Translations under genes and position numbers: made by a program
Part shown: positions 1 to 64,000 of the stretch, in pieces
How the letters are laid out: the number at the start of each line of letters is the position of its first letter
Numbering within the stretch: the first letter of the stretch is position 1
The notes under the pieces: model-generated
The model's input: only the letters and a program-made list of their open reading frames with translations
The model's database searches: none
Told to the model about the DNA's origin: nothing
Assembly: GCF_036231965.1 (NCBI RefSeq)
Contig: NZ_CP109499.1
Coordinates: 2,666,001-2,730,000 of the forward strand
Source of the DNA: Streptomyces sp. NBC_01428
GTDB taxonomy: Bacteria > Actinomycetota > Actinomycetes > Streptomycetales > Streptomycetaceae
Direction of reading: 5' to 3'
Length of the DNA: 64,000 nt

Positions 1-688
1 AGGACGCGCCGCCGTCGGGCGTCGGCCGTGACGTCGTGCCGCCGCCGCTTCCCGGTTCCCGCGAAGCGCCGCCGTCATCACCGGTGGACGGATCGGATCC
101 CTGAGGGGACCGCGGCGGCGACGAAGGCGAGGAGTCCGGCGACGGCGTCGTACCGGAGCCGGAACCGGAACCGCCCGACCCGGAGCTGTGCCCCTTGAAG
201 GCGTCGCCCACGGTCGTGCTCGTGCCGTCCCCGCTGAAACTCTTGCCCGAGACCAGTTCGTACGTGGTGATCCCCGTCATCGTGACGCCGAACACGAGAG
301 CGGTGGCGACCAGTGGCCGCTTCCAGCTTCTGACCCGGGCCCGGTAGACGGTGCCCTCGGTGAACTCCCCCGGCGTCCCGGCCGGCGCGGCCGCGGACAC
401 CTGCTGCGATCGCGGCCGCAGCTTCGGCTGCACCGTCACCTCGCGTATCTGCTCCCCGGTGCGCCTGAAGAAATGCTGGAAGAGCGTTCCCCCGCTGGTG
501 GCGACGACACTGACCAGACCGGCGCCCAGGATCGTCCCGTAGACGCCGAAATAGGACGCGAGTTTCGCGGCGACCACCGCGGCGACCGCACTTCCCGCCA
601 CCTGAGGGACGCTCAGGTCCAGCCTCTTCTTCCTCGGTTCCGTGTCGGCACCCGGCTCCTCGCCGCCGACACCCGGCTTCTCACGCAT
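1..688 (-). CDS. Hypothetical two-helix membrane protein, 3' end cut by window edge
   Basis: The frame is open from the ATG at 686-688 to the left edge of the window (at least 229 codons), so the C-terminus is missing. The N-terminus is charged (KPGVGGEE...EPRKKRLDL). Two hydrophobic segments follow, at about residues 33-60 (VAGSAVAAVVAAKLASYFG and the next stretch) and about 132-152 (PLVATALVFGVTMTGITTYE). A long Gly/Ser/Pro tail then begins near residue 165 with repeated SGSGS/PSPDSSPSS. The topology suggests a membrane anchor with a disordered extracytoplasmic tail. I do not recognise a family. It is divergent from sepH across 470 nt. The reading frame is clear from codon bias; the start is less sure because only a weak AAGG lies upstream. 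Confidence 0.75.
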   Translation of the reverse strand, partial: MREKPGVGGEEPGADTEPRKKRLDLSVPQVAGSAVAAVVAAKLASYFGVYGTILGAGLVSVVATSGGTLFQHFFRRTGEQIREVTVQPKLRPRSQQVSAAAPAGTPGEFTEGTVYRARVRSWKRPLVATALVFGVTMTGITTYELVSGKSFSGDGTSTTVGDAFKGHSSGSGGSGSGSGTTPSPDSSPSSPPRSPQGSDPSTGDDGGASREPGSGGGTTSRPTPDGGAS

Positions 689-1160
689 TCCCGGACCTTG
701 CCTGCCTTTCCCGTACTTGATCGACTGATCGCACGAGAAAGGGACGTACAGGCGAAACGATTAGTTCCGTTTCTGGCGATTCCGTGAAGTGCGCCACGTT
801 CCCGGACCCCGGATTCGCCCTCAGGGACGGCCAACTACCACCCCCCGCTCGAAGTTGGGCGGCGCGGCGATCCACGCGCGTGGCCCGAATGGAGTACTGT
901 TGCGAGCCCTGGGTCCGGACTCCCGCCAGGGTGTCCGGGGCCTTGCAGGACCGCCGGGAGGGGGCTCGTTGCACAGGGTGATGGAGTTCGTCACTTAGCG
1001 TTGCGAATAGGTAACCGTGCCATAACGGCAGCCTCGGGCCCGCGCCCGACACGCCGGGCAACTCGGCAAGGTTGTGGCAGGCTGAACCCGGGCAGGCCAC
1101 ACTCGACTAGCGGAAGCAGCGACGCACGTGACGTCGGCAGGCACCACCCGGGAGGTCCCC
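689..1160. other. Divergent intergenic region, no gene seen
   Basis: This 472-nt gap separates the truncated membrane protein gene (left, minus) from sepH (right, plus). Open frames here lack the local codon bias and have no ribosome binding site, so I do not call them. Both promoters must lie here, but I cannot place the hexamers with confidence. Confidence 0.5.
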
Positions 1161-2213
1161 ATGCCCGAACTGCGTGTCGTGGCCGTCTCTAACGACGGCA
1201 CACGGCTGGTGCTGAAGGCTGCGGACAGCACGGAGTACACGCTTCCGATTGACGAGCGTCTGCGCGCCGCGGTCCGCGGCGACCGTCCGCGCCTCGGCCA
1301 GATCGAGATCGAGGTGGAGAGCCATCTCCGCCCCCGAGACATTCAGGCGCGTATACGTGCCGGCGCCTCCGCGGAGGAGGTGGCCCAGCTCGCCGGAATC
1401 CCCGTCGACCGCGTCCGCCGCTTCGAGGGTCCCGTCCTGGCGGAGCGTGCCTTCATGGCCGAGCGAGCCAGGAAGACCCCCGTGCGCCGGCCCGGCGAGA
1501 ACGTCGGCCCCCAGCTCGGTGAGGCCGTTCAGGAACGGCTGACGATCCGGGGTGCCGAGAAGGACACCGTCCAGTGGGACTCGTGGCGCCGCGACGACGG
1601 CACCTGGGAAGTCATGCTGGTGTACCGCGTCGCGGGCGAGCCGCACGCGGCGAGCTGGACGTACGACCCGCCCCGGCGGCTCGTCCAGGCCGTCGACGAC
1701 GAGGCGCGCTCGCTGATCGGCGAGTCCGACGACCTCGCGGCACCCGAGCCGAGCTTCCCGTTCGTACCGCGGATCGCCCGGCTCCCCCGCGACCGTCCGC
1801 TGGACCGCGCGCTCGACCGGCAGATGGAGCGGCCGAGCCTGCCCCCGGCTCCTCCGGAGCCGGTCGAGGAGGCCGGCGAGCGGGACTCGCTCACCAGCCT
1901 CCTGGAGGCGGTGCCCAGCTTCCGCGGCGACATGGTGGTGCCCGAGCGCCCGGCGAACACCGAGCGTCCCGCCGCCGAGGAGCCTGTCACCGAGCCCGAG
2001 GAGGAGGAGCCCCCGGCTCCCGCCGCCTCGGCCGGCGCAGGGTCCGCCTACGCGGACGTCCTCATGCCCCGCTCGGTCGGCAGCCACCGCGACCGGCTCG
2101 TCGGCTCGACCGACCGCCAGGCCGAGGCCGACGGGGTCCGTCCGGGCCGCAGAGCGGCCGTCCCGAGCTGGGACGAGATCGTCTTCGGCACACGGCGGAA
2201 GAAGCAGGACTAG
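1161..2213 (+). CDS. sepH: SepH, cell division regulator (DUF3071)
   Basis: The 350-aa protein matches the SepH/DUF3071 family of actinobacteria. In Streptomyces SepH contributes to sporulation septation by binding and promoting assembly of FtsZ. The conserved N-terminal region (MPELRVVAVSNDGTRLVL... ERLRAAVRGDRPRLGQIEIE, residues 1-60) is followed by a helix-turn-helix-like segment (IQARIRAGASAEEVAQLAG, about 66-90). The C-terminal half is Pro/Glu/Ala-rich and probably disordered, ending in a basic patch (GRRAAVPSWDEIVFG). I chose ATG 1161 because GGAGG at 1151-1155 is well placed; in-frame codons upstream back to 1128 have no such site. It is monocistronic and is followed at once by a perfect hairpin terminator. 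Confidence 0.93.
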   Translation: MPELRVVAVSNDGTRLVLKAADSTEYTLPIDERLRAAVRGDRPRLGQIEIEVESHLRPRDIQARIRAGASAEEVAQLAGIPVDRVRRFEGPVLAERAFMAERARKTPVRRPGENVGPQLGEAVQERLTIRGAEKDTVQWDSWRRDDGTWEVMLVYRVAGEPHAASWTYDPPRRLVQAVDDEARSLIGESDDLAAPEPSFPFVPRIARLPRDRPLDRALDRQMERPSLPPAPPEPVEEAGERDSLTSLLEAVPSFRGDMVVPERPANTERPAAEEPVTEPEEEEPPAPAASAGAGSAYADVLMPRSVGSHRDRLVGSTDRQAEADGVRPGRRAAVPSWDEIVFGTRRKKQD

Positions 2214-2221
2214 TCACGTGC

Positions 2222-2266
2222 ACGTGGAAGGGGCCCGCACCGGATCGGTGCGGGCCCCTTCCACGT
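2222..2266 (+). terminator. 21-bp perfect hairpin terminator after sepH
   Basis: The arms at 2222-2242 and 2246-2266 are fully complementary (core GGGGCCCGCACCG / CGGTGCGGGCCCC) with a 3-nt loop, 9 nt after the sepH stop. There is no T-run, as is usual in Streptomyces. Being symmetrical, it may also act on transcription arriving from the rhodanese gene. Confidence 0.85.
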
Positions 2267-2433
2267 CCTCCTCGTGCCCGAGAGGCCACGCAGCCCGGAC
2301 GTCTTCGCGGAGAGCAGCGGACCGGGCCCCGTTACCCGCCCGATTCCGGGATTGCCAAGTCCCGCCGCCACAACGGGCCGGGGACCACCACGACCCGCCG
2401 TCGCTCCGGGCCCGGGTTCGCGAAGGCCCGCCG

Positions 2434-3261
2434 TTACTGCGGGTCGGGGCCCACGGCGACCGGGCGGGACTCGTCCTGGGACCACTCCGACCACGAACCC
2501 ACGTACAGCGCGGCGGGGATCCCGGCCACGGCGAGTGCCAGCACCTGGTGGGCGCCGGAGACACCGGAGCCGCAGTAGACGCCGACCTCGGCCCCGGGCG
2601 TCGCGCCCAGCGACGTGAATCGGTCGGCGAGCTCGGGAGCGGGCAGGAAGCGGCCGTCCTCCGTCACGTTCTCCGAGGTCGGCGCGGAGACGGCACCGGG
2701 AATGTGCCCGCCGACCCGGTCGATCGGCTCGACCTCGCCGCGGTAGCGCTCACCGGCGCGGGCGTCCAGCAGCAGCCCGGACCGGGCGAGCGCGGCCGCG
2801 GCGTCCGCGTCGAGCGACGGCCGTGCGCCGGGCGCCGGTACGAACGTCCCGGGCGCCGGCGCGGGGACCTCCGAGGACACCGGCCCGGTCCAGGCGGCGA
2901 ACCCGCCGTCAAGCACGCGTACCGACGGATGACCCGAATGGCCCAGCAGCCACCAGGCGCGCGCGGCGGCCCAGCCCTGCCCCCCGTCGTACACGACGAC
3001 GTCGCGGTTCCCGGAGACACCGGCGGCCCGCATGGCCGCGCCGAAGACCTCCGGGTCGGGCAGCGGATGACGCCCCGCGGCACCGGCCGGACCAGCGAGT
3101 TCGGAATCCAGGTCGACGAAGACGGCCCCCGGGATGTGCGCCTCCTCGTACGCGGAGCGCAGGTCGGGGCCGCCCAGCTGCCAGCGGACATCGAGGAGGA
3201 CCGGGGGGTTCGGTCCCGCGAGGTCGCTCGCGAGTTCGGATGCGGTGATGGTGGCGTTCAT
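2434..3261 (-). CDS. sseA: Thiosulfate/3-mercaptopyruvate sulfurtransferase (double rhodanese)
   Basis: The 275-aa protein has two rhodanese domains, of which the C-terminal one carries the catalytic cysteine loop CGSGVSGAH near residue 230. It transfers sulfane sulfur from thiosulfate or mercaptopyruvate to an acceptor such as cyanide or a thiol, in the cytoplasm. The N-terminal domain shows the family motifs LLDVRW and HIPGAVFVDLD, and ends with the non-catalytic VVYDGGQGWAAARAWW. The loop CGSGVSG resembles the mercaptopyruvate type (CG-S-GV) as much as the thiosulfate type, so the preferred donor is uncertain. I chose ATG 3261 because GAGG sits 9 nt before it; ATG 3270 (adding MVA) is the alternative. 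The next gene is divergent. Confidence 0.9.
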   Translation of the reverse strand: MNATITASELASDLAGPNPPVLLDVRWQLGGPDLRSAYEEAHIPGAVFVDLDSELAGPAGAAGRHPLPDPEVFGAAMRAAGVSGNRDVVVYDGGQGWAAARAWWLLGHSGHPSVRVLDGGFAAWTGPVSSEVPAPAPGTFVPAPGARPSLDADAAAALARSGLLLDARAGERYRGEVEPIDRVGGHIPGAVSAPTSENVTEDGRFLPAPELADRFTSLGATPGAEVGVYCGSGVSGAHQVLALAVAGIPAALYVGSWSEWSQDESRPVAVGPDPQ

Positions 3262-3585
3262 GGCCACCATCCTCGCGCACGGGGTGGCCGCGTCGCCAAG
3301 GTCCGGCTACTCTGCTCCGCCGGGCAGGTCCGGTCACCGCGTGTACGGGATCGGGCACATGCTGTACAACCGATGGACACCACGCGGCAATCGCTCCGAA
3401 ACGACGGGGCAACGGCAGTCCGGGCATCCTCCGGCCGTGTGCCGCCGAACGGCGGCGCGGCCAGGACGCGCGGCACGACCGGTGGTGCGAACATCGGGCA
3501 CGGGGCGTGCACGTACACGACTGAGTACGCGTGTTCGTAGGCGGAAGGTGACCGGCCACCGCGAGGGGCCGAGAAGAGAGTGACG
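3262..3585. other. Divergent intergenic region between rhodanese and VOC genes
   Basis: A 324-nt gap without a credible gene. It must hold both promoters. The only features I see are short AC/GT-rich stretches near 3345-3365 and 3505-3540 with TANNNT-like hexamers, which are not convincing enough to mark. Confidence 0.4.
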
Positions 3586-4389
3586 ATGACCGAGGCACGG
3601 GGGTCGGCCGGCCTGAACGGCACCACGCATGCTCGGCACGCGCCCGGCGCACCCTGCTGGGTGAGCCTGATGGTGCACGAGATGGCCGCGACCCAGGAGT
3701 TCTACGGAGAGTTGTTCGGCTGGGAGTTCCAGCCGGGCCCGCAGCAGCTCGGCCCCTACGCGCGGGCCATGCTCGACGGCCACGAGGTGGCCGGCATCGG
3801 CCAGTTGCCGCCCGACCGGCACCTGCCCATCGCCTGGACGCCGTACTTCGCTTCGGAGGACGCGGACCGGACGGCCGCGACGGTACGGCAGAGCGGCGGC
3901 ACCGTGGGCGTGGGCCCGCTCGACGCGGCGGAGGCCGGGCGCCTCGCGATCGCCTCCGACCCGTCCGGTGCCGTCTTCGGCATCTGGCAGGTCGCCGCCC
4001 ACCTCGGCACCGCGATCACCGGCGTGACGGGCACCCCGGCGTGGAACGAGCTCGTGACGCGGGACAGCGAGAGCGTCGTCAAGTTCTACCAGGGGGTCTT
4101 CGGGTACGAACTGGAGCCGACCGTCTCCGCCGACTTCGACTACGTGACGCTGCACATCGACGGGGCCCCGGTGGCCGGCGTCCACGGTGTCGGGAACGCC
4201 CTGCCGCGCGACCGCGGGCCGCACTGGCTGACGTACTTCGAGGCGGCCGACGTCGACGACACCGTCCGGCGGGTCGGGGAACTCGGCGGGCACCTTCTGA
4301 AGGCCGCCCACGACTCCCCGCACGGACGGGTGGCGACGGTGGCGGACCCCGAAGGGGCGATGTTCTCGTTGATCCATGCCGTCACGTGA
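3586..4389 (+). CDS. VOC-family (glyoxalase/bleomycin-resistance-like) two-domain protein
   Basis: The 267-aa protein contains two vicinal-oxygen-chelate domains. Domain 1 is at about residues 18-130 (CWVSLMVHEMAATQEFYGELFGW ... AIASDPSGAVFGIWQ) and domain 2 at about 140-265 (WNELVTRDSESVVKFYQGVFGYE ... VATVADPEGAMFSLIH). Such double-domain proteins in Streptomyces are often annotated as hydroxylases or glyoxalase-like; the substrate cannot be told. ATG 3586 follows GAAGAGAG; GTG 3580 two codons upstream is possible. It is a single gene, convergent with thymidine kinase. Confidence 0.85.
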   Translation: MTEARGSAGLNGTTHARHAPGAPCWVSLMVHEMAATQEFYGELFGWEFQPGPQQLGPYARAMLDGHEVAGIGQLPPDRHLPIAWTPYFASEDADRTAATVRQSGGTVGVGPLDAAEAGRLAIASDPSGAVFGIWQVAAHLGTAITGVTGTPAWNELVTRDSESVVKFYQGVFGYELEPTVSADFDYVTLHIDGAPVAGVHGVGNALPRDRGPHWLTYFEAADVDDTVRRVGELGGHLLKAAHDSPHGRVATVADPEGAMFSLIHAVT

Positions 4390-4431
4390 CGATCAATACC
4401 GTCATGTGATCCATGCGGGCGGCACGCGGGA

Positions 4432-5079
4432 TCAGACAGGGGCGATCGGCAGGACGTCCGGTGACAGTGCGCCCGCGTGAGCCGTGGCGGCCGTCATACG
4501 GCGACGGTGGTGCCGGCGGCACAGGACCTCGTAGCCGATGTTCTCCGGCTGGTTGACGTCACCGACGACGACCTGGGCGCCCTCGACCACCATCGCGCCG
4601 CCTATGGTGCGGGCGTTGTGCGTGGCGCGGGCTCCGCACCAGCACAGGGCCTCGACCTGGAGGACCTCGACCCGGTCGGCGAGTTCGACGAGTCGCTGGG
4701 AGCCGGGGAAGAGCTTGGAGCGGAAGTCGGTGGTGATGCCGAAGGCGAACACGTCGACGTCGAGGTCGTCCACCACGCGCGCCAGCTGGTCGATCTGCCC
4801 CGGGGCGAGGAACTGCGCCTCGTCCGCGATCACGTAGTCCGCCCGGCCGCCCTGGGAGAGGTGGTCGACGACGTAGGCGTACAGGTCCTGGTCGTCCGCC
4901 ACCTCGACCGCGTCGGTGACGAGGCCGAGGCGCGAGGAGAGCTTGCCCTCGCCCGCACGGTCGTCGCGCGTGAAGATCATGCCCTGCAGGCCCCGTGCCG
5001 AGCGGTTGTGCTCGATCTGGAGAGCCAGCGTGGACTTCCCGCAGTCCATCGTTCCGGAGAAGAACACCAGCTCGGGCAT
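4432..5079 (-). CDS. tdk: Thymidine kinase (type II)
   Basis: The 215-aa cytosolic salvage enzyme phosphorylates thymidine with ATP. It has the P-loop GTMDCGKST (residues 9-17), the Walker-B-like DEAQF (about 90), the lasso-region DVFAFGITTDFRSKLFPGS, and zinc-binding cysteines in CWCGARATHNAR and CRRHH. Length and motif order fit the bacterial/human TK1 class. It is the third gene of an operon with the DUF5998 protein and a phosphodiesterase, and starts 61 nt after the latter's stop. No strong Shine-Dalgarno is next to the ATG; AAAGG lies about 14 nt away. Confidence 0.95.
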   Translation of the reverse strand: MPELVFFSGTMDCGKSTLALQIEHNRSARGLQGMIFTRDDRAGEGKLSSRLGLVTDAVEVADDQDLYAYVVDHLSQGGRADYVIADEAQFLAPGQIDQLARVVDDLDVDVFAFGITTDFRSKLFPGSQRLVELADRVEVLQVEALCWCGARATHNARTIGGAMVVEGAQVVVGDVNQPENIGYEVLCRRHHRRRMTAATAHAGALSPDVLPIAPV

Positions 5080-5140
5080 GGGGAGTCGAGCACCTTTCGG
5101 CAGCGGGGCAGGGGGACGGGAACGGCGACCGGGACGGACG

Positions 5141-6328
5141 TCAGGAACGCACTTGCAGCAGCGGGACCAGCTGCTCGACGGGGGTCATCGAGCCGTGGTT
5201 GCCGACCATCGCCGACTCCTTGGGCTCCCGCTCGGACGCGATGATCAGGACGTCGTCCCGGGCGGCGGCGATGACATCACCGAGCCGGGCGTAGACCCGC
5301 TCGTCGACTCGCGGGCCGAACCAGCCCGCCGCGATCGCCTCGTCCCGGGACGCGATCCAGAACTGCTCGCCGAGGACCTCGCGCCAGCAGGTCAGCACGT
5401 CCGCCTGGGCGCCCGGGACCGCGTAGACGTGACGGGCGCGGCCCTCGCCGCCCAGCAGGGCCACGCCGGCGCGCAGCTCCCAGTCCTCGTCGAAGTCGAT
5501 GCGGTGCTGCTCGTCGAACGGGATGTCGATCATGCCGTGGTCGGCGGTGACATACAGCGCCGAGCGCGGCGGGAGCTGCTCCGCGAGGCGCTGGACGAGG
5601 CGGTCGACGTACATCAGCTGGCCGCGCCAGGGGTCGGAGTCGATGCCGAAACGGTGGCCCTTGCCGTCGACCTCGGCGTAGTACGTGTAGACCAAGGAGC
5701 GGTCGCCCGCGGCCAGTTGCTCGGCGGCGAGGTCCATGCGCTCCTCGCCGGACAGCCGTCCGTGGAACGTGCCGCCGCTCAGCGCGACCTTCGTCAGCGG
5801 CGTGTTCTGGAAGGTGGGCGAGGAGACCTGGGCGGTGTGCACGCCCGCGGCGTCGGCCAGCTGGAAGATCGTGGGGTGGGGCTGCCACGCGCGCGGGTCG
5901 GTCCACGGATTCCAGCGGAGCTGGTTCATCAGCTCGCCGGTCGCGGGGTTGCGTGCGGTGTAGCCCGGCAGGCCGTGCGCGCCCGGGGGCAGGCCGGTGC
6001 CGATGGAGGCGAGGGAGGTCGCGGTGGTGGCCGGGTAGCCCGCCGTGATCGGACGCCCCGTGCCACCGCGCGAGGAGGCGAGGAGCGAGGTCATGAAGGG
6101 GGCTTCGTCCGGGTGGGCCCGGAGCTGCTCCCAGCCGAGACCGTCGATCAGGAAGACGCAGTTGCGGTCGGCCGGGGTCAGTTCCGGTATGGCGGCGGTC
6201 ATGTCGGGCACGGACATGCCGGCGGCGAGCGTCGGCAGCACGTCGGCCAGGGAACCGGCGCCGTATTCGGGGACGGGCGCGGAGTCGACGGCGAGCGGTT
6301 CCGGGTGGTCCCAGGTGGGCAGGGCCAT
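5141..6328 (-). CDS. Alkaline-phosphatase-superfamily nucleotide pyrophosphatase/phosphodiesterase
   Basis: The 395-aa protein belongs to the type I nucleotide pyrophosphatase/phosphodiesterase group of the alkaline phosphatase superfamily. Metal-binding and nucleophile elements are visible: FLIDGLGW (first Asp), TAGYPATTATSLASIGTGLPPG with the nucleophile Thr, EVDGKGHRFG (Asp and His), VTADHGMID (ADHG) and a final GNHGSM. It probably hydrolyses phosphodiesters or nucleotide pyrophosphates. No signal peptide is visible. ATG 6328 overlaps the TGA of the upstream DUF5998 gene by 1 nt (TGATG), implying translational coupling. The same frame extends upstream without a start-linked ribosome site, so I do not use the longer form. 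Confidence 0.88.
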   Translation of the reverse strand: MALPTWDHPEPLAVDSAPVPEYGAGSLADVLPTLAAGMSVPDMTAAIPELTPADRNCVFLIDGLGWEQLRAHPDEAPFMTSLLASSRGGTGRPITAGYPATTATSLASIGTGLPPGAHGLPGYTARNPATGELMNQLRWNPWTDPRAWQPHPTIFQLADAAGVHTAQVSSPTFQNTPLTKVALSGGTFHGRLSGEERMDLAAEQLAAGDRSLVYTYYAEVDGKGHRFGIDSDPWRGQLMYVDRLVQRLAEQLPPRSALYVTADHGMIDIPFDEQHRIDFDEDWELRAGVALLGGEGRARHVYAVPGAQADVLTCWREVLGEQFWIASRDEAIAAGWFGPRVDERVYARLGDVIAAARDDVLIIASEREPKESAMVGNHGSMTPVEQLVPLLQVRS

Positions 6329-6915
6329 CAGCGGGTGACGTCCGCGGTCGCTTCGGAGAGGGACTGTGCGAAGGCGAGGGCCTGCTGCACGGTCTCGGGG
6401 CCGTCCCCCGCCTCGCTGACGCGCAGGCTGAGGTCGTCGGCCGTCGAGTTGCCCGTGTAGCCGTGGTCCGCCTCGCAGTTGGGGTCGCCGCAGGCGGCGG
6501 GCTCCAGGTCGATACGGCTGACGGCGCCCCATCCGATGGTCAGGACGACCTCACGGGGCAGCGTGCCCGGGGTGTACGACTCGGGGTTCGCGACGACGCG
6601 GCTGACGACGACGGACGAGATCCGGCCGAGCTTCACGGACTCGGTCGACGTCGTGGCGTAGGGGGTGGGAGACGTGGTGTCCGCGTTCTGCTCGTCGGTG
6701 TGGCTGACGATGAAGCGGTTGCCGGTGAGGACGAGCACGGTGACGTGGCGCCGCACCTCGTTCGCGTCGAACGTCGTCTCCTGATGGACCAGGTACGACC
6801 GGATGGTGTCGCCGCCGATCGCGGCCTCCACCGCCTCGGCCACGAGGGCCGGGTAGTAGCCGCTGCGCTCGATCGCCGCTCGCAGCCCCTGGGTCGTCGT
6901 ACTGGTCTTGGCCAT
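6328..6915 (-). CDS. DUF5998 family protein, first gene of the tdk operon
   Basis: A 195-aa soluble protein starting MAKTSTTTQGLRAAIERSGYYPALVAEAVEAAI, typical of the actinobacterial DUF5998 family of unknown function. It has a mixed alpha/beta pattern and the segment CGDPNCEADHGYTG (about 150-163), whose two Cys and His could bind a metal. ATG 6915 has AGGA 8 nt upstream. It heads the operon DUF5998 - phosphodiesterase - tdk, so a role in nucleotide metabolism is possible, but this is inference from position only. Confidence 0.85.
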   Translation of the reverse strand: MAKTSTTTQGLRAAIERSGYYPALVAEAVEAAIGGDTIRSYLVHQETTFDANEVRRHVTVLVLTGNRFIVSHTDEQNADTTSPTPYATTSTESVKLGRISSVVVSRVVANPESYTPGTLPREVVLTIGWGAVSRIDLEPAACGDPNCEADHGYTGNSTADDLSLRVSEAGDGPETVQQALAFAQSLSEATADVTR

Positions 6916-7073
6916 GACGTCCATCCTACGGGGGCCCACTGACTGCGAGGCACCGCTCGGGCGGGTCGGTCGTGGACGGGGCCCGTCGGATCCGGCCCGG
7001 GGACCGGGCGGCCGGGCCGCGCCGGGTCGGGCGTCACTCGGCCGGGTGGAGACCTGCCGGGCGGCCGCCGGAG

Positions 7074-9911
7074 TCAGACGACGGGGAGGGTGCGGGGGCC
7101 CAGGTCGTCCCGGATGGGGGCGCGGGCGAGCCGCACCGTGGCACCCAGGACGCTCACGCCGGTCGGGGCGACCACCACGGGCTCCAGGGAGACGGCCACG
7201 ACCTCCGGGTGGTCGTCGACCAGCCGGGACACGCGCAGCATGAGCTGTTCGAGGGCCGCCGTGTCCACCGGCGCGGAGCCGCGCCAGCCGAACAGCAGCG
7301 GTGCCGTCCGGATCGACCGGACCAGCGAGGTCGCGTCCCGGTCCGTGACCGGGATCAGCCGGTGCGCCGTGTCACCGAGCAGCTCGGAGGCGGCTCCGGC
7401 CAGCCCGAAGGAGAGCACCGCCCCGGCCGCCGGGTCGATCACCGCGCGGACCACCGTGTCGACGCCGCGCGGCGCCATCCCCTGCACGACCGGGCGCAGC
7501 ACCGTGGGTGTCCCGAACAGCTCGGTCAACTCCGCGTACGCGCGGCGCAGTTGCTCCTCATCCGCCAGGTCCAGCCGGACGCCGCCGAGGTCGGCCCGGT
7601 GCCGCAGGTGCGGTGCGGTGGTCTTGAGGGCCACCGGGTAGCCGATGGTGTCCGCCGCGGCCACGGCGTCGTCCGGGGTGGGGGCGGGCAGCGCGCGGTG
7701 CACGTCGATGCCGTACCGCCCGAGCAGCGCGCAGGTGTCCTCGCCGTCGAGGGTCAGTCCCTCTCCGCGCGCGAGGAGGCCGTCGATCAGCTCGGCCGCC
7801 CCCTTCTCGTCGATGTCCTCGTACTCGGGCACCTTGCCCGGCTCGGTGGCGTCGAGCCGCCACTGGGCGTACTTGACGGCCTCCGCGAGGGCACGGACGG
7901 CACGCTCGGCGGCGGGGTAGGCGGGGATGAGCCGGGAGTCCGCGGGTGAGTCGGCGCTCGCCTCGGCGGGCGGCGCCCCGTCCGCAGGATGGAAGCGCCG
8001 GGCCGCGGCGGACGCGCCGCCCGTCGCCGCCTCGGCGGCCTGGGGGGCGGTGCTGGCCGCGGCGGAGAGGGCCTCGGCGAGCCCGCCCAGCTCGACGTGC
8101 ACGACGAGGACGGGCTTGGCGGGGGCGGCCGCGGCGGAGGAGCGGAGCGCCTCGGCGAGTGCGGCGTCCGCGGTGGAGGTCTCCCCCACCGCCGGGATGG
8201 CCGTCACGACCACGGCGTCGCAGTCGTCGTCGGCGAGGGCGTCCGACAGCGCCCGGTGGAAGTCGGCCGCCGAGGCGGCCGTGGTCAGGTCCTTCGGCGG
8301 CAGCGGCCGGAGGCCTTCGGCGAGGCAGGCGTCGTAGGTCAGCAGGCCCAGCGACTCCGAGTTCCCGACGATCGCCACGCGGGGCCCCCTGGGGAGGGGC
8401 TGGCGGGCCAGCAGCAGTCCGGCGTCGACGAGTTCGGTGATCGTGTCCACGCGGATGACGCCGGCCTGGCGCAGCAGGGCGGAGACGGTGGCGTGCGGGA
8501 GTCGGGTGGCGCGTACGGCGTGTCCCTGGGGGGCCGCTCCGCCGTGCCGTGCTCCCTGGACCACGACCAGTGGCTTCGCCGCGGCGGTCCGGCGCGCGAG
8601 GCGGGTGAACTTGCGCGGGTTGCCGATGGATTCGAGGTACATGAGGGCGACGTCGGTGTCCGGGTCGTCGAACCAGTACTGGAGGACGTCGTTGCCGGAC
8701 ACGTCCGCCCGGTTGCCGGAGGAGATGAAGGTCGACACGCCGGTCACTCCGGTGACGCCGCCGCCCCGGCGGTGCAGCCGGGAGAGCAGGGCGATGCCGA
8801 TGGCGCCGGACTGCGCGAAGAGCCCGATCCGTCCGGGACGCGGCATCTCGGGGGCGAGGGAGGCGTTCAACCGCACCTCCGGTGAGGTGTTGATGACGCC
8901 GAAGGCGTTCGGCCCGATGATCCGCATCCCGTACGTGCGCGCGTGCCGGACGAGTTCGCGCTGGCGCTCGCGTCCCTCCACGCCGCTCTCGGCGTAGCCG
9001 GCGGAGACCACCACGAGCCCCTGCACCCCGTGCTCGCCGCACTCGCTGACGACGTCGAGGACCTGCTCGGCGGGGACGGCGACGACCGCGAGGTCGACGG
9101 GCTCCTCGATGTCCCGGACGGAGCGGTGCGCTGGGACACCGTCCAGGTCCTTCTCCTCCAGTGCCCTGTTCACGGCGTAGAGGCGGCCGGTGAAGCCGGC
9201 CCCGCGGAGGTTGTCGAGCACACTGCGGCCCACTCCCCCCGGGGTGCGCCCCGCCCCGATGACGGCGACGGAGCCGGGCGCCAGGAGCCGCTTCACGGAC
9301 CGCGCCTCGGCGCGCTGTTCCCGGGCACGCTGCACGGCGAGCGAGCGGTCGGTGGGTTCGAGGTCGAACTCCAGGCGTACGACGCCGTCCTCGAAGCTGC
9401 GCTTCTGGGTGTATCCGGCGTCCGTGAAGACCTTGATCATCTTGTTGTTCGCGGGGAGCACCTCGGCGGCGAAGCGGCGGATCCCGCGCTCGCGGGCCAC
9501 GGCCGCGACGTGTTCGAGGAGGGCCGAGGCGACACCGCGGCCCTGATGGGCGTCCTGTACGAGGAAGGCGACCTCCGCCTCGTCGGCGGGCGCGGACGCG
9601 GGCAGGCCCCGGGCGTCGATCCGGTCGTACCGCACCGTGGCGATGAACTCGCCGCCGACCGTGGCCGCCAGACCCACCCGGTCGACGAAGTCGTGGTGCG
9701 TGAAACGGTGGACGTCCTTGGCGGAGAGCCGGGGGTAGGGCGCGAAGAAGCGGTAGTACTTCGACTCGTCCGACACCTGCTCGTAGAAGCTGACCAGTCG
9801 CTCCGCGTCGTCGACCGTGATGGGCCTGACGCGCGCGGTGCCGCCGTCGCGCAGCACCACGTCGGCCTCCCAGTGCGCGGGGTACTCGTGCCGGTCCGAC
9901 GGGGTCTGCAT
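7074..9911 (-). CDS. GNAT / acyl-CoA synthetase (NDP-forming) fusion, protein lysine acetyltransferase type
   Basis: The 945-aa protein has a GNAT acetyltransferase domain at about residues 20-185 (acetyl-CoA loop AHQGRGVASALLEHV). It is followed by a succinyl-CoA-synthetase-like CoA-binding domain (VAVIGAGRTPGGVGRSVLDNL, about 210), a flavodoxin-like domain (GLFAQSGAIGIALLSR) and a C-terminal ATP-grasp region (YPVALKTTAPHLRHRADLGGV ... RPVVQGM). This N-terminal-GNAT order is that of Streptomyces Pat enzymes such as S. lividans PatA, which acetylate AMP-forming acyl-CoA synthetases. The enteric Pat has the opposite order. An Ala/Pro-rich insert (about 610-690) joins two parts. Whether the synthetase half keeps its catalytic His is unclear: a His in QGHAVRAT is one residue off the expected place. 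ATG 9911 is the first Met in good context. Confidence 0.88.
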   Translation of the reverse strand: MQTPSDRHEYPAHWEADVVLRDGGTARVRPITVDDAERLVSFYEQVSDESKYYRFFAPYPRLSAKDVHRFTHHDFVDRVGLAATVGGEFIATVRYDRIDARGLPASAPADEAEVAFLVQDAHQGRGVASALLEHVAAVARERGIRRFAAEVLPANNKMIKVFTDAGYTQKRSFEDGVVRLEFDLEPTDRSLAVQRAREQRAEARSVKRLLAPGSVAVIGAGRTPGGVGRSVLDNLRGAGFTGRLYAVNRALEEKDLDGVPAHRSVRDIEEPVDLAVVAVPAEQVLDVVSECGEHGVQGLVVVSAGYAESGVEGRERQRELVRHARTYGMRIIGPNAFGVINTSPEVRLNASLAPEMPRPGRIGLFAQSGAIGIALLSRLHRRGGGVTGVTGVSTFISSGNRADVSGNDVLQYWFDDPDTDVALMYLESIGNPRKFTRLARRTAAAKPLVVVQGARHGGAAPQGHAVRATRLPHATVSALLRQAGVIRVDTITELVDAGLLLARQPLPRGPRVAIVGNSESLGLLTYDACLAEGLRPLPPKDLTTAASAADFHRALSDALADDDCDAVVVTAIPAVGETSTADAALAEALRSSAAAAPAKPVLVVHVELGGLAEALSAAASTAPQAAEAATGGASAAARRFHPADGAPPAEASADSPADSRLIPAYPAAERAVRALAEAVKYAQWRLDATEPGKVPEYEDIDEKGAAELIDGLLARGEGLTLDGEDTCALLGRYGIDVHRALPAPTPDDAVAAADTIGYPVALKTTAPHLRHRADLGGVRLDLADEEQLRRAYAELTELFGTPTVLRPVVQGMAPRGVDTVVRAVIDPAAGAVLSFGLAGAASELLGDTAHRLIPVTDRDATSLVRSIRTAPLLFGWRGSAPVDTAALEQLMLRVSRLVDDHPEVVAVSLEPVVVAPTGVSVLGATVRLARAPIRDDLGPRTLPVV

Positions 9912-10047
9912 GCGCCCCAGACTACGGCTCGCGTACGACAACGGCGCGAGGCAGTCTGTGCGGAACGGGCGTCGTACCGGGGCCGCGGTGGGACGCTGCT
10001 CGTGGGCCGGAGACAGTGCCGTCCGGGCAGGCTTCACGATATGGGAC

Positions 10048-10063
10048 ACTGGTCTAGACAACC
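10048..10063 (+). promoter_or_regulatory. DasR-responsive element (dre) in front of ptsH
   Basis: ACTGGTCTAGACAACC matches the dre consensus A(C/G)TGGTCTAGACCA(C/G)T at 14 of 16 positions, 26 nt before the ptsH start. DasR is the GntR-type repressor of N-acetylglucosamine use and of PTS genes in Streptomyces; control of ptsH by DasR is established in S. coelicolor. GlcN-6-P relieves binding. Confidence 0.9.
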
Positions 10064-10088
10064 CTGAACAGCTGAAGGGCAGCATCAC

Positions 10089-10370
10089 ATGGCTGAGCGC
10101 CGCGTCAACGTCGGCTGGGCTGAGGGCCTCCACGCCCGCCCCGCCTCCATCTTCGTCCGGGCCACCACGGCCTCCGGCGTCCCCGTGACGATCGCCAAGG
10201 CCGACGGCAACCCCGTCAACGCGGCCTCCATGCTGGCGGTCCTCGGTCTGGGCGCCCAGGGCGGCGAGGAGATCGTCCTCGCGTCGGACGCCGAGGGTGC
10301 GGACGCCGCCCTCGACCGCCTGGCGAAGCTGGTCGCCGAGGGGCTCGACGAGCTCCCCGAGACCGTCTGA
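10089..10370 (+). CDS. ptsH: HPr phosphocarrier protein of the PTS
   Basis: The 93-aa protein is a standard HPr. His-15 lies in GLHARPAS (residues 13-20) and accepts phosphate from enzyme I to pass to EIIA domains. The regulatory serine region reads NAASMLAVLGLGAQGGEEI (about residues 39-57), with Ser at the position of Ser-46. GAAGGG at 10074-10079 is the ribosome site. The gene is monocistronic and ends at a strong hairpin. The DasR box upstream ties it to N-acetylglucosamine signalling. Confidence 0.97.
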   Translation: MAERRVNVGWAEGLHARPASIFVRATTASGVPVTIAKADGNPVNAASMLAVLGLGAQGGEEIVLASDAEGADAALDRLAKLVAEGLDELPETV

Positions 10371-10394
10371 GCCCCCTAGGCACTCGGACATCAC

Positions 10395-10440
10395 ACGGCT
10401 GAGCCGCGCCATCCCCCACCGGGAGGCGCGGCTCAGCCGT
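10395..10440 (+). terminator. 16-bp perfect hairpin terminator after ptsH
   Basis: The arms ACGGCTGAGCCGCGCC (10395-10410) and GGCGCGGCTCAGCCGT (10425-10440) are perfectly complementary with a 14-nt loop, 24 nt past the ptsH stop. The next gene is convergent, so the hairpin may serve both sides. Confidence 0.85.
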
Positions 10441-10611
10441 TTCCGTACGCCGTCCCGCGTTTTCGTACACCGTCCCGGAATTCACGGGACACGTCCGGAT
10501 CACACCGTGCGTGAACGAAAGGAACGCGTGCCCGAAATTCCCGGCACGCGAATAAAACGGCAGCAGAAATAGCGCCCCGCCGAATAACCCTCTTTGTATA
10601 CGGCGCCCGTG

Positions 10612-11307
10612 TTAATGACGCTGGCCCGTCATGTTTACGGGATGTTGCGAAGTCCTCACACGGTCCTGCCGGTCCCCGCCGGCGGGGAATCGCAGCCGGT
10701 GCGCGGCCGCCGAGCGCTCCGCGTGCAGCGCGGTGATCGCACGGGCCCGCTCGCCGTCCCCTCGGGCGACCGCGTCGACGATGCCGCCGTGCTCCGCCCA
10801 GGACTCGGCGGGGTTGACCGGCGCCTCGACCACGTACATCCAGGCGATCTTGTGTCGCAGCTGGGAGAGGGTCGACGTCAGCGCGGGGCTTCCGGAGGCC
10901 TGTGCGAGCGTCTCGTGGAACCAGCCGCCCAGGGAGCGCAGATCCTCACTGTTGCCCCGCCTGGAGCGCTCCTGGCCCAGCCTGACCAGCCCGCGAAGCA
11001 CCTTGAGGTGGGCCTCGGTACGACGCTGCGCGGCGCGTGCGGCAGCGAGCGGCTCCAGCAGCATGCGCATCTCCAGGAGATCCGCGCCCTCCTGCTCGCT
11101 GGGTTCGGCGACACAGGCGCCCGCGTGTCGCCGGGTGACCACGAAGCCCTCGGCCTCCAGGGTGCGCAGCGCCTCGCGCACGGGGACGCGCGAGACGCCG
11201 TAGCGCCGCGCGAGCAGTTCCTCGGTGAGCCGGCCGCCACGCTCGTAGACGCCCGCGACGATGTCGTCGCGGATCGCCGTGCATACCGAGTGCGCCGGAA
11301 TACGCAT
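10612..11307 (-). CDS. GntR-family regulator, FadR/FCD type
   Basis: The 231-aa protein has an N-terminal winged helix (AIRDDIVAGVYERGGRLTEELLARRYGVSRVPVREALRTLEAEGFV, residues 11-55) and an all-helical FCD ligand domain (about 75-215) with metal-binding His candidates (WFHETLAQ, LHAERSAAAHR). FCD members bind small carboxylates, often with a bound metal. The Arg-Val-Pro-Val-Arg-Glu-Ala motif is typical. GGAGG lies before ATG 11307. It is monocistronic and convergent with ptsH; the effector and targets are not visible. The tail after about residue 215 is unconserved-looking. Confidence 0.9.
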   Translation of the reverse strand: MRIPAHSVCTAIRDDIVAGVYERGGRLTEELLARRYGVSRVPVREALRTLEAEGFVVTRRHAGACVAEPSEQEGADLLEMRMLLEPLAAARAAQRRTEAHLKVLRGLVRLGQERSRRGNSEDLRSLGGWFHETLAQASGSPALTSTLSQLRHKIAWMYVVEAPVNPAESWAEHGGIVDAVARGDGERARAITALHAERSAAAHRLRFPAGGDRQDRVRTSQHPVNMTGQRH

Positions 11308-11445
11308 GACCGGACCTCCGCTTTAATCCCCGCGAAACGCCATCGATTGACGCTTGTTCAGTGACTCTATTGCAGGAAGCCTTAATTTCCGATGGCGGGC
11401 CTGAATCCATGGATATTTTTTGGACAGAGGGCCTCCGGAAACGAT

Positions 11446-11474
11446 GATGCCCCGGCTCGGTGAGCCGGGGCATC
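11446..11474 (-). terminator. Hairpin terminator after the M23 peptidase gene
   Basis: GATGCCCCGGCTC / GAGCCGGGGCATC with a 3-nt loop, 31 nt after the M23 stop codon (minus direction). Confidence 0.8.
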
Positions 11475-11504
11475 GAAAACGGTGGAGAAGCCGCGAAGCG
11501 GTCG

Positions 11505-12269
11505 TCAGACGTTGACGCCGTGCGAGCGGAGGTACGCGACGGGGTCCATGTCGGAGCCGTACTCCGCGGTGGTGCGTGCCTCGAAGTGGAGGTGCGGTCC
11601 CGTGGTGTTGCCGGTCGAGCCGGAGATCGCGATCTGCTGGCCCGGGGTGACCGTCTGCCCCACGGAGACGCCGATGGACGACAGGTGCCCGTACATGGTG
11701 TACGTGCCGTCGTGCATCTTGATCACCACTTGATTGCCGTAGGCGCCGCCCCAGCCGGCCGTGACGACGGTTCCGGCGCCGACGGAGTGCACCGAGGTGC
11801 CCGATGCCGCGTGGAAGTCGACTCCGGTGTGGCTGCCGGACGACCAGAGGCTGCCGCCGGTCTTGTAGCCGGTGGAGACGTACGAGCCGGCTATCGGCAG
11901 GACGAAGGTGTTGAGCCGCTTGCGCTCGGCGGCACGGGCGGCCCGCTCCTTGGTCTCGCGCGCCTTCGCTGCCTGCTCGGCGGCCTTCTTGCGGGCGGCC
12001 TGCTCGGCCTTCTCCCGCGCGGCGGCCACGTCGGCGGCGTGCTGCTGCGCGTCGGCCTGCTCGTCGATCTGCTCGGCCACGGAGTCACCGATGGTGATGG
12101 CCTGGGTCAGCCCGGTCTGCTCGGCGGAGGGTTCCGCGGCGAACGCGGGGGCCGCGAGGGTTCCGAGGACACCGGTGGTGGTGAGGGCCGCGACGCCGAC
12201 TACGTTCTTCGTGGTGCGCTGCACGCGGCTCGGACGACGATGCTTCCCGGTGCCACAGGTGAACGCCAT
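11505..12269 (-). CDS. Secreted LytM/M23 peptidase (cell-wall hydrolase)
   Basis: The 254-aa protein has a signal peptide (basic MAFTCGTGKHRRPSRVQRTTKN, hydrophobic VVGVAALTTTGVLGTLAAPAFA, cleavage near AFA-AEP). An Ala/Lys/Glu-rich coiled coil follows (about 60-120), then a C-terminal LytM domain. Zinc ligands are present: HTGVD (first His and Asp) and HLHFE. Such enzymes cut peptidoglycan cross-bridges outside the cell. The transcript carries a c-di-AMP riboswitch, as do several Streptomyces wall hydrolase genes, so expression should fall when c-di-AMP rises. It is a single gene with its own terminator. Confidence 0.94.
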   Translation of the reverse strand: MAFTCGTGKHRRPSRVQRTTKNVVGVAALTTTGVLGTLAAPAFAAEPSAEQTGLTQAITIGDSVAEQIDEQADAQQHAADVAAAREKAEQAARKKAAEQAAKARETKERAARAAERKRLNTFVLPIAGSYVSTGYKTGGSLWSSGSHTGVDFHAASGTSVHSVGAGTVVTAGWGGAYGNQVVIKMHDGTYTMYGHLSSIGVSVGQTVTPGQQIAISGSTGNTTGPHLHFEARTTAEYGSDMDPVAYLRSHGVNV

Positions 12270-12296
12270 GTAAGGGCTGATCCTTTCCTTCCTTCT

Positions 12297-12440
12297 CGCC
12301 TACCGGGTTAGCTGACGGGTTCGGAGCAGGAAGGTCTCCTACGGGCTCCCTCCGGGGAGGGCGTCCGATTCACCCCAGGGACTACGTGGGTCCCCGGCTC
12401 CCCTGGCTCGCGCCATGCGGGGACTCGGCGATGACTGTCC
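12297..12440 (-). ncRNA. ydaO/yuaA-type c-di-AMP riboswitch
   Basis: The leader of the M23 gene, read on the minus strand, contains the conserved blocks of this class in order: GCCGGGGACCCACGTAG, CCTGGGGTGAATCGG, the variable GC stem ACGCCCTCCCCGGAGGGAGC, CGTAGGAGACC, GCTCCGAACCCGTCAGCTAA and CCCGGTAGGCG. This matches the actinobacterial form found upstream of rpf and M23/NlpC wall hydrolase genes. The ribosome-site region GGAAGGAAAGGA follows within 25 nt, which allows control of either termination or translation. The boundaries are estimates. Confidence 0.93.
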
Positions 12441-12604
12441 GGTGCCGCGGGCGCGGCGCACTGCCTGACGAACAGCCGGACTGACGCTAAACGCGGCATC
12501 TTTCGAACAACAAACGGATCACGGTTTTTGTAGCGCATCCCACAGCACAGAAGGCAACCTCCGTACCAATACGGACATCTTGGGGGCGATGTCCGCGTAA
12601 AAGA

Positions 12605-12636
12605 GGGCCCTGGTGACTCTTCAGTCACCAGGGCCC
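12605..12636 (-). terminator. Hairpin terminator after the M16 gene pair
   Basis: GGGCCCTGGTGACT / AGTCACCAGGGCCC, 14 bp perfect with a 4-nt loop, 17 nt after the stop of the second M16 gene. The region between this and the riboswitch (12441-12604) is comparatively AT-rich and must hold the promoter of the M23 gene. Confidence 0.85.
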
Positions 12637-12653
12637 ATCTCGGTCACACGGTC

Positions 12654-14042
12654 CTACTCGGCGGTGACCACGGTGACTTCACCGATGCCGAGCGCCCTGA
12701 CCGGCTCCTCGATCTGCGCGGCGTCGCCCACCAGGACGGTCACCAGACGGTCCGTCGGGAAGGCGCTGACGGCGGCGGCGGTGGCCTCCACCGTGCCGGT
12801 GGCAGCCAGCTGCTGATAGAGCGTCGACTGGTAGTCGTCCGGCAGGTACTGCTCGACCTGGTCGGCGAGGGTGCCCGCGACAGCCGCCGCCGTCTCGAAC
12901 TTGAGGGGCGCCACGCCCACCAGGTTCTGCACGGCGACGTCGCGCTCCGCGTCGGTCAGCCCCTCGGCCGCGAGGGTGCGGAGCACCTTCCACAGGTCGT
13001 CCAGCGCCGGGCCGGTGTTCGGGGTGTCCACCGAGCCGCTGATGGCGAGCATCGCGGCACCGGTGCCGTCCGGCGCGGAACGAAGGACCTGGCCGAACGC
13101 CCGCACGCCGTACGTGTAGCCCTTCTCCTCGCGCAGGACGCGGTCCAGGCGTGAGGTGAGGGTGCCGCCCAGGCAGTAGGTGCCGAGCACCTGGGCCGGC
13201 CACACACGGTCGTGCCGGTCGGCGCCGACCCGCCCGATGAGCAGCTGCGTCTGGACGGCGCCGGGGCGGTCCACGATGATCACGCGGCCCGTGTCGTCGG
13301 CGTGCACCGGCGGTACGGGGCGCGGCTCGGCGGTCGAACCGGTCCAGGAGCCGAGGGTGTCACCGAGCAGCGCGTCCACGTCCACGTCGGTGAGGTCGCC
13401 CACCACCACGGCGGTGGCGGTCGCGGGACGAACGTGCTTCTCGTAGAAGGACCGTACGGCCGCGGAGTCGATCTTCTGGACGGTCTCCTCGGTGCCCTGG
13501 CGGGGGCGCGACATGCGCGCGGTCGCCGGGAACAGCTGGCGGGAGAGCTCCTTGGCCGCGCGGCGGGCCGGGTTGGCCGTCTCGTGCGGGATCTCGTCGA
13601 GCCGGTTGCGCACCAGGCGCTCGATCTCGCTGTCCGCGAAGGCCGGTGCCCGCAGGGCGTCGGCGAGCAGGCCCAAGCCCTTGGGCAGGCGCGAGACGGG
13701 CACTTCGAGGGACAGCCGGACACCGGGGTGGTCGGCGTGCGCGTCGAGCGTGGCGCCGCAGCGCTCCAGCTCGGCGGCGAAGTCCTCGGCCGAGTGCTTG
13801 TCGGTGCCCTCGGAGAAGGCACGCGCCATGATCGTGGCGAGGCCGTCCAGGCCCGCGGGCTCTGCCTCCAGCGGCGCGGCGAGGATCACCTCGACGGCGA
13901 CGACCTGCTGGCCGGGGCGGTGGCAGCGCAGGACGGTCAGGCCGTTGTCGAGGGTGCCGCGCTCGGGGGCGGGGAACGCCCACGGCTTCGGCTGGCCGGC
14001 CTGCGGCTGCGGATGGAAGTCCATGGTGGCGAGCTCGGTCAC
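12654..14042 (-). CDS. M16-family protein, non-catalytic partner subunit
   Basis: The 462-aa protein has the M16 (insulinase-like) fold with both the N-terminal and C-terminal halves. At the place of the zinc motif HxxEH it reads GLDGLATIMARAFSEG, so zinc ligands are missing and it is unlikely to be active alone. The R/Y substrate-binding pair typical of the non-catalytic subunit is suggested by REEKGYTYGVRAF (about 305-318). It starts at a GTG overlapping the stop of the upstream M16 gene by 4 nt (GTGA), so the two are probably made in equal amounts as a heterodimeric peptidase. Confidence 0.9.
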   Translation of the reverse strand: MTELATMDFHPQPQAGQPKPWAFPAPERGTLDNGLTVLRCHRPGQQVVAVEVILAAPLEAEPAGLDGLATIMARAFSEGTDKHSAEDFAAELERCGATLDAHADHPGVRLSLEVPVSRLPKGLGLLADALRAPAFADSEIERLVRNRLDEIPHETANPARRAAKELSRQLFPATARMSRPRQGTEETVQKIDSAAVRSFYEKHVRPATATAVVVGDLTDVDVDALLGDTLGSWTGSTAEPRPVPPVHADDTGRVIIVDRPGAVQTQLLIGRVGADRHDRVWPAQVLGTYCLGGTLTSRLDRVLREEKGYTYGVRAFGQVLRSAPDGTGAAMLAISGSVDTPNTGPALDDLWKVLRTLAAEGLTDAERDVAVQNLVGVAPLKFETAAAVAGTLADQVEQYLPDDYQSTLYQQLAATGTVEATAAAVSAFPTDRLVTVLVGDAAQIEEPVRALGIGEVTVVTAE

Positions 14043-15391
14043 TTCGCCGCCTCCTCGTCGGTGTCGTCAGCGGCGTCGGTGGCTTCGGGGGCGGTGGGCT
14101 CGTAGACGAGCACGGCGCGGTTGTCGGGGCGCAGGCGGGCCTTCGCGACCTCCTGGACCTCCTCGGCGGTGACCTCGAGGACGCGCTGTACGGCGGTCAG
14201 GGCGAGCTGCGGGTCACCGAACAGGACGGCGTACCGGCACAGTTCGTCCGCGCGGCCGGCGACCGTACCGAGGCGGTCCAGCCACTCGCGCTCCAACTGG
14301 GCCTGCGCGCGCTCCATCTCCTCGGCCGTCGGGCCCTCCTCGGCGAACCGGGCGAGCTCCTCGTCGACGGCGGCCTCGATGACCGGGACCTCGACGTCAC
14401 CGGACGTCTTCACGTCCAGCCACCCCAGGGAGGGCGCTCCGGCGAGCCGCAGCAGGCCGAAGCCGGCGGCCACGGCGGTGCGGTCACGGCGTACGAGCCG
14501 GTTGTAGAGCCGGGAGGACTCGCCGCCGCCGAGGACGGTGAGAGCGAGGTCGGCCGCGTCGCACGCACGCGTGCCGTCCTCCGGGAGGCGGTAGGCGGCC
14601 ATCAGGGCGCGCGCCGGGACCTCCTCCTCGACGACCTCGCGCAGCTGCTCGCCGATGGTCTCGGGCAGCGAGCCATCGCGCGGGGCGGGCTTGCCGTCGT
14701 GCCCGAGGACGGAGCCGAAGTACTTCTCCACCCAGGCGAGCGTCTGCTCGGGGTCGATGTCGCCGACGACCGACAGGACCGCGTTGTTGGGCGCGTAGTA
14801 CGTGCGGAAGAACGCGCGGGCGTCCTCCAGGGTCGCCGCGTCCAGGTCCGCCATCGACCCGATCGGGGTGTGGTGGTACGGGTGGCCCTCGGGGTACGCG
14901 AGCGAGGTCAGCTTCTCGAAGGCGGTGCCGTACGGGACGTTGTCGTAGCGCTGGCGGCGCTCGTTCTTCACGACGTCGCGCTGGTTCTCCATGGACTCGT
15001 CGTCCAGCGCGGCGAGCAGCGAGCCCATGCGGTCGGCCTCCAGCCAGAGGGCGAGCTCCAGCTGGTGGGTGGGCATGGTCTCGAAGTAGTTGGTGCGCTC
15101 GAAACTCGTCGTGCCGTTGAGCGAGCCGCCGGCGCCCTGGACGAGTTCGAAGTGCCCGTTTCCGTGGACCTGCTGGGAGCCCTGGAACATCAGGTGCTCG
15201 AAGAGGTGGGCGAGCCCGGTCCGGCCCTTGACCTCGTGGCGCGAGCCGACGTCGTACCAGAGGCACACCGCCGCGACCGGGGTCAGATGGTCCTCGGAGA
15301 GCACCACACGCAGGCCGTTGGCCAGGCGGTGCTCGGTCGCTGTCAGGCCGCCGGAGCCTGCCTCAGCTGTGGCCGTGTGACCCATGGGCAT
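14039..15391 (-). CDS. M16-family zinc peptidase, catalytic subunit
   Basis: The 450-aa protein carries the inverted zinc motif HLFEH (GRTGLAHLFEHLMFQGS, about residues 59-75), with the distal Glu expected in ENQRDVVKNERRQ (about 136-148). It resembles bacterial processing-peptidase-like enzymes acting on short peptides. No signal peptide is present. ATG 15391 follows GAAGGGA; the second Met two codons in is an alternative. Its stop overlaps the start of the non-catalytic subunit. It is divergent from parC. Confidence 0.93.
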   Translation of the reverse strand: MPMGHTATAEAGSGGLTATEHRLANGLRVVLSEDHLTPVAAVCLWYDVGSRHEVKGRTGLAHLFEHLMFQGSQQVHGNGHFELVQGAGGSLNGTTSFERTNYFETMPTHQLELALWLEADRMGSLLAALDDESMENQRDVVKNERRQRYDNVPYGTAFEKLTSLAYPEGHPYHHTPIGSMADLDAATLEDARAFFRTYYAPNNAVLSVVGDIDPEQTLAWVEKYFGSVLGHDGKPAPRDGSLPETIGEQLREVVEEEVPARALMAAYRLPEDGTRACDAADLALTVLGGGESSRLYNRLVRRDRTAVAAGFGLLRLAGAPSLGWLDVKTSGDVEVPVIEAAVDEELARFAEEGPTAEEMERAQAQLEREWLDRLGTVAGRADELCRYAVLFGDPQLALTAVQRVLEVTAEEVQEVAKARLRPDNRAVLVYEPTAPEATDAADDTDEEAAK

Positions 15392-15740
15392 GTACGTCCC
15401 TTCGATCGCGGAACTGCGTCATTCCTGTCGGTCCTGCCACTGTATGCAAGCGTGCGGACGCCTGGCGAAGTTCCCGCACCTCGTACGCCGAGAGCGAGAA
15501 CCGCGAGCGCCCCCCGCACGCCCCCGAGGACCCTCCGGACACCGGGGCGGCACGGGTGAGGCAGGGGTCCCGCGGACGGCACGACGACGGTTCGGGAACG
15601 GTCGTGACGGGACCCGCGGGGCGCTCCGCGAGGCCGCTACGGACGGGTCGCGGTCGGCGTTGTCAGCGGGGCGGTCCACAATGGTCCGCGTCAGAACCCG
15701 TTCATGCCCCGGCAGAGACTGTGAAGGAGCCGCAGCAGCG
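15392..15740. other. Divergent intergenic region between M16 operon and parC
   Basis: A 349-nt gap with no credible gene; the same frame as parC is open upstream but lacks a start context. The two promoters are here but I cannot mark them reliably. Confidence 0.4.
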
Positions 15741-18200
15741 ATGGCCCGCCGCAGCACGAAGACCCCGCCGCCCGACGACTCGTACGAGGAGAAGATCCTC
15801 GACATCGACGTCGTGGACGAGATGCAGGGCTCCTTCCTCGAATACGCGTACTCGGTCATCTATTCGCGAGCCCTGCCGGATGCCCGCGACGGCCTCAAGC
15901 CGGTGCACCGCCGCATCGTGTACCAGATGAACGAGATGGGCCTGCGCCCCGATCGCGGCTATGTGAAGTGTGCCCGCGTCGTCGGCGAGGTCATGGGTAA
16001 GCTCCACCCGCACGGAGACGCGTCGATCTACGACGCCCTGGTGCGACTCGCGCAGCCCTTCTCGATGCGCCTGCCGCTGGTCGACGGCCACGGCAACTTC
16101 GGTTCGCTCGGCAACGACGACCCGCCGGCCGCCATGCGGTACACCGAGTGCCGGATGGCCGACGCGACGTCCCTGATGACCGAGTCCATCGACGAGGACA
16201 CGGTCGACTTCTCGCCCAACTACGACGGCCAGGAGCAGGAGCCGGTGGCCCTGCCGGCCGCCTTCCCGAACCTCCTGGTCAACGGCTCGTCGGGCATCGC
16301 CGTCGGTATGGCCACCAACATGCCGCCGCACAACCTCGGCGAGGTCATCGCGGCCGCCCGGCACCTCATCCGGTACCCGGGGGCCGACCTCGAGACCCTG
16401 ATGAAGCACGTCCCGGGCCCCGACCTGCCCACCGGCGGCCGGATCGTCGGCCTCTCCGGGATCAGGGACGCCTACGAGACGGGGCGCGGCACCTTCAAGA
16501 TCCGCGCCACGGTGGCGGTGGAGGACGTCACGGCCCGCCGCAAGGGGCTCGTCGTCACCGAACTGCCCTTCACCGTCGGCCCGGAGAAGGTGATCGCCAA
16601 GATCAAGGATCTGGTCGGCGCGAAGAAGCTCCAGGGCATCGCCGACGTGAAGGACCTCACCGACCGTGCGCACGGGCTGCGCCTGGTCATCGAGATCAAG
16701 AACGGCTTCGTGCCGGAGGCGGTCCTCGAACAGCTCTACAAGCTGACGCCGATGGAGGAGTCCTTCGGCATCAACAACGTGGCCCTGGTGGACGGTCAGC
16801 CGCTCACCCTCGGCCTCAAGGAGCTGCTGGAGGTCTATCTTGACCACCGGTTCACCGTCGTCCGCCGTCGCAGTGAGTTCCGGCGGGGCAAGAAGCGCGA
16901 CCGTCTGCACCTGGTCGAGGGCCTCCTCGTCGCTCTCCTCGACATCGACGAGGTCATCCGCCTCATCCGCTCCAGCGACAACTCGGCTCAGGCCAAGGAG
17001 CGCCTGATCGAGCACTTCTCCCTCTCCGAGATCCAGACGCAGTACATCCTGGACACGCCGCTGCGCCGTCTGACCCGGTTCGACCGCATCGAGCTGGAGA
17101 CGGAGCGCGACCGCCTGATGGGCGAGATCGACGAGCTGACCGGCATCCTGGATTCGGACACTGAGCTGCGCAAGCTGGTCTCGGGCGAACTGGCCGCGGT
17201 GGCAAAGAAGTTCGGCACCGACCGGCGCACGGTGCTCCTGGAGTCCGCCGGCTCGCCGGCCCCGACCGTCTCGCTCCAGGTCGCCGACGACCCGTGCCGG
17301 GTGCTGCTGTCCTCGACGGGGCTGCTGGCCCGCACGGCGAACGGCGACCCCTTCGAGCAGGATCCGGACGGCAAGCGCACCAAGCACGACGTGATCGTCT
17401 CGGTGGTGTCGGCGACGGCGCGCGGCGAGATCGGTGTCGTCACGTCCCTGGGCCGCCTCCTGCGCCTGAACGTGATCGACCTGCCGCGGCTGCCGGAGAC
17501 GGCGTCGGCGCCCAACCTCTCCGGAGGCGCTCCGGTCTCGGAGTTCCTGTCCGCCCTGGAGCCGAACGAGACGGTGATCTGCCTGACCACGCTCGACGAG
17601 TCGTCGCCGGGCCTGGCGATCGGCACGGAGCAGGGTGTCGTCAAGCGTGTGGTGCCCGACTACCCCTCGAACAAGGAGGAGTTGGAGGTCATCACCCTCA
17701 AGGACGGGGACCGGATCGTCGGCGCGGTGGAGTTGCGCACCGGCGAGGAGGACCTGGTCTTCATCGCGGACGACGCCCAGTTGCTGCGCTATCAGGCCGC
17801 GCAGGTCCGCCCGCAGGGGCGTGCGGCGGGCGGCATGGCGGGCATCAAGCTGACCGACGGCGCGAAGGTGATCTCCTTCACGGCCGTCGACCCGGCGGTG
17901 GACGCGGTGGTGTTCACGGTGGCCGGCTCGCGGGGGACGCTGGACGACTCCGTCCAGACCACGGCCAAGCTGACCCCGTTCGACCAGTACCCCCGCAAGG
18001 GACGCGCGACGGGCGGCGTGCGCTGCCAGCGCTTCCTGAAGGGCGAGGACTGCCTGTCCGTGGCCTGGGCGGGCCCGACGCCGGGACGCGCGGCGCAGAA
18101 GAACGGCACGCCCGTCGACCTGCCGGAGATCGACCCGCGCCGTGACGGCTCGGGCATCTCGCTGGGGCGGACGGTGTCGGTGGTGGCGGGCCCGGTGTAG
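15741..18200 (+). CDS. parC: DNA topoisomerase IV subunit A
   Basis: The 819-aa protein is a type IIA topoisomerase A subunit that decatenates chromosomes with ParE. The winged-helix region with [24 protein letters not shown] (quinolone-resistance region, about 70-93) and the active-site Tyr in AMRYTECRM (about 133) are intact. Blades of the C-terminal beta-propeller follow (for example [31 protein letters not shown]), but there is no GyrA box, which supports ParC over GyrA. ATG 15741 has GAAGGAG 11 nt upstream. ParE is encoded 18 kb away at 36-38 kb. Confidence 0.94.
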
Positions 18201-18226
18201 GCCGGTCCGGTGCAGGCCGGTCCGGG

Positions 18227-19300
18227 TCAGCTCTCGGAGTCGGGTTCCCGCACGTAGCGGAGGACGCCCCACATGCTGTGTTCGTCGGCGTGCGAGGCGT
18301 CTTCCGTGCAGCCCTCCAGCTCCTTGTCGAGAGCCGCCGTGTCGATGCCGGACCCGATGAGCACGAGCTGGGTCAGCCGCCGGTCCGCCTCGGCCCAGGG
18401 CTCGGGGTAGAACCGCAGGAACCGCCCGACGGCGTGCACGGCGTACCGGTTGCGGGTGTCCTGGACGCCGAAGTCGACGTACCCCTTGATCCGGTAGAGC
18501 CCCTCGGGCCTGCTGTCGAGGAAGGCCATCAGGCGCCGCGGGTCCATGGGGACGTCGGAGGCGAACGAGAGGGACGTGTAGGCGCTGTGCAGGTGGCCTG
18601 CGTGCACGCCCTCCCGGTGGCGGCCCTGCACGTCTCGGCCGTCGTTCTCCCGGTCGTGGAGATCGTCGAAGGAAAGCTGCCCGACGCGCTCCTCGCTCGG
18701 CCTGCAGTCGAAGAGGAACTCCGGGTCCACGCGGCCGTAGGTGGCCGGTACGACCGCCGCGCGGTCGGCCAGTTCACGGACGACGCGCAGCACCCGCTCC
18801 CCGTCCTCGGCCCGGTCGATCTTGTTCACGACGACGAGGTCGGCGAGGGCGAGGTGCCGGTCGATCTCGGGATGCTTCTCGCGCGTCCCGTCGAACTCGG
18901 CGGCGTCGACGACCTCGACGAGTCCCCCGTAGACGATGCCCGGGTGCTCGCTGGCCAGCACCATGCGGACGAGTTCCTGGGGTTCGGCGAGACCGCTCGC
19001 CTCGATGACGATGACGTCGATCCGGGCGGAGGGTTGAGCGAGCCGGTCAAGATATTGATCAAGTTCACTGACGTCGACGGCACAGCACAGGCATCCGTTG
19101 CCGAGCGAGACGGTGGAGTCGCCGAGTGCTCCGGCCACCGCCATCGCGTCGATCTCGATCGCCCCGAAGTCGTTGACGACCGCTCCGATACGGCTGCCGC
19201 CGCTGCGGTGCAGGAGGTGGTTGAGCAGCGTGGTCTTACCGGAGCCCAGGAAGCCTGCGAGGACGATGACCGGGATCTGCCGCGGGCTCGACTGACTCAA
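18227..19300 (-). CDS. COG0523/CobW-family metal-handling GTPase
   Basis: The 357-aa protein has the P-loop GFLGSGKTTLL (about 16), the metal-binding CxCC motif in GNGCLCCAVD (about 69), IEASGLAEP (Walker B region) and NKID (GTPase specificity, about 160). A C-terminal CobW_C domain ends with a His/Asp-rich stretch (DASHADEHSMWG). Members act as metallochaperones or cobalt/zinc insertion proteins; which metal is used here is unknown. I prefer the TTG at 19300 because AGAGAGG lies 6 nt before it; the frame is open further, to a possible start near 19330. It is convergent with parC. Confidence 0.85.
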   Translation of the reverse strand: MSQSSPRQIPVIVLAGFLGSGKTTLLNHLLHRSGGSRIGAVVNDFGAIEIDAMAVAGALGDSTVSLGNGCLCCAVDVSELDQYLDRLAQPSARIDVIVIEASGLAEPQELVRMVLASEHPGIVYGGLVEVVDAAEFDGTREKHPEIDRHLALADLVVVNKIDRAEDGERVLRVVRELADRAAVVPATYGRVDPEFLFDCRPSEERVGQLSFDDLHDRENDGRDVQGRHREGVHAGHLHSAYTSLSFASDVPMDPRRLMAFLDSRPEGLYRIKGYVDFGVQDTRNRYAVHAVGRFLRFYPEPWAEADRRLTQLVLIGSGIDTAALDKELEGCTEDASHADEHSMWGVLRYVREPDSES

Positions 19301-19623
19301 CGTGCGCCTCTCTGAGACCTGCGCGCGCACCGGCTCACGGGCCCGGCGCTCACGCGGGGAACGAATACGGACCCAGCATACGAGCGGGAGGAAACGCCCC
19401 TGACTGAACGATTGTCAGCGGCGCTCGCGGGGCACACGTTGGGCATGGCGCCGGGAAACGCGATCCGCACGTCCCTCCGTGCGCCTCCTCTCCGCCTCCC
19501 TGCCGATCAGCGCCGCTCGGCAAGACTGGGAGACGGCAAGCGCGCCGCCCACCGCTCGCCGGTCCGCTCCCTGTCGCCCCACAACCGACGACCGGCGGAC
19601 GGTCGCCTGATTCGGGGGTTGAC
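19301..19623. other. Intergenic region without a clear gene
   Basis: About 320 nt between divergent genes (COG0523 GTPase and DUF6082 protein). The open frames here are not codon-biased. I see no strong hairpin or repeat. Confidence 0.4.
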
Positions 19624-20124
19624 ATGGCCACACAGAGTTCCGCGCTACGGAGGTTCGGCTCGGCCGCCAGGGCCGGGATCGGTACCGCGGCCCACGCCGT
19701 GAGGGAACGCGGCGCGCGGCATCGCAGGCGAGCCGTGCTCACCGAGCAGCACCGCCTCCACTTCGACCTGTTGTGCAAGGCCATGGACGATCCCGCCCTC
19801 GCCGCTGTCCTCAACACGTACGAGACCGAGATCGGCCCCGAGAAGCAGCGCCAGTACCTCTTCGCGAACGCGCTCTACGTCAACGCCCTGTACTTCCACC
19901 GGATCGGGGCACTGAACCGGGCGGAGCTCCGGGGCCACTTCCGCATCATCTGCCAGAACCCGATCTTCCGGGAGTACTGGGCGGCGACGGAACATCACCG
20001 CAAGAGCCTGCCGGACGCTTCGGACGAGGCTCAGCTGGGCCGACTGATGGACACGCTGATCCAGGATCAGGCGGACGCCGACGCCGACGAATGGTGGGTG
20101 ATCGGGGAGCCGGACGACGAGTGA
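19624..20124 (+). CDS. DUF6082 family protein
   Basis: A 166-aa soluble protein: a basic N-terminus (ALRRFGSAARAGIGTAAHAVRERGARHRRR) and then a helical core (LTEQHRLHFDLLCKAMDDPALAAVLNTYE ... RQYLFANALYVNALYFHRIGALNRAELRGHFRIICQNPIFREYW) that matches the DUF6082 family common in Streptomyces. It ends in an acidic tail (DADADEWWVIGEPDDE). GGGGG lies before ATG 19624. The function is unknown; the family is often encoded by solitary lineage genes, as here. Confidence 0.82.
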   Translation: MATQSSALRRFGSAARAGIGTAAHAVRERGARHRRRAVLTEQHRLHFDLLCKAMDDPALAAVLNTYETEIGPEKQRQYLFANALYVNALYFHRIGALNRAELRGHFRIICQNPIFREYWAATEHHRKSLPDASDEAQLGRLMDTLIQDQADADADEWWVIGEPDDE

Positions 20125-20432
20125 CCCTGCTGCCTGGCACAGGTGGTCGCCCGCTCCGGTCAACTCGGCGCTGGCGACATTCACCCGACTGGTTGACGTT
20201 TCACGTTTCACGCACCACAGGCAACAGAAATCAACTAGGTTACCGCTGCCCAGATCTTTGAGCACTCCGGACGAACACCCCTGCGCTCGGAGACCATGCC
20301 TCCGACGAACACCCCCGGCCGGAGACGCTTACCCCGACGTACATCTCCGCTCGGAGTCCGTCGCGCTCCGAGGAACCTTCGCTCGGCCGACACCTCAGAC
20401 AGTCGTTCCCGAACTAAGGTTGGTAGCACCCC
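20125..20432. other. Intergenic region without a clear gene
   Basis: About 308 nt. A short direct repeat CGTTTCACGTTTCACGCACC near 20196-20215 and several CGGAG/CGGACGAACACC-like stretches are visible. No gene is supported. Confidence 0.4.
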
Positions 20433-20669
20433 GTGAGAATCGTGCGACGTGTCGGGGCCAGTCCACGCGAGCGCGGAAGCGCTTCTGGCCAGTCCTGCCC
20501 CGACATCTTCGAGCTCGCCGACGGCGATTTCGCCGTCATCGGGCGAGAGGCCACCCAGGAGCTGGACCCTGAGCTCCCCGCAGACGCCGCACGAGCCGAT
20601 TACGAGCGCATCGTGATCATCACCCGCGACACCCTGTTGCGCGCCAAAAAAGACATCCCGGACGCCTGA
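20433..20669 (+). CDS. Small conserved Streptomyces protein of unknown function
   Basis: A 78-aa protein, VRIVRRVGASPRERGSASGQ then SCPDIFELADGDFAVIGREATQEL, ending RIVIITRDTLLRAKKDIPDA. I recall this small family as widespread in Streptomyces, commonly beside helix-turn-helix or DUF6879-type genes, but no such partner is present here. A TAAGGT hexamer at about 20415-20420 lies 12 nt before the GTG, and there is no proper Shine-Dalgarno, so the transcript may have a very short leader. Confidence 0.7.
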   Translation: MRIVRRVGASPRERGSASGQSCPDIFELADGDFAVIGREATQELDPELPADAARADYERIVIITRDTLLRAKKDIPDA

Positions 20670-20796
20670 CTTCGCAACAGCGTTCTCCCGCGGGGCGCCG
20701 GGACGTGAATCCCGGACCGGTCGACGAGCAGCACTCGCCGCTTTCGCCCCCACACCACCAGATGGACTTCTTCGCCGACCTGTCCGGCGGACCAGA

Positions 20797-20828
20797 GGCC
20801 CGGCATCGTCACGAGGCCGGGCCTTTTA
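20797..20828 (+). terminator. Hairpin terminator with T-run
   Basis: AGGCCCGGC / GCCGGGCCT with an 11-nt loop followed by TTTT. It is placed between the small plus-strand gene and the convergent citrate synthase, so it can end both transcripts. Confidence 0.8.
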
Positions 20829-20911
20829 CGTGCCACTCAGCGCTCCGGGTCCTCAGCCTCCCGAACCCGGAGCCTGCCGGGGCGCCCTCGCGCCGGCGAG
20901 TGCAGCCCCCC

Positions 20912-22078
20912 TCAGCCCGGCATGGGCACCGTCACCGGCGGAACCGGCCCCACGTAGCGCGCCGCCGGGCGGATGATCTTCGAGTCCTCCGCCTGTTCCA
21001 GGATGTTCGCGCTCCAGCCGACGACGCGGGCGGCGGCGAACGTGGGAGTGAACATCTCCCGGGGGAGCCCGCAGAGTTCCATGACCACGCCCGCGTAGAA
21101 CTCCACGTTGGTATGGAGTTCGCGGCCCGGCTTCAGTTCGGCGAGGATCGCCTCCACGCGGTGTTCCACTTCGACGGCGAAGTCGACGAGTGGACCGCCG
21201 AACTCCTGGGCGATGCCTCGGAGCATCCGCGAACGCGGGTCCTCCGTCCGGTAGACGGGGTGCCCGAAGCCCATGATGCGGTCGCCGGCGAGGACGCGTT
21301 CACGGATCCAGCCGTCGATGCGGTCGGGCGTACCGATCGCGTCGAGCGTGTCCAGCGCACGGCTGGGAGCGCCCCCGTGCAGGGGCCCGGACAACGCCCC
21401 GACCGCACCCACCAGACACGCCGCGATATCCGCCCCCGTCGACGCGATCACCCGCGCCGTGAACGTTGATGCATTGAATCCGTGATCAATGGTTGAGATG
21501 AGGTATTGCTCAACCGCACGGGCCCGGCGCACATCCGGCTCCGAACCCGTCAGCATGTAGAGGTAGTTGGCCGCGTAACCCAGGTCCTCGCGCGGTTCGA
21601 CCGGCTCCAGCCCCTGCCCGATCCGGTACAGGGCGGTGAGCAGTGTCGGGACGGCGGCGGCCGCGGCGAGGCCGTCGTCGCGACGGCGCTCCGCATCGAT
21701 GTCGTAGACGGGCCGGAACCCGAGCGAGGCGCCGAGCAGGGACAACGCGGTACGCAGGCCGGCGAGAGGACCTGAGAGGCCGGTCGCCGCGGCGATGGCG
21801 GGCAGTGCGGCACGTACGTCGTCCGGCAGCCGGCGCAGCGCTCCGGTCCGTTCCGTGAAGGAGGCGCGGCGCGGCGCGTCGGGCAGGTCACCGTGTGCCA
21901 GCAGGTGCCAGACGTCCTCGAAGTCGCGGGTCTGCGCGAGTTCGACGGCCGAGTACTGGCGGTAGTGGTAGAAGCCCTCCAGCCCTCTGACGTCACCCAG
22001 TTCGGTGTCGGTGACGACGACGCCCGCGAGTCCTCGCGGCACGTCGACAGAGGTGGACGCGGTTCGGTTGATCGGCAT
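20912..22078 (-). CDS. Citrate synthase-family enzyme (citrate/2-methylcitrate synthase type)
   Basis: The 388-aa protein is a full-length type I/short citrate synthase. Catalytic His residues are in GPLHGGAPS (about 230) and GFGHPVYRTEDPRS (about 270). The general-base position reads NVEFYAGVVMELCG, so Glu stands where most citrate synthases have Asp (NVDFYSG). It condenses acetyl-CoA or propionyl-CoA with oxaloacetate; the sequence does not decide between citrate and methylcitrate. It is divergent from a citrate-synthase homologue that carries a DNA-binding domain, with an operator-like palindrome between them. Confidence 0.9.
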   Translation of the reverse strand: MPINRTASTSVDVPRGLAGVVVTDTELGDVRGLEGFYHYRQYSAVELAQTRDFEDVWHLLAHGDLPDAPRRASFTERTGALRRLPDDVRAALPAIAAATGLSGPLAGLRTALSLLGASLGFRPVYDIDAERRRDDGLAAAAAVPTLLTALYRIGQGLEPVEPREDLGYAANYLYMLTGSEPDVRRARAVEQYLISTIDHGFNASTFTARVIASTGADIAACLVGAVGALSGPLHGGAPSRALDTLDAIGTPDRIDGWIRERVLAGDRIMGFGHPVYRTEDPRSRMLRGIAQEFGGPLVDFAVEVEHRVEAILAELKPGRELHTNVEFYAGVVMELCGLPREMFTPTFAAARVVGWSANILEQAEDSKIIRPAARYVGPVPPVTVPMPG

Positions 22079-22130
22079 GTTTCCTCCCTGGACTTGATCC
22101 GACTGTCCATGCTTGACTCTAAGACTGTCA

Positions 22131-22149
22131 ATATTGATTCAATCAATAT
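22131..22149. promoter_or_regulatory. 19-bp perfect palindrome between the two citrate synthase genes
   Basis: ATATTGATTCAATCAATAT is a perfect palindrome around the C at 22140, in an AT-rich island in otherwise about 70% GC DNA. It is 53 nt from the minus-strand start and 27 nt from the plus-strand start, so it overlaps both promoter zones. This is the form of an operator. The fused HTH domain of the neighbouring citrate synthase is the obvious candidate ligand. Confidence 0.7.
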
Positions 22150-22162
22150 ACCGATCCACAGA

Positions 22163-22168
22163 TACGGT
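22163..22168 (+). promoter_or_regulatory. -10 element of a leaderless promoter for the HTH-citrate synthase
   Basis: TACGGT lies 7 nt before the ATG at 22176 and no Shine-Dalgarno is present. Transcription should start at or next to the A of ATG. Confidence 0.55.
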
Positions 22169-22175
22169 GGCGCCC

Positions 22176-23441
22176 ATGAGGGATCGAGAAGCGGCAACGC
22201 CAGGGCACGAGGGCCGACGGCTCAGCACCAAGGAGACCGCCGAGCTGCTCGGCGTGAAGCCGGAGACCGTCTACGCCTACGTGAGCCGTGGACAGCTCGG
22301 CAGCCGGCGCGAGCAGGGAGGGCGCGGAAGCACCTTCGACGTCAAGGAGGTGGAGGCGCTCGCCCGGCGCAACAGGCGCGAGAACAGCGGCAGTTCGGGA
22401 GGTTCGGGTGAACTCTCCGTCCGCACGCGCATCACTTTGATCGAGAAGGACCGCTACTACTTCCGGGGCGTCGACGCGACGGAACTGGCGGCGCACCACT
22501 CCTACGAAGAGATCGCCGAATGGCTCTGGACCGGCGAACTGCGCCCAGGTGCCACGTTCACGGCCCCGGAGGCGTCGGTGACCGCCGCTCGGCACAGCGT
22601 CGACGCCTTGCCCGAGCACAGCGGTCCCACCGACCGCCTGCGCGTCGCCGCGATCGCCGCGGCGGCCGCCGATCCGCTCCGCTTCGACCTCTCCGAGAAC
22701 ACCGTCCTCGGCACCGGGCGAACCCTCATCCCCACCCTCGTAGCCGCTCTGCCCCCGGTCCGGCGCGACCACCGCGACGAGGGTCCGCTGGCCCGTCGGC
22801 TGTGGGCGAGGCTCACCGGGCGCGCACCCGACGCCCCGTCACTGCGGGTCCTGGACGCGGCACTCGGGCTGCTCGTGGACCACGACCTGGCCGCGTCGAC
22901 GTTGGCGGTCCGGGTCGCCGCGTCGGCCCGGGCGCACCCCTACGCGGCTGTTTCGGCGGGGTTGGGCGTCCTCGAAGGGCCGCTGCACGGAGCGGCCAGC
23001 GGCCTCGCCCACCGGTTGCTTCTCGACGTACTCGACCAGGGCACCGCGGCCCCCGTCGTCGCGGACGAGCTGCGCGCCGGACGCCGCGTCCCCGGACTCG
23101 GCCACCGGCTCTACACAGGCGAGGATCCCCGCGCGCGTGCCTTGTTCGCCCTCCTGGAGGACGTACCAGGTGCGGCGCCGGCTGTGGCGGCGGCGCACGA
23201 CGTCGTGGCCACCACCGCCCGGCACGCGCCCCTGCACGCCAACGTCGACCTCGCGCTGGCCGCCTTCACCGTCTCCTCCGGTATGCCGGCTTCCGCCGGA
23301 GAGACGATCTTCGCCGTCGCCCGCACGGCGGGCTGGATCGCGCACACCCTGGAGGAGTACGCGGAACGCCCGCTGAGGATGCGCCCGAGCGGCCACTACG
23401 TGGGCGAACGCCCACCACAGCCGCTCCCCAGCAGCCTCTAG
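22176..23441 (+). CDS. Citrate synthase homologue fused to an N-terminal helix-turn-helix domain
   Basis: The 421-aa protein begins with an excisionase/MerR-like HTH (LSTKETAELLGVKPETVYAYVSRGQLGSRREQ, residues 14-45, then FDVKEVEALARR). A Ser/Gly linker (ENSGSSGGSGE) leads into a citrate synthase fold. Active-site residues are kept: His in GPLHGAASG, His in GLGHRLYTGEDPRA and Asp in NVDLALAAF. The enzyme half is shorter and diverged compared with its neighbour. I chose ATG 22176 since the upstream extension has no ribosome site and a -10 hexamer fits a leaderless start. It could be an active enzyme, a sensor-regulator that reads a citrate-synthase ligand, or both. Confidence 0.87.
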   Translation: MRDREAATPGHEGRRLSTKETAELLGVKPETVYAYVSRGQLGSRREQGGRGSTFDVKEVEALARRNRRENSGSSGGSGELSVRTRITLIEKDRYYFRGVDATELAAHHSYEEIAEWLWTGELRPGATFTAPEASVTAARHSVDALPEHSGPTDRLRVAAIAAAAADPLRFDLSENTVLGTGRTLIPTLVAALPPVRRDHRDEGPLARRLWARLTGRAPDAPSLRVLDAALGLLVDHDLAASTLAVRVAASARAHPYAAVSAGLGVLEGPLHGAASGLAHRLLLDVLDQGTAAPVVADELRAGRRVPGLGHRLYTGEDPRARALFALLEDVPGAAPAVAAAHDVVATTARHAPLHANVDLALAAFTVSSGMPASAGETIFAVARTAGWIAHTLEEYAERPLRMRPSGHYVGERPPQPLPSSL

Positions 23442-23462
23442 GACTCCCGTCCGCCGCGCAGG

Positions 23463-23499
23463 GAGGGTGCGGCCGAGTTCCTCGGCGCGCCCCCTCCTC
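23463..23499 (+). terminator. Probable terminator after the HTH-citrate synthase gene
   Basis: GGCCGAG-TTC-CTCGGC lies within flanking GGAGGG / CCCCCTCC stretches, just after the stop. The stem is imperfect. Confidence 0.5.
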
Positions 23500-23569
23500 A
23501 GCCGAAGGGCGGGCCAACCGCCCCGAGTGCGCCGCCCGTGGCCGCGACAGGAAGCCACTCCGGCCGAAG

Positions 23570-23588
23570 TCAGGTTAGGCTCACCTCT
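23570..23588 (+). promoter_or_regulatory. Iron box (DmdR1/IdeR-type operator)
   Basis: TCAGGTTAGGCTCACCTCT matches the Streptomyces iron-box consensus TTAGGTTAGGCTCACCTAA at 16 of 19 positions. It ends one base before the GTG of the next gene. TAGGCT (23576-23581) inside it fits a -10 hexamer for a leaderless transcript, so iron-loaded DmdR1 would block initiation directly. Confidence 0.85.
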
Positions 23589-24533
23589 GTGAGTACGTGC
23601 ACAAGCGCGTCGCGGCTCCTCGACGAGCCCTTGGCGGGAACCGCGGCCACCGCGAGGACATGGCTGCTGATCGAGCAGCCCGGGCCCTGGGGCGCCAAAG
23701 CGCTCACTTCGAGCCACTTGGACCCCACGCTCGGCCGCGCTCTCGAGGCGGCCGCGCAGGGCACGGGCGTGCGGATCGCGCTCATCCGTCGCCCCGGACG
23801 CCACGCGGACTGCGTTACGCCCGCCGAGCGGCGCGTCTACGCGGCCCACACAGCCCCGGGCAACGTCTGGCTGCACGGCGCGACGGTGTGCGAGCCCGAG
23901 CTGCTCCTCGACCTCGACTTCGCCGCACTCGGCCAGGGCGACCCGCGGTCCTTCGACACGGCCCTCGACGCCCGGCCCCACACGGACGAACCGCTCGCCC
24001 TCGTCTGCACCAACGGAAAGCGTGACCGCTGCTGTGCCCTGCTCGGCCGGCCTCTCGCGGCCGAACTCGCCTCTTCCGGGGTGAACGGCGCGTGGGAGGT
24101 CACTCATCTGGGCGGTCATCGCTTCTCCCCGACGGTGCTCGTGCTGCCCCACGGTTACGCGTACGGCCGTGCCGAGGCCCATGCCGTCAAGGAGATCCTC
24201 CAGGGCGTCCGGGAGGGCCGCGTCGTCACCGAGGGCTGCCGTGGGAACTCCGCCTGGGAGCGGCCCGGCCAGGCGGCCGAACTGGCCGTGCGAAACGCGA
24301 CGGGAGAGCACGCCGCCGGTGCTCTGACCGTGGTCCGGACCGATGGAAGCGCTCCGCGCTGGGAGATCACCGTCGCCCACGTCGACGGCAGGCTGTGGAG
24401 GGTCGTCGTCGCTCAGGGAACCTCACTGCCGCCCCGCCCGGACAGCTGCGGCTCGGCGCTGGGTTCCCCGGCCCGGATGGACGTGGTGGCGGTGCGGCAG
24501 CTGGACGAGACGGCTGTCCCCGTGGCCTGCTGA
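23589..24533 (+). CDS. Sucrase/ferredoxin-like (Apd1-type thioredoxin-fold Fe-S) protein
   Basis: The 314-aa protein belongs to the Suc_Fer-like family. Cysteines CTNGKRDRCC (about residues 139-148) are followed by HLGGHRFSPTVLVLPHGYAYGR (about 173-194). The HxxxH spacing and upstream Cys resemble the yeast Apd1 thioredoxin-like ferredoxin, whose [2Fe-2S] cluster is held by two Cys and two His. A C-terminal domain of unknown role follows. The iron box overlapping its start implies induction in iron limitation, which suggests a role in iron or siderophore redox chemistry rather than sucrose, despite the family name. GTG 23589 is chosen because the -10 hexamer points to it; longer forms would translate through the operator. 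Confidence 0.85.
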   Translation: MSTCTSASRLLDEPLAGTAATARTWLLIEQPGPWGAKALTSSHLDPTLGRALEAAAQGTGVRIALIRRPGRHADCVTPAERRVYAAHTAPGNVWLHGATVCEPELLLDLDFAALGQGDPRSFDTALDARPHTDEPLALVCTNGKRDRCCALLGRPLAAELASSGVNGAWEVTHLGGHRFSPTVLVLPHGYAYGRAEAHAVKEILQGVREGRVVTEGCRGNSAWERPGQAAELAVRNATGEHAAGALTVVRTDGSAPRWEITVAHVDGRLWRVVVAQGTSLPPRPDSCGSALGSPARMDVVAVRQLDETAVPVAC

Positions 24534-24550
24534 CCGCCGGAATCCATGCC

Positions 24551-24673
24551 CGTCAACCATTGATCGGCGGACGAACACCCGCGCTCCGTCAATCATCGAT
24601 CAGCCGACGAACACCCGCGCCCTGTCAATCATCGATCAGCCGACGAACACCCGCGCCGCGTCAGTCATCGACG
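24551..24673. repeat. 36-bp tandem direct repeat, 3 full copies plus a partial fourth
   Basis: The units start at 24551, 24587, 24623 and 24659 (partial). They share the core CAATCATCGATCAGCCGACG followed by AACACCCGCGC. Copies 2 and 3 are nearly identical and copy 1 has about five changes. The units abut with no spacers, so this is not CRISPR. It lies between the Suc_Fer gene and the sensor kinase gene, and each unit contains the near-palindrome ATCATCGAT. Confidence 0.85.
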
Positions 24674-24735
24674 TCCATCGTCGATCATCGACCAGTCGCA
24701 CCTCGCGTTGATCTCCGAGCGGGGACCGGGTCCGT

Positions 24736-26520
24736 ATGGAGCAAGAGATCCCTGCCACAACCCCTTCGATGAGCCGCACCCGCCCCCGTACGGTCGTACG
24801 CATGAGGCCCACTCCCCCCGCACGACGACTGCGGTTCGGCATGCCGCGGCGGGTGTTCTCGCAGGTCCTGCTGATGCAGATCGTGATCGCGGCGGGAGTC
24901 GCCGTTCTCGCCACCGGCCTGTTCCTGGCGCCGCTCAGCGCGCAGCTGGACGACCAGGCCATGCAGCGCGCCCTCGCGATCGCCCAGACCACAGCGGTGC
25001 AGCCGCAGATCGCCGAGGACCTCAGGAGCACGAGTCCTTCCACGGCCGGACCCGTGCAGGCCGAGGCGGAGCGGATACGGAAGGCCAGTGACGCCGAGTA
25101 CGTCGTGGTGATGGACACGCGGGGCATCCGCTGGTCGCACACCGACCCGAAGGAGATCGGGCGACAGGTCTCGACGGACCCGCGCAAGGCCCTGGAGGGC
25201 CGCGACGTCATGGAGATCGACACCGGAACCCTCGGCCGCTCCGCGCGCGGAAAGGTCCCGTTGCGCGACGCCGACGACAGGATCATCGGCGCGGTCTCGG
25301 TGGGCATCCGGTACGACAGCGTGCGGGCCCGGTTGATCGACGCGATCCCGGGGTTGTTCGCGTACGCGGGCGGAGCCATGGCCGTCGGCGCGCTGGCCGC
25401 GTATCTGATCTCCCGCAGAGTGCAGCGGCAGACCCGTGACCTGGCCTTCTCCGACATCGCGGCACTGCTGGCGGAGCGCGAGGCGATGCTGCACGGCATC
25501 CGGGAGGGCGTGGTGGCCCTGGACCGCGGCGGTCACGTACGTCTCCTGAACGACGAGGCGCAGCGTCTGCTGGGGGTCGGTGCCGAGGCCATCGGGCAGC
25601 CGCTGGACGACGCGCTCGGGTCCGGTCGTACGACCGACGTGCTGGCCGGGCGGGTCACCGGTACCGATCTGCTCACCGTCCGCGGACAGCGTGTGCTGGT
25701 CGCCAACCGGATGCCCACCGACGACGGCGGTGCGGTCGCCACGTTGCGCGACCGCACCGAGCTGGAGCAGTTGGGCCGCGAGCTGGACTCCACCCGCGGC
25801 CTCATCGATGCTCTGCGGGCGCAGGATCACGAGCACGCCAACCGCATGCACACGCTTCTGGGGCTGCTCGAACTGGAGATGTACGACGACGCCGTGGAGT
25901 TCGTCGGTGAGGTGGTGGGAGACCACCGGGTCACCGCGGAACAGGTCACCGAGAAGGTCCACGATCCGCTCCTCGCCGCCCTTCTGGTGGGCAAGGCGAC
26001 GGTGGCCGCCGAACGCGGCGTGGCGTTGTGGGTCTCGGACCGGACGATGCTCCCGGACCGGCTGGTCGACCCGCGTGGGCTCGTCACCGTCGTGGGGAAC
26101 CTCGTCGACAACGCGCTGGACGCCGTCGCGGGCACACCGCACGCACGCGTGGAGGTCGAGTTGCGGTCGGTGGAGCGCACCGCCGTGCTGCGGGTCCAGG
26201 ACACCGGACCCGGCATCCCGGCGGAGCGGCGGGAGTTGATCTTCACGGACGGGTGGAGCACGAAGAAGCCCCCGGCCCACGGCAAGCGAGGAATCGGTCT
26301 CTCCCTGGTGCGCCGGTTCGCCGAACGCCAGGGCGGCAGCGCGGAGGTGGCGGACGCGGAGGGCGGGGGTGCCGAGTTCACCGTCGTGCTGCCCGAGGCG
26401 CTCACGGAGGCGCCGGCGGAGACGCCCGGAGACGCGGGGCACGCCCATCCCGCGCGCGTGGCCGTCGAGAGCACGGAAGAGGCGCGGGAAAACGGATACT
26501 CCGAGGAGGAGTCGCGATGA
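24736..26520 (+). CDS. CitA/DcuS-type sensor histidine kinase
   Basis: The 594-aa protein has TM1 (VFSQVLLMQIVIAAGVAVLATGLFLAPL, about 42-68), an extracytoplasmic PDC-like sensor domain (about 70-205), TM2 (GLFAYAGGAMAVGALAAYLI, about 210-230) and a PAS domain (EAMLHGIREGVVALDRGGHVRLLN). The SpoOB-type phosphoacceptor helix reads LRAQDHEHANRMHTLLGLLE, followed by a HATPase with NLVDNALDAV, DTGPGIP and GKRGIGLSLVRRF. This class senses di/tricarboxylates outside the cell. The start is uncertain: ATG 24736 opens the frame, and ATG 24772 or 24802 would suit the TM1 spacing. Its stop overlaps the start of its response regulator by 4 nt. Confidence 0.92.
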   Translation: MEQEIPATTPSMSRTRPRTVVRMRPTPPARRLRFGMPRRVFSQVLLMQIVIAAGVAVLATGLFLAPLSAQLDDQAMQRALAIAQTTAVQPQIAEDLRSTSPSTAGPVQAEAERIRKASDAEYVVVMDTRGIRWSHTDPKEIGRQVSTDPRKALEGRDVMEIDTGTLGRSARGKVPLRDADDRIIGAVSVGIRYDSVRARLIDAIPGLFAYAGGAMAVGALAAYLISRRVQRQTRDLAFSDIAALLAEREAMLHGIREGVVALDRGGHVRLLNDEAQRLLGVGAEAIGQPLDDALGSGRTTDVLAGRVTGTDLLTVRGQRVLVANRMPTDDGGAVATLRDRTELEQLGRELDSTRGLIDALRAQDHEHANRMHTLLGLLELEMYDDAVEFVGEVVGDHRVTAEQVTEKVHDPLLAALLVGKATVAAERGVALWVSDRTMLPDRLVDPRGLVTVVGNLVDNALDAVAGTPHARVEVELRSVERTAVLRVQDTGPGIPAERRELIFTDGWSTKKPPAHGKRGIGLSLVRRFAERQGGSAEVADAEGGGAEFTVVLPEALTEAPAETPGDAGHAHPARVAVESTEEARENGYSEEESR

Positions 26521-27197
26521 TCGAGGTCCTGGTCGTGGACGACGACCCCCGGGTCGCCCGGGTCAACGCCGCGTACGTGGCGAAGGTGCCGGGTTTCCGC
26601 GTCGCCGGAGAGGCGCACAGTGCCTCCGAGGCTCTGGTCCTGATGGAGGCGCTGCCCCGCCTGGACCTCGTCCTCCTGGACCACTACCTGCCCGACGAGA
26701 CCGGACTCTCGGTCGTCCAGGAGATGCGCCGGCGCGGCCGTCAGACCGACGTGATCATGGTGACCGCGGCGCGGGACATCTCCACCGTCCAGGCGGCCAT
26801 GCGTCAGGGGGCACTCCAGTACCTGGTCAAGCCGTTCGCGTTCGCCGGGCTGCGGACGAAACTGGAGGCCTACGCGGAACTGCGGCGCACTCTGGACGGT
26901 GGTGGCGAGGCCGAACAGGCGCAGGTGGACCGGATCTTCGGAACCCTCTCGGCGAGCTCCGAACCGGACCTGCCCAAGGGGCACTCTCCCCCGACAGCCG
27001 GGCTGGTGCGGCGCGCCCTGATCGACGCCGAGGGCCCGCTGTCGGCGCAGGAGGTCGCCGAGGAGACCGGCCTGAGCCGGCAGACCGCACAGCGCTATCT
27101 GAAGCTGCTGGAGCGCACCGGAAGGGCCACGCTGACCCTCAGGTACGGCGACGCGGGGCGCCCGGAGCATCGCTATGTCTGGGCGACCCGCGTCTGA
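26517..27197 (+). CDS. CitB/DcuR-type response regulator, partner of the adjacent kinase
   Basis: The 226-aa protein has a receiver domain with acidic pocket DDDP (residues 8-11), phosphoacceptor Asp in LVLLDHYLPDETGL (about 55), Thr in MVTAA and Lys in LVKPF (about 105). The C-terminal winged helix is GPLSAQEVAEETGLSRQTAQRYLKLLERTGRATLTLRYG (about 173-211). ATGA overlap with the kinase stop, with GAGGAGGA upstream, indicates coupled translation. It is closely similar over its whole length to the orphan regulator at 30200-30892. Confidence 0.94.
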   Translation: MIEVLVVDDDPRVARVNAAYVAKVPGFRVAGEAHSASEALVLMEALPRLDLVLLDHYLPDETGLSVVQEMRRRGRQTDVIMVTAARDISTVQAAMRQGALQYLVKPFAFAGLRTKLEAYAELRRTLDGGGEAEQAQVDRIFGTLSASSEPDLPKGHSPPTAGLVRRALIDAEGPLSAQEVAEETGLSRQTAQRYLKLLERTGRATLTLRYGDAGRPEHRYVWATRV

Positions 27198-27205
27198 GGA
27201 CACGG

Positions 27206-27230
27206 CACGGGCGGGCGCGCCACGCCCGTG
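27206..27230. terminator. Bidirectional hairpin between response regulator and transporter operon
   Basis: CACGGGCG / CGCCCGTG with a 9-nt loop, between two convergent stops. Confidence 0.7.
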
Positions 27231-27233
27231 GGA

Positions 27234-28295
27234 TCAGCCGGCGGCCTTGTCCACGAACTCCGTCGTGTAGGTCTTGCTCAGGTCCACATCGGCGTTCTGG
27301 ATGTTGGGGTTGAACGCCTTGAGGACCTTCTCGACGGTCTCCGGACCGTTCTTGGGCATCACGCCGTCCTTGGTGAACATCGGGAGCGTGCTCTGGATGG
27401 CCTCGGCGTACAGCTTCTTGTCGCCTTGGGAGTAGTCCGCGGGCATCTTGGCGGCGATCTCGGACGCGCTGTGCGTGGACATCCACCGAAGCGTCTTCAC
27501 GAAGGCGTCGGCCAGCTTCTGGACCGTCTGCTTGTGACCGTTCACCCAGTCCGTCTGCATGTAGAGACTGGACGAGGGGTACGGGCCGCCGAGGGCCGCC
27601 TGCGAGCCCTCGGGCGTCCGCATGTCGACGAGTACCTTGCCGAGCTTCTTCGCCAGGACGGTGGCCACGGTGGGGTCGGTCGTCATGCCGCCGTCGATGG
27701 CGCCCTGCTGGAGAGCCGAGACGAACGTGGGGCCGGCGCCGACGGCGACCGGCGTGAACTCGCTGACCTTCACGCCGTTCTTCACCGCGAGGTACTTCGT
27801 GAGGAAGTCGGTCGAGGATCCGAGCCCCGTGACCCCGAGCTTCCTGCCCTTGAAGTCCTTGGGCGACGTGATGTCACCCGCCCGCTTGTCGGAGACCATC
27901 TCGACCTCACCGGGAGCGTGCGAGAACTGCACGACGGACTCGACCGCCTTGCCCTTGGTCTGCAGGTCGAGCGTGTGGTCGTAGAAGCCGACGGCCGCCT
28001 GCACCTGTCCGGACACGAGCGCGGTCTCGGCCTGGACACCGGCCGGCTCGCTCAGGAGCTGGACGTCGAGACCCTCGTCCTGGAAGTAGCCGAGCCGCTG
28101 CGTGAGCATCGCGGGCATGTAGATGACCTTGTCGAGGCCACCGACCATGATCTTGACGTGCTCCCCCTTGCCGCCACCGCCGTTGCTGCCCGAGTCGGCC
28201 GTCGAACTGGCCGCGTCATTGGCGCAGGCGGTGAGCGAGGTGAGAGCGAGCAGTCCGGCGGCTGCCAACGCGGGGTACCGGGCGGTGATGCGCAT
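27234..28295 (-). CDS. NMT1/NitT-type ABC substrate-binding lipoprotein
   Basis: The 353-aa protein has a lipoprotein signal (ARYPALAAAGLLALTSLTAC, lipobox LTAC with Cys-24) followed by a Ser/Gly linker. The SsuA/THI5-like binding fold follows: VKIMVGGLDKVIYMPAMLTQ, GYFQDEGLDVQLL, GVQAETALVSGQVQAAVGF. Ligands in this family range from sulfonates and nitrate to thiamine-pyrimidine precursors; I cannot choose one. It is the last gene of an ATPase - permease - binding-protein operon, 74 nt after the permease. Confidence 0.92.
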   Translation of the reverse strand: MRITARYPALAAAGLLALTSLTACANDAASSTADSGSNGGGGKGEHVKIMVGGLDKVIYMPAMLTQRLGYFQDEGLDVQLLSEPAGVQAETALVSGQVQAAVGFYDHTLDLQTKGKAVESVVQFSHAPGEVEMVSDKRAGDITSPKDFKGRKLGVTGLGSSTDFLTKYLAVKNGVKVSEFTPVAVGAGPTFVSALQQGAIDGGMTTDPTVATVLAKKLGKVLVDMRTPEGSQAALGGPYPSSSLYMQTDWVNGHKQTVQKLADAFVKTLRWMSTHSASEIAAKMPADYSQGDKKLYAEAIQSTLPMFTKDGVMPKNGPETVEKVLKAFNPNIQNADVDLSKTYTTEFVDKAAG

Positions 28296-28369
28296 GCGGA
28301 TTCACGTCCTTGTGAAGGGGTGGGAAGCAGTACGGGGGGAGATCACGGGTCGGATGGGCCCGTGGCGGG

Positions 28370-29233
28370 TCAGCGGTCGGAATCCGACGGCTTCCAGCGG
28401 AAGATGCGGCGCTCGGCGAAGGTGAGCAGTCCTTCGGCGAAGAGGGCGACGACGGCGAGGATGACCATCGCGGCGTACACACCGGCCGCGTTGAAGGTCC
28501 CCTGTGACTGCGCGACGAGCAGGCCGATGCCCTTGGTCGCGCCGATGTACTCGCCGACGATCGCGCCGATGAGGGCGAAGCCGAAACTGACGTGGAGGCT
28601 GGTGAAGATCCACGATGTGGCGGACGGGATGACGACCTGGAGCGTCACGCGGCGGTCGCTGGCGCCGAGGATCCGGGCGTTGGCGACCAGGTTGCGGTCG
28701 ACCTCCCGGGCGCCCTGGAAGGCGTTGAAGAACACCGGGAAGAAGACGAGCACCACGGCCGAGGCGACCTTGGAGGCCGGCCCGAGCCCGAACCAGATGA
28801 CGAAGATGGGCGCGAGGACGATCCTCGGTATCGAGTTGAGCACCTTGATGTATGGACCAAGTACGTCTGCGAGCAAGGTGATCCGCCCCAGCGCGATGCC
28901 GAACACGACACCGGCGACGACACCGATGACCCACCCGAGCAGTGCCTCGTACAGCGTGTACCAGATCTGCTCACCGAGGGAACCGAGCGCGGTCCCGTGG
29001 GTCATCCAGGTGTAGGTCTGGTCCCAGATCTTCGAGGGCATCGAGAAGTTGAACGGATCGATGACCTTCGCCCGCGAGAGCACCTCCCAGAGGCCGAGGA
29101 CGGCGACCAGGAGGACGACTCGGGCGGCGTTCACCATGATCTTGCGCTTGCGCGCGGCCCGCACGCGGGACTGCTCGCGGCCCGGTGTCTTCACCGTGTC
29201 CACGACCGGGGTGCTGAGAATCTCATGCGACAT
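28370..29233 (-). CDS. NitT/TauT-type ABC transporter permease
   Basis: The 287-aa inner membrane protein has about six transmembrane helices. It carries the EAA loop in ...DRNLVANARILGASDRRVTLQVVIPSATSWIFTSL (about 185-220), typical of SsuC/TauC permeases. ATG 29233 follows GAGAGGGG and overlaps the ATPase gene end by 11 nt; GTG 29242 is an alternative. Confidence 0.92.
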   Translation of the reverse strand: MSHEILSTPVVDTVKTPGREQSRVRAARKRKIMVNAARVVLLVAVLGLWEVLSRAKVIDPFNFSMPSKIWDQTYTWMTHGTALGSLGEQIWYTLYEALLGWVIGVVAGVVFGIALGRITLLADVLGPYIKVLNSIPRIVLAPIFVIWFGLGPASKVASAVVLVFFPVFFNAFQGAREVDRNLVANARILGASDRRVTLQVVIPSATSWIFTSLHVSFGFALIGAIVGEYIGATKGIGLLVAQSQGTFNAAGVYAAMVILAVVALFAEGLLTFAERRIFRWKPSDSDR

Positions 29234-30038
29234 CGGCGGCACCCCTCTCGCGGGTGATGCGGACCTCTTCGCCGAGGGACTCCCAGATCTCGCGGTAGAT
29301 CTCGATGAACCGTGGTTCCAGCCGCACGGACTCGACCTTGCGCGGTCGCGGCAGGTCGATGTCGAAGACCTGCTTCACGGTGGCGGGGCCCGCGGTCATC
29401 ACGACGACCTTGTCGGCGAGCGCGATGGACTCCTCCAGGTCGTGGGTGACGAAGACGACCGAGGCGCCGGTGCCTTCCCACAGTTCGAGAAGTTCGTCGG
29501 ACATCAGCGCCCGGGTCTGCACGTCGAGCGCCGAGAAGGGCTCGTCCATGAGCAGGATCTCGGGGTCGTTGACGAAGGTCGCGGCGAGGGCGACGCGCTT
29601 GCGCTGGCCGCCGGAGAGCTGGTGCGGGTAGCGGTCCTCGAACGCCGTCAGCCCGACCCGGGACAGCCACTCACGGGCCCGCTCCTTGGCCTCCGCCTTG
29701 GGTACGCCCCGGAACCGGGGCCCGGCCATCACGTTGGACAGGACCGTGCGCCAGGGGAACGTGGCGTCCTGTTGGAACACGAAACCGACCTTGTTCCCGA
29801 CGCCCGAGACAGGCTCCCCCGTGACGAGGACCTCGCCTTCAGTGGGCTCCTCGAGGCCACTCACGAGGGTCAGCGTGGTGGACTTTCCACAGCCGGTGGG
29901 GCCGACGACGGCGACGAACTCGCCGCGTCCGACGGTGAGGTCGAGTTCCCGCACGGCGGTGTGCAGACCCCCCGACGGGGTCTTGAAGATCTTGCTCGCG
30001 CCCCGCAGCTCGATGGCGGGGCTGGTGTCTGCGCTCAT
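29223..30038 (-). CDS. NitT/TauT-type ABC transporter ATP-binding protein
   Basis: The 271-aa protein has complete ATPase motifs: Walker A GPTGCGKSTT (about 44), signature LSGGQRKRVALAATF (about 145), Walker B ILLMDEPFSAL and H-loop VTHDLEE. It heads the importer operon. ATG 30038 has no Shine-Dalgarno; TACGGT at 30047-30052 (minus) lies 8 nt upstream, so the operon is probably leaderless. Confidence 0.93.
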   Translation of the reverse strand: MSADTSPAIELRGASKIFKTPSGGLHTAVRELDLTVGRGEFVAVVGPTGCGKSTTLTLVSGLEEPTEGEVLVTGEPVSGVGNKVGFVFQQDATFPWRTVLSNVMAGPRFRGVPKAEAKERAREWLSRVGLTAFEDRYPHQLSGGQRKRVALAATFVNDPEILLMDEPFSALDVQTRALMSDELLELWEGTGASVVFVTHDLEESIALADKVVVMTAGPATVKQVFDIDLPRPRKVESVRLEPRFIEIYREIWESLGEEVRITRERGAADVA

Positions 30039-30054
30039 GGGCCGGGACCGTAGA

Positions 30055-30070
30055 TGTGGCGCGGGCCACA
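30055..30070. promoter_or_regulatory. Operator-like inverted repeat in the transporter promoter
   Basis: TGTGGC-GCGG-GCCACA is a perfect 6-bp inverted repeat placed just upstream of the TACGGT -10 hexamer of the transporter operon, inside the expected -10/-35 spacer. Confidence 0.5.
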
Positions 30071-30114
30071 GCATCAGTCTTCTGGGCGCAAGGCCTACTT
30101 CTGCTTGCAAGGGT

Positions 30115-30146
30115 CTGTTGTGCTCGTTTTGCTCGCGCTACAACAG
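30115..30146. promoter_or_regulatory. Inverted repeat CTGTTGT-N18-ACAACAG
   Basis: Perfect 7-bp arms (30115-30121 and 30140-30146) lie between the transporter operon and the divergent response regulator gene, 54 nt before the latter's start. The 25-bp centre-to-centre spacing would place two half-sites on one DNA face, as response regulator dimers often use. Confidence 0.45.
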
Positions 30147-30199
30147 CGGAGCCGAAACACGGGCTTAACGCTCGCCAGGCCTTGAGAGGAAGAGGCCAG

Positions 30200-30892
30200 A
30201 TGATTGACGTCCTGGTCGTCGACGACGACTTCCGCGTCGCCGAGATCAACGCGCGCTACGTGGGGAAAGTGCCCGGATTCCGGGTGGTGGCCCGCGCGCA
30301 CAGCGCTGCCCAGGCTCTGGCCGCCGTCGAGCGAACGCCCGTCGACCTGGTGCTGCTCGACCACTATCTGCCGGACCTGACAGGGCTGGAACTCGTCCAC
30401 CGGATGCGCGAACAGGGCCACGGCACCGACGTCATCATGATCACCGCGGCCAGTGACGTGACGACCGTCCGCGCCGCGATGCGGCTGGGTGCCGTGCACT
30501 ACCTGGTCAAGCCGTTCACCTTCACCGCACTGCGCACCCGCCTCGACTCGTACGCCGCCCTGCGCCGGACCGTGGACCGGGTGGGTGGCCGACGAGTGAC
30601 CGGCCAGGAGCAGGTCGACCGGATGTTCGGCGCCCTGCGCGCCGCCCCCGCACCGTCCGCTCCCGGGCTGCCGAGCGGCCACTCCGAGCCGACGACCGAC
30701 CTCATCTGCGGCGTCCTGCACCGCGCGCACCAACCGCTGTCGGCCCACGAGGTGGCCGCCGAGACGGGCCTCAGCCGGTCCACCGCCCAGCGCTACCTGC
30801 GCCACCTGGAACAGGCCGGCCGCCTGCGCCTCTCCCTCAAGTACGGCGACACGGGCCGTCCGGAACACCGGTACGCCTGGGTGTCGCCCTAA
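30200..30892 (+). CDS. Orphan CitB/DcuR-type response regulator
   Basis: The 230-aa protein has the same architecture as the regulator at 26517: receiver DDDF, LVLLDHYLPDLTGLEL, MITAA and LVKPF, then the winged helix QPLSAHEVAAETGLSRSTAQRYLRHLEQAG and the shared tail KYGDTGRPEHRYAW. No kinase gene is adjacent; the only candidate nearby is the kinase at 24736. It is divergent from the ABC importer operon, which makes the importer its likely target. GAGAGGAAGAGG precedes ATG 30200. It looks like a duplication of the neighbouring regulator. Confidence 0.92.
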   Translation: MIDVLVVDDDFRVAEINARYVGKVPGFRVVARAHSAAQALAAVERTPVDLVLLDHYLPDLTGLELVHRMREQGHGTDVIMITAASDVTTVRAAMRLGAVHYLVKPFTFTALRTRLDSYAALRRTVDRVGGRRVTGQEQVDRMFGALRAAPAPSAPGLPSGHSEPTTDLICGVLHRAHQPLSAHEVAAETGLSRSTAQRYLRHLEQAGRLRLSLKYGDTGRPEHRYAWVSP

Positions 30893-30949
30893 CACGACAC
30901 AGGGCGCCGGCACCCTTCGGGCGATGCCGTGCCGGACAGCCGTACGACC

Positions 30950-30981
30950 TGCCCGGGCCCCTTCGCCTAGTGGCCCGGGCA
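30950..30981. terminator. Hairpin between convergent genes
   Basis: TGCCCGGGCC / GGCCCGGGCA with a 12-nt loop, between the orphan regulator and the symporter stop. Confidence 0.7.
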
Positions 30982-31007
30982 CCTCGTGATGACCTGCTGG
31001 ACCTGTG

Positions 31008-32600
31008 TCAGACGGCCCCTGCGCCGGTGAGCGCGCGCACCTCGATCTCGGCGTGCTTGGCCTCGTCGGGCGGCTCGTGCGAGGTGACCGTGCCGAGCCA
31101 GCCCGCGACGAAACCGAGGGGGATCGAGACGAGACCGGGGTTCTCCAGCGGGAAGTACTGGAAGTCCACACCCGGGAACAGCGATCCGGGACTCCCGGAC
31201 ACCACAGGCGACAACAGGACGAGCAGCAGCGAGGGCACGAGTCCGCCGTATACGGCCCACACGGCGCCGCGCGTCGTGAAGTTGCGCCAGAACAGGGAGT
31301 ACAGCAGCACGGGGAGATTCGCGGAGGCGGCGACCGCGAAGGCGAGGCCGACCAGAAAGGCCACGTTCAGATCGCGGGCCAGGAGTCCCAGGGCGATGGC
31401 GACCACGCCGATCCCGACCGAGGCCGCACGCGCGACGGCGACCTCGCTGCGCGGCTTCGCGTTCCGCAGACGCATGGACGCGTACAGGTCGTGCGCCACC
31501 GCCGCCGAGGACGCCAGAGTGATCCCGGCGACGACCGCGAGGATGGTGGCGAAGGCGATGGCGGCGACGACCGCGAACAGAACCGTTCCACCCGTGGAGT
31601 TGGCTCCGCCCCCGAGGTCGAGGGCCAGCAGCGGAACAGCGGTGTTGCCTGCCGCGTTCGACCCGCGGACCGCTTCAGGACCGACGATCGCCGCCGCGCC
31701 GAAGCCCAGCACGATGGTCATCAGGTAGAAGCCGCCGATCAGTCCGATCGACCACACCACCGAGCGACGGGCGGCCCGTGCCGTCGGCACGGTGTAGAAG
31801 CGCGACAGGATGTGCGGCAGCCCGGCCGTCCCGAGCAGCAGCGCCAGCCCGAGGCTCATGAAGTCGAAGCGCGCCGTCCAGTCCCCGCCGTACCTGAGCC
31901 CTGGCACGAGGAAGGCCTTGCCGTGCCCACTGCGCGCCGCGGCGGAACGCAGCAGGTCGTTGAAGTCCCCGTGGAACCGCACCAGGACGAGGACGGTGAG
32001 GACGACGGATCCGCCCAGCAGCAGAACCGCCTTGACGATCTGGATCCACGTGGTCGCCCGCATCCCTCCCATCGACACATAGATCACCATGAGCGCGCCC
32101 ACCCCGATGACCGTCCAGTTCCGCGCCGCCTCGCTCGTGCCTCCGAGCAGCAGCGAGACCAGGCTGCCCGCACCCACCATCTGTGCCACCAGATAGAGAA
32201 CGGACACCGTCACGGAGGAAGTTCCCGCCGCGATCCGCACCGGCCGCTCACTCATCCGGGCGGCGACGACGTCGGCGAGCGTGAACCGGCCGCAGTTGCG
32301 CACCAGTTCGGCGACCAGGAACAGCACGACCAGCCAGGCCACCAGAAAGCCCACGACGTACAGCAGGCCGTCGTAGCCGTAGAGGGCGATGAGTCCGGTG
32401 ACGCCGAGGAACGACGCGGCCGACATGTAGTCCCCGGAGATGGCAAAACCATTCTCCATCGGCGAGAACAACCGCCCGCCGGCGTAGAACTCCTCCGCCG
32501 AACCGTGCCGGTTGCGGCTCACCCACGTCGTGATGGCCAGCGTCACCGCCACGAACATGCTGAACAGCAGCAGCGCCAGGGTCTGATGGTTCCCGCTCAC
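31008..32600 (-). CDS. Sodium:solute symporter, acetate/monocarboxylate (ActP-like) type
   Basis: The 530-aa SSS-family membrane protein has about 13 helices. Family features include the conserved N-terminal block EEFYAGGRLFSPMENGFAISGDYMSAASFLG (about 36-66) and WIQIVKAVLLL. The first block resembles the cation/acetate symporter ActP. The GTG start overlaps the stop of the DUF485 gene (GTGA), and DUF485 proteins regularly accompany ActP-like symporters, which supports uptake of acetate or another short monocarboxylate. Confidence 0.93.
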   Translation of the reverse strand: MSGNHQTLALLLFSMFVAVTLAITTWVSRNRHGSAEEFYAGGRLFSPMENGFAISGDYMSAASFLGVTGLIALYGYDGLLYVVGFLVAWLVVLFLVAELVRNCGRFTLADVVAARMSERPVRIAAGTSSVTVSVLYLVAQMVGAGSLVSLLLGGTSEAARNWTVIGVGALMVIYVSMGGMRATTWIQIVKAVLLLGGSVVLTVLVLVRFHGDFNDLLRSAAARSGHGKAFLVPGLRYGGDWTARFDFMSLGLALLLGTAGLPHILSRFYTVPTARAARRSVVWSIGLIGGFYLMTIVLGFGAAAIVGPEAVRGSNAAGNTAVPLLALDLGGGANSTGGTVLFAVVAAIAFATILAVVAGITLASSAAVAHDLYASMRLRNAKPRSEVAVARAASVGIGVVAIALGLLARDLNVAFLVGLAFAVAASANLPVLLYSLFWRNFTTRGAVWAVYGGLVPSLLLVLLSPVVSGSPGSLFPGVDFQYFPLENPGLVSIPLGFVAGWLGTVTSHEPPDEAKHAEIEVRALTGAGAV

Positions 32601-33085
32601 CGGTCACCGCCTCTGACGTTGCGCGTCAGCTCCTGGGTGTCCCAGCGCAGGTCGAGCGCCGCCCGGTCCCTGCGCAACCGCGCGTGCCGTGCGTACGCCC
32701 AGGCCAGTACGAACGTCGTCAGGAACTGCCCGAGCCCTGCGACCAGCGCCACGTTCACGGCGCCGGCCACCGGCCGCGCCATGAACCCCGGCGCCGTCGT
32801 CGCGGTCACCACATAGCCCACGTACCAAGGGAAGAAGACGGCGACGGCCGGGATCACGAACCTGCGGTACCGGCTGCGCACTTCCTGGAAAGCAGCACTT
32901 CGCTGCACCTCCAGGTAGACGTCGGCCGCCCCGCCGGTCCGTCCTTCGTGCTCCGAGCGGGCGGGCGGTACGGCCGGAGCAGGTGCTCCCGTGCCGTCCA
33001 ACTCACCCCAACCGGAAGCCAGCGCGTCGTACCAGGGGTCGTCGAACCGGACCTCCCCGGTGTCGCCGCCGTCGTGCTTCTCCAC
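32597..33085 (-). CDS. DUF485 membrane protein, symporter partner
   Basis: The 162-aa protein has an acidic N-terminus, then the DUF485 core: AAFQEVRSRYRRFVIPAVAVFFPWYVGYVV (first helix) and GAVNVALVAGLGQFLTTFVLAWAYARHA (second helix). GTG 33085 follows AAGGAG at 5 nt; an ATG 14 codons upstream lacks a site. It overlaps the symporter by 4 nt. Confidence 0.9.
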   Translation of the reverse strand: MEKHDGGDTGEVRFDDPWYDALASGWGELDGTGAPAPAVPPARSEHEGRTGGAADVYLEVQRSAAFQEVRSRYRRFVIPAVAVFFPWYVGYVVTATTAPGFMARPVAGAVNVALVAGLGQFLTTFVLAWAYARHARLRRDRAALDLRWDTQELTRNVRGGDR

Positions 33086-33189
33086 CGAACTCTCCTTGTC
33101 CGCGACCCGTTTCGGCCGCGTGCCCAAGGATGTGCAGATCGGGAAGATCCCGGACTCTTCTCTCCGCGCTCTTCACCCCATCAGGTGAC

Positions 33190-33876
33190 TCAGCCCGCCG
33201 GTGGCCGTACGAGACCCTTCCCATAGGCGTAACGGACGGCTTGCGCACGGTCCTTGAGCCCCGTCTTGGCGAAGAGGTTGTTGATATGGGTCTTCACCGT
33301 GGCCGTGGACACATGGAGCGTCCGGGCGATCTCCTGGTTGCTGAGACCTTCGGCGATCAGCAGGAGCACCTCGGTCTCGCGCGACGTGAGCCCGTCCGGC
33401 GCCTCCGGCGGCGGGCCCGGCTCCGGTTGCGGATCCGACAGGCGCTCCAGCAGTCTTCGTTGCACGCTCGGCGACAGGCCCGCGTCCCCGGAGAGCACGC
33501 TCTCCACGGCCCGCACGATCTCGTCACCCCCGGCGTCCTTGGTGAGATAGCCGCGGGCTCCCGCTCTGAGTGCAGGGAACAGCGACTCGTCGTCGGCGTA
33601 CGTCGTCAGGACGACCACCTGCGTCCCAGGATGCTCGGACCGGATGCGCCGGGTCGCCTCGACCCCGTCGCAGCGCGGCATCCGCAGGTCCATCAGGACG
33701 ACGTCCGGAGCGAGCCTGGCCACCAGGTCCACCGCTTCGTTCCCGTCACCGGCCGCGCCGACGACCTCGATCCCGGGCAGTAGACCCAGCAGCATCACGA
33801 TGCCCTCACGCACGACCGTCTGGTCGTCCGCCACGACGACTCGGGCCGGCTTCCCGCCTTCCTCCCGCTCGGTCAT
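33190..33876 (-). CDS. NarL/LuxR-family response regulator
   Basis: The 228-aa protein has a receiver (VVVADDQTVVREG, phospho-Asp in VVLMDLRMPRCDG, Thr in VLTTY, Lys in YLTKDAG) and a C-terminal LuxR HTH (LTSRETEVLLLIAEGLSNQEIARTLHVSTATVKTHINNLFAKTGLKDRAQAV). Its ATG overlaps the stop of the histidine kinase gene (ATGA). It is last in the operon membrane protein - kinase - regulator. Confidence 0.95.
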   Translation of the reverse strand: MTEREEGGKPARVVVADDQTVVREGIVMLLGLLPGIEVVGAAGDGNEAVDLVARLAPDVVLMDLRMPRCDGVEATRRIRSEHPGTQVVVLTTYADDESLFPALRAGARGYLTKDAGGDEIVRAVESVLSGDAGLSPSVQRRLLERLSDPQPEPGPPPEAPDGLTSRETEVLLLIAEGLSNQEIARTLHVSTATVKTHINNLFAKTGLKDRAQAVRYAYGKGLVRPPAG

Positions 33877-35024
33877 ACGGGCACCCTCAACGTCACCACG
33901 AACCCCTCCTCGCCCGGGCCGGCCTCCAGCGAGCCGCCCAGCAACTCGGCACGCTCCCGCATGCCCAGCAGACCGTACCCGGCTCCCGAACCGCTGAGCT
34001 CGCCCGGCTTTCCTCCCGAGTCCCGCACATCCAGCGTCACTTCGTGCTCGCCGTAGTCCAGCCGGATGTGGACCTTGGCGCCCGGAGCGTGCTTGCGCAC
34101 GTTCGTCAGCGCTTCCTGGGCGACCCGGCGCACCGCCTGCGACGCCTCCGCCGGCAGCAACTGACGCTCGCCCGTCACCGTGACATCGGCGCGTTCATTG
34201 GTGGTGACTAGCTCGCCGAGAAAGTCCTCCACCGGAGACATCTCACCCCGGAGCGCCGAGAGCGCCTGCCGGGTTTCCGCGAGCCCCTCACGGGCCATGC
34301 CCCTGGCCGCCACGACTCGTTCCAGAACCGTCGCCTGGTCGGCACCTCTCTCGATCAGCAGCCGCGCCGCCTCGAGGTGCACCAGCTGCGCGGACAGGCT
34401 GTGCGCGAGCACGTCGTGGATCTCCCGGGCGATCCGGGCGCGCTCGGCGAGCGCCGCCGACTCCGCCTCGGCCACCCGTGCCGCACGCTCCTGGGCCAGC
34501 AGCCGCTGCGCACTCCCCCGCGCCTCCGCGTCGAGGCGCACGACGTACCCGGCGAGGGCCAGGCCGGCCGTGGTGGCCGCGGTCGTCAGCCAGGCGTCGT
34601 CGTTGACCGCCGCGAACGCGCACAGGGCCACAGCCGTGGCGGGCATCGCGTACGCGAGGGGCAGCCGTTCGATGGCATTGATGGCGCAGCCGCACAGCAG
34701 GACGAGAGACGCGATCCGGAACCCCACCCCCTGCCCCACCGTCGCGATCGTCAACAGAGCGGCGAGCAGCCCCAGGGAGGGCAGCAGGCGGTTCTCGAGC
34801 GTGGTCCGCCAGAAGGCCCAGGCGAGGAACCCGCACACCACGATGCCCACGGCACCTCCGGCGAGGGCCCATCCGTTCAGCTCGGTGTTCGTGAGGGTCG
34901 TCACGATGAGAATGCCGAGGGCGATGGAGCGGGTGACGCGGCCGAACACGCGGCGGGCCGTGTGCACGCCCTCTCGCGAGAGGGCCTCCCGGGAGGGCCA
35001 TCGTGTCCACGCGTTGTCGGTCAC
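33873..35024 (-). CDS. Sensor histidine kinase (HisKA_3/NarX type)
   Basis: The 383-aa protein has five or six hydrophobic N-terminal segments (about 30-165), a dimerisation helix with phospho-His in RARIAREIHDVLAHSLSAQLVHLEAA (about 193-218), and a HATPase with EALTNVRKHAPGA, DVRDSG and GAGYGLLGMRERAELLGG. The sensor is membrane-embedded with no large external loop, so it may sense an envelope or lipid-soluble signal. The GTG start overlaps the stop of the preceding membrane protein gene (GTGA), with AAGGAG 5 nt before it. Confidence 0.93.
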   Translation of the reverse strand: MTDNAWTRWPSREALSREGVHTARRVFGRVTRSIALGILIVTTLTNTELNGWALAGGAVGIVVCGFLAWAFWRTTLENRLLPSLGLLAALLTIATVGQGVGFRIASLVLLCGCAINAIERLPLAYAMPATAVALCAFAAVNDDAWLTTAATTAGLALAGYVVRLDAEARGSAQRLLAQERAARVAEAESAALAERARIAREIHDVLAHSLSAQLVHLEAARLLIERGADQATVLERVVAARGMAREGLAETRQALSALRGEMSPVEDFLGELVTTNERADVTVTGERQLLPAEASQAVRRVAQEALTNVRKHAPGAKVHIRLDYGEHEVTLDVRDSGGKPGELSGSGAGYGLLGMRERAELLGGSLEAGPGEEGFVVTLRVPV

Positions 35025-35548
35025 ACGCGCTCCTTCCACCGGGCCTGCGCCACGCCGTCACCGTACGCCGGGGCCTGTCCGTACGCAGTCGGCCGCAGGG
35101 ACTGCGCCCGCCACATCACCACTCCGGCACGAACCAGCAGGGTGGCCGCCAGCCCGAGCATCAATGCGGCGGAGTCCTGGTGCACGCCCAGCAGCGCGCC
35201 CAGGCCGAAGAGTCCACCACGCAGGCATATCCCGCCGATCCAGATGGCGCCGCTCGCCTTGGTGCTCTTGCTCCACAGAGTTCCGTCCGGCTCGGCCCAT
35301 ATTCGGGTCGTCCACGCCCAGCCGGCTCCGATCGCCAGCCCGATGACCAGCTCGGTGCCCAGCAGTACGGAGGCCTCGATCTGGTGATGCGGGTCGATCA
35401 GGCCGGGTTCGCGCAGGGCGATGAAGGCGAGAACGGCGGGCACGAGCCACCACCGCCGGTCCGTGCCGATACGAGTGGCCCGGAACTGGCGCGCGATCAC
35501 CAGGACGGCGACGGCGACGATCACGACTGCGTTCATGAGCCCGGACAT
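35021..35548 (-). CDS. Small multi-pass membrane protein (DUF1453/CcdC-like)
   Basis: The 175-aa protein has about four hydrophobic helices: NAVVIVAVAVLVIARQF, WLVPAVLAFIALREP, LLGTELVIGLAIGAGWAW and ICLRGGLFGLGALLGV...LMLGLAATLLVRAGVVMW. The pattern with a conserved R-Q-F and E-L-x-x-G-x-x-x-G fits DUF1453. It heads the two-component operon, 4-nt overlapped with the kinase, and may be an accessory sensor. GGAGG lies 7 nt before ATG 35548. Confidence 0.8.
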   Translation of the reverse strand: MSGLMNAVVIVAVAVLVIARQFRATRIGTDRRWWLVPAVLAFIALREPGLIDPHHQIEASVLLGTELVIGLAIGAGWAWTTRIWAEPDGTLWSKSTKASGAIWIGGICLRGGLFGLGALLGVHQDSAALMLGLAATLLVRAGVVMWRAQSLRPTAYGQAPAYGDGVAQARWKERV

Positions 35549-35749
35549 GCACGGCCTCCGTGGGCGAGGAGCGGATGTCGGCGGCGGGTGCTGCCGACAT
35601 CCACGACGCTACGGAAATCGCCTGCTCAGCAGATCGGAGCACAGGTGGATCGCGGGTGGATCCTCCATGCCCCCGCTCCTCCACCCACGGGTGGAGCCCA
35701 CGCCCCCGGCCAGCTCCCGGGCTGACCAAGGGCGTACTTCGCCCCCTCC

Positions 35750-35816
35750 GCCCCTACCCGTCCCATCCCTGGGGCTCCGGCCCCGGACCCCGCTCCTCAA
35801 TCGCCGGAGGGGCTGA
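35750..35816. repeat. Dispersed Streptomyces intergenic repeat
   Basis: The stretch CTGGGGCTCCGGCCCCGGAC then CCCGCTCCTCAATCGCCGGA and GGGGCTGAA is a sequence I recognise as recurring in intergenic regions of many Streptomyces genomes, often beside gene ends. GGGGCTCCGGCCCC forms a small hairpin. Only one copy is in this window, so recurrence rests on memory. Confidence 0.65.
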
Positions 35817-35896
35817 AATTCACGCCCGCACCCGGCACCCGACGAAAGGGACGCGCCCCGGCCAGTCGCTGCCCGCAGACGGCATCCGACGCGAGA

Positions 35897-36004
35897 GGCC
35901 GTGCCGGTACATCACATGCCCGTCGCCTACGCCCCGATCGAGCAGTTCCCGCCCCTCGACCCACGGCTGATCCAACGGCGACGGGCGGATGTACCGGCAC
36001 GGCC
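35897..36004. repeat. Long inverted repeat forming an extended hairpin
   Basis: The arm GGCCGTGCCGGTACATC (35897-35913) is perfectly complementary to 35988-36004. An inner arm GCCCGTCGCC (35918-35927) pairs with GGCGACGGGC (35977-35986). The stem is thus about 27 bp with a small asymmetric bulge (ACAT opposite G) and a 49-nt loop. It lies 49 nt after the parE stop. Confidence 0.85.
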
Positions 36005-36052
36005 CCGCCCCACCCACCAGACCCAGGCCGCACCGCCACCGCACCCGGAGGG

Positions 36053-38176
36053 CTACGCGTCGATGCGCGACCGGTCCAACGTCGCAGCCGAGCTGGAGAT
36101 GAACTCCTTGCGCGGAGCCACATCGTTCCCCATCAACAGGTCGAACACCTGCTCGGAAGCGTCCAGGTCGGAGATGTTGATCCGTCGCAGGGTCCGGTAC
36201 CGCGGATCCATCGTCGTCTCGGCCAGCTGATCGGCGTCCATCTCGCCGAGACCCTTGTACCGCTGGATCGAGTCCTTGTAGCGCACACCCTTGCGCTGGA
36301 ACTCCAGCAGCGTCTCCCGCAGCTCACGGTCCGAGTACGTGTAGACGTACTTGTCCTGCCCCTTCTTGGGCTGGCTGAGCTCGATCCGGTGCAGCGGCGG
36401 CACCGCAGCGAACACCCGCCCGGCCTCGACCATGGGCCGCATGTAACGCTGGAAGAGGGTCAGCAGCAGGATCCGGATGTGCGCGCCGTCCACATCGGCA
36501 TCGACGAGAAGGATGATCTTCCCGTACCGCGCCGCGTCGATGTCGAAGGTCCGGCCCGACCCGGCTCCTATGACCTGGATGATCGCGCCGCACTCGGCGT
36601 TCTTCAGCATGTCCGTGACGGACGCCTTCTGAACGTTGAGGATCTTGCCGCGGATCGGCAGCAGCGCCTGGAACTCGGAGGTCCGAGCCAGCTTCGCCGT
36701 ACCGAGCGCGGAGTCGCCCTCGACGATGAACAGCTCGCTGCGGCCCACGTCGTCGCTGCGGCAGTCTGCGAGCTTGGCGGGCAGCGAGGAGGACTCCAGG
36801 GCCGTCTTACGGCGCTGGGCGTCCTTGTGCTGACGGGCGGCGATCCGCGTGCGTGCGGCCGAGACGGCCTTCTCCATGACGACCCGAGCCTGGGCCGCGG
36901 CGTCACGCTTCGTGGTGGTCAGGAAAGCCTTGAGTTCCTTGCTCACGACATTCGTCACGATGCGACGGGCCGCCGAGGTCCCGAGGACCTCCTTGGTCTG
37001 CCCCTCGAACTGGGGTTCGGCAAGACGCACGGTGACGACGGCGGTGAGACCCTCCAGGGCGTCGTCCTTGACGATGTCGTCCTCGGCGACCCGGAGCATC
37101 TTCTTGGCCCGCAGGACCTCGTTCATCGTCTTGGCCACGGCCTGCTCGAAGCCGGCTACGTGGGTGCCGCCCTTCGGGGTGGCGATGATGTTCACGAAGG
37201 ACTTGAGGGTCGTGTCGTACCCCGTGCCCCAGCGCAGCGCGACGTCGACGCCGAGTTCGCGGGTGACCTCGGTCGGAGTCATCTGCCCGTGGTCGTCGAG
37301 GACGGGAACGGTCTCCTTGAAGGAGCCCTGCCCGGAGAAGCGGAGCACGTCGCAGACCGGCTTGTCACTGGCCAGGTACTCGCAGAACTCGCTGATTCCG
37401 CCGTCGAAGCGGAACGACTCCTCACCCTTGCTGCCGCCCTCACCGAGCCCGAACTCGTCACGGACGACGATGGTGAGCCCCGGGACCAGGAAAGCGGTCT
37501 GACGGGCACGCTGGTGGAGGTGGTCCAGGGAGAGCTTGGCGTCCTTGAGGAAGATCTGGCGGTCGGCCCAGTAGCGCACGCGCGTGCCGGTGCGGTTCTT
37601 CGGGATCCGCTTGACCTTGCGCAGCCCGGTCGTCGGGTCGAAGGCGGAGTCGGGCCCGTCGGCCTTGAAGGCTCCGGGGGTGCCGCGCCGGAAGCTCACC
37701 GCGTGCGTGTTGCCGCTGCGGTCCACCTCGACGTCCAGGCGGGCCGAGAGGGCGTTCACCACCGAGGCGCCCACGCCGTGCAGACCGCCGGAGGCCGCGT
37801 AGGAGCCGCCTCCGAACTTTCCACCGGCGTGGAGCTTGGTCATGACGACCTCGACGCCGGAGAGCCCCGTCTTGGGCTCCACGTCGACGGGGATGCCACG
37901 GCCGTTGTCCTTCACCTCGACGGAGCCGTCGTCGTGCAGGATCACGTCGATGTGGTCGCAGTAGCCCCCGAGGGCCTCGTCCACGGAGTTGTCGATGATC
38001 TCCCAGAGGCAGTGCATCAGGCCACGACTGTCGGTCGAGCCGATGTACATGCCAGGGCGCTTGCGGACGGCTTCGAGCCCCTCAAGGACGAGCAGGTGCC
38101 GCGCGGTGTAGTTGGAACCGTCCCGGTCTGCTCCGGTCAGCAGCGCTGTGGACGGCACGGACGTCTCGGCGGTCAC
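36053..38176 (-). CDS. parE: DNA topoisomerase IV subunit B
   Basis: The 707-aa protein is a GyrB/ParE ATPase subunit. The GHKL ATPase is at about 25-230 (EIIDNSVDEALGGY, DNGRGIPVD, SGGLHGVGASVVNALS), then the transducer domain. The TOPRIM domain has EGDSALGTAKLARTSEFQALLPIRGKILNV (about 480) and DADVDGAHIRILLL, ending with YKGLGEMDADQLAETTMDP. Lack of the long GyrB insert and partnership with the ParC in this window favour ParE. EGDSAxG reads EGDSALG rather than the common EGDSAGG. The start is GTG 38176 after GAGGAGC. Confidence 0.93.
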   Translation of the reverse strand: MTAETSVPSTALLTGADRDGSNYTARHLLVLEGLEAVRKRPGMYIGSTDSRGLMHCLWEIIDNSVDEALGGYCDHIDVILHDDGSVEVKDNGRGIPVDVEPKTGLSGVEVVMTKLHAGGKFGGGSYAASGGLHGVGASVVNALSARLDVEVDRSGNTHAVSFRRGTPGAFKADGPDSAFDPTTGLRKVKRIPKNRTGTRVRYWADRQIFLKDAKLSLDHLHQRARQTAFLVPGLTIVVRDEFGLGEGGSKGEESFRFDGGISEFCEYLASDKPVCDVLRFSGQGSFKETVPVLDDHGQMTPTEVTRELGVDVALRWGTGYDTTLKSFVNIIATPKGGTHVAGFEQAVAKTMNEVLRAKKMLRVAEDDIVKDDALEGLTAVVTVRLAEPQFEGQTKEVLGTSAARRIVTNVVSKELKAFLTTTKRDAAAQARVVMEKAVSAARTRIAARQHKDAQRRKTALESSSLPAKLADCRSDDVGRSELFIVEGDSALGTAKLARTSEFQALLPIRGKILNVQKASVTDMLKNAECGAIIQVIGAGSGRTFDIDAARYGKIILLVDADVDGAHIRILLLTLFQRYMRPMVEAGRVFAAVPPLHRIELSQPKKGQDKYVYTYSDRELRETLLEFQRKGVRYKDSIQRYKGLGEMDADQLAETTMDPRYRTLRRINISDLDASEQVFDLLMGNDVAPRKEFISSSAATLDRSRIDA

Positions 38177-38619
38177 GCGGTTCGCTCCTCGCTGAATTTC
38201 AGGTGGGACCCTTTTGGGTAAGGGCCCGGCTTCGGTTGCCGCTCAGAGGGTACCGAGGCCTGGTAGAGCCGTTGTAACGCCACCCTCGCACTAAACTCAC
38301 ACTAGTCCAGGGTCGTATGGGTGTTCGATCCCTCGATGGAGTGAAGTACATATCACGTTCCCTTCGAGGCATGAACCATTTAGGCTCCGGGCACGTCCTC
38401 ATGAACAACCGGCAACCCAGCCGGGAGGACAGACCCCCTGACAGACAGCGCGAACCCGTACAGACACGAAGACACGCAATACGGCTCATTCGCCGCCAAC
38501 CGGCAGCAGACAACCGTCTCGAAAGAAAATTTCGAGGAAAAGCCGCGAGCGGGAACGTTTTCGGCCTGGTTGGATGTTGACCCTGGTACGACAGCTCGTC
38601 GAGCTAGAGAAGAGGCGAC
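38177..38619. other. Divergent intergenic region parE / zinc-ribbon gene
   Basis: About 443 nt, comparatively AT-rich, with no supported gene. An inverted repeat CTCGAAA-GAAAA-TTTCGAG lies at 38518-38536. GGGAAC at about 38551-38556, followed 19 nt on by GTTG, resembles an ECF-sigma promoter for the plus-strand gene. Neither assignment is firm. Confidence 0.4.
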
Positions 38620-38850
38620 GTGACTACTGTTCTGACCCCCGCGAGCCCGCTGACGGCCGCTGACCGCTGCGACCGTTGCGGCGCCCAGGCATATCTGCGC
38701 GTCGTCCTCCTGAGCGGCGGAGAACTGCTCTTCTGCGCCCATCACGGTCGCAAGTTCGAGCCGGAACTCAAGAAGATCGCCGCTGAGATACAGGACGAGA
38801 CGGAGCGGCTCACGTCCGCTCCCGAAAGCGTCAACGACGAAGAACACTGA
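38620..38850 (+). CDS. Small zinc-ribbon protein (DUF7455 type)
   Basis: A 76-aa protein with CDRCGAQAYLRVVLLSGGELLFCAHHGRKF: a CxxC and a CxHH that should bind one zinc. An acidic helical tail follows. The DUF7455-like family is widely conserved in actinobacteria near the principal sigma factor gene. The function is unknown; the size and zinc fold suggest a nucleic-acid or RNA polymerase-associated role (inference). It starts at GTG 38620 after AGAAGAGG. Confidence 0.88.
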   Translation: MTTVLTPASPLTAADRCDRCGAQAYLRVVLLSGGELLFCAHHGRKFEPELKKIAAEIQDETERLTSAPESVNDEEH

Positions 38851-38893
38851 CCTTCGCATCAACGACGAGCGGGTGCCGGCGACAGGCCGGTGA

Positions 38894-38934
38894 GTGGGCG
38901 GTCGCTTCCTGGACTCCAGGGAGTGACCGCCCAC
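38894..38934. terminator. Bidirectional hairpin between zinc-ribbon gene and protease gene
   Basis: GTGGGCGGTC / GACCGCCCAC outer stem with inner CCTGG / CCAGG, between two convergent genes. Confidence 0.75.
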
Positions 38935-38959
38935 ACTCGTACCACGGCGCCTGAAGGCC

Positions 38960-39778
38960 TCAGTGAGCGGCTCCGAGCGCACGGGCGGCCTCGGACACCC
39001 GGGTGTACACGCCAGGGCTCCCAGGGCGCCCACAGCCGCTCCCCCAGGACACCAGGCCGATGAGACGACCCTGGGCGACGAGCGGCCCGCCGCTGTCCCC
39101 TTGGCAGGCGTCACGGCCGCCGCCCGGTTCACCGGCGCACACCATGGACGCGGCGTCGTACGTGCCGTCCGCACTGCCCGGGTACGCCCGCTTGCAGGCG
39201 TCGTCGGACAGGACGTGTACGTCCGCGGCCCGCAGGCTGCGCGCGTAGTCGCCGCCGCCGGTCGTGTCGCCCCAGCCGTAGACCTTGGCGGCCGTCCCGG
39301 CCTCGTAGGCAGAGTCTCCCGAGGGAGCCATGCGGATCACCGCGGCGGCCGGCAGCGGCTCCGAGAGCGTCAGCACGCCGAAGTCGCCGGAGTTCGTGTA
39401 GGTGTCATAGTGCGGATTGATCCAGATGTCGCGTACCGGGATCTCCTTTCCGTCACTGGCCAGCAGGTCCCCGCGGCCGGCGATGACCTTCAGATCGCGA
39501 GCCTGACGGGGTGGTGAGCCCAGCACGTCACTGCCCAGACAGTGGGCGGCGGTCAGGACGGTGGTCGGGCCGATGACCACCCCTCCGCAGAACTGTCCCG
39601 CGCGCGTACCTCCGAACCGGTCACGGCTGGACAGCGCGACCGTCCAGGGACTGTCGGAGATCTGGACCGGGTAGCTGCCGACGACGATGCTGTCGACCGC
39701 CGCCTGGGCGGGGGAGGTCAGCGGTATCACCGCTGCGGCGGCCGCAAGGGCCAGGACGGAGGCAAAGGGACGACGCAT
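38960..39778 (-). CDS. Secreted trypsin-like serine protease (S1 family)
   Basis: The 272-aa protein has a signal peptide ([26 protein letters not shown]). A short propeptide ends near SIVVGSYPV, where IVVG is the new N-terminus in place of IVGG. The catalytic triad is present: His in LTAAHC, Asp in [10 protein letters not shown] and Ser in GDSGGP. The Asp in [11 protein letters not shown] is at the trypsin S1 position, predicting cleavage after Lys/Arg. Cys pairs are typical. It is exported to the medium or wall. It is a single gene between hrdB and the zinc-ribbon gene. Confidence 0.93.
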
Positions 39779-39855
39779 GCGCGCTCCTCACACTGGGATG
39801 ACCATGGAACACCCACAGTGATCCAGCGGACACGGGCACGCATGCCGCGCACACG

Positions 39856-39894
39856 CCGAGGGCCCGGCTCCCTTGCGGGAAACCGGGCCCTCGG
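39856..39894 (-). terminator. Hairpin terminator after hrdB
   Basis: CCGAGGGCCCGG / CCGGGCCCTCGG, 12 bp perfect with a 15-nt loop, 16 nt past the hrdB stop. Confidence 0.85.
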
Positions 39895-39910
39895 TGCGTA
39901 CGGCCGAGGC

Positions 39911-41446
39911 CTAGTCGAGGTAGTCGCGCAGCACCTGGGAACGCGACGGGTGACGCAGCTTCGACATGGTCTTGGACTCGATCTGGCGGATCCGCTCACG
40001 GGTCACGCCGTACACCTTGCCGATCTCGTCGAGGGTCTTCGGCTGACCGTCGGTGAGACCGAAGCGCATCGAGACGACGCCCGCCTCGCGCTCGGACAGG
40101 GTGTCGAGAACGGAGTGCAGCTGCTCCTGGAGGAGCGTGAAGCTGACCGCGTCGGCCGGGACGACGGCCTCGGAGTCCTCGATGAGGTCACCGAACTCGC
40201 TGTCACCGTCCTCGCCCAGAGGGGTGTGCAGCGAGATGGGCTCACGGCCGTACTTCTGGACCTCGATGACCTTCTCAGGGGTCATGTCCAGTTCCTTGGC
40301 CAGCTCCTCCGGAGTGGGCTCGCGGCCCAGGTCCTGGAGCATCTGGCGCTGCACGCGCGCGAGCTTGTTGATGACCTCGACCATGTGCACCGGGATACGG
40401 ATGGTGCGCGCCTGGTCGGCCATCGCGCGGGTGATCGCCTGACGGATCCACCAGGTGGCGTACGTGGAGAACTTGTAGCCCTTGGTGTAGTCGAACTTCT
40501 CGACCGCGCGGATCAGACCGAGGTTGCCCTCCTGGATGAGGTCCAGGAAGAGCATGCCGCGGCCGGTGTAGCGCTTGGCCAGGGAGACCACCAGGCGGAG
40601 GTTGGCCTCCAGGAGGTGGTTCTTGGCGCGGCGCCCGTCCTCGGCGATGATCTCCAGCTCGCGCTTGAGCTTGGGGGCGAGCTTGTCGGCGTTGGCCAGC
40701 TTGTCCTCGGCGAACAGACCGGCCTCGATGCGCTTGGCGAGCTCGACCTCCTGCTCGGCGTTGAGCAGCGGGACCTTGCCGATCTGCTTCAGGTAGTCCT
40801 TGACCGGGTCGGCGGTGGCACCGGCGGCGGCGACCTGCTGCGCGGGCGCGTCGTCCTCGTCCTCGTCGGACAGGACGAAGCCCTGGGCGCCGTCCTCGGT
40901 GGGCTCCTCGGTACCGGCCTTGGCCGGAGTCTCCTCGGTCGCCTCGTCGTCGCCGAGCTCGGCGTCGTCCTTCTTGGCGGTGGTCTTCTTGGCCGCGGTC
41001 TTCTTGGCGACCGTCTTCTTGGCGACGGCCTTCTTGGCCGTCGCCTTCTTGGCGGCAGTGGCCTTACCGGCGGACTCGTCCTCGGCCGGGTCGCCGGCGA
41101 GGCCGGCCGGAGCCGCGGTGGCGGTGGCCTTCTTGGCGGTCACCGTCTTCGCCGCCACCGTCTTGGTGGCGGTGCGCTTGGCCGGACTCTTCGCTGCGAC
41201 GCTCTTTCGGGTGCGCTTGGGCTCCGCGGCACTGACCATCAGCGTCACACCCTCTTCCTCGAGGATCTGGTTGAGGCTGCGCAGTACGTTCTTCCACTGA
41301 GTGGCCGGAATCTGGTCAGCTTCGAAGGCCCGACGCACGTCATCGCCGGCGATCTGCCCCTCAGCCTTTCCCCGCTCAATGAGCGCCATGACAGAGACGG
41401 ACTCGGCGATCTCCGGCGGGAGCGTACGGGATGTGCTGGCCGACAC
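39911..41446 (-). CDS. hrdB: Principal RNA polymerase sigma factor HrdB
   Basis: The 511-aa sigma-70 group 1 protein has the Streptomyces-specific N-terminal extension with a long Lys/Ala/Thr tract ([19 protein letters not shown], about 80-165) and acidic segment. Region 1.2 ([29 protein letters not shown]), region 2 ([60 protein letters not shown]), region 3 and region 4.2 ([20 protein letters not shown]) follow. GTG 41446 after AGAGG matches the usual HrdB N-terminus ([16 protein letters not shown]). It directs housekeeping transcription. Downstream of whiH and with its own long leader. Confidence 0.98.
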
Positions 41447-41628
41447 GAACAACCTCTCGGAACGTTGGAAAACGGCTTCCGGCCCCGTCCACTGTGGACA
41501 GGAACCGACGACCGCCGACTTGGGGATGGGCCGACGGCGCGGGCGGGTGCCGGGGAGAGGGACAGCGCCATGAACGGCGTCTGTATTCCCTCCTCGACTA
41601 TCACCTCTTAGGTCATCGCGCTGCCCGG

Positions 41629-41681
41629 TTGAGCGTTACGCCCAATCTACGTGGCCCGAGTCACACCCCGTAAGCGCTCAA
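41629..41681 (-). promoter_or_regulatory. Probable hrdB promoter enclosed by an inverted repeat
   Basis: On the minus strand TAGATT (41649-41644) is a fair -10 hexamer, with transcription expected near 41636, giving a leader of about 190 nt before the GTG. The region is flanked by TTGAGCGTTACG (41629-41640) and CGTAAGCGCTCAA (41669-41681), complementary except for one extra G. Confidence 0.5.
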
Positions 41682-41735
41682 AAGAGGTCGGATACGGTCA
41701 GACCAGGTCAGTCCATGGTCCATCGCGCCGTCACA

Positions 41736-41784
41736 CCGTCGGGACCCTGCCGGATCGGGGAAGGATCCGGCAGGGTCCCGACGG
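41736..41784. terminator. 21-bp perfect hairpin between whiH and hrdB
   Basis: The arms at 41736-41756 and 41764-41784 (core GGGACCCTGCCGGATC / GATCCGGCAGGGTCCC) with a 7-nt loop lie 79 nt after the whiH stop. The hairpin isolates hrdB from whiH transcription. Confidence 0.9.
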
Positions 41785-41862
41785 TAGATGGAGATGGTTT
41801 CGCCGACCGATCGACGCCCCGGACACGCACACACCCCGGACCGCGTCACCCTCGGTGCGCGA

Positions 41863-42750
41863 TCAGTGCTCGCGCGGAGCGGGCACGACGCGCTCCACCT
41901 CGGGGTGGACGGTCAGCAGCTGCCGCATCGCCGTCTCGGCAGCAGTGCCGTCGGCGGCTGCTAGGGCGTCCACGATGCGACCGTGGTGCCCCAGGGAGGC
42001 CTCGTTCGGTCGGTCACAGCCGGTGATCGGAGCTCCGGAGACCTGCAGAGCGGACGACACGATCCCGGAGAGGTGTTCCAGCATCCGGTTACCCGCGAGC
42101 TGGATGAGCAGCGAGTGGAACTCTGCGTCGGCCCGCGAGAACGTCAGGGAGTCACCCTGCGACATGGCGTGGCCCATGATCTCGACCATGTCGCCGAGCC
42201 TCTGCTGGATGTCCTCGCGTCCATGTCCGGCGGCGAGGCGCGCGGCGAGCGGCTCGATGGTCCAGCGGAGCTCGGCCAGCTCGCGACGCTGGTCGTCCCG
42301 CTGGGGGCCGAAGGCGCGCCACTCGATGATGTCCGGGTCCAGAAGGTTCCAGTCACTGACGGGACGCACGCGCGTGCCGACGTTCGGGCGGGCGCTGACC
42401 AGCCCCTTGGCCTCAAGGACGCGGAGGGACTCACGGACCACGGTCCGGGACACCTCGAATCGCTGGCCGATCTCCTCGGGCACGAGCGGACGGTCCGCGC
42501 CGAGGTCTCCGGAGACGATCATCTGACCGAGCTGCTGGACGAGTTGGCCGTGCAGCCCGCGTCCGCGGCTGCCCGCCGCGCGCCGGCCGACGCGGCCGAG
42601 CTCGGGCTCGGCGCTCTCCCACACGGGGGGACTCACGCGGTCGACACCGGGAGCTTCGGCATAGGGGTAACGGTCGAGTTCGCCCGGGCCTGCCAGGCCG
42701 GAGTCGGAGGAGCGGGCGGCGGTCATCATGGTCTGCGCAAGGGTACTCAC
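41863..42750 (-). CDS. whiH: WhiH, sporulation regulator (GntR family, FadR/FCD type)
   Basis: The 295-aa protein has the N-terminus and length of Streptomyces WhiH. A unique leader region (residues 1-60) precedes the winged helix (GLHGQLVQQLGQMIVSGDLGADRPLVPEEIGQRFEVSRTVVRESLRVLEAKGLVSARP, about 63-120). An FCD domain (about 140-285) has potential metal ligands in FHSLLIQ and HHGRIVDAL. WhiH is required for orderly sporulation septation in aerial hyphae and represses its own gene. I chose GTG 42750 (VSTLAQTMMTAA) for family length; the frame opens up to 42834 without a ribosome site. Position next to hrdB agrees with the known Streptomyces order. Confidence 0.93.
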   Translation of the reverse strand: MSTLAQTMMTAARSSDSGLAGPGELDRYPYAEAPGVDRVSPPVWESAEPELGRVGRRAAGSRGRGLHGQLVQQLGQMIVSGDLGADRPLVPEEIGQRFEVSRTVVRESLRVLEAKGLVSARPNVGTRVRPVSDWNLLDPDIIEWRAFGPQRDDQRRELAELRWTIEPLAARLAAGHGREDIQQRLGDMVEIMGHAMSQGDSLTFSRADAEFHSLLIQLAGNRMLEHLSGIVSSALQVSGAPITGCDRPNEASLGHHGRIVDALAAADGTAAETAMRQLLTVHPEVERVVPAPREH

Positions 42751-42842
42751 GGGTCTTTTGTCGGCGTGCTCCCCAACTCCCTTGAGGTCTTTGGTGAAAA
42801 GCACACGAAAGGGTGATCGCTCACCCCGTCGCAATTGACGCC

Positions 42843-42869
42843 TTATCGGAAAGAAATGGGCGTTCTTCG
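42843..42869 (-). promoter_or_regulatory. Sigma-WhiG-like promoter of whiH
   Basis: On the minus strand CGAA (-35), 15 nt, TCCGATAA (-10). The -10 matches the sigma-WhiG/FliA-type GCCGATAA at 7 of 8 bases and the spacing is right; the -35 is weaker against TAAA. whiH is known to depend on sigma-WhiG in S. coelicolor. The leader would be about 85 nt. Confidence 0.75.
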
Positions 42870-42912
42870 GGGAGTTGTGTACACAGCAGGAACGGAAGGG
42901 CCCGGATGGTCG

Positions 42913-44721
42913 TCACCGGACCCGGCTCCGCAGGGTCGTGAGCAGATATGCGCAGAGCAGAGCGGTCAGCGACAACGTCAGAGCACCGCCCACAGGTTGG
43001 GCGAGCACCTCCACGCCGGCCGCCAGATACCGCCCCCCTCCGAACGGCCACTGCACCAGAACCAGCTCCCGCAACCGCTCCGAGAACCCGGCCGCCGTCC
43101 GCACAGACGGGCCCTGCATGACCTTTTGTACGAGTGGTACGACGACGATCGGCACGGCGAGAACCGCGGCGAGTCCGGCCGGCGTCGAGCGGAAGATGCC
43201 GGCAGCCAGCACTCCGGCCCACGCGCACCCGACCACGAGCCCGATCCAACTGGCGCCCAGGGAGGGCCAGTCAGCGGGAACGCTCGTGAGCTCCCGTCCG
43301 TAGACGAGATAGAGCGTTTCGAGGTCGCACCCGACCGTGAGGACGGCGAGCAGCAGGGCGATGGCGGAGGCGACGAGGAGTTTGGCGGTGAGCAGTCCCA
43401 GCCGACGGGGGACGGTGCCGCGATCCGTGGCCAGGGCGGGGTGACGGAACTCCTCTCCGAACGCGAGGGCGCCCAGCAGCCCGGCGCCCAGTGCGGCCGG
43501 CGGCAGCGGGAGTTCCAGCGGCCAGGCGGCCAGCAGTCGCGCCTGGGGCGTGTGACCGATGCGGGCGAGGAGGACGGAAAGGACGGCCGAGGTGATGAGA
43601 ACGACCGCCGCGGTGAGATATCCGGTGCCGACCCCGGCGGACCGGCGCAGTTCGTAGCGCAGCGGGCGCAACGGACCCGGGGCGTGGCGTACGGCGATGG
43701 GCGGCGGCAGGGGCGAAAGGCCGCTCTCGGCCAGTGTTCGGGCGGGACGCGATGGCCGGGTCTGCGAATCGTCCGCCTGGCCGCTCCGCTGCTCCTCCTC
43801 CCCATCTGGCGTCTGCTCCCGCGTTTCGGGGGGATGCGCCGACGTGGGCCCCATGTCACCCACCTCGTCGGCGAGTTGGTGGACAAGGATGCCGTTCCGG
43901 AAGGCGGCCTCTCCGACATCGGCACACGTGCTGCCGTACACCGAGAGCCGGTTCCCCTCCTCGCGCACCACTTCGACGGAGCGTTGCGTGGTGCGGGCCT
44001 CCCTGGTCAGGAGTGCGCCGAGCCGGGCGGCGTGCGGGCTGCGCACGATCACGCGCGGACGGAGTCGGGTGCGGGCGAAGTCCGCGGCCTCCTGGTCCGC
44101 GACGAGCCGTCCCCGGTCCAGGGTGACGACCCGGTCGGCGGTCCGGGCGGTTTCCTTGGGGTCGGCCGTGGTGAACAGCACCGTGCCGCCCTGCGCGGCG
44201 TGGGCGCGCAGCATCCCGTGCAACCAGTGGGCCTCTCGAGGAGAGAGACCGTCCGCCGGATCATCGAGCACGAGGGTGTGCGGGTCGGACAGGAGCGCGG
44301 AGGCCAGCCCGAGGCGGCGGTCCATGCCGCGGGAGAGCGTGCTCAGCCGCTCGTCGCGGAGGCTGACGAGGCCCACCACTTCGAGCACTTCGTCCGCTCT
44401 GCGCACGGGCACGCCGACGGCGGCGCACAGCATGCGGAGTTGACCGCGCACCGTGCGGGCCGGATGACCGGGCACCTCGCCCATGACGACGCCGACCTCG
44501 CGCGACGGATGGGCGATCCGGTGCAGCGGCCGTCCCCGGAAGTAGGTGATTCCGCGGCCCTGTTGGAGTTCGAGCATGAGCTTCAACGCCGTCGTATGGC
44601 CCGAGTCCGGGGCTCCGAGAAGCGCTGTGACACGGCCCGCGTGCGCATCGAAGGACACGTCGTCGACGACGGGCGGGTGCTCCTTGCGGGTGCTGCTGGT
44701 CAGTCCGATGGCCTGGATCAC
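42913..44721 (-). CDS. Fused ABC-type protein with degenerate ATPase domain and membrane domain
   Basis: The 602-aa protein has an N-terminal ABC ATPase-like domain (about 1-210) and, after an acidic/Pro-rich linker (about 270-330), six or so helices of an ABC-2-type membrane domain. Every key ATPase motif is altered. Walker A is GAPDSGHTT (His for the essential Lys), the Q-loop region is GVVMGEVPGHP (no Gln), the signature is LSRGMDRR, Walker B ends LVLDDP (Asp for catalytic Glu), and the H-loop reads FTTADPKE (no His). It may be a pseudo-ATPase or structural protein. GTG 44721 has no Shine-Dalgarno; TATCTT 7 nt upstream suggests a leaderless start. It precedes whiH in the same direction. 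Confidence 0.87.
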   Translation of the reverse strand: MIQAIGLTSSTRKEHPPVVDDVSFDAHAGRVTALLGAPDSGHTTALKLMLELQQGRGITYFRGRPLHRIAHPSREVGVVMGEVPGHPARTVRGQLRMLCAAVGVPVRRADEVLEVVGLVSLRDERLSTLSRGMDRRLGLASALLSDPHTLVLDDPADGLSPREAHWLHGMLRAHAAQGGTVLFTTADPKETARTADRVVTLDRGRLVADQEAADFARTRLRPRVIVRSPHAARLGALLTREARTTQRSVEVVREEGNRLSVYGSTCADVGEAAFRNGILVHQLADEVGDMGPTSAHPPETREQTPDGEEEQRSGQADDSQTRPSRPARTLAESGLSPLPPPIAVRHAPGPLRPLRYELRRSAGVGTGYLTAAVVLITSAVLSVLLARIGHTPQARLLAAWPLELPLPPAALGAGLLGALAFGEEFRHPALATDRGTVPRRLGLLTAKLLVASAIALLLAVLTVGCDLETLYLVYGRELTSVPADWPSLGASWIGLVVGCAWAGVLAAGIFRSTPAGLAAVLAVPIVVVPLVQKVMQGPSVRTAAGFSERLRELVLVQWPFGGGRYLAAGVEVLAQPVGGALTLSLTALLCAYLLTTLRSRVR

Positions 44722-44846
44722 CCAAAGCAAGATAGCGCGACATATAGGAAATTCCGGGCACCATGCGGTTCATCGCGGACCTGCTTCATGGCACTGGTGA
44801 GAGCGCCGAGGCGCCAAGTCTCGAAACGGTGCCCGCTCCCTGCCCG

Positions 44847-45605
44847 TCAGACCTCGGGGCGCAGCATCGGCGGGTTGAGGAGCGTGGCACCGCCGGCGCG
44901 GAACAACTGGGCGGGGCGGCCGCCCTGGCGGGTGGTCGTGCCGCCTGTGGGCACCAGGAAGCCCGGCGTACCGGTCACCTTGCGATGGAAGTTGCGCGGG
45001 TCCAGCACCACACCCCACACCGCCTCGTAGACACGGCGCAGCTCGCCGACCGTGAACTCCGTCGGGCAGAAAGCAGTCGCCAGGGACGAGTATTCGATCT
45101 TGGAGCGGGCGCGCTCCACGCCGTCCGAGAGGATCTGGGTGTGGTCGAAGGCGAGGGGTGCGACCTGCTCCCCGTCCCGCCCGTACCCGCCCTGCTGGAG
45201 AAGCTCCTCGACCGGCGCCCAGCGGGCGCTGTTCGCGTCGCCGCCGGCCCGGGGCGCGGGCAGATCGGGGGCCAGCGCCAGGTGCGCGACACTGACCACC
45301 CTCATCCGGGGGTCCCGCTCGGGGTCGCCATAGGTCGCGAGCTGCTCGAGGTGCGCGCCGTTGTCCTGGGTGGGCAGGGAGGGGTCGTGTGCACTCAGGC
45401 CGGTCTCCTCGGCCAGTTCGCGCGCGGCGGCCTGGGCGAGATCCTCGTCGTCCCGTACGAAACCGCCGGGCAGCGCCCACCGTCCCTGGAAGGGCTGCTC
45501 CCCCCGCCGTACCGCCAACGCGCACAGGGCATGGCGGCGCACGGTCAGCACGACCAGGTCCACGGTCACGGCGAAGGGCGGAAAGGCTGACGGGTCGTAG
45601 GGCAT
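44847..45605 (-). CDS. NUDIX domain / winged-helix protein (NrtR-like regulator or hydrolase)
   Basis: The 252-aa protein has an N-terminal NUDIX domain with an intact box GFVRDDEDLAQAAARELAEETGL (GX5EX7REUXEEXGU), then a C-terminal winged helix (TEFTVGELRRVYEAVWGVVLDPRNFHRKV, about 180-208) as in NrtR-type regulators of NAD or sugar metabolism. It may keep hydrolase activity, since the box is complete. ATG 45605 is 6 nt after a TATGAT hexamer (minus strand), so the gene is probably leaderless, and a palindrome overlaps this promoter. The longer frame upstream would run through that promoter. Confidence 0.88.
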   Translation of the reverse strand: MPYDPSAFPPFAVTVDLVVLTVRRHALCALAVRRGEQPFQGRWALPGGFVRDDEDLAQAAARELAEETGLSAHDPSLPTQDNGAHLEQLATYGDPERDPRMRVVSVAHLALAPDLPAPRAGGDANSARWAPVEELLQQGGYGRDGEQVAPLAFDHTQILSDGVERARSKIEYSSLATAFCPTEFTVGELRRVYEAVWGVVLDPRNFHRKVTGTPGFLVPTGGTTTRQGGRPAQLFRAGGATLLNPPMLRPEV

Positions 45606-45618
45606 GCCGCGATCATAG

Positions 45619-45633
45619 TCGTCTGCCTGACGA
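45619..45633. promoter_or_regulatory. Palindromic operator in the NUDIX regulator promoter
   Basis: TCGTC-TGCCT-GACGA, 14 nt before the start codon and just upstream of the -10 TATGAT (45617-45612, minus). NrtR-type boxes in actinobacteria have the same GTCGTC...GACGA(C) character, so autoregulation is likely. Confidence 0.7.
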
Positions 45634-45736
45634 TAAACACCTCGTTCGTCAGCTCCGACCACGGATGATCGACTTCTGTCCGGTAACACCCCCCGGCCGT
45701 CGAGAGCTCCGGACGCAGTACGCGTTCCGGGGCACG

Positions 45737-47875
45737 TCACAGTCCCAACTGCAGCCCGTCACCCGCCTCCTCGACCATGGCGAGTCCCAGTCTGCTGACG
45801 CGCACGGAGAAGGGGGCCCCCGAGATCCGCAGGCCGGTGAGCCCGATCTCGCCCAGAGGCGCAGCTCGGAACGGACGCAGGGTGACCGTCCCGGCGGGCG
45901 CATCGGGGCGGATCCCGGCGAGCGTGCTGAGCAGCAGCACTCCGGCCGCCGCGGAGACGGCCGCCGGCCGTGACGCGGCCGGGTGCGATAGCGGGGCGCT
46001 GCCTTCCGTCCGCTGCTCTCCGGCGTACATGTCCGGGAGGCGGTGCCCGAAGGACCGGGCAGCCGCGAAGGCGCCGCACAACAGCGAGGCCGCCTCCTTC
46101 TCATAGCCCGCGGAGGCGAGCCCGGCGACCGCCACCGCTGTCTCCTGAACGCGCACGGCCCCCGCGCGGTGACCGAACGGGTTGTACGCCGCTTCCTTCG
46201 CCGCCAGGCTGCGCAGACCCCAGCCGGAGTCCATGGCGGGGCTTCCGAGCAGCCGGGCGAGCTGTTCGGTGCGCACCTTGTCGAGCAGACCGGGAGCCGA
46301 CTCACCGGAGCCGAGCAGTCCGGTGTCGAGGAGATGGGCGGCACTCGAGCCGAGCTGGGTCGCGAGACGCCCGTCCGGCGCCCGGGCGGCCGCCGGTCTG
46401 CCTCCGCCCAGGTCATCGGCCCAGAAGTCGTCACGGAAAGCCGTCCGCATGTCTTGAGCCCACTGCCGAAGTCCCAGACCCCCCGTCCGGCCGTATGTGT
46501 CGAGCAGATCGGCGCCGAGCAGAGCCGCACGGTGGGCGTGAGCCTGCGTCTCGCAGCGAAGGGGTCCGGTCGGCTGTGCGTCGGAGAGATACGTGCCGTC
46601 GCCGACCGTGGTCCGCAGCCATTCGAGGCAGCGCTCTGCCGCCGGGAGCAGTTCCTCCACCTCCTGTTCCGGGAGTCCCCATCGCCGGGCCTCCGCGAGG
46701 AGGACCGGGAAGAGGAGCGTCGCCTCGGTCGCCGTGCACCCGGGTGGTAGGTGTGGTCCCGCGTCCCGGAGCGGCCCCGGAATCAGCCCGGCACGCGGTC
46801 CGGGACCGGTGAGCTGGGTGCGGGCCAGGGTCCGCAGGGTGCCGACGGCGAGACGCGTCCCGAGGGGCAACGTCATCCGGGCCGCCACCAGGGCGTCGGC
46901 CGGTGCCAGCCCGCACCGCCACGGCGCGCCCGCCGCGAGGTGGATGTCGGTCGGGTGCCGGGGGTCGCGCAGCAGCAACGCCTGAAGATCCTCGACGGAT
47001 GTCCGCAGGAGGGCTTCCGCGCCGAGCCTGTCGCTCACTGCCCGCGCCGGGGCGAACGGGCTCGCCGCGCCCCGGCCGACGGCCCTGATCGGTCCTGCTC
47101 CGTCCAAGCGGACCCGCAGTTCCACGCTCCACGTACCGCCGGGCGGCAGTTCGACTTCCCACCGCAAGAGTCCCGCCGAGGCCAGTGCGTCGGCCGGCGG
47201 CGGGTCGGCGGTCACCGCAGCGTGTCCCGTGGCGGAGGACCAGCGGAGTCCGGCGGCATGGACGCTGGGTGCCAGCTCGGGTCCTGGGCGGCCGGACGCG
47301 ATGGAGCCCAGTTCCGCGAGATCCGTCCCGAGGGCGATCTCGACGGGCAGGCGCAGTGGGCGCGGCGACGAACTCCGCAGGGCGATCCGCTCGGTTCCGT
47401 CCGCATGGCGTGTCCGCTCGACGACCACATCCGGGTCGGGCCCCGCGTCAGGAGCCACCCGCAGGGTGCCCACGAAGCGGACCGCGTCGGCCGCGACCAT
47501 GCGTGCCTGCACGGGGAGTGGCTCCCTGCCGGCGACACTCAGTCGGCAGCGCGACAGGAGGCGCCGCCCCGCCCGATAGATCCCCTCCAGTCCACGGCCG
47601 TTCAGCTGCCCCTCGTCCGTGGAGACGGCCAGACCCGGAAGTGCGACGCAGATCAGAGCGGTGTGGGCGGGCGGCAGCACCCCCGTCCGACCGGGTACTC
47701 CAAGAGGCGCCTGTGGAACGGTCGGGCCACGCCCTCCTGGAAGGGAAGGCGCCCCGGTGTCCCGGATGCCCGCTCGGGTGGCCCCCGGGTCGCCCGCACG
47801 TCTGACGGATTGCGCGGTGTCGGTCGCGGACGGACGGACTTCGTCGGGGGCAGAGGACGGACTGGTCATGGGCAT
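45737..47875 (-). CDS. Glycogen debranching N-terminal domain protein / (alpha/alpha)6 glycosidase-like
   Basis: The 712-aa protein begins with a Ser/Pro/Thr-rich segment (1-75). A beta-rich domain of the glycogen-debranching N-terminal type follows (GLAVSTDEGQLNGRGLEGIYRAGRRLLSRCRLSVAGREPLPV, about 100-140; then VVVERTRHADGTERIALRS). The C-terminal (alpha/alpha)6 barrel has MTLPLGTRLAVGTLRTLAR, LLFPVLLAEARRWG and ATQLGSSAAHLLDTGLLG...VRTEQLARLLGSPAMDSGWGLRSLAAKEAAYNP. Homologues are annotated as amylo-alpha-1,6-glucosidase-like. No signal peptide. ATG 47875 follows GGAGGAAG; Met 47869 is also possible. Trehalose/glycogen metabolism is an inference from family only. Confidence 0.86.
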   Translation of the reverse strand: MPMTSPSSAPDEVRPSATDTAQSVRRAGDPGATRAGIRDTGAPSLPGGRGPTVPQAPLGVPGRTGVLPPAHTALICVALPGLAVSTDEGQLNGRGLEGIYRAGRRLLSRCRLSVAGREPLPVQARMVAADAVRFVGTLRVAPDAGPDPDVVVERTRHADGTERIALRSSSPRPLRLPVEIALGTDLAELGSIASGRPGPELAPSVHAAGLRWSSATGHAAVTADPPPADALASAGLLRWEVELPPGGTWSVELRVRLDGAGPIRAVGRGAASPFAPARAVSDRLGAEALLRTSVEDLQALLLRDPRHPTDIHLAAGAPWRCGLAPADALVAARMTLPLGTRLAVGTLRTLARTQLTGPGPRAGLIPGPLRDAGPHLPPGCTATEATLLFPVLLAEARRWGLPEQEVEELLPAAERCLEWLRTTVGDGTYLSDAQPTGPLRCETQAHAHRAALLGADLLDTYGRTGGLGLRQWAQDMRTAFRDDFWADDLGGGRPAAARAPDGRLATQLGSSAAHLLDTGLLGSGESAPGLLDKVRTEQLARLLGSPAMDSGWGLRSLAAKEAAYNPFGHRAGAVRVQETAVAVAGLASAGYEKEAASLLCGAFAAARSFGHRLPDMYAGEQRTEGSAPLSHPAASRPAAVSAAAGVLLLSTLAGIRPDAPAGTVTLRPFRAAPLGEIGLTGLRISGAPFSVRVSRLGLAMVEEAGDGLQLGL

Positions 47876-48238
47876 CGGATGGCTTCCTCCGCGCTCGGTG
47901 CGCCTGGAGCGCGTTCGGCGCCTGGTGGGTGGCGCCGTGGATTCGGGGGTGGCGTTGCGGCGCAACCCGGCCCCGGACTCCGCCACTCAGGTGAACGGGG
48001 CAGCCCCACCCGGGGTCACGCTTTCGCCCCCTCAGCCGACCGAATGGCGGCTGGCAGGGCGTTGGCGAACTCCGGCCGCCCCTGAGTCGTAGGGCCATCG
48101 CCTACCCCGGGCGAGCACAAGACGTCTTCACGGGCGGGGGCCTCACTGCTCTGCCGACCTCTCGACCATCTCGGGCCGCGAGGGATGAAGCCCCCGGTGT
48201 CCTCCGCACGCGCACACACAACTCCGCCGCCGCCCGGT
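47876..48238. other. Intergenic region without a supported gene
   Basis: About 363 nt between the debranching-like gene start and the DUF4192 stop, both on the minus strand. It contains GC-rich palindromic patches (for example GGGGCAGCCCCACCCGGGG near 47997-48016) but no gene with convincing codon bias. Confidence 0.4.
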
Positions 48239-50092
48239 TCACCCGTCCTCTTCCGCGCCTCGCCCGCCTCCGTCACCCGACGCGTGCAGCTGCCCGTCCG
48301 CCTTCGCCCCTGCTCGTCCCGGCCGATCTCCGACTCGGGAAGGCTGGACCGGGCGGCTCCCCTGGCCGCCTGCCGCTCCAGGACCGCGGCGGGGCGGCCT
48401 GACACTGGCGCTCACGCTCATACGGGCACGTCGGCGACGCCGAGAGGCTGGTGGCGGGGTCGGTGCCTCGAGCCCATGGGATTCCGTTTCCAGGTCTGGC
48501 TCCGGGTCCGCCGGCGAATGGGGCACACCGGGATCAGGTGACTGGACGTTCTGCGCCGGCCCGCGACCGGTCTGTTCCGCGCGGAGGCAGCGGCGGATGG
48601 ACTCCGGATCGAGGCCTTCGTTGCACGCCTGGTGCAGGAGACGGGCGAACAGGTAGTCGGGGTCGGAGCCGAGGGCCATCGCGAGTGCCTCTCGGGCCTC
48701 CAGTTCATCGCCGGTGGACCAGGCGACCCAGCCGGCGAGGGTGAGGGGTGCGGCCGCGTGCTCGCGGTAGGGGCCGACGCAGCGGCGGGCCAGAGCGCGC
48801 CACAGGCGCAGGGCCGGGCCTGCTTCGTCGCCCTCCATCCACTCCGCGGCGCGGTCGCGGGTCGTGCGGTCCTGGAGGGCGAGGATCAGTGTGGCGGCTT
48901 CTTCGTCCTCCAGGAGTCCGTCGTCACGCAGATCGGCGGGACGCATCCCGGGCACGGCGGGAGCGGCCGCCAGTCGGTCCCTGATCCGGCGGGCCAGTGC
49001 CAGGGCTTCTTCGGCCACCCCGGCGCGGCCTGCGTCGTCCAGGATCCTCGGGACGATCGCCATGCTGGCGGTGTCGAGAGCCACCTCCTGGCCCGGCGCG
49101 GCGGTGGTCTCCCAGGGAGTGAGCCTGGCCGTCAGCTCCCGCAGGGAACCGCGCACCTGAAGACCCGCGTAGGTCGCGGCAGCGGCCAGGACGGACGTGC
49201 CGGGAAGCCCCATCGACGAGCCCTCCGGCGGACAGCACCCCTGGCCGGGGCAGGTGTACGACCAGAAGCGGCCGTCGGAGATGCAGAGCGCCTCGATGAC
49301 CGGAACGTCGAGTCGTCCGGAGGCTGTGCGGAGCAACTGCGCGAGTGGGCGAAGCCTCTCCATGACGTCGTGCCCCGACTCACCGGCTCCGGGTTCCTGG
49401 CACAGGTAGGCGACCATGCTCTCGGGCCGGGCTCCGCGCCGCTCGCTTCCTTTGATCAGGCCCTGTGTCAGCTGTTCGGAGACGGACGGCCAGTCCTCCG
49501 CATGCGCGGGGATGCCCAGGCGGGCCCGGCCACCGAACCTGCCCCGTCGCTCCCGGTCGTGCAGCGCGACCAGCACGATGCTGTCCTCGGGGCGGTACCC
49601 CAGGAGATAGGGCAGCGCGTCGGCCAGCTCCGCCGGGCTCCGCAGGGTCACCTGATGCGTGACCTCGTGTTGCCCACCGGCAGCATCGGGGAGCGTCGGC
49701 AGGCCCCGATCCTCCGTCTCGTCGGGAATCGCCGGCCGGCCCGAGATCGCGGCGCCGGCCGGCCCGACTGCGTCACCGTCGCCCGTCGGACCGTCCGTGT
49801 GACCGCCTTCAGCGACTTGGCCCGCGTTGTGCTGGCGCTCCGCGCCGGAACCGCTGGTGCCGCCGACGTCGGCCGGGCGACCGGAGTACTCAGGCAGAGC
49901 GGAGTCGTCGCAGGCCGATCGACCGTGCGGGAGGCTCCAGCCGTCGGAGACAACTCGGTGACGCGTCCGGCTTCGGCCACCCTGTGCGTCGCTCCTAGCT
50001 GACCCGTCGTGCGTGCGGCCGGCGTCGAGAGCGCCCTGCGCTTCACTGTTCTCGTCACCGGACATGTCGGTCGCTTCGTCGTGATTCGTCAT
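48239..50092 (-). CDS. DUF4192 domain protein
   Basis: The 617-aa protein has a long polar N-terminus (1-145, rich in Asp/Gly/Ser). The DUF4192 domain follows (TLRSPAELADALPYLLGYRPEDSIVLVALHDRERRGRFGGRARLGI, about 150-195; FWSYTCPGQGCCPPEGS with Cys pairs, about 300; ALTLAGWVAWSTGDELEAREALAMALGSDPDYLFARLLHQACNEGL, about 480-530). The C-terminal tail is basic and disordered. DUF4192 is an actinobacterial family of unknown function. The start at ATG 50092 is tentative; ATG 50065 is an alternative. It is divergent from the RecQ helicase with two DnaA boxes between them. Confidence 0.87.
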   Translation of the reverse strand: MTNHDEATDMSGDENSEAQGALDAGRTHDGSARSDAQGGRSRTRHRVVSDGWSLPHGRSACDDSALPEYSGRPADVGGTSGSGAERQHNAGQVAEGGHTDGPTGDGDAVGPAGAAISGRPAIPDETEDRGLPTLPDAAGGQHEVTHQVTLRSPAELADALPYLLGYRPEDSIVLVALHDRERRGRFGGRARLGIPAHAEDWPSVSEQLTQGLIKGSERRGARPESMVAYLCQEPGAGESGHDVMERLRPLAQLLRTASGRLDVPVIEALCISDGRFWSYTCPGQGCCPPEGSSMGLPGTSVLAAAATYAGLQVRGSLRELTARLTPWETTAAPGQEVALDTASMAIVPRILDDAGRAGVAEEALALARRIRDRLAAAPAVPGMRPADLRDDGLLEDEEAATLILALQDRTTRDRAAEWMEGDEAGPALRLWRALARRCVGPYREHAAAPLTLAGWVAWSTGDELEAREALAMALGSDPDYLFARLLHQACNEGLDPESIRRCLRAEQTGRGPAQNVQSPDPGVPHSPADPEPDLETESHGLEAPTPPPASRRRRRARMSVSASVRPPRRGPGAAGGQGSRPVQPSRVGDRPGRAGAKADGQLHASGDGGGRGAEEDG

Positions 50093-50130
50093 GCGGTGAC
50101 CATCTCGCGGATCATGGGATTCCGGTTTTG

Positions 50131-50176
50131 CCTGTGGATAACCACGGCCATGATCACGCCAATGGTTGTCCACAGG
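50131..50176. promoter_or_regulatory. Two opposed DnaA boxes in a 14-bp inverted repeat
   Basis: TGTGGATAA (50133-50141, the complement of TTATCCACA) and TTGTCCACA (50166-50174) are both full matches to DnaA boxes; the second is the form preferred in Streptomyces oriC. They lie within the inverted repeat CCTGTGGATAACCA / TGGTTGTCCACAGG (13 of 14 paired), centred in the divergent DUF4192 - RecQ promoter region. Confidence 0.75.
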
Positions 50177-50225
50177 CGGACGGTCTCGTTCGCGGTTTGT
50201 CCGACCCATCGGGTTGCATGGGGCC

Positions 50226-52430
50226 ATGACCAACGAAGACCCGCGACCCACAGCCACTGATATCCCGCCAGGCGCTGCCCGCGAAGAGCTGCGGGCAGCC
50301 GCCGACACCGTCCTGGCCCGGCTCGTCGGCGCCCGGCAGGGGGAGGCTCGCCTGCGCGAGGATCAGTGGCTCGCCATCGAGGCGCTGGTGGCCGACAAGC
50401 GCAGGGCACTGGTCGTGCAGCGCACCGGCTGGGGCAAGTCCGCGGTGTACTTCGTCGCCACCGCGCTGCTGCGCGAGAGGGGCGCCGGACCCACGGTGAT
50501 CGTCTCTCCGCTCCTCGCCCTCATGCGCAACCAGGTGGAGGCGGCGGCCCGCGCCGGCATTCGCGCGCGGACGATCAACTCCTCCAACACGGAGGAGTGG
50601 GAGACCATCCAGGCCGAGGTGGCCGCGAGTGAGGTCGATGTCCTGCTGGTGAGTCCGGAGCGGCTCAACAACCCCGACTTCCGCGACCAGGTGCTGCCCG
50701 CGCTGGCCGCCGCCACGGGCCTTCTGGTCGTCGACGAAGCGCACTGCATCTCCGACTGGGGTCACGACTTCCGGCCGGACTACCGCCGCCTGCGCACCAT
50801 GCTCGCCGACCTGCCACCCGGCGTCCCGGTGCTGGCGACCACCGCGACGGCCAACGCGCGCGTGACGGCCGATGTCGCGGAACAGCTCGGCACCGGCGGC
50901 AGCACGGACGCACTGGTCCTGCGCGGCCCGCTGGACCGGGAGAGTCTGAGCCTGAACGTGCTGCGGCTGCCCGACGCCGCTCACCGGATGGCCTGGCTCG
51001 CGGAGCACCTCGACGATCTCCCGGGCTCCGGCATCATCTACACCCTCACGGTCGCCGCCGCCGAAGAGGTCACCGCGTTCCTGCGCCAGAGCGGGTACAC
51101 CGTGTCGTCGTACACCGGGAAGACGGAGAACGCGGACCGTCAGCAGGCCGAGGAGGACCTGCTCGCCAACCGCGTCAAGGCCCTGGTCGCCACGTCGGCG
51201 CTCGGCATGGGCTTCGACAAGCCCGACCTGGGGTTCGTGGTCCACCTCGGCTCCCCCTCCTCCCCCATCGCCTACTACCAACAGGTAGGTCGAGCGGGCC
51301 GCGGTGTGGAGCATGCGGAGGTGCTGCTCCTGCCCGGCAAGGAGGACCAGGCCATCTGGGAGTACTTCGCGTCGATCGCCTTCCCGCCCGAGGAGCAGGT
51401 ACGGCGCACGCTGGACGTGCTGGCCCGGGCGGAGCGCCCGCTGTCCCTGCCCGCGCTGGAACCGCTGGTCGATCTGCGCAGATCCCGCCTGGAGACCATG
51501 CTCAAGGTGCTTGACGTGGACGGCGCCGTGCACCGGGTCAAGGGCGGCTGGATCTCCACGGGGACTCCCTGGACGTACGACACCGAGCGTTACGCCTGGG
51601 TGGCCAAGCAGCGCGCCGCCGAACAGCAGGCGATGCGGGACTACGTCTCGACGACCGAGTGCCGCATGGAGTTCCTGCGGCGGCAGCTGGACGACGAGGG
51701 AGCCGCCCCGTGCGGCCGCTGCGACAACTGCGCGGGGGCCCGGTTCCAGGCATCCGTGTCCTCAGCCGCACTGGACGCGGCGAACGGAGAACTCGGACGC
51801 GCGGGCGTCGATGTCGAGCCCCGCAAGATGTGGCCGACCGGGCTGCCGGCGGTCGGCGTCGATCTGAAGGGGCGTATCCCGGCGGGCGAACAGGCGTCTC
51901 TGGGGCGTGCTCTCGGACGGCTGTCGGACATCGGCTGGGGCAACCGGCTGCGGCCCCTGCTCGCCCCGCAGGCACCGGACGGTCCCGTACCGGACGACGT
52001 CGCGAAGGCCGTGGTCGGTGTGCTGGCCGACTGGGCGAAGGGGCCGGGAGGCTGGTCCTCCGGGCAGCCCGACGCACAGCCCCGCCCCGTCGGCGTCGTG
52101 ACCGTGGCCTCCCGTTCACGGCCGCAGCTGATCCGGTCGCTCGGCGCGGGGATCGCGGAGATCGGCCGTCTCCCTCTGCTGGGATCGGTGGAGTACGTCG
52201 GCGACGGCACACACATCTCCCGGAGCAACAGCGCACAGCGGTTGAAGGCACTCGACGGCGCGCTGGCGGTGTCACCGGAGCTGGCCGCCGCCCTGAAGGA
52301 GGCCGAGGGCCCGATCCTGCTGGTGGACGATGCCACGGAGACCGGATGGACCCTCGCCGTGGCCGCGCGGATGCTGCGCAGAGCCGGGGCCCAGGGGGTG
52401 TTGCCGCTGGTCCTCGCCGTGCAGGCGTGA
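50226..52430 (+). CDS. RecQ-family DNA helicase fused to a phosphoribosyltransferase-like domain
   Basis: The 734-aa protein has SF2 helicase motifs: motif 0 [12 protein letters not shown], Walker [12 protein letters not shown] (about 67), motif Ia [14 protein letters not shown] reading [18 protein letters not shown], motif III ATTATAN, and motifs IV-VI ([38 protein letters not shown]). A zinc-binding RecQ-C region follows ([12 protein letters not shown]...CGRCDNC, about 478-505). The last 100 residues contain a PRPP-binding-like motif ([28 protein letters not shown]), as in phosphoribosyltransferases such as ComF. No HRDC domain is seen. ATG 50226 lacks a clear ribosome site. The role is in DNA repair/recombination; that of the PRTase-like tail is unknown. 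Confidence 0.92.
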
Positions 52431-52654
52431 CCCGCGTGTCCCCGGGCTGAACACCGGGCAGGTATATAGGCGGCCAATCGCCAGAAAACGGCCCGTGGCC
52501 CCAATTGCTCGTTGCCGCAACCCAGTTCGACAGGAAGAATTGGAGTCCGCTCCCCGCTCGGTTCTCCCGTGGTCCGGTAGGGCTCTGCTGCGGCGTGCGC
52601 ATCCCCCAAGTCCGACCCCGCCCGCAGTCTGGGCGCGTAGCCGAAGGGAGGACC

Positions 52655-53287
52655 GTGACCTTCGGATTCGCTCCGTCCTCGGCGGCAGCCATGTCGACGT
52701 CTGCCGACCTGTCTGCCGCTTCCACCAACCCACTGGCCCGCATGCTCGAACCCGCCGAATGGGCCTCGGCCGGAATTCCGCTGCTGCGCAATCCCCGTGA
52801 GGTCGTCAGCGGGCTGCACGCCCGGCACCGGCCGAGACCGGCGACGGCGGTCGTGGCAGTGCTCGATCCGGAGGAGCGGCTGCTGGCGAGCGCGTCGTTC
52901 ACGCGGCGTTCGGCCCCCGCGGACGGCTGGATGTTCCGCAACGCGCTGCTCGCCCAGTTGCGCAAGGTCATCCCGCACGACCTGCGGCGCCGCTCTCCGG
53001 TCCGCACGGCCGTGCTGCTGTACTGCCGGGACGGCGACGCGCGTTGGACCGAGGAGGACGGGGCGTGGATGTGGGGGCTGCGGGACGCCTGCACGCTTCA
53101 CGGGCTGCGCTGCGGTGCGTACATCACGCTCACGCGTGACGGCTGGCAGGTTCTCGGCGAGGGGCGCGGTGGACGCAGGCCCAACACGGACTCTCCACCG
53201 GAGTTCTTCACGGGTGAGGCATTGCCGCCGCTGCCCCGCACGGGAGGGGCCGCGTCGGAGGTACTGCGCCGGGCCGCCGCCCGCTGA
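52655..53287 (+). CDS. Conserved actinobacterial hypothetical protein
   Basis: A 210-aa protein: a Ser/Ala/Thr-rich N-terminus (VTFGFAPSSAAAMSTSADLSAAST), then a compact region with PATAVVAVLDPEERLLASASF, GWMFRNALLAQLRKVIPHDLRRR, RTAVLLYCRDGDARWTEEDGAWMWGLRDACTLHGLRCGAYITLTRDGWQVL (alternating beta/alpha pattern). I do not recognise a named domain. GTG 52655 is set by GGGAGGA ending 4 nt upstream. It lies 224 nt after the RecQ gene, the same way round, with an AT-rich patch GGTATATAGG (about 52460-52469) between them. Confidence 0.8.
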   Translation: MTFGFAPSSAAAMSTSADLSAASTNPLARMLEPAEWASAGIPLLRNPREVVSGLHARHRPRPATAVVAVLDPEERLLASASFTRRSAPADGWMFRNALLAQLRKVIPHDLRRRSPVRTAVLLYCRDGDARWTEEDGAWMWGLRDACTLHGLRCGAYITLTRDGWQVLGEGRGGRRPNTDSPPEFFTGEALPPLPRTGGAASEVLRRAAAR

Positions 53288-53574
53288 GCCACCGCGCCCA
53301 GGCCGTTCCGACCGCCTGACCGACCTGTAGTAACGCACCGCCGGCCCATCCAGGGGAAGGCGGACTGCCGTGATCACTCGATGGATCGCCCCGATCGAGT
53401 GAGCCGCGTACTGCCCGACGGTCTGCCGGCGCGACGGATCCAGCCAGTGTGTCCGCGCGTCCCGTGCAGGCGCACCACCTCGTACCGAACGGAACGAGGC
53501 AAGCCCCTACCGAACGCACGCCGACTCGCACATCTAACCCAGTGCTCGCCACAGAGCATCAGGGATCGCCGAAG

Positions 53575-53600
53575 AGGGGTGGCATGAACATGCCACCCCT
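53575..53600 (+). terminator. Hairpin in the 53.3-53.7 kb gap
   Basis: AGGGGTGGCAT-GAAC-ATGCCACCCCT, 11 bp perfect with a tetraloop, far (288 nt) from the nearest plus-strand stop. It may end long transcripts or mark an unrecognised small RNA. Confidence 0.6.
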
Positions 53601-53716
53601 GGCGACGCACGTCAGCGCTGCACATCTCACCCTTGGAAACGGGGTGCGGTGTGCGGGTAGGACGAAGTGACCACTGGGCAGGTACCACCGCGGCGGCACC
53701 TTCGATGTCCCGCGGG

Positions 53717-53745
53717 TCGCGTTCCGGACGAGGTCCGGAACGCGA
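53717..53745 (-). terminator. Hairpin terminator directly after the 53746 gene
   Basis: TCGCGTTCCGGAC / GTCCGGAACGCGA, 13 bp perfect with a 3-nt loop, starting at the base after the stop codon. Confidence 0.85.
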
Positions 53746-54372
53746 TCAGACTCCTGCGCCCAGGACCGAGTTGATCTGCTGCGGGTCACCGCAGACGATC
53801 AGCAGGGCACCGGCACGGCCGAGGGCCAGCGGCAGGCCCGAGGCGACAGCCTCGGTGGAACCACCGTTGACGGCGACCACGACGACAGGGCGGGAAGCGG
53901 CACGGCCGACGGCGGAGGCGTCGGCGTAGAAGACGTCGTCACCCGCTTCGTGCTGTGCCCAGTAGGCGGCCTCACCGAAGGAAAGCTCGTGCGCAGCCCA
54001 CGGGTGGAGGTCGCCGGTGGTGATCACCAGCACCTCACCGGGGGCGCGGCCAGAGTCCAGCAGCAGGTCGACGGCTTCTTCGGCGGCGTCCAGCGCGCCC
54101 TCGGCGGAGGCCGGGATGAGCTGGAGCTGCGGGGCGGCAGCAGCGGGTGCCGCAGCCTTGACGGACGGCCCCGGCGCGGCCACGACCGGCTCGCGCGCGG
54201 TGCGTTGGGCCGGCATGGGCCGGACAGGACCCGGGCGGCCGGGACGCGGCGGAGCCACGGGGCGGGGACCGGGTACGGGGCGAGGGGTCGGCGCGGTGCG
54301 GCTGCTGGCCGGGGTGACGCGGGGACCCTGGGCACTCTCGTGAATCTGAGGCTCCTCGGGAATGAGAGGCAT
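53746..54372 (-). CDS. Hypothetical Pro/Ala-rich protein with a compact C-terminal domain
   Basis: A 208-aa protein (from MPLIPEEPQIHESAQG) with a Pro/Arg/Ala-rich stretch at about 15-90 (PTPRPVPGPRPVAPPRPGRP). A folded-looking C-terminal half has LQLIPASAEGALDAAEEAVDLLLDSGRAPGEVLVITTGDLHPWAAHELSFGEAAYW and ends VICGDPQQINSVLGAGV. The C-terminal part has an alternating strand/helix pattern, reminiscent of the tail of UvrD-like or P-loop proteins (GDPQQI resembles helicase motif III), but no Walker motif is present. TAAATA 7 nt before ATG 54372 suggests a leaderless start; ATG 54423 is possible. It is downstream of rnhB in the same direction. Confidence 0.7.
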   Translation of the reverse strand: MPLIPEEPQIHESAQGPRVTPASSRTAPTPRPVPGPRPVAPPRPGRPGPVRPMPAQRTAREPVVAAPGPSVKAAAPAAAAPQLQLIPASAEGALDAAEEAVDLLLDSGRAPGEVLVITTGDLHPWAAHELSFGEAAYWAQHEAGDDVFYADASAVGRAASRPVVVVAVNGGSTEAVASGLPLALGRAGALLIVCGDPQQINSVLGAGV

Positions 54373-54440
54373 GAGCTGATATTTATCAAACGCCGGCACG
54401 ACGCGCGTCGGCGGGTGGCACATGAGTGCGAACGGAATCG

Positions 54441-55142
54441 TCAGAAATCGAAGCCGAGCTGACCCTCGATCTCCGGAACGTTTCCGTCCGCCCAGCTGCG
54501 GGCTTTCTTGAGATGCCGCCACTGGGGCAGCGCATCAAGATACGCCCACGACAACCGGTGGTACGGGGTGGGCCCCCGCTCCTCCAGCGCGGCCTTGTGG
54601 ACCGGCGACGGGTAACCCGCGTTGGCCGCAAAACCGAAGTCTGCATGTTCGATGCCCAGTTCGGCCATCATTTTGTCGCGCTGAACCTTGGCGATCACGG
54701 ACGCGGCCGCGACAGCGATGCAGGACTGGTCGCCCTTGATCACCGTACGGACCTTCCAGGGAGCGCCGAGATAGTCGTGCTTCCCGTCGAGGATGACCGC
54801 GTCGGGGCGGACCGGCAGGGTCTCCAGGGCGCGGACGGCCGCGAGACGCAGGGCGGCCGTCATCCCCATCTGGTCGATTTCCTCGTGGGAGGCGTGTCCG
54901 AGCGCGTACGACGTCACCCACTTCTCCAACTCCACGGCGAGCGCGGTGCGGCGCTTTACGGTGAGGAGCTTGGAGTCGGTCAGGCCTTCGGGGGCGCGGC
55001 GCAGACCGGTGACGGCGGCACAGACGGTGACGGGGCCGGCCCAGGCTCCGCGGCCCACCTCGTCGACACCGGCAATGACCTTCGCTCCGGTCGTGGCGCG
55101 GAGGGAGCGCTCGACGGTGTGGGTGGGTGGTTCGTACGGCAT
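54441..55142 (-). CDS. rnhB: Ribonuclease HII
   Basis: The 233-aa enzyme removes ribonucleotides from RNA/DNA hybrids and misincorporated ribonucleotides. Catalytic acidic residues are visible: [16 protein letters not shown] (Asp-Glu, about 25), LTDSKLL, and the third Asp in [23 protein letters not shown] appears here as [17 protein letters not shown] 55142 fits family length; the frame extends upstream without a start signal. Confidence 0.96.
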
Positions 55143-55237
55143 GGCGTCCTCAGAGTACGCCGCCCGCAGGCCGCCGCGACACCCAGGCTCCCCGAGCGGC
55201 CGGGCGACCCGCGGCGACACCGGTCGGGCGATGCGGA

Positions 55238-55861
55238 TCAGGCCGCGCCGCCGCGCAGCAGCGGGACCATGAGCTGGTCGATCATCCCTTGCAGGTCCTG
55301 ATCGCTCCATTCGCTCGCGCACACCTTGGAGCGGTACATCATCATCGCCGGGATGACGTCGAAGACGTACGGGTTGTCCGCGTCCGCTCGGACCTCACCC
55401 CGTGCGATCCCGCGGTGGATGACGGCCCGGAGCAGACGCATCGTGGGTTCCACGACACCGCCGAGGATCACCCTGTTGAAGCGTTCGGCCTGGGTCACGT
55501 CGCATTCGTGAAGGACCGAGCGGAGTGCGAAGCCCGGCTGCGAGAACATCGCCTCACGCACCCGGCGGCACAGTTCGAGGAGGTCCTCCCGGACGCTGCC
55601 GAGGTCGGGGGCCTCGGTGAGGTTCGGCAGGCCCGCCTGGAGCGCGTCGGCGACGAGGTCCTCCTTGGAGGGCCAGCGACGGTAGACCGCGGCCTTACCG
55701 GTCTGGGCGCGGGCGGCGACGCCCTCCATCGTGAGCCCGTTCCAGCCGACGGTACCGAGCTGTTCCAGCGCGGCCTCGAGGATCGCGCGCTCGAGAACGG
55801 CACCGCGCCGGCGCGGGGAGGACGCCTGAGCGGGGGCGGCCGTCCAACGCGAAGTAACCAT
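55238..55861 (-). CDS. TetR-family repressor of the adjacent MFS pump
   Basis: The 207-aa protein has an N-terminal HTH ([54 protein letters not shown], about 20-73) and an all-helical ligand domain. It is divergent from the MFS gene, with two 20-bp operators between them. GGAG lies 8 nt before ATG 55861. Binding of a pump substrate should release it. Confidence 0.94.
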
Positions 55862-56004
55862 CAGAGTGTCTCCGTTGTGCGGGGAGTGTGCGAGGAGCGG
55901 ACATCGGGGTGGGGACGAGCGGCGGGTCGCCGGGGGCGAGCGGCTTACCGGCGGACCGTTCACGGGGAGCGGGGACCCCGTCGACATCTTCGGACAGGGA
56001 CTTG

Positions 56005-56024
56005 AGTGAACGCTTGCGTTCACT
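56005..56024. promoter_or_regulatory. TetR operator 1
   Basis: AGTGAACGC-TT-GCGTTCACT, a 9-bp perfect inverted repeat. It is 48 bp from the second copy, with identical arms. Confidence 0.88.
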
Positions 56025-56042
56025 GTCGGGGACTCACTACCG

Positions 56043-56072
56043 TTGACGCGACAGTGAACGCGAGCGTTCACT
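56043..56072 (+). promoter_or_regulatory. MFS promoter overlapping TetR operator 2
   Basis: The -35 TTGACG (56043-56048), an 18-nt spacer and -10 TTCACT (56067-56072) overlap the operator AGTGAACGC-GA-GCGTTCACT (56053-56072). Repressor binding would mask the promoter. Confidence 0.75.
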
Positions 56073-56095
56073 AACGCACTTGTGGGGGAACCATA

Positions 56096-57643
56096 GTGAC
56101 GACCTCTCAGTTGACTCAGGACACCAAACCAGGTGCGGCCCGCCGGGAGGGACATCCCGGCATCGCGCTCACCGTCATCGCGGCCTGCCAACTCATGGTG
56201 GTACTCGACGCGACGATTGTGAACATCGCGCTCCCGCACATTCAAGACGCGCTCAAGTTCAGCACGACCGACCTGACATGGGTGGTCAGCTCGTACACCC
56301 TGACCTTCGGCGGTCTGCTGCTGCTCGGTGCGCGAGCCGGTGACATCCTCGGCCGGCGCCGGGTCTTCATGGCCGGCATCCTGCTGTTCACCTTCGCCTC
56401 GCTGCTCGGCGGACTCGCGCAGGAACCTTGGCAGTTGCTCGCCGCGCGGGCCCTGCAGGGCGTCGGTGGCGCGATCGCGTCGCCGACCTCGCTGGCGCTG
56501 ATCACCACCACCTTCCCGGAGGGACCGGAGCGGAACCGGGCGTTCGCCGTCTTCGCGACGGTCTCGGCCGGGGGCGGCGCCATCGGCCTGCTCGCCGGCG
56601 GCATGCTCACGGAATGGCTCGACTGGCGATGGGTCCTCTTCGTCAACGTGCCCATCGGCATCCTGATCGCGGTGCTCGCGCCGATGTACATCAACGAGTC
56701 CGAACGCCATCCGGGACGCTTCGACATCGCGGGTGCGCTCACGTCCACCGCCGGCATGGCATCGCTGGTGTACGGCTTCATCCGCGCCGCCGAGGACGGC
56801 TGGAAGGACAGCCTCACGATCGGTTCGTTCACCGCGGCCGTGGTCCTGCTGGTGGCCTTCGCGGCCATCGAGACACGGGCCAAGGAGCCCATCACACCGC
56901 TGCGGATGTTCACCGACCGCAACCGCTCCGGCACGTATCTGATCATGCTCAGCCTCGCCGCCGCCATGTTCGGCATGTTCTTCTACATCGTGCTCTTCGT
57001 GCAGAACGTGCTGGGGTACAGCCCGATCTCGGCCGGTGTCGCCTTCCTTCCGGTGACGGTGGCGATCGCCATCGGCGCGGGTCTGTCGCAGCGGTTCCTG
57101 CCGGTGCTCGGCCCCAAGCCCTTCATGATCGCCGGCTCGGCGCTGGTCACCCTCGGCCTCGGCTGGCTCACCTTCATCAGCCCCGACGACTCCTACCTCG
57201 GCGGTGTCCTCGGCCCGATGCTGCTGTTCGGCTTCGGCATGGGGCTGAACTTCGTGACGCTGACCGTGACCGCGGTCGCCGGTGTCGCCCAGCACGAGGC
57301 GGGCGCGGCCTCCGGTCTGCTCAACGTCACGCAGCAGGTCGGCGGTTCCCTCGGCCTCTCCATCCTCACCACGGTCTTCGGGACGGCCAGCCGGGACGAG
57401 GCCCAGAAGCAGGTCCCGAAGTTCCTGGCGGAAGCGTCACCCGGTCAGAAGGCCGAGTTCGCGAGGACGCACCAACTGCCCTCCCCCTGGAGTCACGACG
57501 TCCTGGCCCAGGGCATCTCGACCGCCTTCGTGCCGGCCGTGGCGATGGGCCTGCTCGCCCTGATCGTCGCCACGCTGGTGATCAGGGTGCGCAAGAGCGA
57601 CCTGGAGGCCCTCTCCGGGGCGCCGGCTCCCGTCGCGGGCTGA
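56096..57643 (+). CDS. MFS drug efflux transporter (DHA2, 14 helices)
   Basis: The 515-aa protein is a proton-coupled multidrug exporter of the DHA2 group. It has motif D1 near helix 1 (QLMVVLDATIVNIALPHI), motif A (ARAGDILGRRRVFMAG), motif B/C region (LLAARALQGVGGAIASPTSLALI; GGAIGLLAGGMLTEWLDWRWVLFVNVPIG) and 14 hydrophobic segments. The GTG start follows GGGGGAA. It is controlled by the divergent TetR repressor. The substrate is unknown. Confidence 0.94.
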   Translation: MTTSQLTQDTKPGAARREGHPGIALTVIAACQLMVVLDATIVNIALPHIQDALKFSTTDLTWVVSSYTLTFGGLLLLGARAGDILGRRRVFMAGILLFTFASLLGGLAQEPWQLLAARALQGVGGAIASPTSLALITTTFPEGPERNRAFAVFATVSAGGGAIGLLAGGMLTEWLDWRWVLFVNVPIGILIAVLAPMYINESERHPGRFDIAGALTSTAGMASLVYGFIRAAEDGWKDSLTIGSFTAAVVLLVAFAAIETRAKEPITPLRMFTDRNRSGTYLIMLSLAAAMFGMFFYIVLFVQNVLGYSPISAGVAFLPVTVAIAIGAGLSQRFLPVLGPKPFMIAGSALVTLGLGWLTFISPDDSYLGGVLGPMLLFGFGMGLNFVTLTVTAVAGVAQHEAGAASGLLNVTQQVGGSLGLSILTTVFGTASRDEAQKQVPKFLAEASPGQKAEFARTHQLPSPWSHDVLAQGISTAFVPAVAMGLLALIVATLVIRVRKSDLEALSGAPAPVAG

Positions 57644-57655
57644 GGGTCGTACCGC

Positions 57656-57710
57656 GGAGGCCGGGCCACGGTCCTGAGGACCGACGCCGAGAGTCACGGC
57701 CCGGCCCTCC
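57656..57710 (+). terminator. Nested hairpin terminator after the MFS gene
   Basis: Outer stem GGAGGCCGGGCC / GGCCCGGCCCTCC (one bulged base) and a separate inner stem CGGTCC-TGA-GGACCG. It lies between two convergent genes. Confidence 0.75.
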
Positions 57711-57738
57711 GCTGCACGACGGAACCGCACGACATGGC

Positions 57739-59493
57739 TCAGCGGTACACGAGATCGTCCCCGATCCGGCTGCACAGGCTCCAGTCAGCGGAGCTGGACG
57801 GCGGGCGGTCGCGAAGGATGTCCCGGGCCCGGGCCTCACCCCAACTGGTGGCGTACCAGGGCTGGTCCTCCCGCCCCAGGTCGTCGGCGATCATCCGCAG
57901 CGCGCACGACCGCATCGGCTCCTTCAGCTTGTCCAGGGCGGGTACGGCATCTGCCGACAGGCTCCGCGCGTAGTCGAGGTCGAACTTCTGCGTCTCCTCG
58001 TACCGCTGGACGTTCCGCTCGGCGATCAGGCTGTCGGGCGACATCAGTCCGAACGCGAGCACACCGGCCGCCGCGCTCGCCGCGACGGCGCGGGGCAGCC
58101 AGCGGGCACCCCACACTCCGGCCGCCATGATGAGCACGATGACGAGTCCGAGCCACAGCTCGCCGGCGACCACCGACACCCTCAGCCGCGTGAGCCCATA
58201 AGCCTCCACATACATGTCCATACGTCGCACAGCTGATGCCACGACAACGAGCGCCAGCGCGCACAGAGTTCCCAGCACACCGCGGACCAGCTTGCGGTCG
58301 GCCGCGCCGTCCCGTGGCGCCCAGCGCAGCGCGAACACCACGACCAGCAGGGTCAGCAGCGTGACGAGCAGCAACTGCCAGAAGCCCTGGCGCGCGTACT
58401 CGGCGTAGGTCTGGCCGGTCTTCTCCAGCACGGCGTCGTAGCCGCCGAACAGGACGGCGAGCTGGACCGCGTTGAAGGCGGCGAAGAGCAGGACCAGCAG
58501 GATCAGTGGCAGGGCCCACTCGACGCGGTTCCGCGGACGCCCGGCGGGCACGGCGACGCGGTCCCACTTCGCCGGTGCGGCCGCCGTGTGAGCCACCGCC
58601 ACCGCTCCCACCAGGCCGAACGCCAGCAGCACCAGACGCCAGGGTCCACCCGTGACGGAGGCGTCCGGCATGAGGTCCCCGAGCAGGCTCGCGAATGCTG
58701 AGTCGGCTCCGGCGAACAGCGCGCCGAAGACCAGCAACAGGACCGCGGTCACGACGAGCGCGCGCAGTCCGACGCCCACACTGCGACGGGCACCACCGAA
58801 ACGTTCCCGCAGACCACGCCAGCCCCAGAGGGGCCCGGGGACAAGGGCGTTGAAGACGCCGATCGGTCCCAGGAGGACCGCGGCCCAGGTGCGTCCACCA
58901 TTCAGCGCGAGGGAGCCCAGCGCGAGCGCGGTCACCACGGCCAGGAACGAAGGCCAGTCCGCGTCCCGCAGAGCGGGCACGATCAGCAGGCCGAGCCCGC
59001 CCACGGCCCAGACCAGGCTCCACGCGCGCGTGCGGCGTCCCGCGGCCCGTCCCGCGAAGTAGGCGGCGAGCGCTGCGGGGACGGCGACGATCAGGAGGTT
59101 GATCGCGAGACCGTCGTCGAGGAGCAGCATGCTCAGCACGCCGGTCGCGAGCACGGCCCACAAGGTGGCCGTCCGCACGGGCGCGGGCGGCTCGGCCTGC
59201 AGTCCAGCGAGCAGCGAGGCCGAGGGGGGCGGCGGAGTCGCCCAGCTGCCGCTTCCGTGGATCTCCCGGTCGGCACGTGCCCGGGGCGCCGCCCCGCCGG
59301 CCACCGCTCGGGTGTCCCTCGCCGGGTCGCCACCCCCTGGCCCGGCAGCCGAGCCCGCACCGGCCGCGTCCCCGGGCTCCGTCGCCTTCGGACGCCGTTC
59401 CGCGGTCTCCGGGCGCTCCTTGCCCTCTTCAGGGCTTCTGCGTGTCGCCGGTGCCTCGTCGCCAGGCTCCGGCGTGGACGGTATGTCGGACAA
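57739..59493 (-). CDS. DUF4173 multi-pass membrane protein
   Basis: The 584-aa protein has a disordered Pro/Glu/Ala-rich cytoplasmic N-terminus (1-105), then about 12 helices. The family block FGGYDAVLEKTGQTYAEYARQGFWQLLLVTLLTLLVV (about 345-380) is characteristic of DUF4173. A soluble C-terminal tail (about 490-584) with four Cys (CALRM, SLCSR) follows. The function is unknown. The start is TTG 59493 with GGAGGGGG just upstream; no better start exists nearby. Confidence 0.85.
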   Translation of the reverse strand: MSDIPSTPEPGDEAPATRRSPEEGKERPETAERRPKATEPGDAAGAGSAAGPGGGDPARDTRAVAGGAAPRARADREIHGSGSWATPPPPSASLLAGLQAEPPAPVRTATLWAVLATGVLSMLLLDDGLAINLLIVAVPAALAAYFAGRAAGRRTRAWSLVWAVGGLGLLIVPALRDADWPSFLAVVTALALGSLALNGGRTWAAVLLGPIGVFNALVPGPLWGWRGLRERFGGARRSVGVGLRALVVTAVLLLVFGALFAGADSAFASLLGDLMPDASVTGGPWRLVLLAFGLVGAVAVAHTAAAPAKWDRVAVPAGRPRNRVEWALPLILLVLLFAAFNAVQLAVLFGGYDAVLEKTGQTYAEYARQGFWQLLLVTLLTLLVVVFALRWAPRDGAADRKLVRGVLGTLCALALVVVASAVRRMDMYVEAYGLTRLRVSVVAGELWLGLVIVLIMAAGVWGARWLPRAVAASAAAGVLAFGLMSPDSLIAERNVQRYEETQKFDLDYARSLSADAVPALDKLKEPMRSCALRMIADDLGREDQPWYATSWGEARARDILRDRPPSSSADWSLCSRIGDDLVYR

Positions 59494-59896
59494 GGGACCC
59501 CCTCCCGACCGGTCTCCGGGCAGCCCTCAACGCGCCACTGCGGCGGGGAGACTGCCGACCGGTGTCTCGTCGGCGCACACCCGCCATGATCAACGGGCGG
59601 CGTGGCGCACAGGCTATCCACGGTCAACGCGACTCAGGGGCTGGTCGAGGGGCTGTAGCGAGCCTGTGACAGATGAGCGGTTTCCTGAACGGTTTCCAGC
59701 ACGGGCACCGTCATGGACCGACCGCTTCGGCGGCCACCCGGGTCTTGCCGGGCGACACCCAGGCCCCACGCGCACGCGTGGATCCCCCCTCGCGCACAGC
59801 CGTCGGCACCCGGACCACCTCGGCGAGCGGTCCTCCGGAAGCTCGTCCGGCGCCTGTCCCGCCACGGGTACAGGGATGCCGCGCGACTGTCCGTCC
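59494..59896. other. Intergenic region without a supported gene
   Basis: About 403 nt between the DUF4173 gene start and the ADP-ribosylglycohydrolase stop. Open frames here are uneven in codon bias. Nothing else is recognised. Confidence 0.4.
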
Positions 59897-60796
59897 CTAC
59901 GCCGGCACCCACTCCGGCAGCTCCTCCGTGGCCTCCAGCCACGCCGCGGGAGGCGATCCGGCCTTCCCCGAGGCGACCACGCCGCCCACGATGGCGCACG
60001 TCGTGTCGACATCGCCGCCGACCTGGGAGGTGACCCAGAAGCCCTTCTCGTAGTCACCCAGGGCGCGGGCGGCCGACCAGAGGGCGAAGGGGACGGTGTC
60101 GTGCGCCGACGTGCGCCGTCCGCAGCCGAGGACGGCGGCCACGGTCGCGGCGTCGCCGTAGTCGAGCATGTCCCGGGCGCGCCGCAGTCCGGCGCCGACG
60201 GCGCTGCGGGGCACCAGGGCGATGACCCCGTCGAGCAGGGTCTCGGCGCTCGGAGGGCCCGCCGGGTCGGCGGCCAGCGCGGCGGCCGCGGCGACGGCCA
60301 TGGCGCCGACAACGGCCTCGCGGTGCTGGTGCGTCGTGTAGGCGGAGATCTCCGCCTGGTGGGTCGCCTGCTCCGGGTCGTCCGCGTACCAGGCGCCCAG
60401 GGGGGCGATCCGCATCGCCGCGCCGTTGCCCCAGGAGCCCTGGCCCTTGAACAGGGCGGATGCCAGCTCGCGCCAGTCGCCGCCCTCACGGATCTGCCGC
60501 AGCATGCGGTTGACCGCCGGGCCGTAGCCCCGGTCGAAGTCATGGTGCTCGGCGAAGCTGTGGGCGAGCCGGTCCTGGTCGATGCGCTGGTGCGCGGCCA
60601 GCACCGCGACCACGGAGCAGGCCATCTCGGTGTCGTCGGTCCACTGCCACGGGGTGGGCGGCAGCTCGCGGCGCTTGAGCAGCGGGTAGTTCGCGGGCAC
60701 GAAGAACTGCGAGCCCAGCGCGTCCCCCACCGCGAGTCCGCGGAGGCTGGCGAGGGCGCGGTCGAGCCGGCCGTCGGGAGAGGAGTCAGCGATCAT
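59897..60796 (-). CDS. ADP-ribosylglycohydrolase (DraG/ARH family)
   Basis: The 299-aa protein has the binuclear metal-site motifs of the family: GLAVGDALGSQFF (about 20), WTDDTEMACSV (about 52) and VGGDVDTTCAIVGGVVA (about 266). It removes ADP-ribose from proteins, or hydrolyses O-acetyl-ADP-ribose or related compounds. It starts 12 nt after the histidine phosphatase gene stop, so the two form an operon. Confidence 0.94.
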   Translation of the reverse strand: MIADSSPDGRLDRALASLRGLAVGDALGSQFFVPANYPLLKRRELPPTPWQWTDDTEMACSVVAVLAAHQRIDQDRLAHSFAEHHDFDRGYGPAVNRMLRQIREGGDWRELASALFKGQGSWGNGAAMRIAPLGAWYADDPEQATHQAEISAYTTHQHREAVVGAMAVAAAAALAADPAGPPSAETLLDGVIALVPRSAVGAGLRRARDMLDYGDAATVAAVLGCGRRTSAHDTVPFALWSAARALGDYEKGFWVTSQVGGDVDTTCAIVGGVVASGKAGSPPAAWLEATEELPEWVPA

Positions 60797-60808
60797 CGCT
60801 CTGCCACT

Positions 60809-61468
60809 CTATCCGGTGAATCCGTACGATTCCGGCTCACGCCAGCGATCGAAGGGCCGGTCCAGCGTGTACCGGCCGTCCTCCCCCAGAACGAGCATCC
60901 GCGTCTCGCCGTTCCCCGGGTTCGACAGGGACTCGAACTCGGCGACCGTCCAGTGGAACCAGCGCATGCAGAACAGCCGCATCGCCAGTCCGTGGGTCAC
61001 CAGGAGCACGTTCGGCGGGTGGTCGGGGGCCTCGAAACTCCGGTACAGGCTCTCCAGGAAGCCGCCGACCCGGTCGTACACGTCCGCTCCGGACTCGCCT
61101 TGCGCGAACCGGTAGAAGAAGTGTCCGTAGGCGTCGCGATAGGCCTTCTGGAGGCGTACGTCGTCGCGGTCCTGCCAGTTGCCCCAGTCCTGCTCGCGCA
61201 GGCGCGACTCCTCACGCACCCGGATGAGCGCGGGGTCGAGGCGGAACGCGCGGAACGTCTCGTGGGTACGCCGGTACGGGGAGACGTAAACGCTTACGCG
61301 CTCGCGGCCGAAGACCTCGCGCAGCCGTTCACCCGTCTCGGCGGCCTGTTGCCAGCCCTTCTCGGTGAGCGCCAGCGCGTGGTCGGGCTCGCGTTCGTAC
61401 ACGGTGTCATCGGCATTGCCCACCGACTCGCCGTGGCGGACTAGAACGATGCGCCGTGGTCGTGCCAT
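60809..61468 (-). CDS. Histidine phosphatase (phosphoglycerate-mutase-like)
   Basis: The 219-aa protein has the phospho-His motif VLVRHGESVGN (about 8-18), a second catalytic Arg/Glu region (VYVSPYRRTHETFRA; REESRLREQDWGNWQ) and a C-terminal VTHGLAMR. It is a phosphomonoesterase of unknown substrate, first in a two-gene operon with the ADP-ribosylglycohydrolase. A link to ADP-ribose or nucleotide turnover is inferred from this pairing only. Confidence 0.93.
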   Translation of the reverse strand: MARPRRIVLVRHGESVGNADDTVYEREPDHALALTEKGWQQAAETGERLREVFGRERVSVYVSPYRRTHETFRAFRLDPALIRVREESRLREQDWGNWQDRDDVRLQKAYRDAYGHFFYRFAQGESGADVYDRVGGFLESLYRSFEAPDHPPNVLLVTHGLAMRLFCMRWFHWTVAEFESLSNPGNGETRMLVLGEDGRYTLDRPFDRWREPESYGFTG

Positions 61469-61573
61469 GCCAAAACCCTAGATCGTGTCGGCGCGGATCG
61501 AGCAGTCGTACGGGCTCATACAGCGTAGGTCACACCGTTCCCGCACATCAGGGACGCGGCGGGAAAGAGGCCG

Positions 61574-62179
61574 TCAGACGATCCAGCCGGGTTCCAGCTG
61601 CACGATGTCGCCGGCGAGGGCGGCCACGTCTGCCTCGATCTGGGCGCGCAGGGCGAGCCTCTCCACCCGTTCCTCGCGGTACTTGCCGTGCTCGCCGGAC
61701 GACTGCCACATGGACAGGACCAGGAACTCGCTGCCGGGCGCCTCACCGAACAGCCCGCGCACCATGCCGGGCGAACCGGCCATCGCGGGGTTCCAGACCT
61801 TCTCCTGCATGAGCGCGAAGTGCTCGGCCCTGTCCTCGTGGACACGGCAGTGCGCGACCCGCACCACGTCGGCGTCCGTGAAGCGCGCCTCGAAGCCGGT
61901 CTTCACGTCGAAGCGGTGGTCGAACAGTTTGACCTGGGTGTCCTTGAACGTGCCGGACTGCGCGGCGGCCAGCCGGTCGTGGGAGCGGGCCATGAACGAG
62001 TCGTAGAAGGCACGGCTCTCCCAGAAGGAGAAGATGTGGGCGACGCCGGACCGTCCCCTGCTCCATCCCCCGCCCTGCCCCCGGAAACCCGGCTCCCCCA
62101 GCAGTCCCGCCCACTTCCGCTGCCCCCGTTCGAAACCGCGGCGATCGACCACGGTGCAGCGAATCCACTTGACCAGCAC
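61574..62179 (-). CDS. DUF4937/YdbC-like protein
   Basis: A 201-aa protein with two tandem ferredoxin-like (ABM/dimeric alpha-beta barrel-like) halves: VKWIRCTVVDRRGFERGQRKWAGLLGEPGFRGQGGGWSR ... IFSFWESRAFYDSFMARSHDRL, then VAHCRVHEDRAEHFALMQEKVWNPAMAGSPGMVRGLFGE ... LSMWQSSGEHGKYREERVERL. The first half matches DUF4937. The GTG at 62179 has no ribosome site but TACGAT 6 nt upstream, so a leaderless start is likely. The frame upstream would lengthen it by 31 residues without support. Confidence 0.83.
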   Translation of the reverse strand: MLVKWIRCTVVDRRGFERGQRKWAGLLGEPGFRGQGGGWSRGRSGVAHIFSFWESRAFYDSFMARSHDRLAAAQSGTFKDTQVKLFDHRFDVKTGFEARFTDADVVRVAHCRVHEDRAEHFALMQEKVWNPAMAGSPGMVRGLFGEAPGSEFLVLSMWQSSGEHGKYREERVERLALRAQIEADVAALAGDIVQLEPGWIV

Positions 62180-62334
62180 CGCGCCATCGTAAGGCCACCG
62201 AGCGTGGCGCCGGTCACGGTCCGGCGGACTTGATCCGCACGGGTGCCGCCGCGCGCGTGGCACGATGGGCAACCGGCCGCGCCTGTGGGGCAGTTGGCCA
62301 GGTCACTGCTGGGAGTACGGGGAGGGGAGATCCG

Positions 62335-62868
62335 ATGAACGGTCTCAACAAGGGCATACGCAAAGCCGAGTTGGCGGTCAAGTGGGATCCGAGTCCGGTC
62401 GGCGAGCCCGCGACCGACCTCGACATCATCGCGGCGACGTATCCGGCGTCTGCGCCACAGGGGGATCCGGCCTATGTCGTGCACTTCGACAGCCGGTCCC
62501 CGGACGGCACCATCTATCTGAACCGGGACAGCAAGGACGGCAAGGGCTTCGGCTGGGACGAGGTGATGACCCTGGAGCTCGATCGCCTCAACAGCCAGTA
62601 CGCGCGCGTGGTGGTCGGCGTCCTCATCCAGCAGCGCACGGGGCCGAAGACGTTCGTCGGTGTGCTGAACCCCGGATTCCGGCTGCGCGAGGGCTACACC
62701 GTGCTGACGGAGGGCGACTTCGGGGACGTACTGGGCGCGACAGCGGCGACCATCGGCGAGTTCGTCCGCGACCACTCCGGGGAGTGGACGTTCCACCCGG
62801 GCGTCCACGGCTTCGACACGGACCCCGCCACGTTCGCGCGGGTCATGGGCAGCCCGCAGGAGGCGTGA
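62335..62868 (+). CDS. TerD-family protein
   Basis: A 177-aa protein with the TerD/CABP fold: LNKGIRKAELAVKWDPSP, LDIIAATYP, DPAYVVHFDSRSPDGTIYLNRDSKDGKGFGWDEVMTLELDRL and VVGVLIQQRTGPKTFVGVLNPGFRL. Acidic Asp residues at the calcium site (DSRSPDG, DSKDG) are partly kept. TerD proteins are linked to tellurite and stress resistance and to calcium signalling in Streptomyces. It is a single gene with GGAGGGGAG before ATG 62335. Confidence 0.92.
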   Translation: MNGLNKGIRKAELAVKWDPSPVGEPATDLDIIAATYPASAPQGDPAYVVHFDSRSPDGTIYLNRDSKDGKGFGWDEVMTLELDRLNSQYARVVVGVLIQQRTGPKTFVGVLNPGFRLREGYTVLTEGDFGDVLGATAATIGEFVRDHSGEWTFHPGVHGFDTDPATFARVMGSPQEA

Positions 62869-62969
62869 GGCACCGGCCTCCCGCCCCCTTCGGACAGCGT
62901 CGCGCCCGCGCCTCGGCGTGCGCCGATCGCTCGCCGCGCCCTAAGGGTCCGCCGCGCGCACAACGCCGC

Positions 62970-63004
62970 AGGGCGGTGGAGCCGATTCCCGGCTCCACCG
63001 CCCT
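62970..63004. terminator. 15-bp perfect hairpin between terD-like gene and nrdJ
   Basis: AGGGCGGTGGAGCCG / CGGCTCCACCGCCCT with a 5-nt loop, placed between convergent stops at 62868 and 63039. Confidence 0.9.
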
Positions 63005-63038
63005 GACCTGCTGATACGCGCCCGCTAGGGGCCAGGCG

Positions 63039-64000
63039 TCAGCTGCAACCGCTGGTCGAGCCGCAGCCCTCGCAGATGTAGCAGGAGCCGGCTCGCTGCA
63101 TCTTCGTACCGCACGAGAAGCAGAGCGGGGCGTCGGCCTGGATGCCCAGCTGCATCTCGACGAGCTCGGCGCTGGTGTGCGCCTCCTTCGGGGCGGGCAC
63201 GGCCACCGCGGCCTCGGCCTTCGGCGTGGCGACGGCCTTCAGCTCCTGCGCGAGGGGCGCCGACTGAGCCAGTCCCTCGACGTCGACGTCGACGTCGTCC
63301 TCGGAGTGCTCGTAGGAGCCCGTCTCCAGGTGACGCTGACGCTCCTCGGCGGAGTGGATGCCGAGCGCGGAGCGCGTCTCGAAGGGCAGGAAGTCGAGCG
63401 CCAGGCGGCGGAAGATGTAGTCGACGATCGACTGCGCCATCCGCACGTCCGGGTCGTCCGTCATACCGGCCGGCTCGAAGCGCATGTTGGTGAACTTGGA
63501 GACGTACGTCTCCAAGGGCACGCCGTACTGCAGGCCGACCGAGACGGCGATCGAGAAGGCGTCCATCATGCCGGCGAGGGTGGATCCCTGCTTCGACATC
63601 TTCAGGAAGACCTCGCCGAGACCGTCGTCCGGGTAGGAGTTGGCGGTCATGTAGCCCTCGGCGCCGCCCACCGTGAAGGAGGTGGTGATGCCGGGACGGC
63701 CCTTGGGGAGACGCTTGCGGACCGGGCGGTACTCGATGACCTTCTCGACCGCGGTACGGATGGTCTCCTCCGCCTTGGCGGTGACCTCGGTCTTCTCCTT
63801 CTCCTTGGTCTTCGCGGAGAGGGGCTGGCCGACCTTGCAGTTGTCGCGGTAGATGGCGAGCGCCTTGACGCCCATCTTCCACGCCTCGAAGTAGACCTCT
63901 TCGACGTCCTCGACGGTCGCCGTCTCCGGCAGGTTGACCGTCTTGGAGAGCGCGCCGGAGATCCACGGCTGGATCGCGGCCATCATGCGGACGTGGCCCA
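63039..64000 (-). CDS. nrdJ: Adenosylcobalamin-dependent ribonucleotide reductase (class II), 3' part
   Basis: The frame is open to the right edge, so only the last 320 residues are seen. The visible part has [60 protein letters not shown], the barrel core [65 protein letters not shown], and the C-terminal redox/zinc region [27 protein letters not shown]. The enzyme makes deoxynucleotides with adenosylcobalamin. Streptomyces nrdJ is usually preceded by nrdR, which would lie off the right edge. Confidence 0.96.

Follow-up and report, generated by a model that had tools for sequence, protein, structure and literature searches.

A helix-turn-helix–citrate synthase fusion and its proposed operator in Streptomyces and other bacteria

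Citrate synthase is an enzyme of central carbon metabolism, and a citrate synthase gene that also encodes a DNA-binding domain, and is transcribed away from a second citrate synthase gene, raises the question of whether its product acts as an enzyme, a regulator, or both. Such a pair lies in the stretch of DNA analysed here (the window; 64,000 nt of Streptomyces sp. NBC_01428, contig NZ_CP109499.1, positions 2,666,001–2,730,000). The fusion gene occupies 22,176–23,441 on the forward strand and encodes 421 aa (open reading frame, Pfam, and orthologues). Its divergent partner, at 20,912–22,078 on the reverse strand, is a plain citrate synthase of PRK12350 type that scores above the cut-off of that model (open reading frame, Pfam, and NCBIfam). 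An earlier reading made from the letters alone (the sequence-only reading) had described a divergent pair with a 97-nt gap, which is found at 22,079–22,175, and had proposed that the fusion controls both genes. Our analysis leads us to regard the fusion as very probably an autoregulatory one-component transcription factor, which would repress the partner and sense a 2-oxo or hydroxy acid or an acyl-CoA in its citrate-synthase pocket.

The genes around the pair encode, by Pfam, CobW-like, DUF6082, and sucrase/ferredoxin-like proteins as well as a histidine kinase and a response regulator, the last two forming a two-component system (24,736–27,197) downstream of the fusion with one gene between. 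From these neighbours, we take the pair to be probable orthologues of SCO5831/SCO5832 (citA3/citA4) of S. coelicolor. The excerpt of PMC12323332 describes SCO5831/SCO5832 as putative citrate synthases with a common intergenic region, and that of PMC9739823 gives a sucrase/ferredoxin-like protein (SCO5830) and a kinase (SCO5829) as neighbours of SCO5831; the window neighbours fit this description of the SCO5828–SCO5831 region. SCO5831 protein was more abundant under phosphate proficiency than under phosphate limitation (excerpts of PMC9739823 and PMC8981147). The excerpts of these three articles (PMC12323332, PMC9739823, and PMC8981147) make no mention of a DNA-binding domain or a regulatory role for SCO5831/SCO5832, and among the open-access PubMed Central matches listed, no paper dealt with a helix-turn-helix (HTH) joined to a citrate synthase.

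Domains, fold, and active site of the fusion

The N-terminal part of the fusion is a winged HTH (wHTH) of BldC/MerR/Xis-like fold (residues 16–67; 22,221–22,376, forward strand), identified as HTH_17 by Pfam and supported by AlphaFold, Foldseek, and a profile search of PDB sequences. The sequence-only reading was right that an HTH is fused to a citrate synthase, but its estimate of ~35 residues was too small, the winged domain having about 52. The structural model of the HTH (pLDDT 87.5) was closest by Foldseek to RacA, BldC, HiNmlR, SoxR, and phage Xis (best E 1.4e-3, with no match at or under 1e-3), and it resembles DNA-bound BldC, RacA, and HiNmlR. Membership among MerR-type wHTHs is indicated by PF13411 (24.1 bits vs a cut-off of 21.6) and by the Foldseek matches to HiNmlR and SoxR; PF00376 scored 21.6 bits, under its cut-off of 28.2. 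The C-terminal coiled-coil dimerisation helix of classical MerR proteins is absent after the wHTH, where a low-confidence Ser/Gly linker and the citrate synthase domain stand instead. With BldC, an excisionase-type wHTH (HTH_17), the domain shares the fold and about 35% identity over 49 residues (Foldseek), but the BldC family model NF033787 gave 18.3 bits against a cut-off of 77, and the fusion is 421 aa long vs about 68 for that family.

The Ser/Gly-rich linker, also noted from the letters alone, is present at about residues 68–77 (22,377–22,406, forward strand; pLDDT <50 at 69–85), and the citrate-synthase domain follows at residues 78–404 (22,407–23,387, forward strand; Pfam, residue alignment, and Foldseek). 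This domain scored 212.5 bits with PF00285, and the Foldseek matches of the full-length AlphaFold model, which is of moderate confidence (pLDDT 75.3), were citrate synthases, with 1iom, 6aby, and 3hwk among the top ones. The fusion scored far below the NCBIfam citrate synthase cut-offs. It resembles type II citrate and 2-methylcitrate synthases in PF00285 coverage and in its catalytic triad, and differs from them in its N-terminal wHTH, in its separate tree group, and, in Streptomyces, in the loss of an active-site Asn (see below). In the tree, the citrate-synthase domains of 49 fusions were split by a branch of 100/100 from 23 other citrate synthases, namely 20 partners and only three plain ones (the midpoint root served for drawing only), and the fusions are a single grouping among the sequences compared.

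A DNA-binding domain and a domain of ligand-binding fold thus stand on one chain, the make-up of a one-component regulator. A known case of this kind is the MocR/PdxR group, in which a GntR-family winged HTH is fused to a sensor of aminotransferase fold with PLP as ligand. The likeness lies in an enzyme domain that serves as the effector domain of a one-component regulator, often divergent from its target, and the difference in the HTH family (GntR) and in the enzyme fold.

Could the fusion still be an enzyme? Active-site residues (His238 to Arg421) are given here in what we take to be pig citrate synthase numbering. The His-His-Asp triad reported by the sequence-only reading is present at His271, His310, and Asp358 of the window fusion, and its equivalents (His274, His320, and Asp375) are kept in 170/170 aligned fusions. 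The equivalents of His238, Ser244, His274, His320, Arg329, Asp375, Arg401, and Arg421 are kept in 130/130 Streptomyces fusions and, except for His238 (36/40), in all of 40 distant fusions (L225 and L233, with Ile in the HTH motif, were left out of the residue counts). This would be consistent with a trigger enzyme, in which an active (methyl)citrate synthase would double as repressor of its locus and so couple catalysis to regulation, as opposed to a sensor that has lost catalysis. We nonetheless consider a trigger enzyme rather doubtful, since the Asn242 equivalent is Ala239 in the window fusion, Ala in 130/130 Streptomyces fusions, and Ala, Pro, Thr, or Ser in 27 of the 40 distant ones (Asn in 13), vs Asn in 134/137 partner citrate synthases (3 gaps) and in 3/3 plain ones. 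As for the partners, Glu takes the place of the catalytic Asp in 133/137 (the other 4 being gaps). The window partner at 20,912–22,078 has this Glu, as has L003, a further plain citrate synthase encoded in that genome, on which ground we rejected the idea that the partner is inactive because the Asp is gone.

The proposed operator and the promoters around it

The perfect 19-bp palindrome that the sequence-only reading placed between the genes was recovered by a palindrome search (ATATTGATTCAATCAATAT, 22,131–22,149), in an AT-rich island as claimed (AT 0.71 over 35 nt around it vs 0.29 for the window). That reading had made its proposal depend on conservation of the palindrome between orthologous divergent pairs in other Streptomyces, and this was observed: ATTGATTNAATCAAT occurs with ≤2 mismatches in 121/130 Streptomyces upstream regions vs 1/1512 control windows taken within those loci. 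At up to 2 mismatches, it has a single occurrence in the 9.08-Mb genome to which the window belongs. The 130 regions remained when duplicates were removed from 143 loci plus the window; since every locus had been selected as a best match to the fusion of the window, near relatives are over-represented.

The perfect dyad was rejected as the conserved unit. The conserved element instead has three half-sites, TCAA-N2-TTGAY-N3-RTCAA, the second and third of which are in most cases 3, 6, or 7 nt apart, and the palindrome is only one part of it. Among 126 of the 130 distinct regions that were aligned, every fixed letter of TCAA..TTGA......TCAA is the same in 125 or 126, ten operator columns are invariant, and the letters between the half-sites are freer. 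In the window, the proposed operator (TCAATATTGATTCAATCAAT) spans 22,128–22,147, with half-sites at 22,128–22,131, 22,134–22,137, and 22,143–22,146; we propose it on the basis of its conserved sequence and position and of the family-wide pattern. A stricter operator pattern was found in 124/130 regions vs 0/6500 dinucleotide shuffles (the shuffles, like the Fisher values below, ignore kinship, and related species are not independent), and the operator adjoins the fusion in 128/130 regions with a regular expression that was loosened once misses had appeared, the stricter one being used alongside. One locus (L028) has two operator-like copies upstream of its fusion gene (upstream of 3001). BldC, which is a wHTH alone, binds direct repeats as head-to-tail multimers (excerpt of PMC5859096), whereas the fusion locus has inverted TCAA/TTGA half-sites and a protein with a citrate-synthase body; its conserved columns, TCAA..TTGA......TCAA, do not form the BldC repeats AATTNNNNC.

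On the reverse strand, a putative –35 of the partner (TTGACA, 22,126–22,131) overlaps half-site 1, and a putative –10 (GACAGT, 22,102–22,107) follows after an 18-nt spacer. TTGACA is present in 123/128 operators, GACAGT in 109/128 (GACATT in 8/128), and the 18-nt spacer in 109 of 128. The putative leaderless –10 of the fusion gene, predicted earlier and backed here by conservation, is TACGGT (22,163–22,168, forward strand), 7 nt ahead of the ATG; TASSGT followed by a start codon after 6–8 nt occurs in 127/130 Streptomyces regions (126 ATG, 1 GTG). Between the operator and the fusion –10 lie 6 to 59 nt (median 27; 125 regions with both located), and therefore effects on the fusion's own promoter may differ between species. 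That the operator stands in a fixed geometry to the partner promoter, whereas its distance to the fusion promoter is loose, suggests that the partner is the main target.

In the mechanism that we propose, a citrate-synthase homodimer would present two BldC/MerR-like wHTHs via the flexible linker, and the paired wHTHs would bind the three-half-site operator between both genes, the linker possibly accommodating the different distances (3, 6, or 7 nt) from half-site 2 to half-site 3. With half-site 1 over the partner –35 and the whole site just upstream of the fusion –10, binding would lead to repression of the partner and to autoregulation. A 2-oxo or 2-hydroxy acid and/or an acyl-CoA in the citrate-synthase pocket would then alter DNA binding.

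We infer repression from the overlap of half-site 1 with the partner –35, and the fusion, if it is a transcription factor, is probably a repressor. Divergent regulator–target pairs are often activators (LysR type), and the partner –10 (GACAGT) is weak compared with TATAAT, both of which would fit a fusion that activates the partner instead. We find activation unlikely given that a good –35, with its TTGACA and 18-nt spacer conserved as above, sits under the site, for which steric repression is the better fit, and that at a second gene with the operator (a CoA-transferase gene, see below) the site directly precedes the proposed –10.

Presence, absence, and rearrangement of the operator in Streptomyces

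The operator is conserved beside the fusion gene and also co-occurs with it. In a sample of 61 Streptomyces genomes (36 with the fusion, 25 without), sites with ≤1 mismatch anywhere in the genome were found in 29/36 fusion-bearing vs 0/25 fusion-lacking genomes (p about 4e-11), and sites at up to 2 mismatches in 35/36 and 6/25, respectively. The strong site of some genomes (e.g., G013 and G016) is at the CoA-transferase gene and not at the fusion.

In G027, where the partner is kept and the fusion is absent, no site was found at up to 2 mismatches, and the –10 region (ACTGTCCATG) is present. Conversely, two loci (L099 of G013 and L144 of G072) have a fusion without the operator, and no partner in the 1.5–2.4 kb upstream. 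The partner motif was not found in the loci L033, L058, and L080, in which the operator still adjoins the fusion start; the hexamer at the position of the partner –35 is TTGATG instead of TTGACA in L033 and L058, and TTGACA in L080. In S. aurantiacus (L020), where the partner lies inverted relative to its usual orientation, a separate copy of the operator precedes each gene (at 1523 and 2945 of that locus), the copy at the fusion having its first half-site changed to TTAA. These cases suggest that both genes are targets. Control of both genes by the fusion is supported by the conservation of the site, by its presence and absence, and by the natural inversion in L020.

Several further loci were noted. 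L189 covers the same inverted-partner region as L020. G022, a genome otherwise without the fusion, has a 67%-identical fusion fragment (G022:C76:28494-28691), an apparent remnant, and a degenerate site with 6 mismatches at its CoA-transferase promoter. A second match in G003 (L176; G003:C22:28281-29453), whose genome also has the orthologue, is 35% identical, extends into the HTH, and showed no usual helix motif. G015 was rejected as a partner-only genome, its gene looking like PrpC and lying beside PrpB-like and PrpD-like genes (by eye).

Of 13 sites read away from the locus, 8, each in a different genome, closely precede the proposed –10 of a family III CoA-transferase gene (Pfam assignment from the L177 copy); the other five are at other places (L183, L185, L187, L188, and L190), and the 13 are a subset of the sites found in the genome scan. 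When CoA-transferase promoters were read in 30 of the 42 genomes with a match, a site with ≤2 mismatches was present in 8/17 fusion-bearing vs 0/13 other genomes (p 0.004). The CoA-transferase promoter of the window genome has a degenerate site only (5 mismatches), that genome having one strong site. In some Streptomyces, then, the fusion probably also controls a family III CoA-transferase gene that is not linked to it. In Comamonas antarctica, the gene divergent from the fusion itself encodes a CoA-transferase, 42% identical over 432 aligned positions to the Streptomyces one. Among the five other sites, L183:3609-3623 (G014) is a palindrome with 1 mismatch between a sugar-binding-protein-like and a ROK-like regulator gene (by eye).

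The fusion and its operator beyond Streptomyces

The sequence-only reading mentioned homologous fused genes in actinobacteria; they also occur in Deinococcota and Pseudomonadota, and with partners other than citrate synthase. Among the fusion genes preceded by the operator are some from actinobacterial classes other than that of Streptomyces. In an order-wide sample, 182/293 genomes have a match to the fusion with E ≤1e-40, and almost all of these genomes are Streptomyces. Two genomes of the same order and another family (G063 and G083) have matches at E 1e-46 and 1e-49.

Across 396 genomes of the phylum, we counted 38 HTH-bearing fusion genes, leaving out one cut gene (G367:C25) and five matches starting after residue 60 (G365, G621, and second matches in G353, G367, and G381). 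In 32 of these 38, the exact pattern TCAAYNTTGAYN(1-8)RTCAAY stands in one orientation 19–116 nt upstream of the point at which the protein match begins, and elsewhere in the same sample it has 35 further matches in 32 genomes. By genome, a pattern match is present in 33/38 fusion-bearing vs 30/358 fusion-lacking ones. The six fusion genes without an adjacent exact match are in G072, G013, G353, G703, G414, and G426; near forms of the operator are at the fusion in G353 and G426, and a clear site adjoining the fusion gene was not found in L151 (G703) and L159 (G414).

A tblastn search against plasmids gave 156 records, 54 of them covering 80% of the query, and from the 40 of these 156 records that were listed we picked 23 loci for taxon spread (Actinomycetota, Deinococcota, and Pseudomonadota). 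The exact pattern is present in 16 of these plasmid-borne loci and a near form in 4 (L228, L229, L234, and L241). In the remaining three, from the Burkholderia group (L231, L246, and L247), the operator motif is absent from the 6 kb read. The fusion genes of these three loci are on the same strand as, and downstream of, SDR, MFS, and VOC genes. Together with loci from the phylum sample, 43 distant loci (L149–L168 and L225–L247) were considered, of which L156 was dropped because it ends at a contig end; there is overlap between the 19 drawn from the phylum sample and the 38 fusion genes counted above. All 42 others carry [VLI]Y[AS][YN][VA]SRG, the motif used to locate the HTH, and the exact pattern is present in 31 of the 42 vs 1/4200 shuffles.

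The partner changes between lineages (identified from the annotation of the records, with Pfam, or by visual inspection of translations). It is a citrate synthase in Embleya, Tsukamurella, Agrobacterium, and Sinorhizobium, a CoA-transferase in Comamonas antarctica and Ewingella, an HMGL-like protein or pyruvate carboxyltransferase in Nonomuraea and Deinococcus, and a 2-hydroxyacid dehydrogenase in Cupriavidus, Variovorax, and Comamonas endophytica. In Thioclava, Caballeronia, and Paraburkholderia, an MFS transporter is followed by a 2-hydroxyacid dehydrogenase, and DinB-like and DUF2332 proteins are further partners. Because most partners act on 2-oxo/2-hydroxy acids or CoA thioesters, the ligand may well belong to one of these classes.

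BldC, MtrA, and GlnR are global regulators and would be expected in fusion-lacking Streptomyces genomes too. That one of them, or the two-component system at 24,736–27,197, binds the operator while the fusion's HTH is incidental appears very unlikely: MtrA does bind a probe from the SCO5831/SCO5832 intergenic region of S. coelicolor (excerpt of PMC12323332), the kinase and response regulator do lie downstream of the fusion past one gene, and the fusion HTH is BldC-like and BldC sites are AT-rich (excerpt of PMC5859096), but the operator tracks the fusion gene across phyla and partners and (at ≤1 mismatch) is absent from 25/25 fusion-lacking Streptomyces genomes, the predicted MtrA site TTGACTTAACTGTCCA (excerpt of PMC12323332) aligns by eye with 22,094–22,109, which is outside the operator and overlies the partner –10, and BldC reads the direct repeats given above rather than TCAA-N2-TTGA (excerpt of PMC5859096). 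The MtrA binding in S. coelicolor does mean that other regulators act in this intergenic region.

The recurrence of fusion and operator together in three phyla points to a family of metabolite-sensing gene switches that has gone unnoticed. It is likely, in our view, that HTH–citrate synthases are a widespread undescribed transcription factor family in at least three phyla that senses metabolic state by means of a citrate-synthase fold, that their operator (TCAAYNTTGAY-N3..7-RTCAAY) is older than the exchange or inheritance of the fusion gene among those lineages and has been retained, and that the partners have been rewired among citrate synthase, family III CoA-transferase, HMGL/homocitrate-synthase-like enzymes, 2-hydroxyacid dehydrogenase, and organic-acid transporters. 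A branch of citrate synthases acting as transcription factors, with an operator and a set of partners across phyla, would make transcriptional sensing of 2-oxo acids and acyl-CoA directly testable, and many genes now annotated as citrate synthase would need re-annotation if this is true. Operator-like matches were also observed away from detected fusions (G451:C1:133730-133748, G478:C6:2866-2888, and G417:C1:2439309-2439332), and it is possible that these are further targets, undetected fusions, or chance matches.
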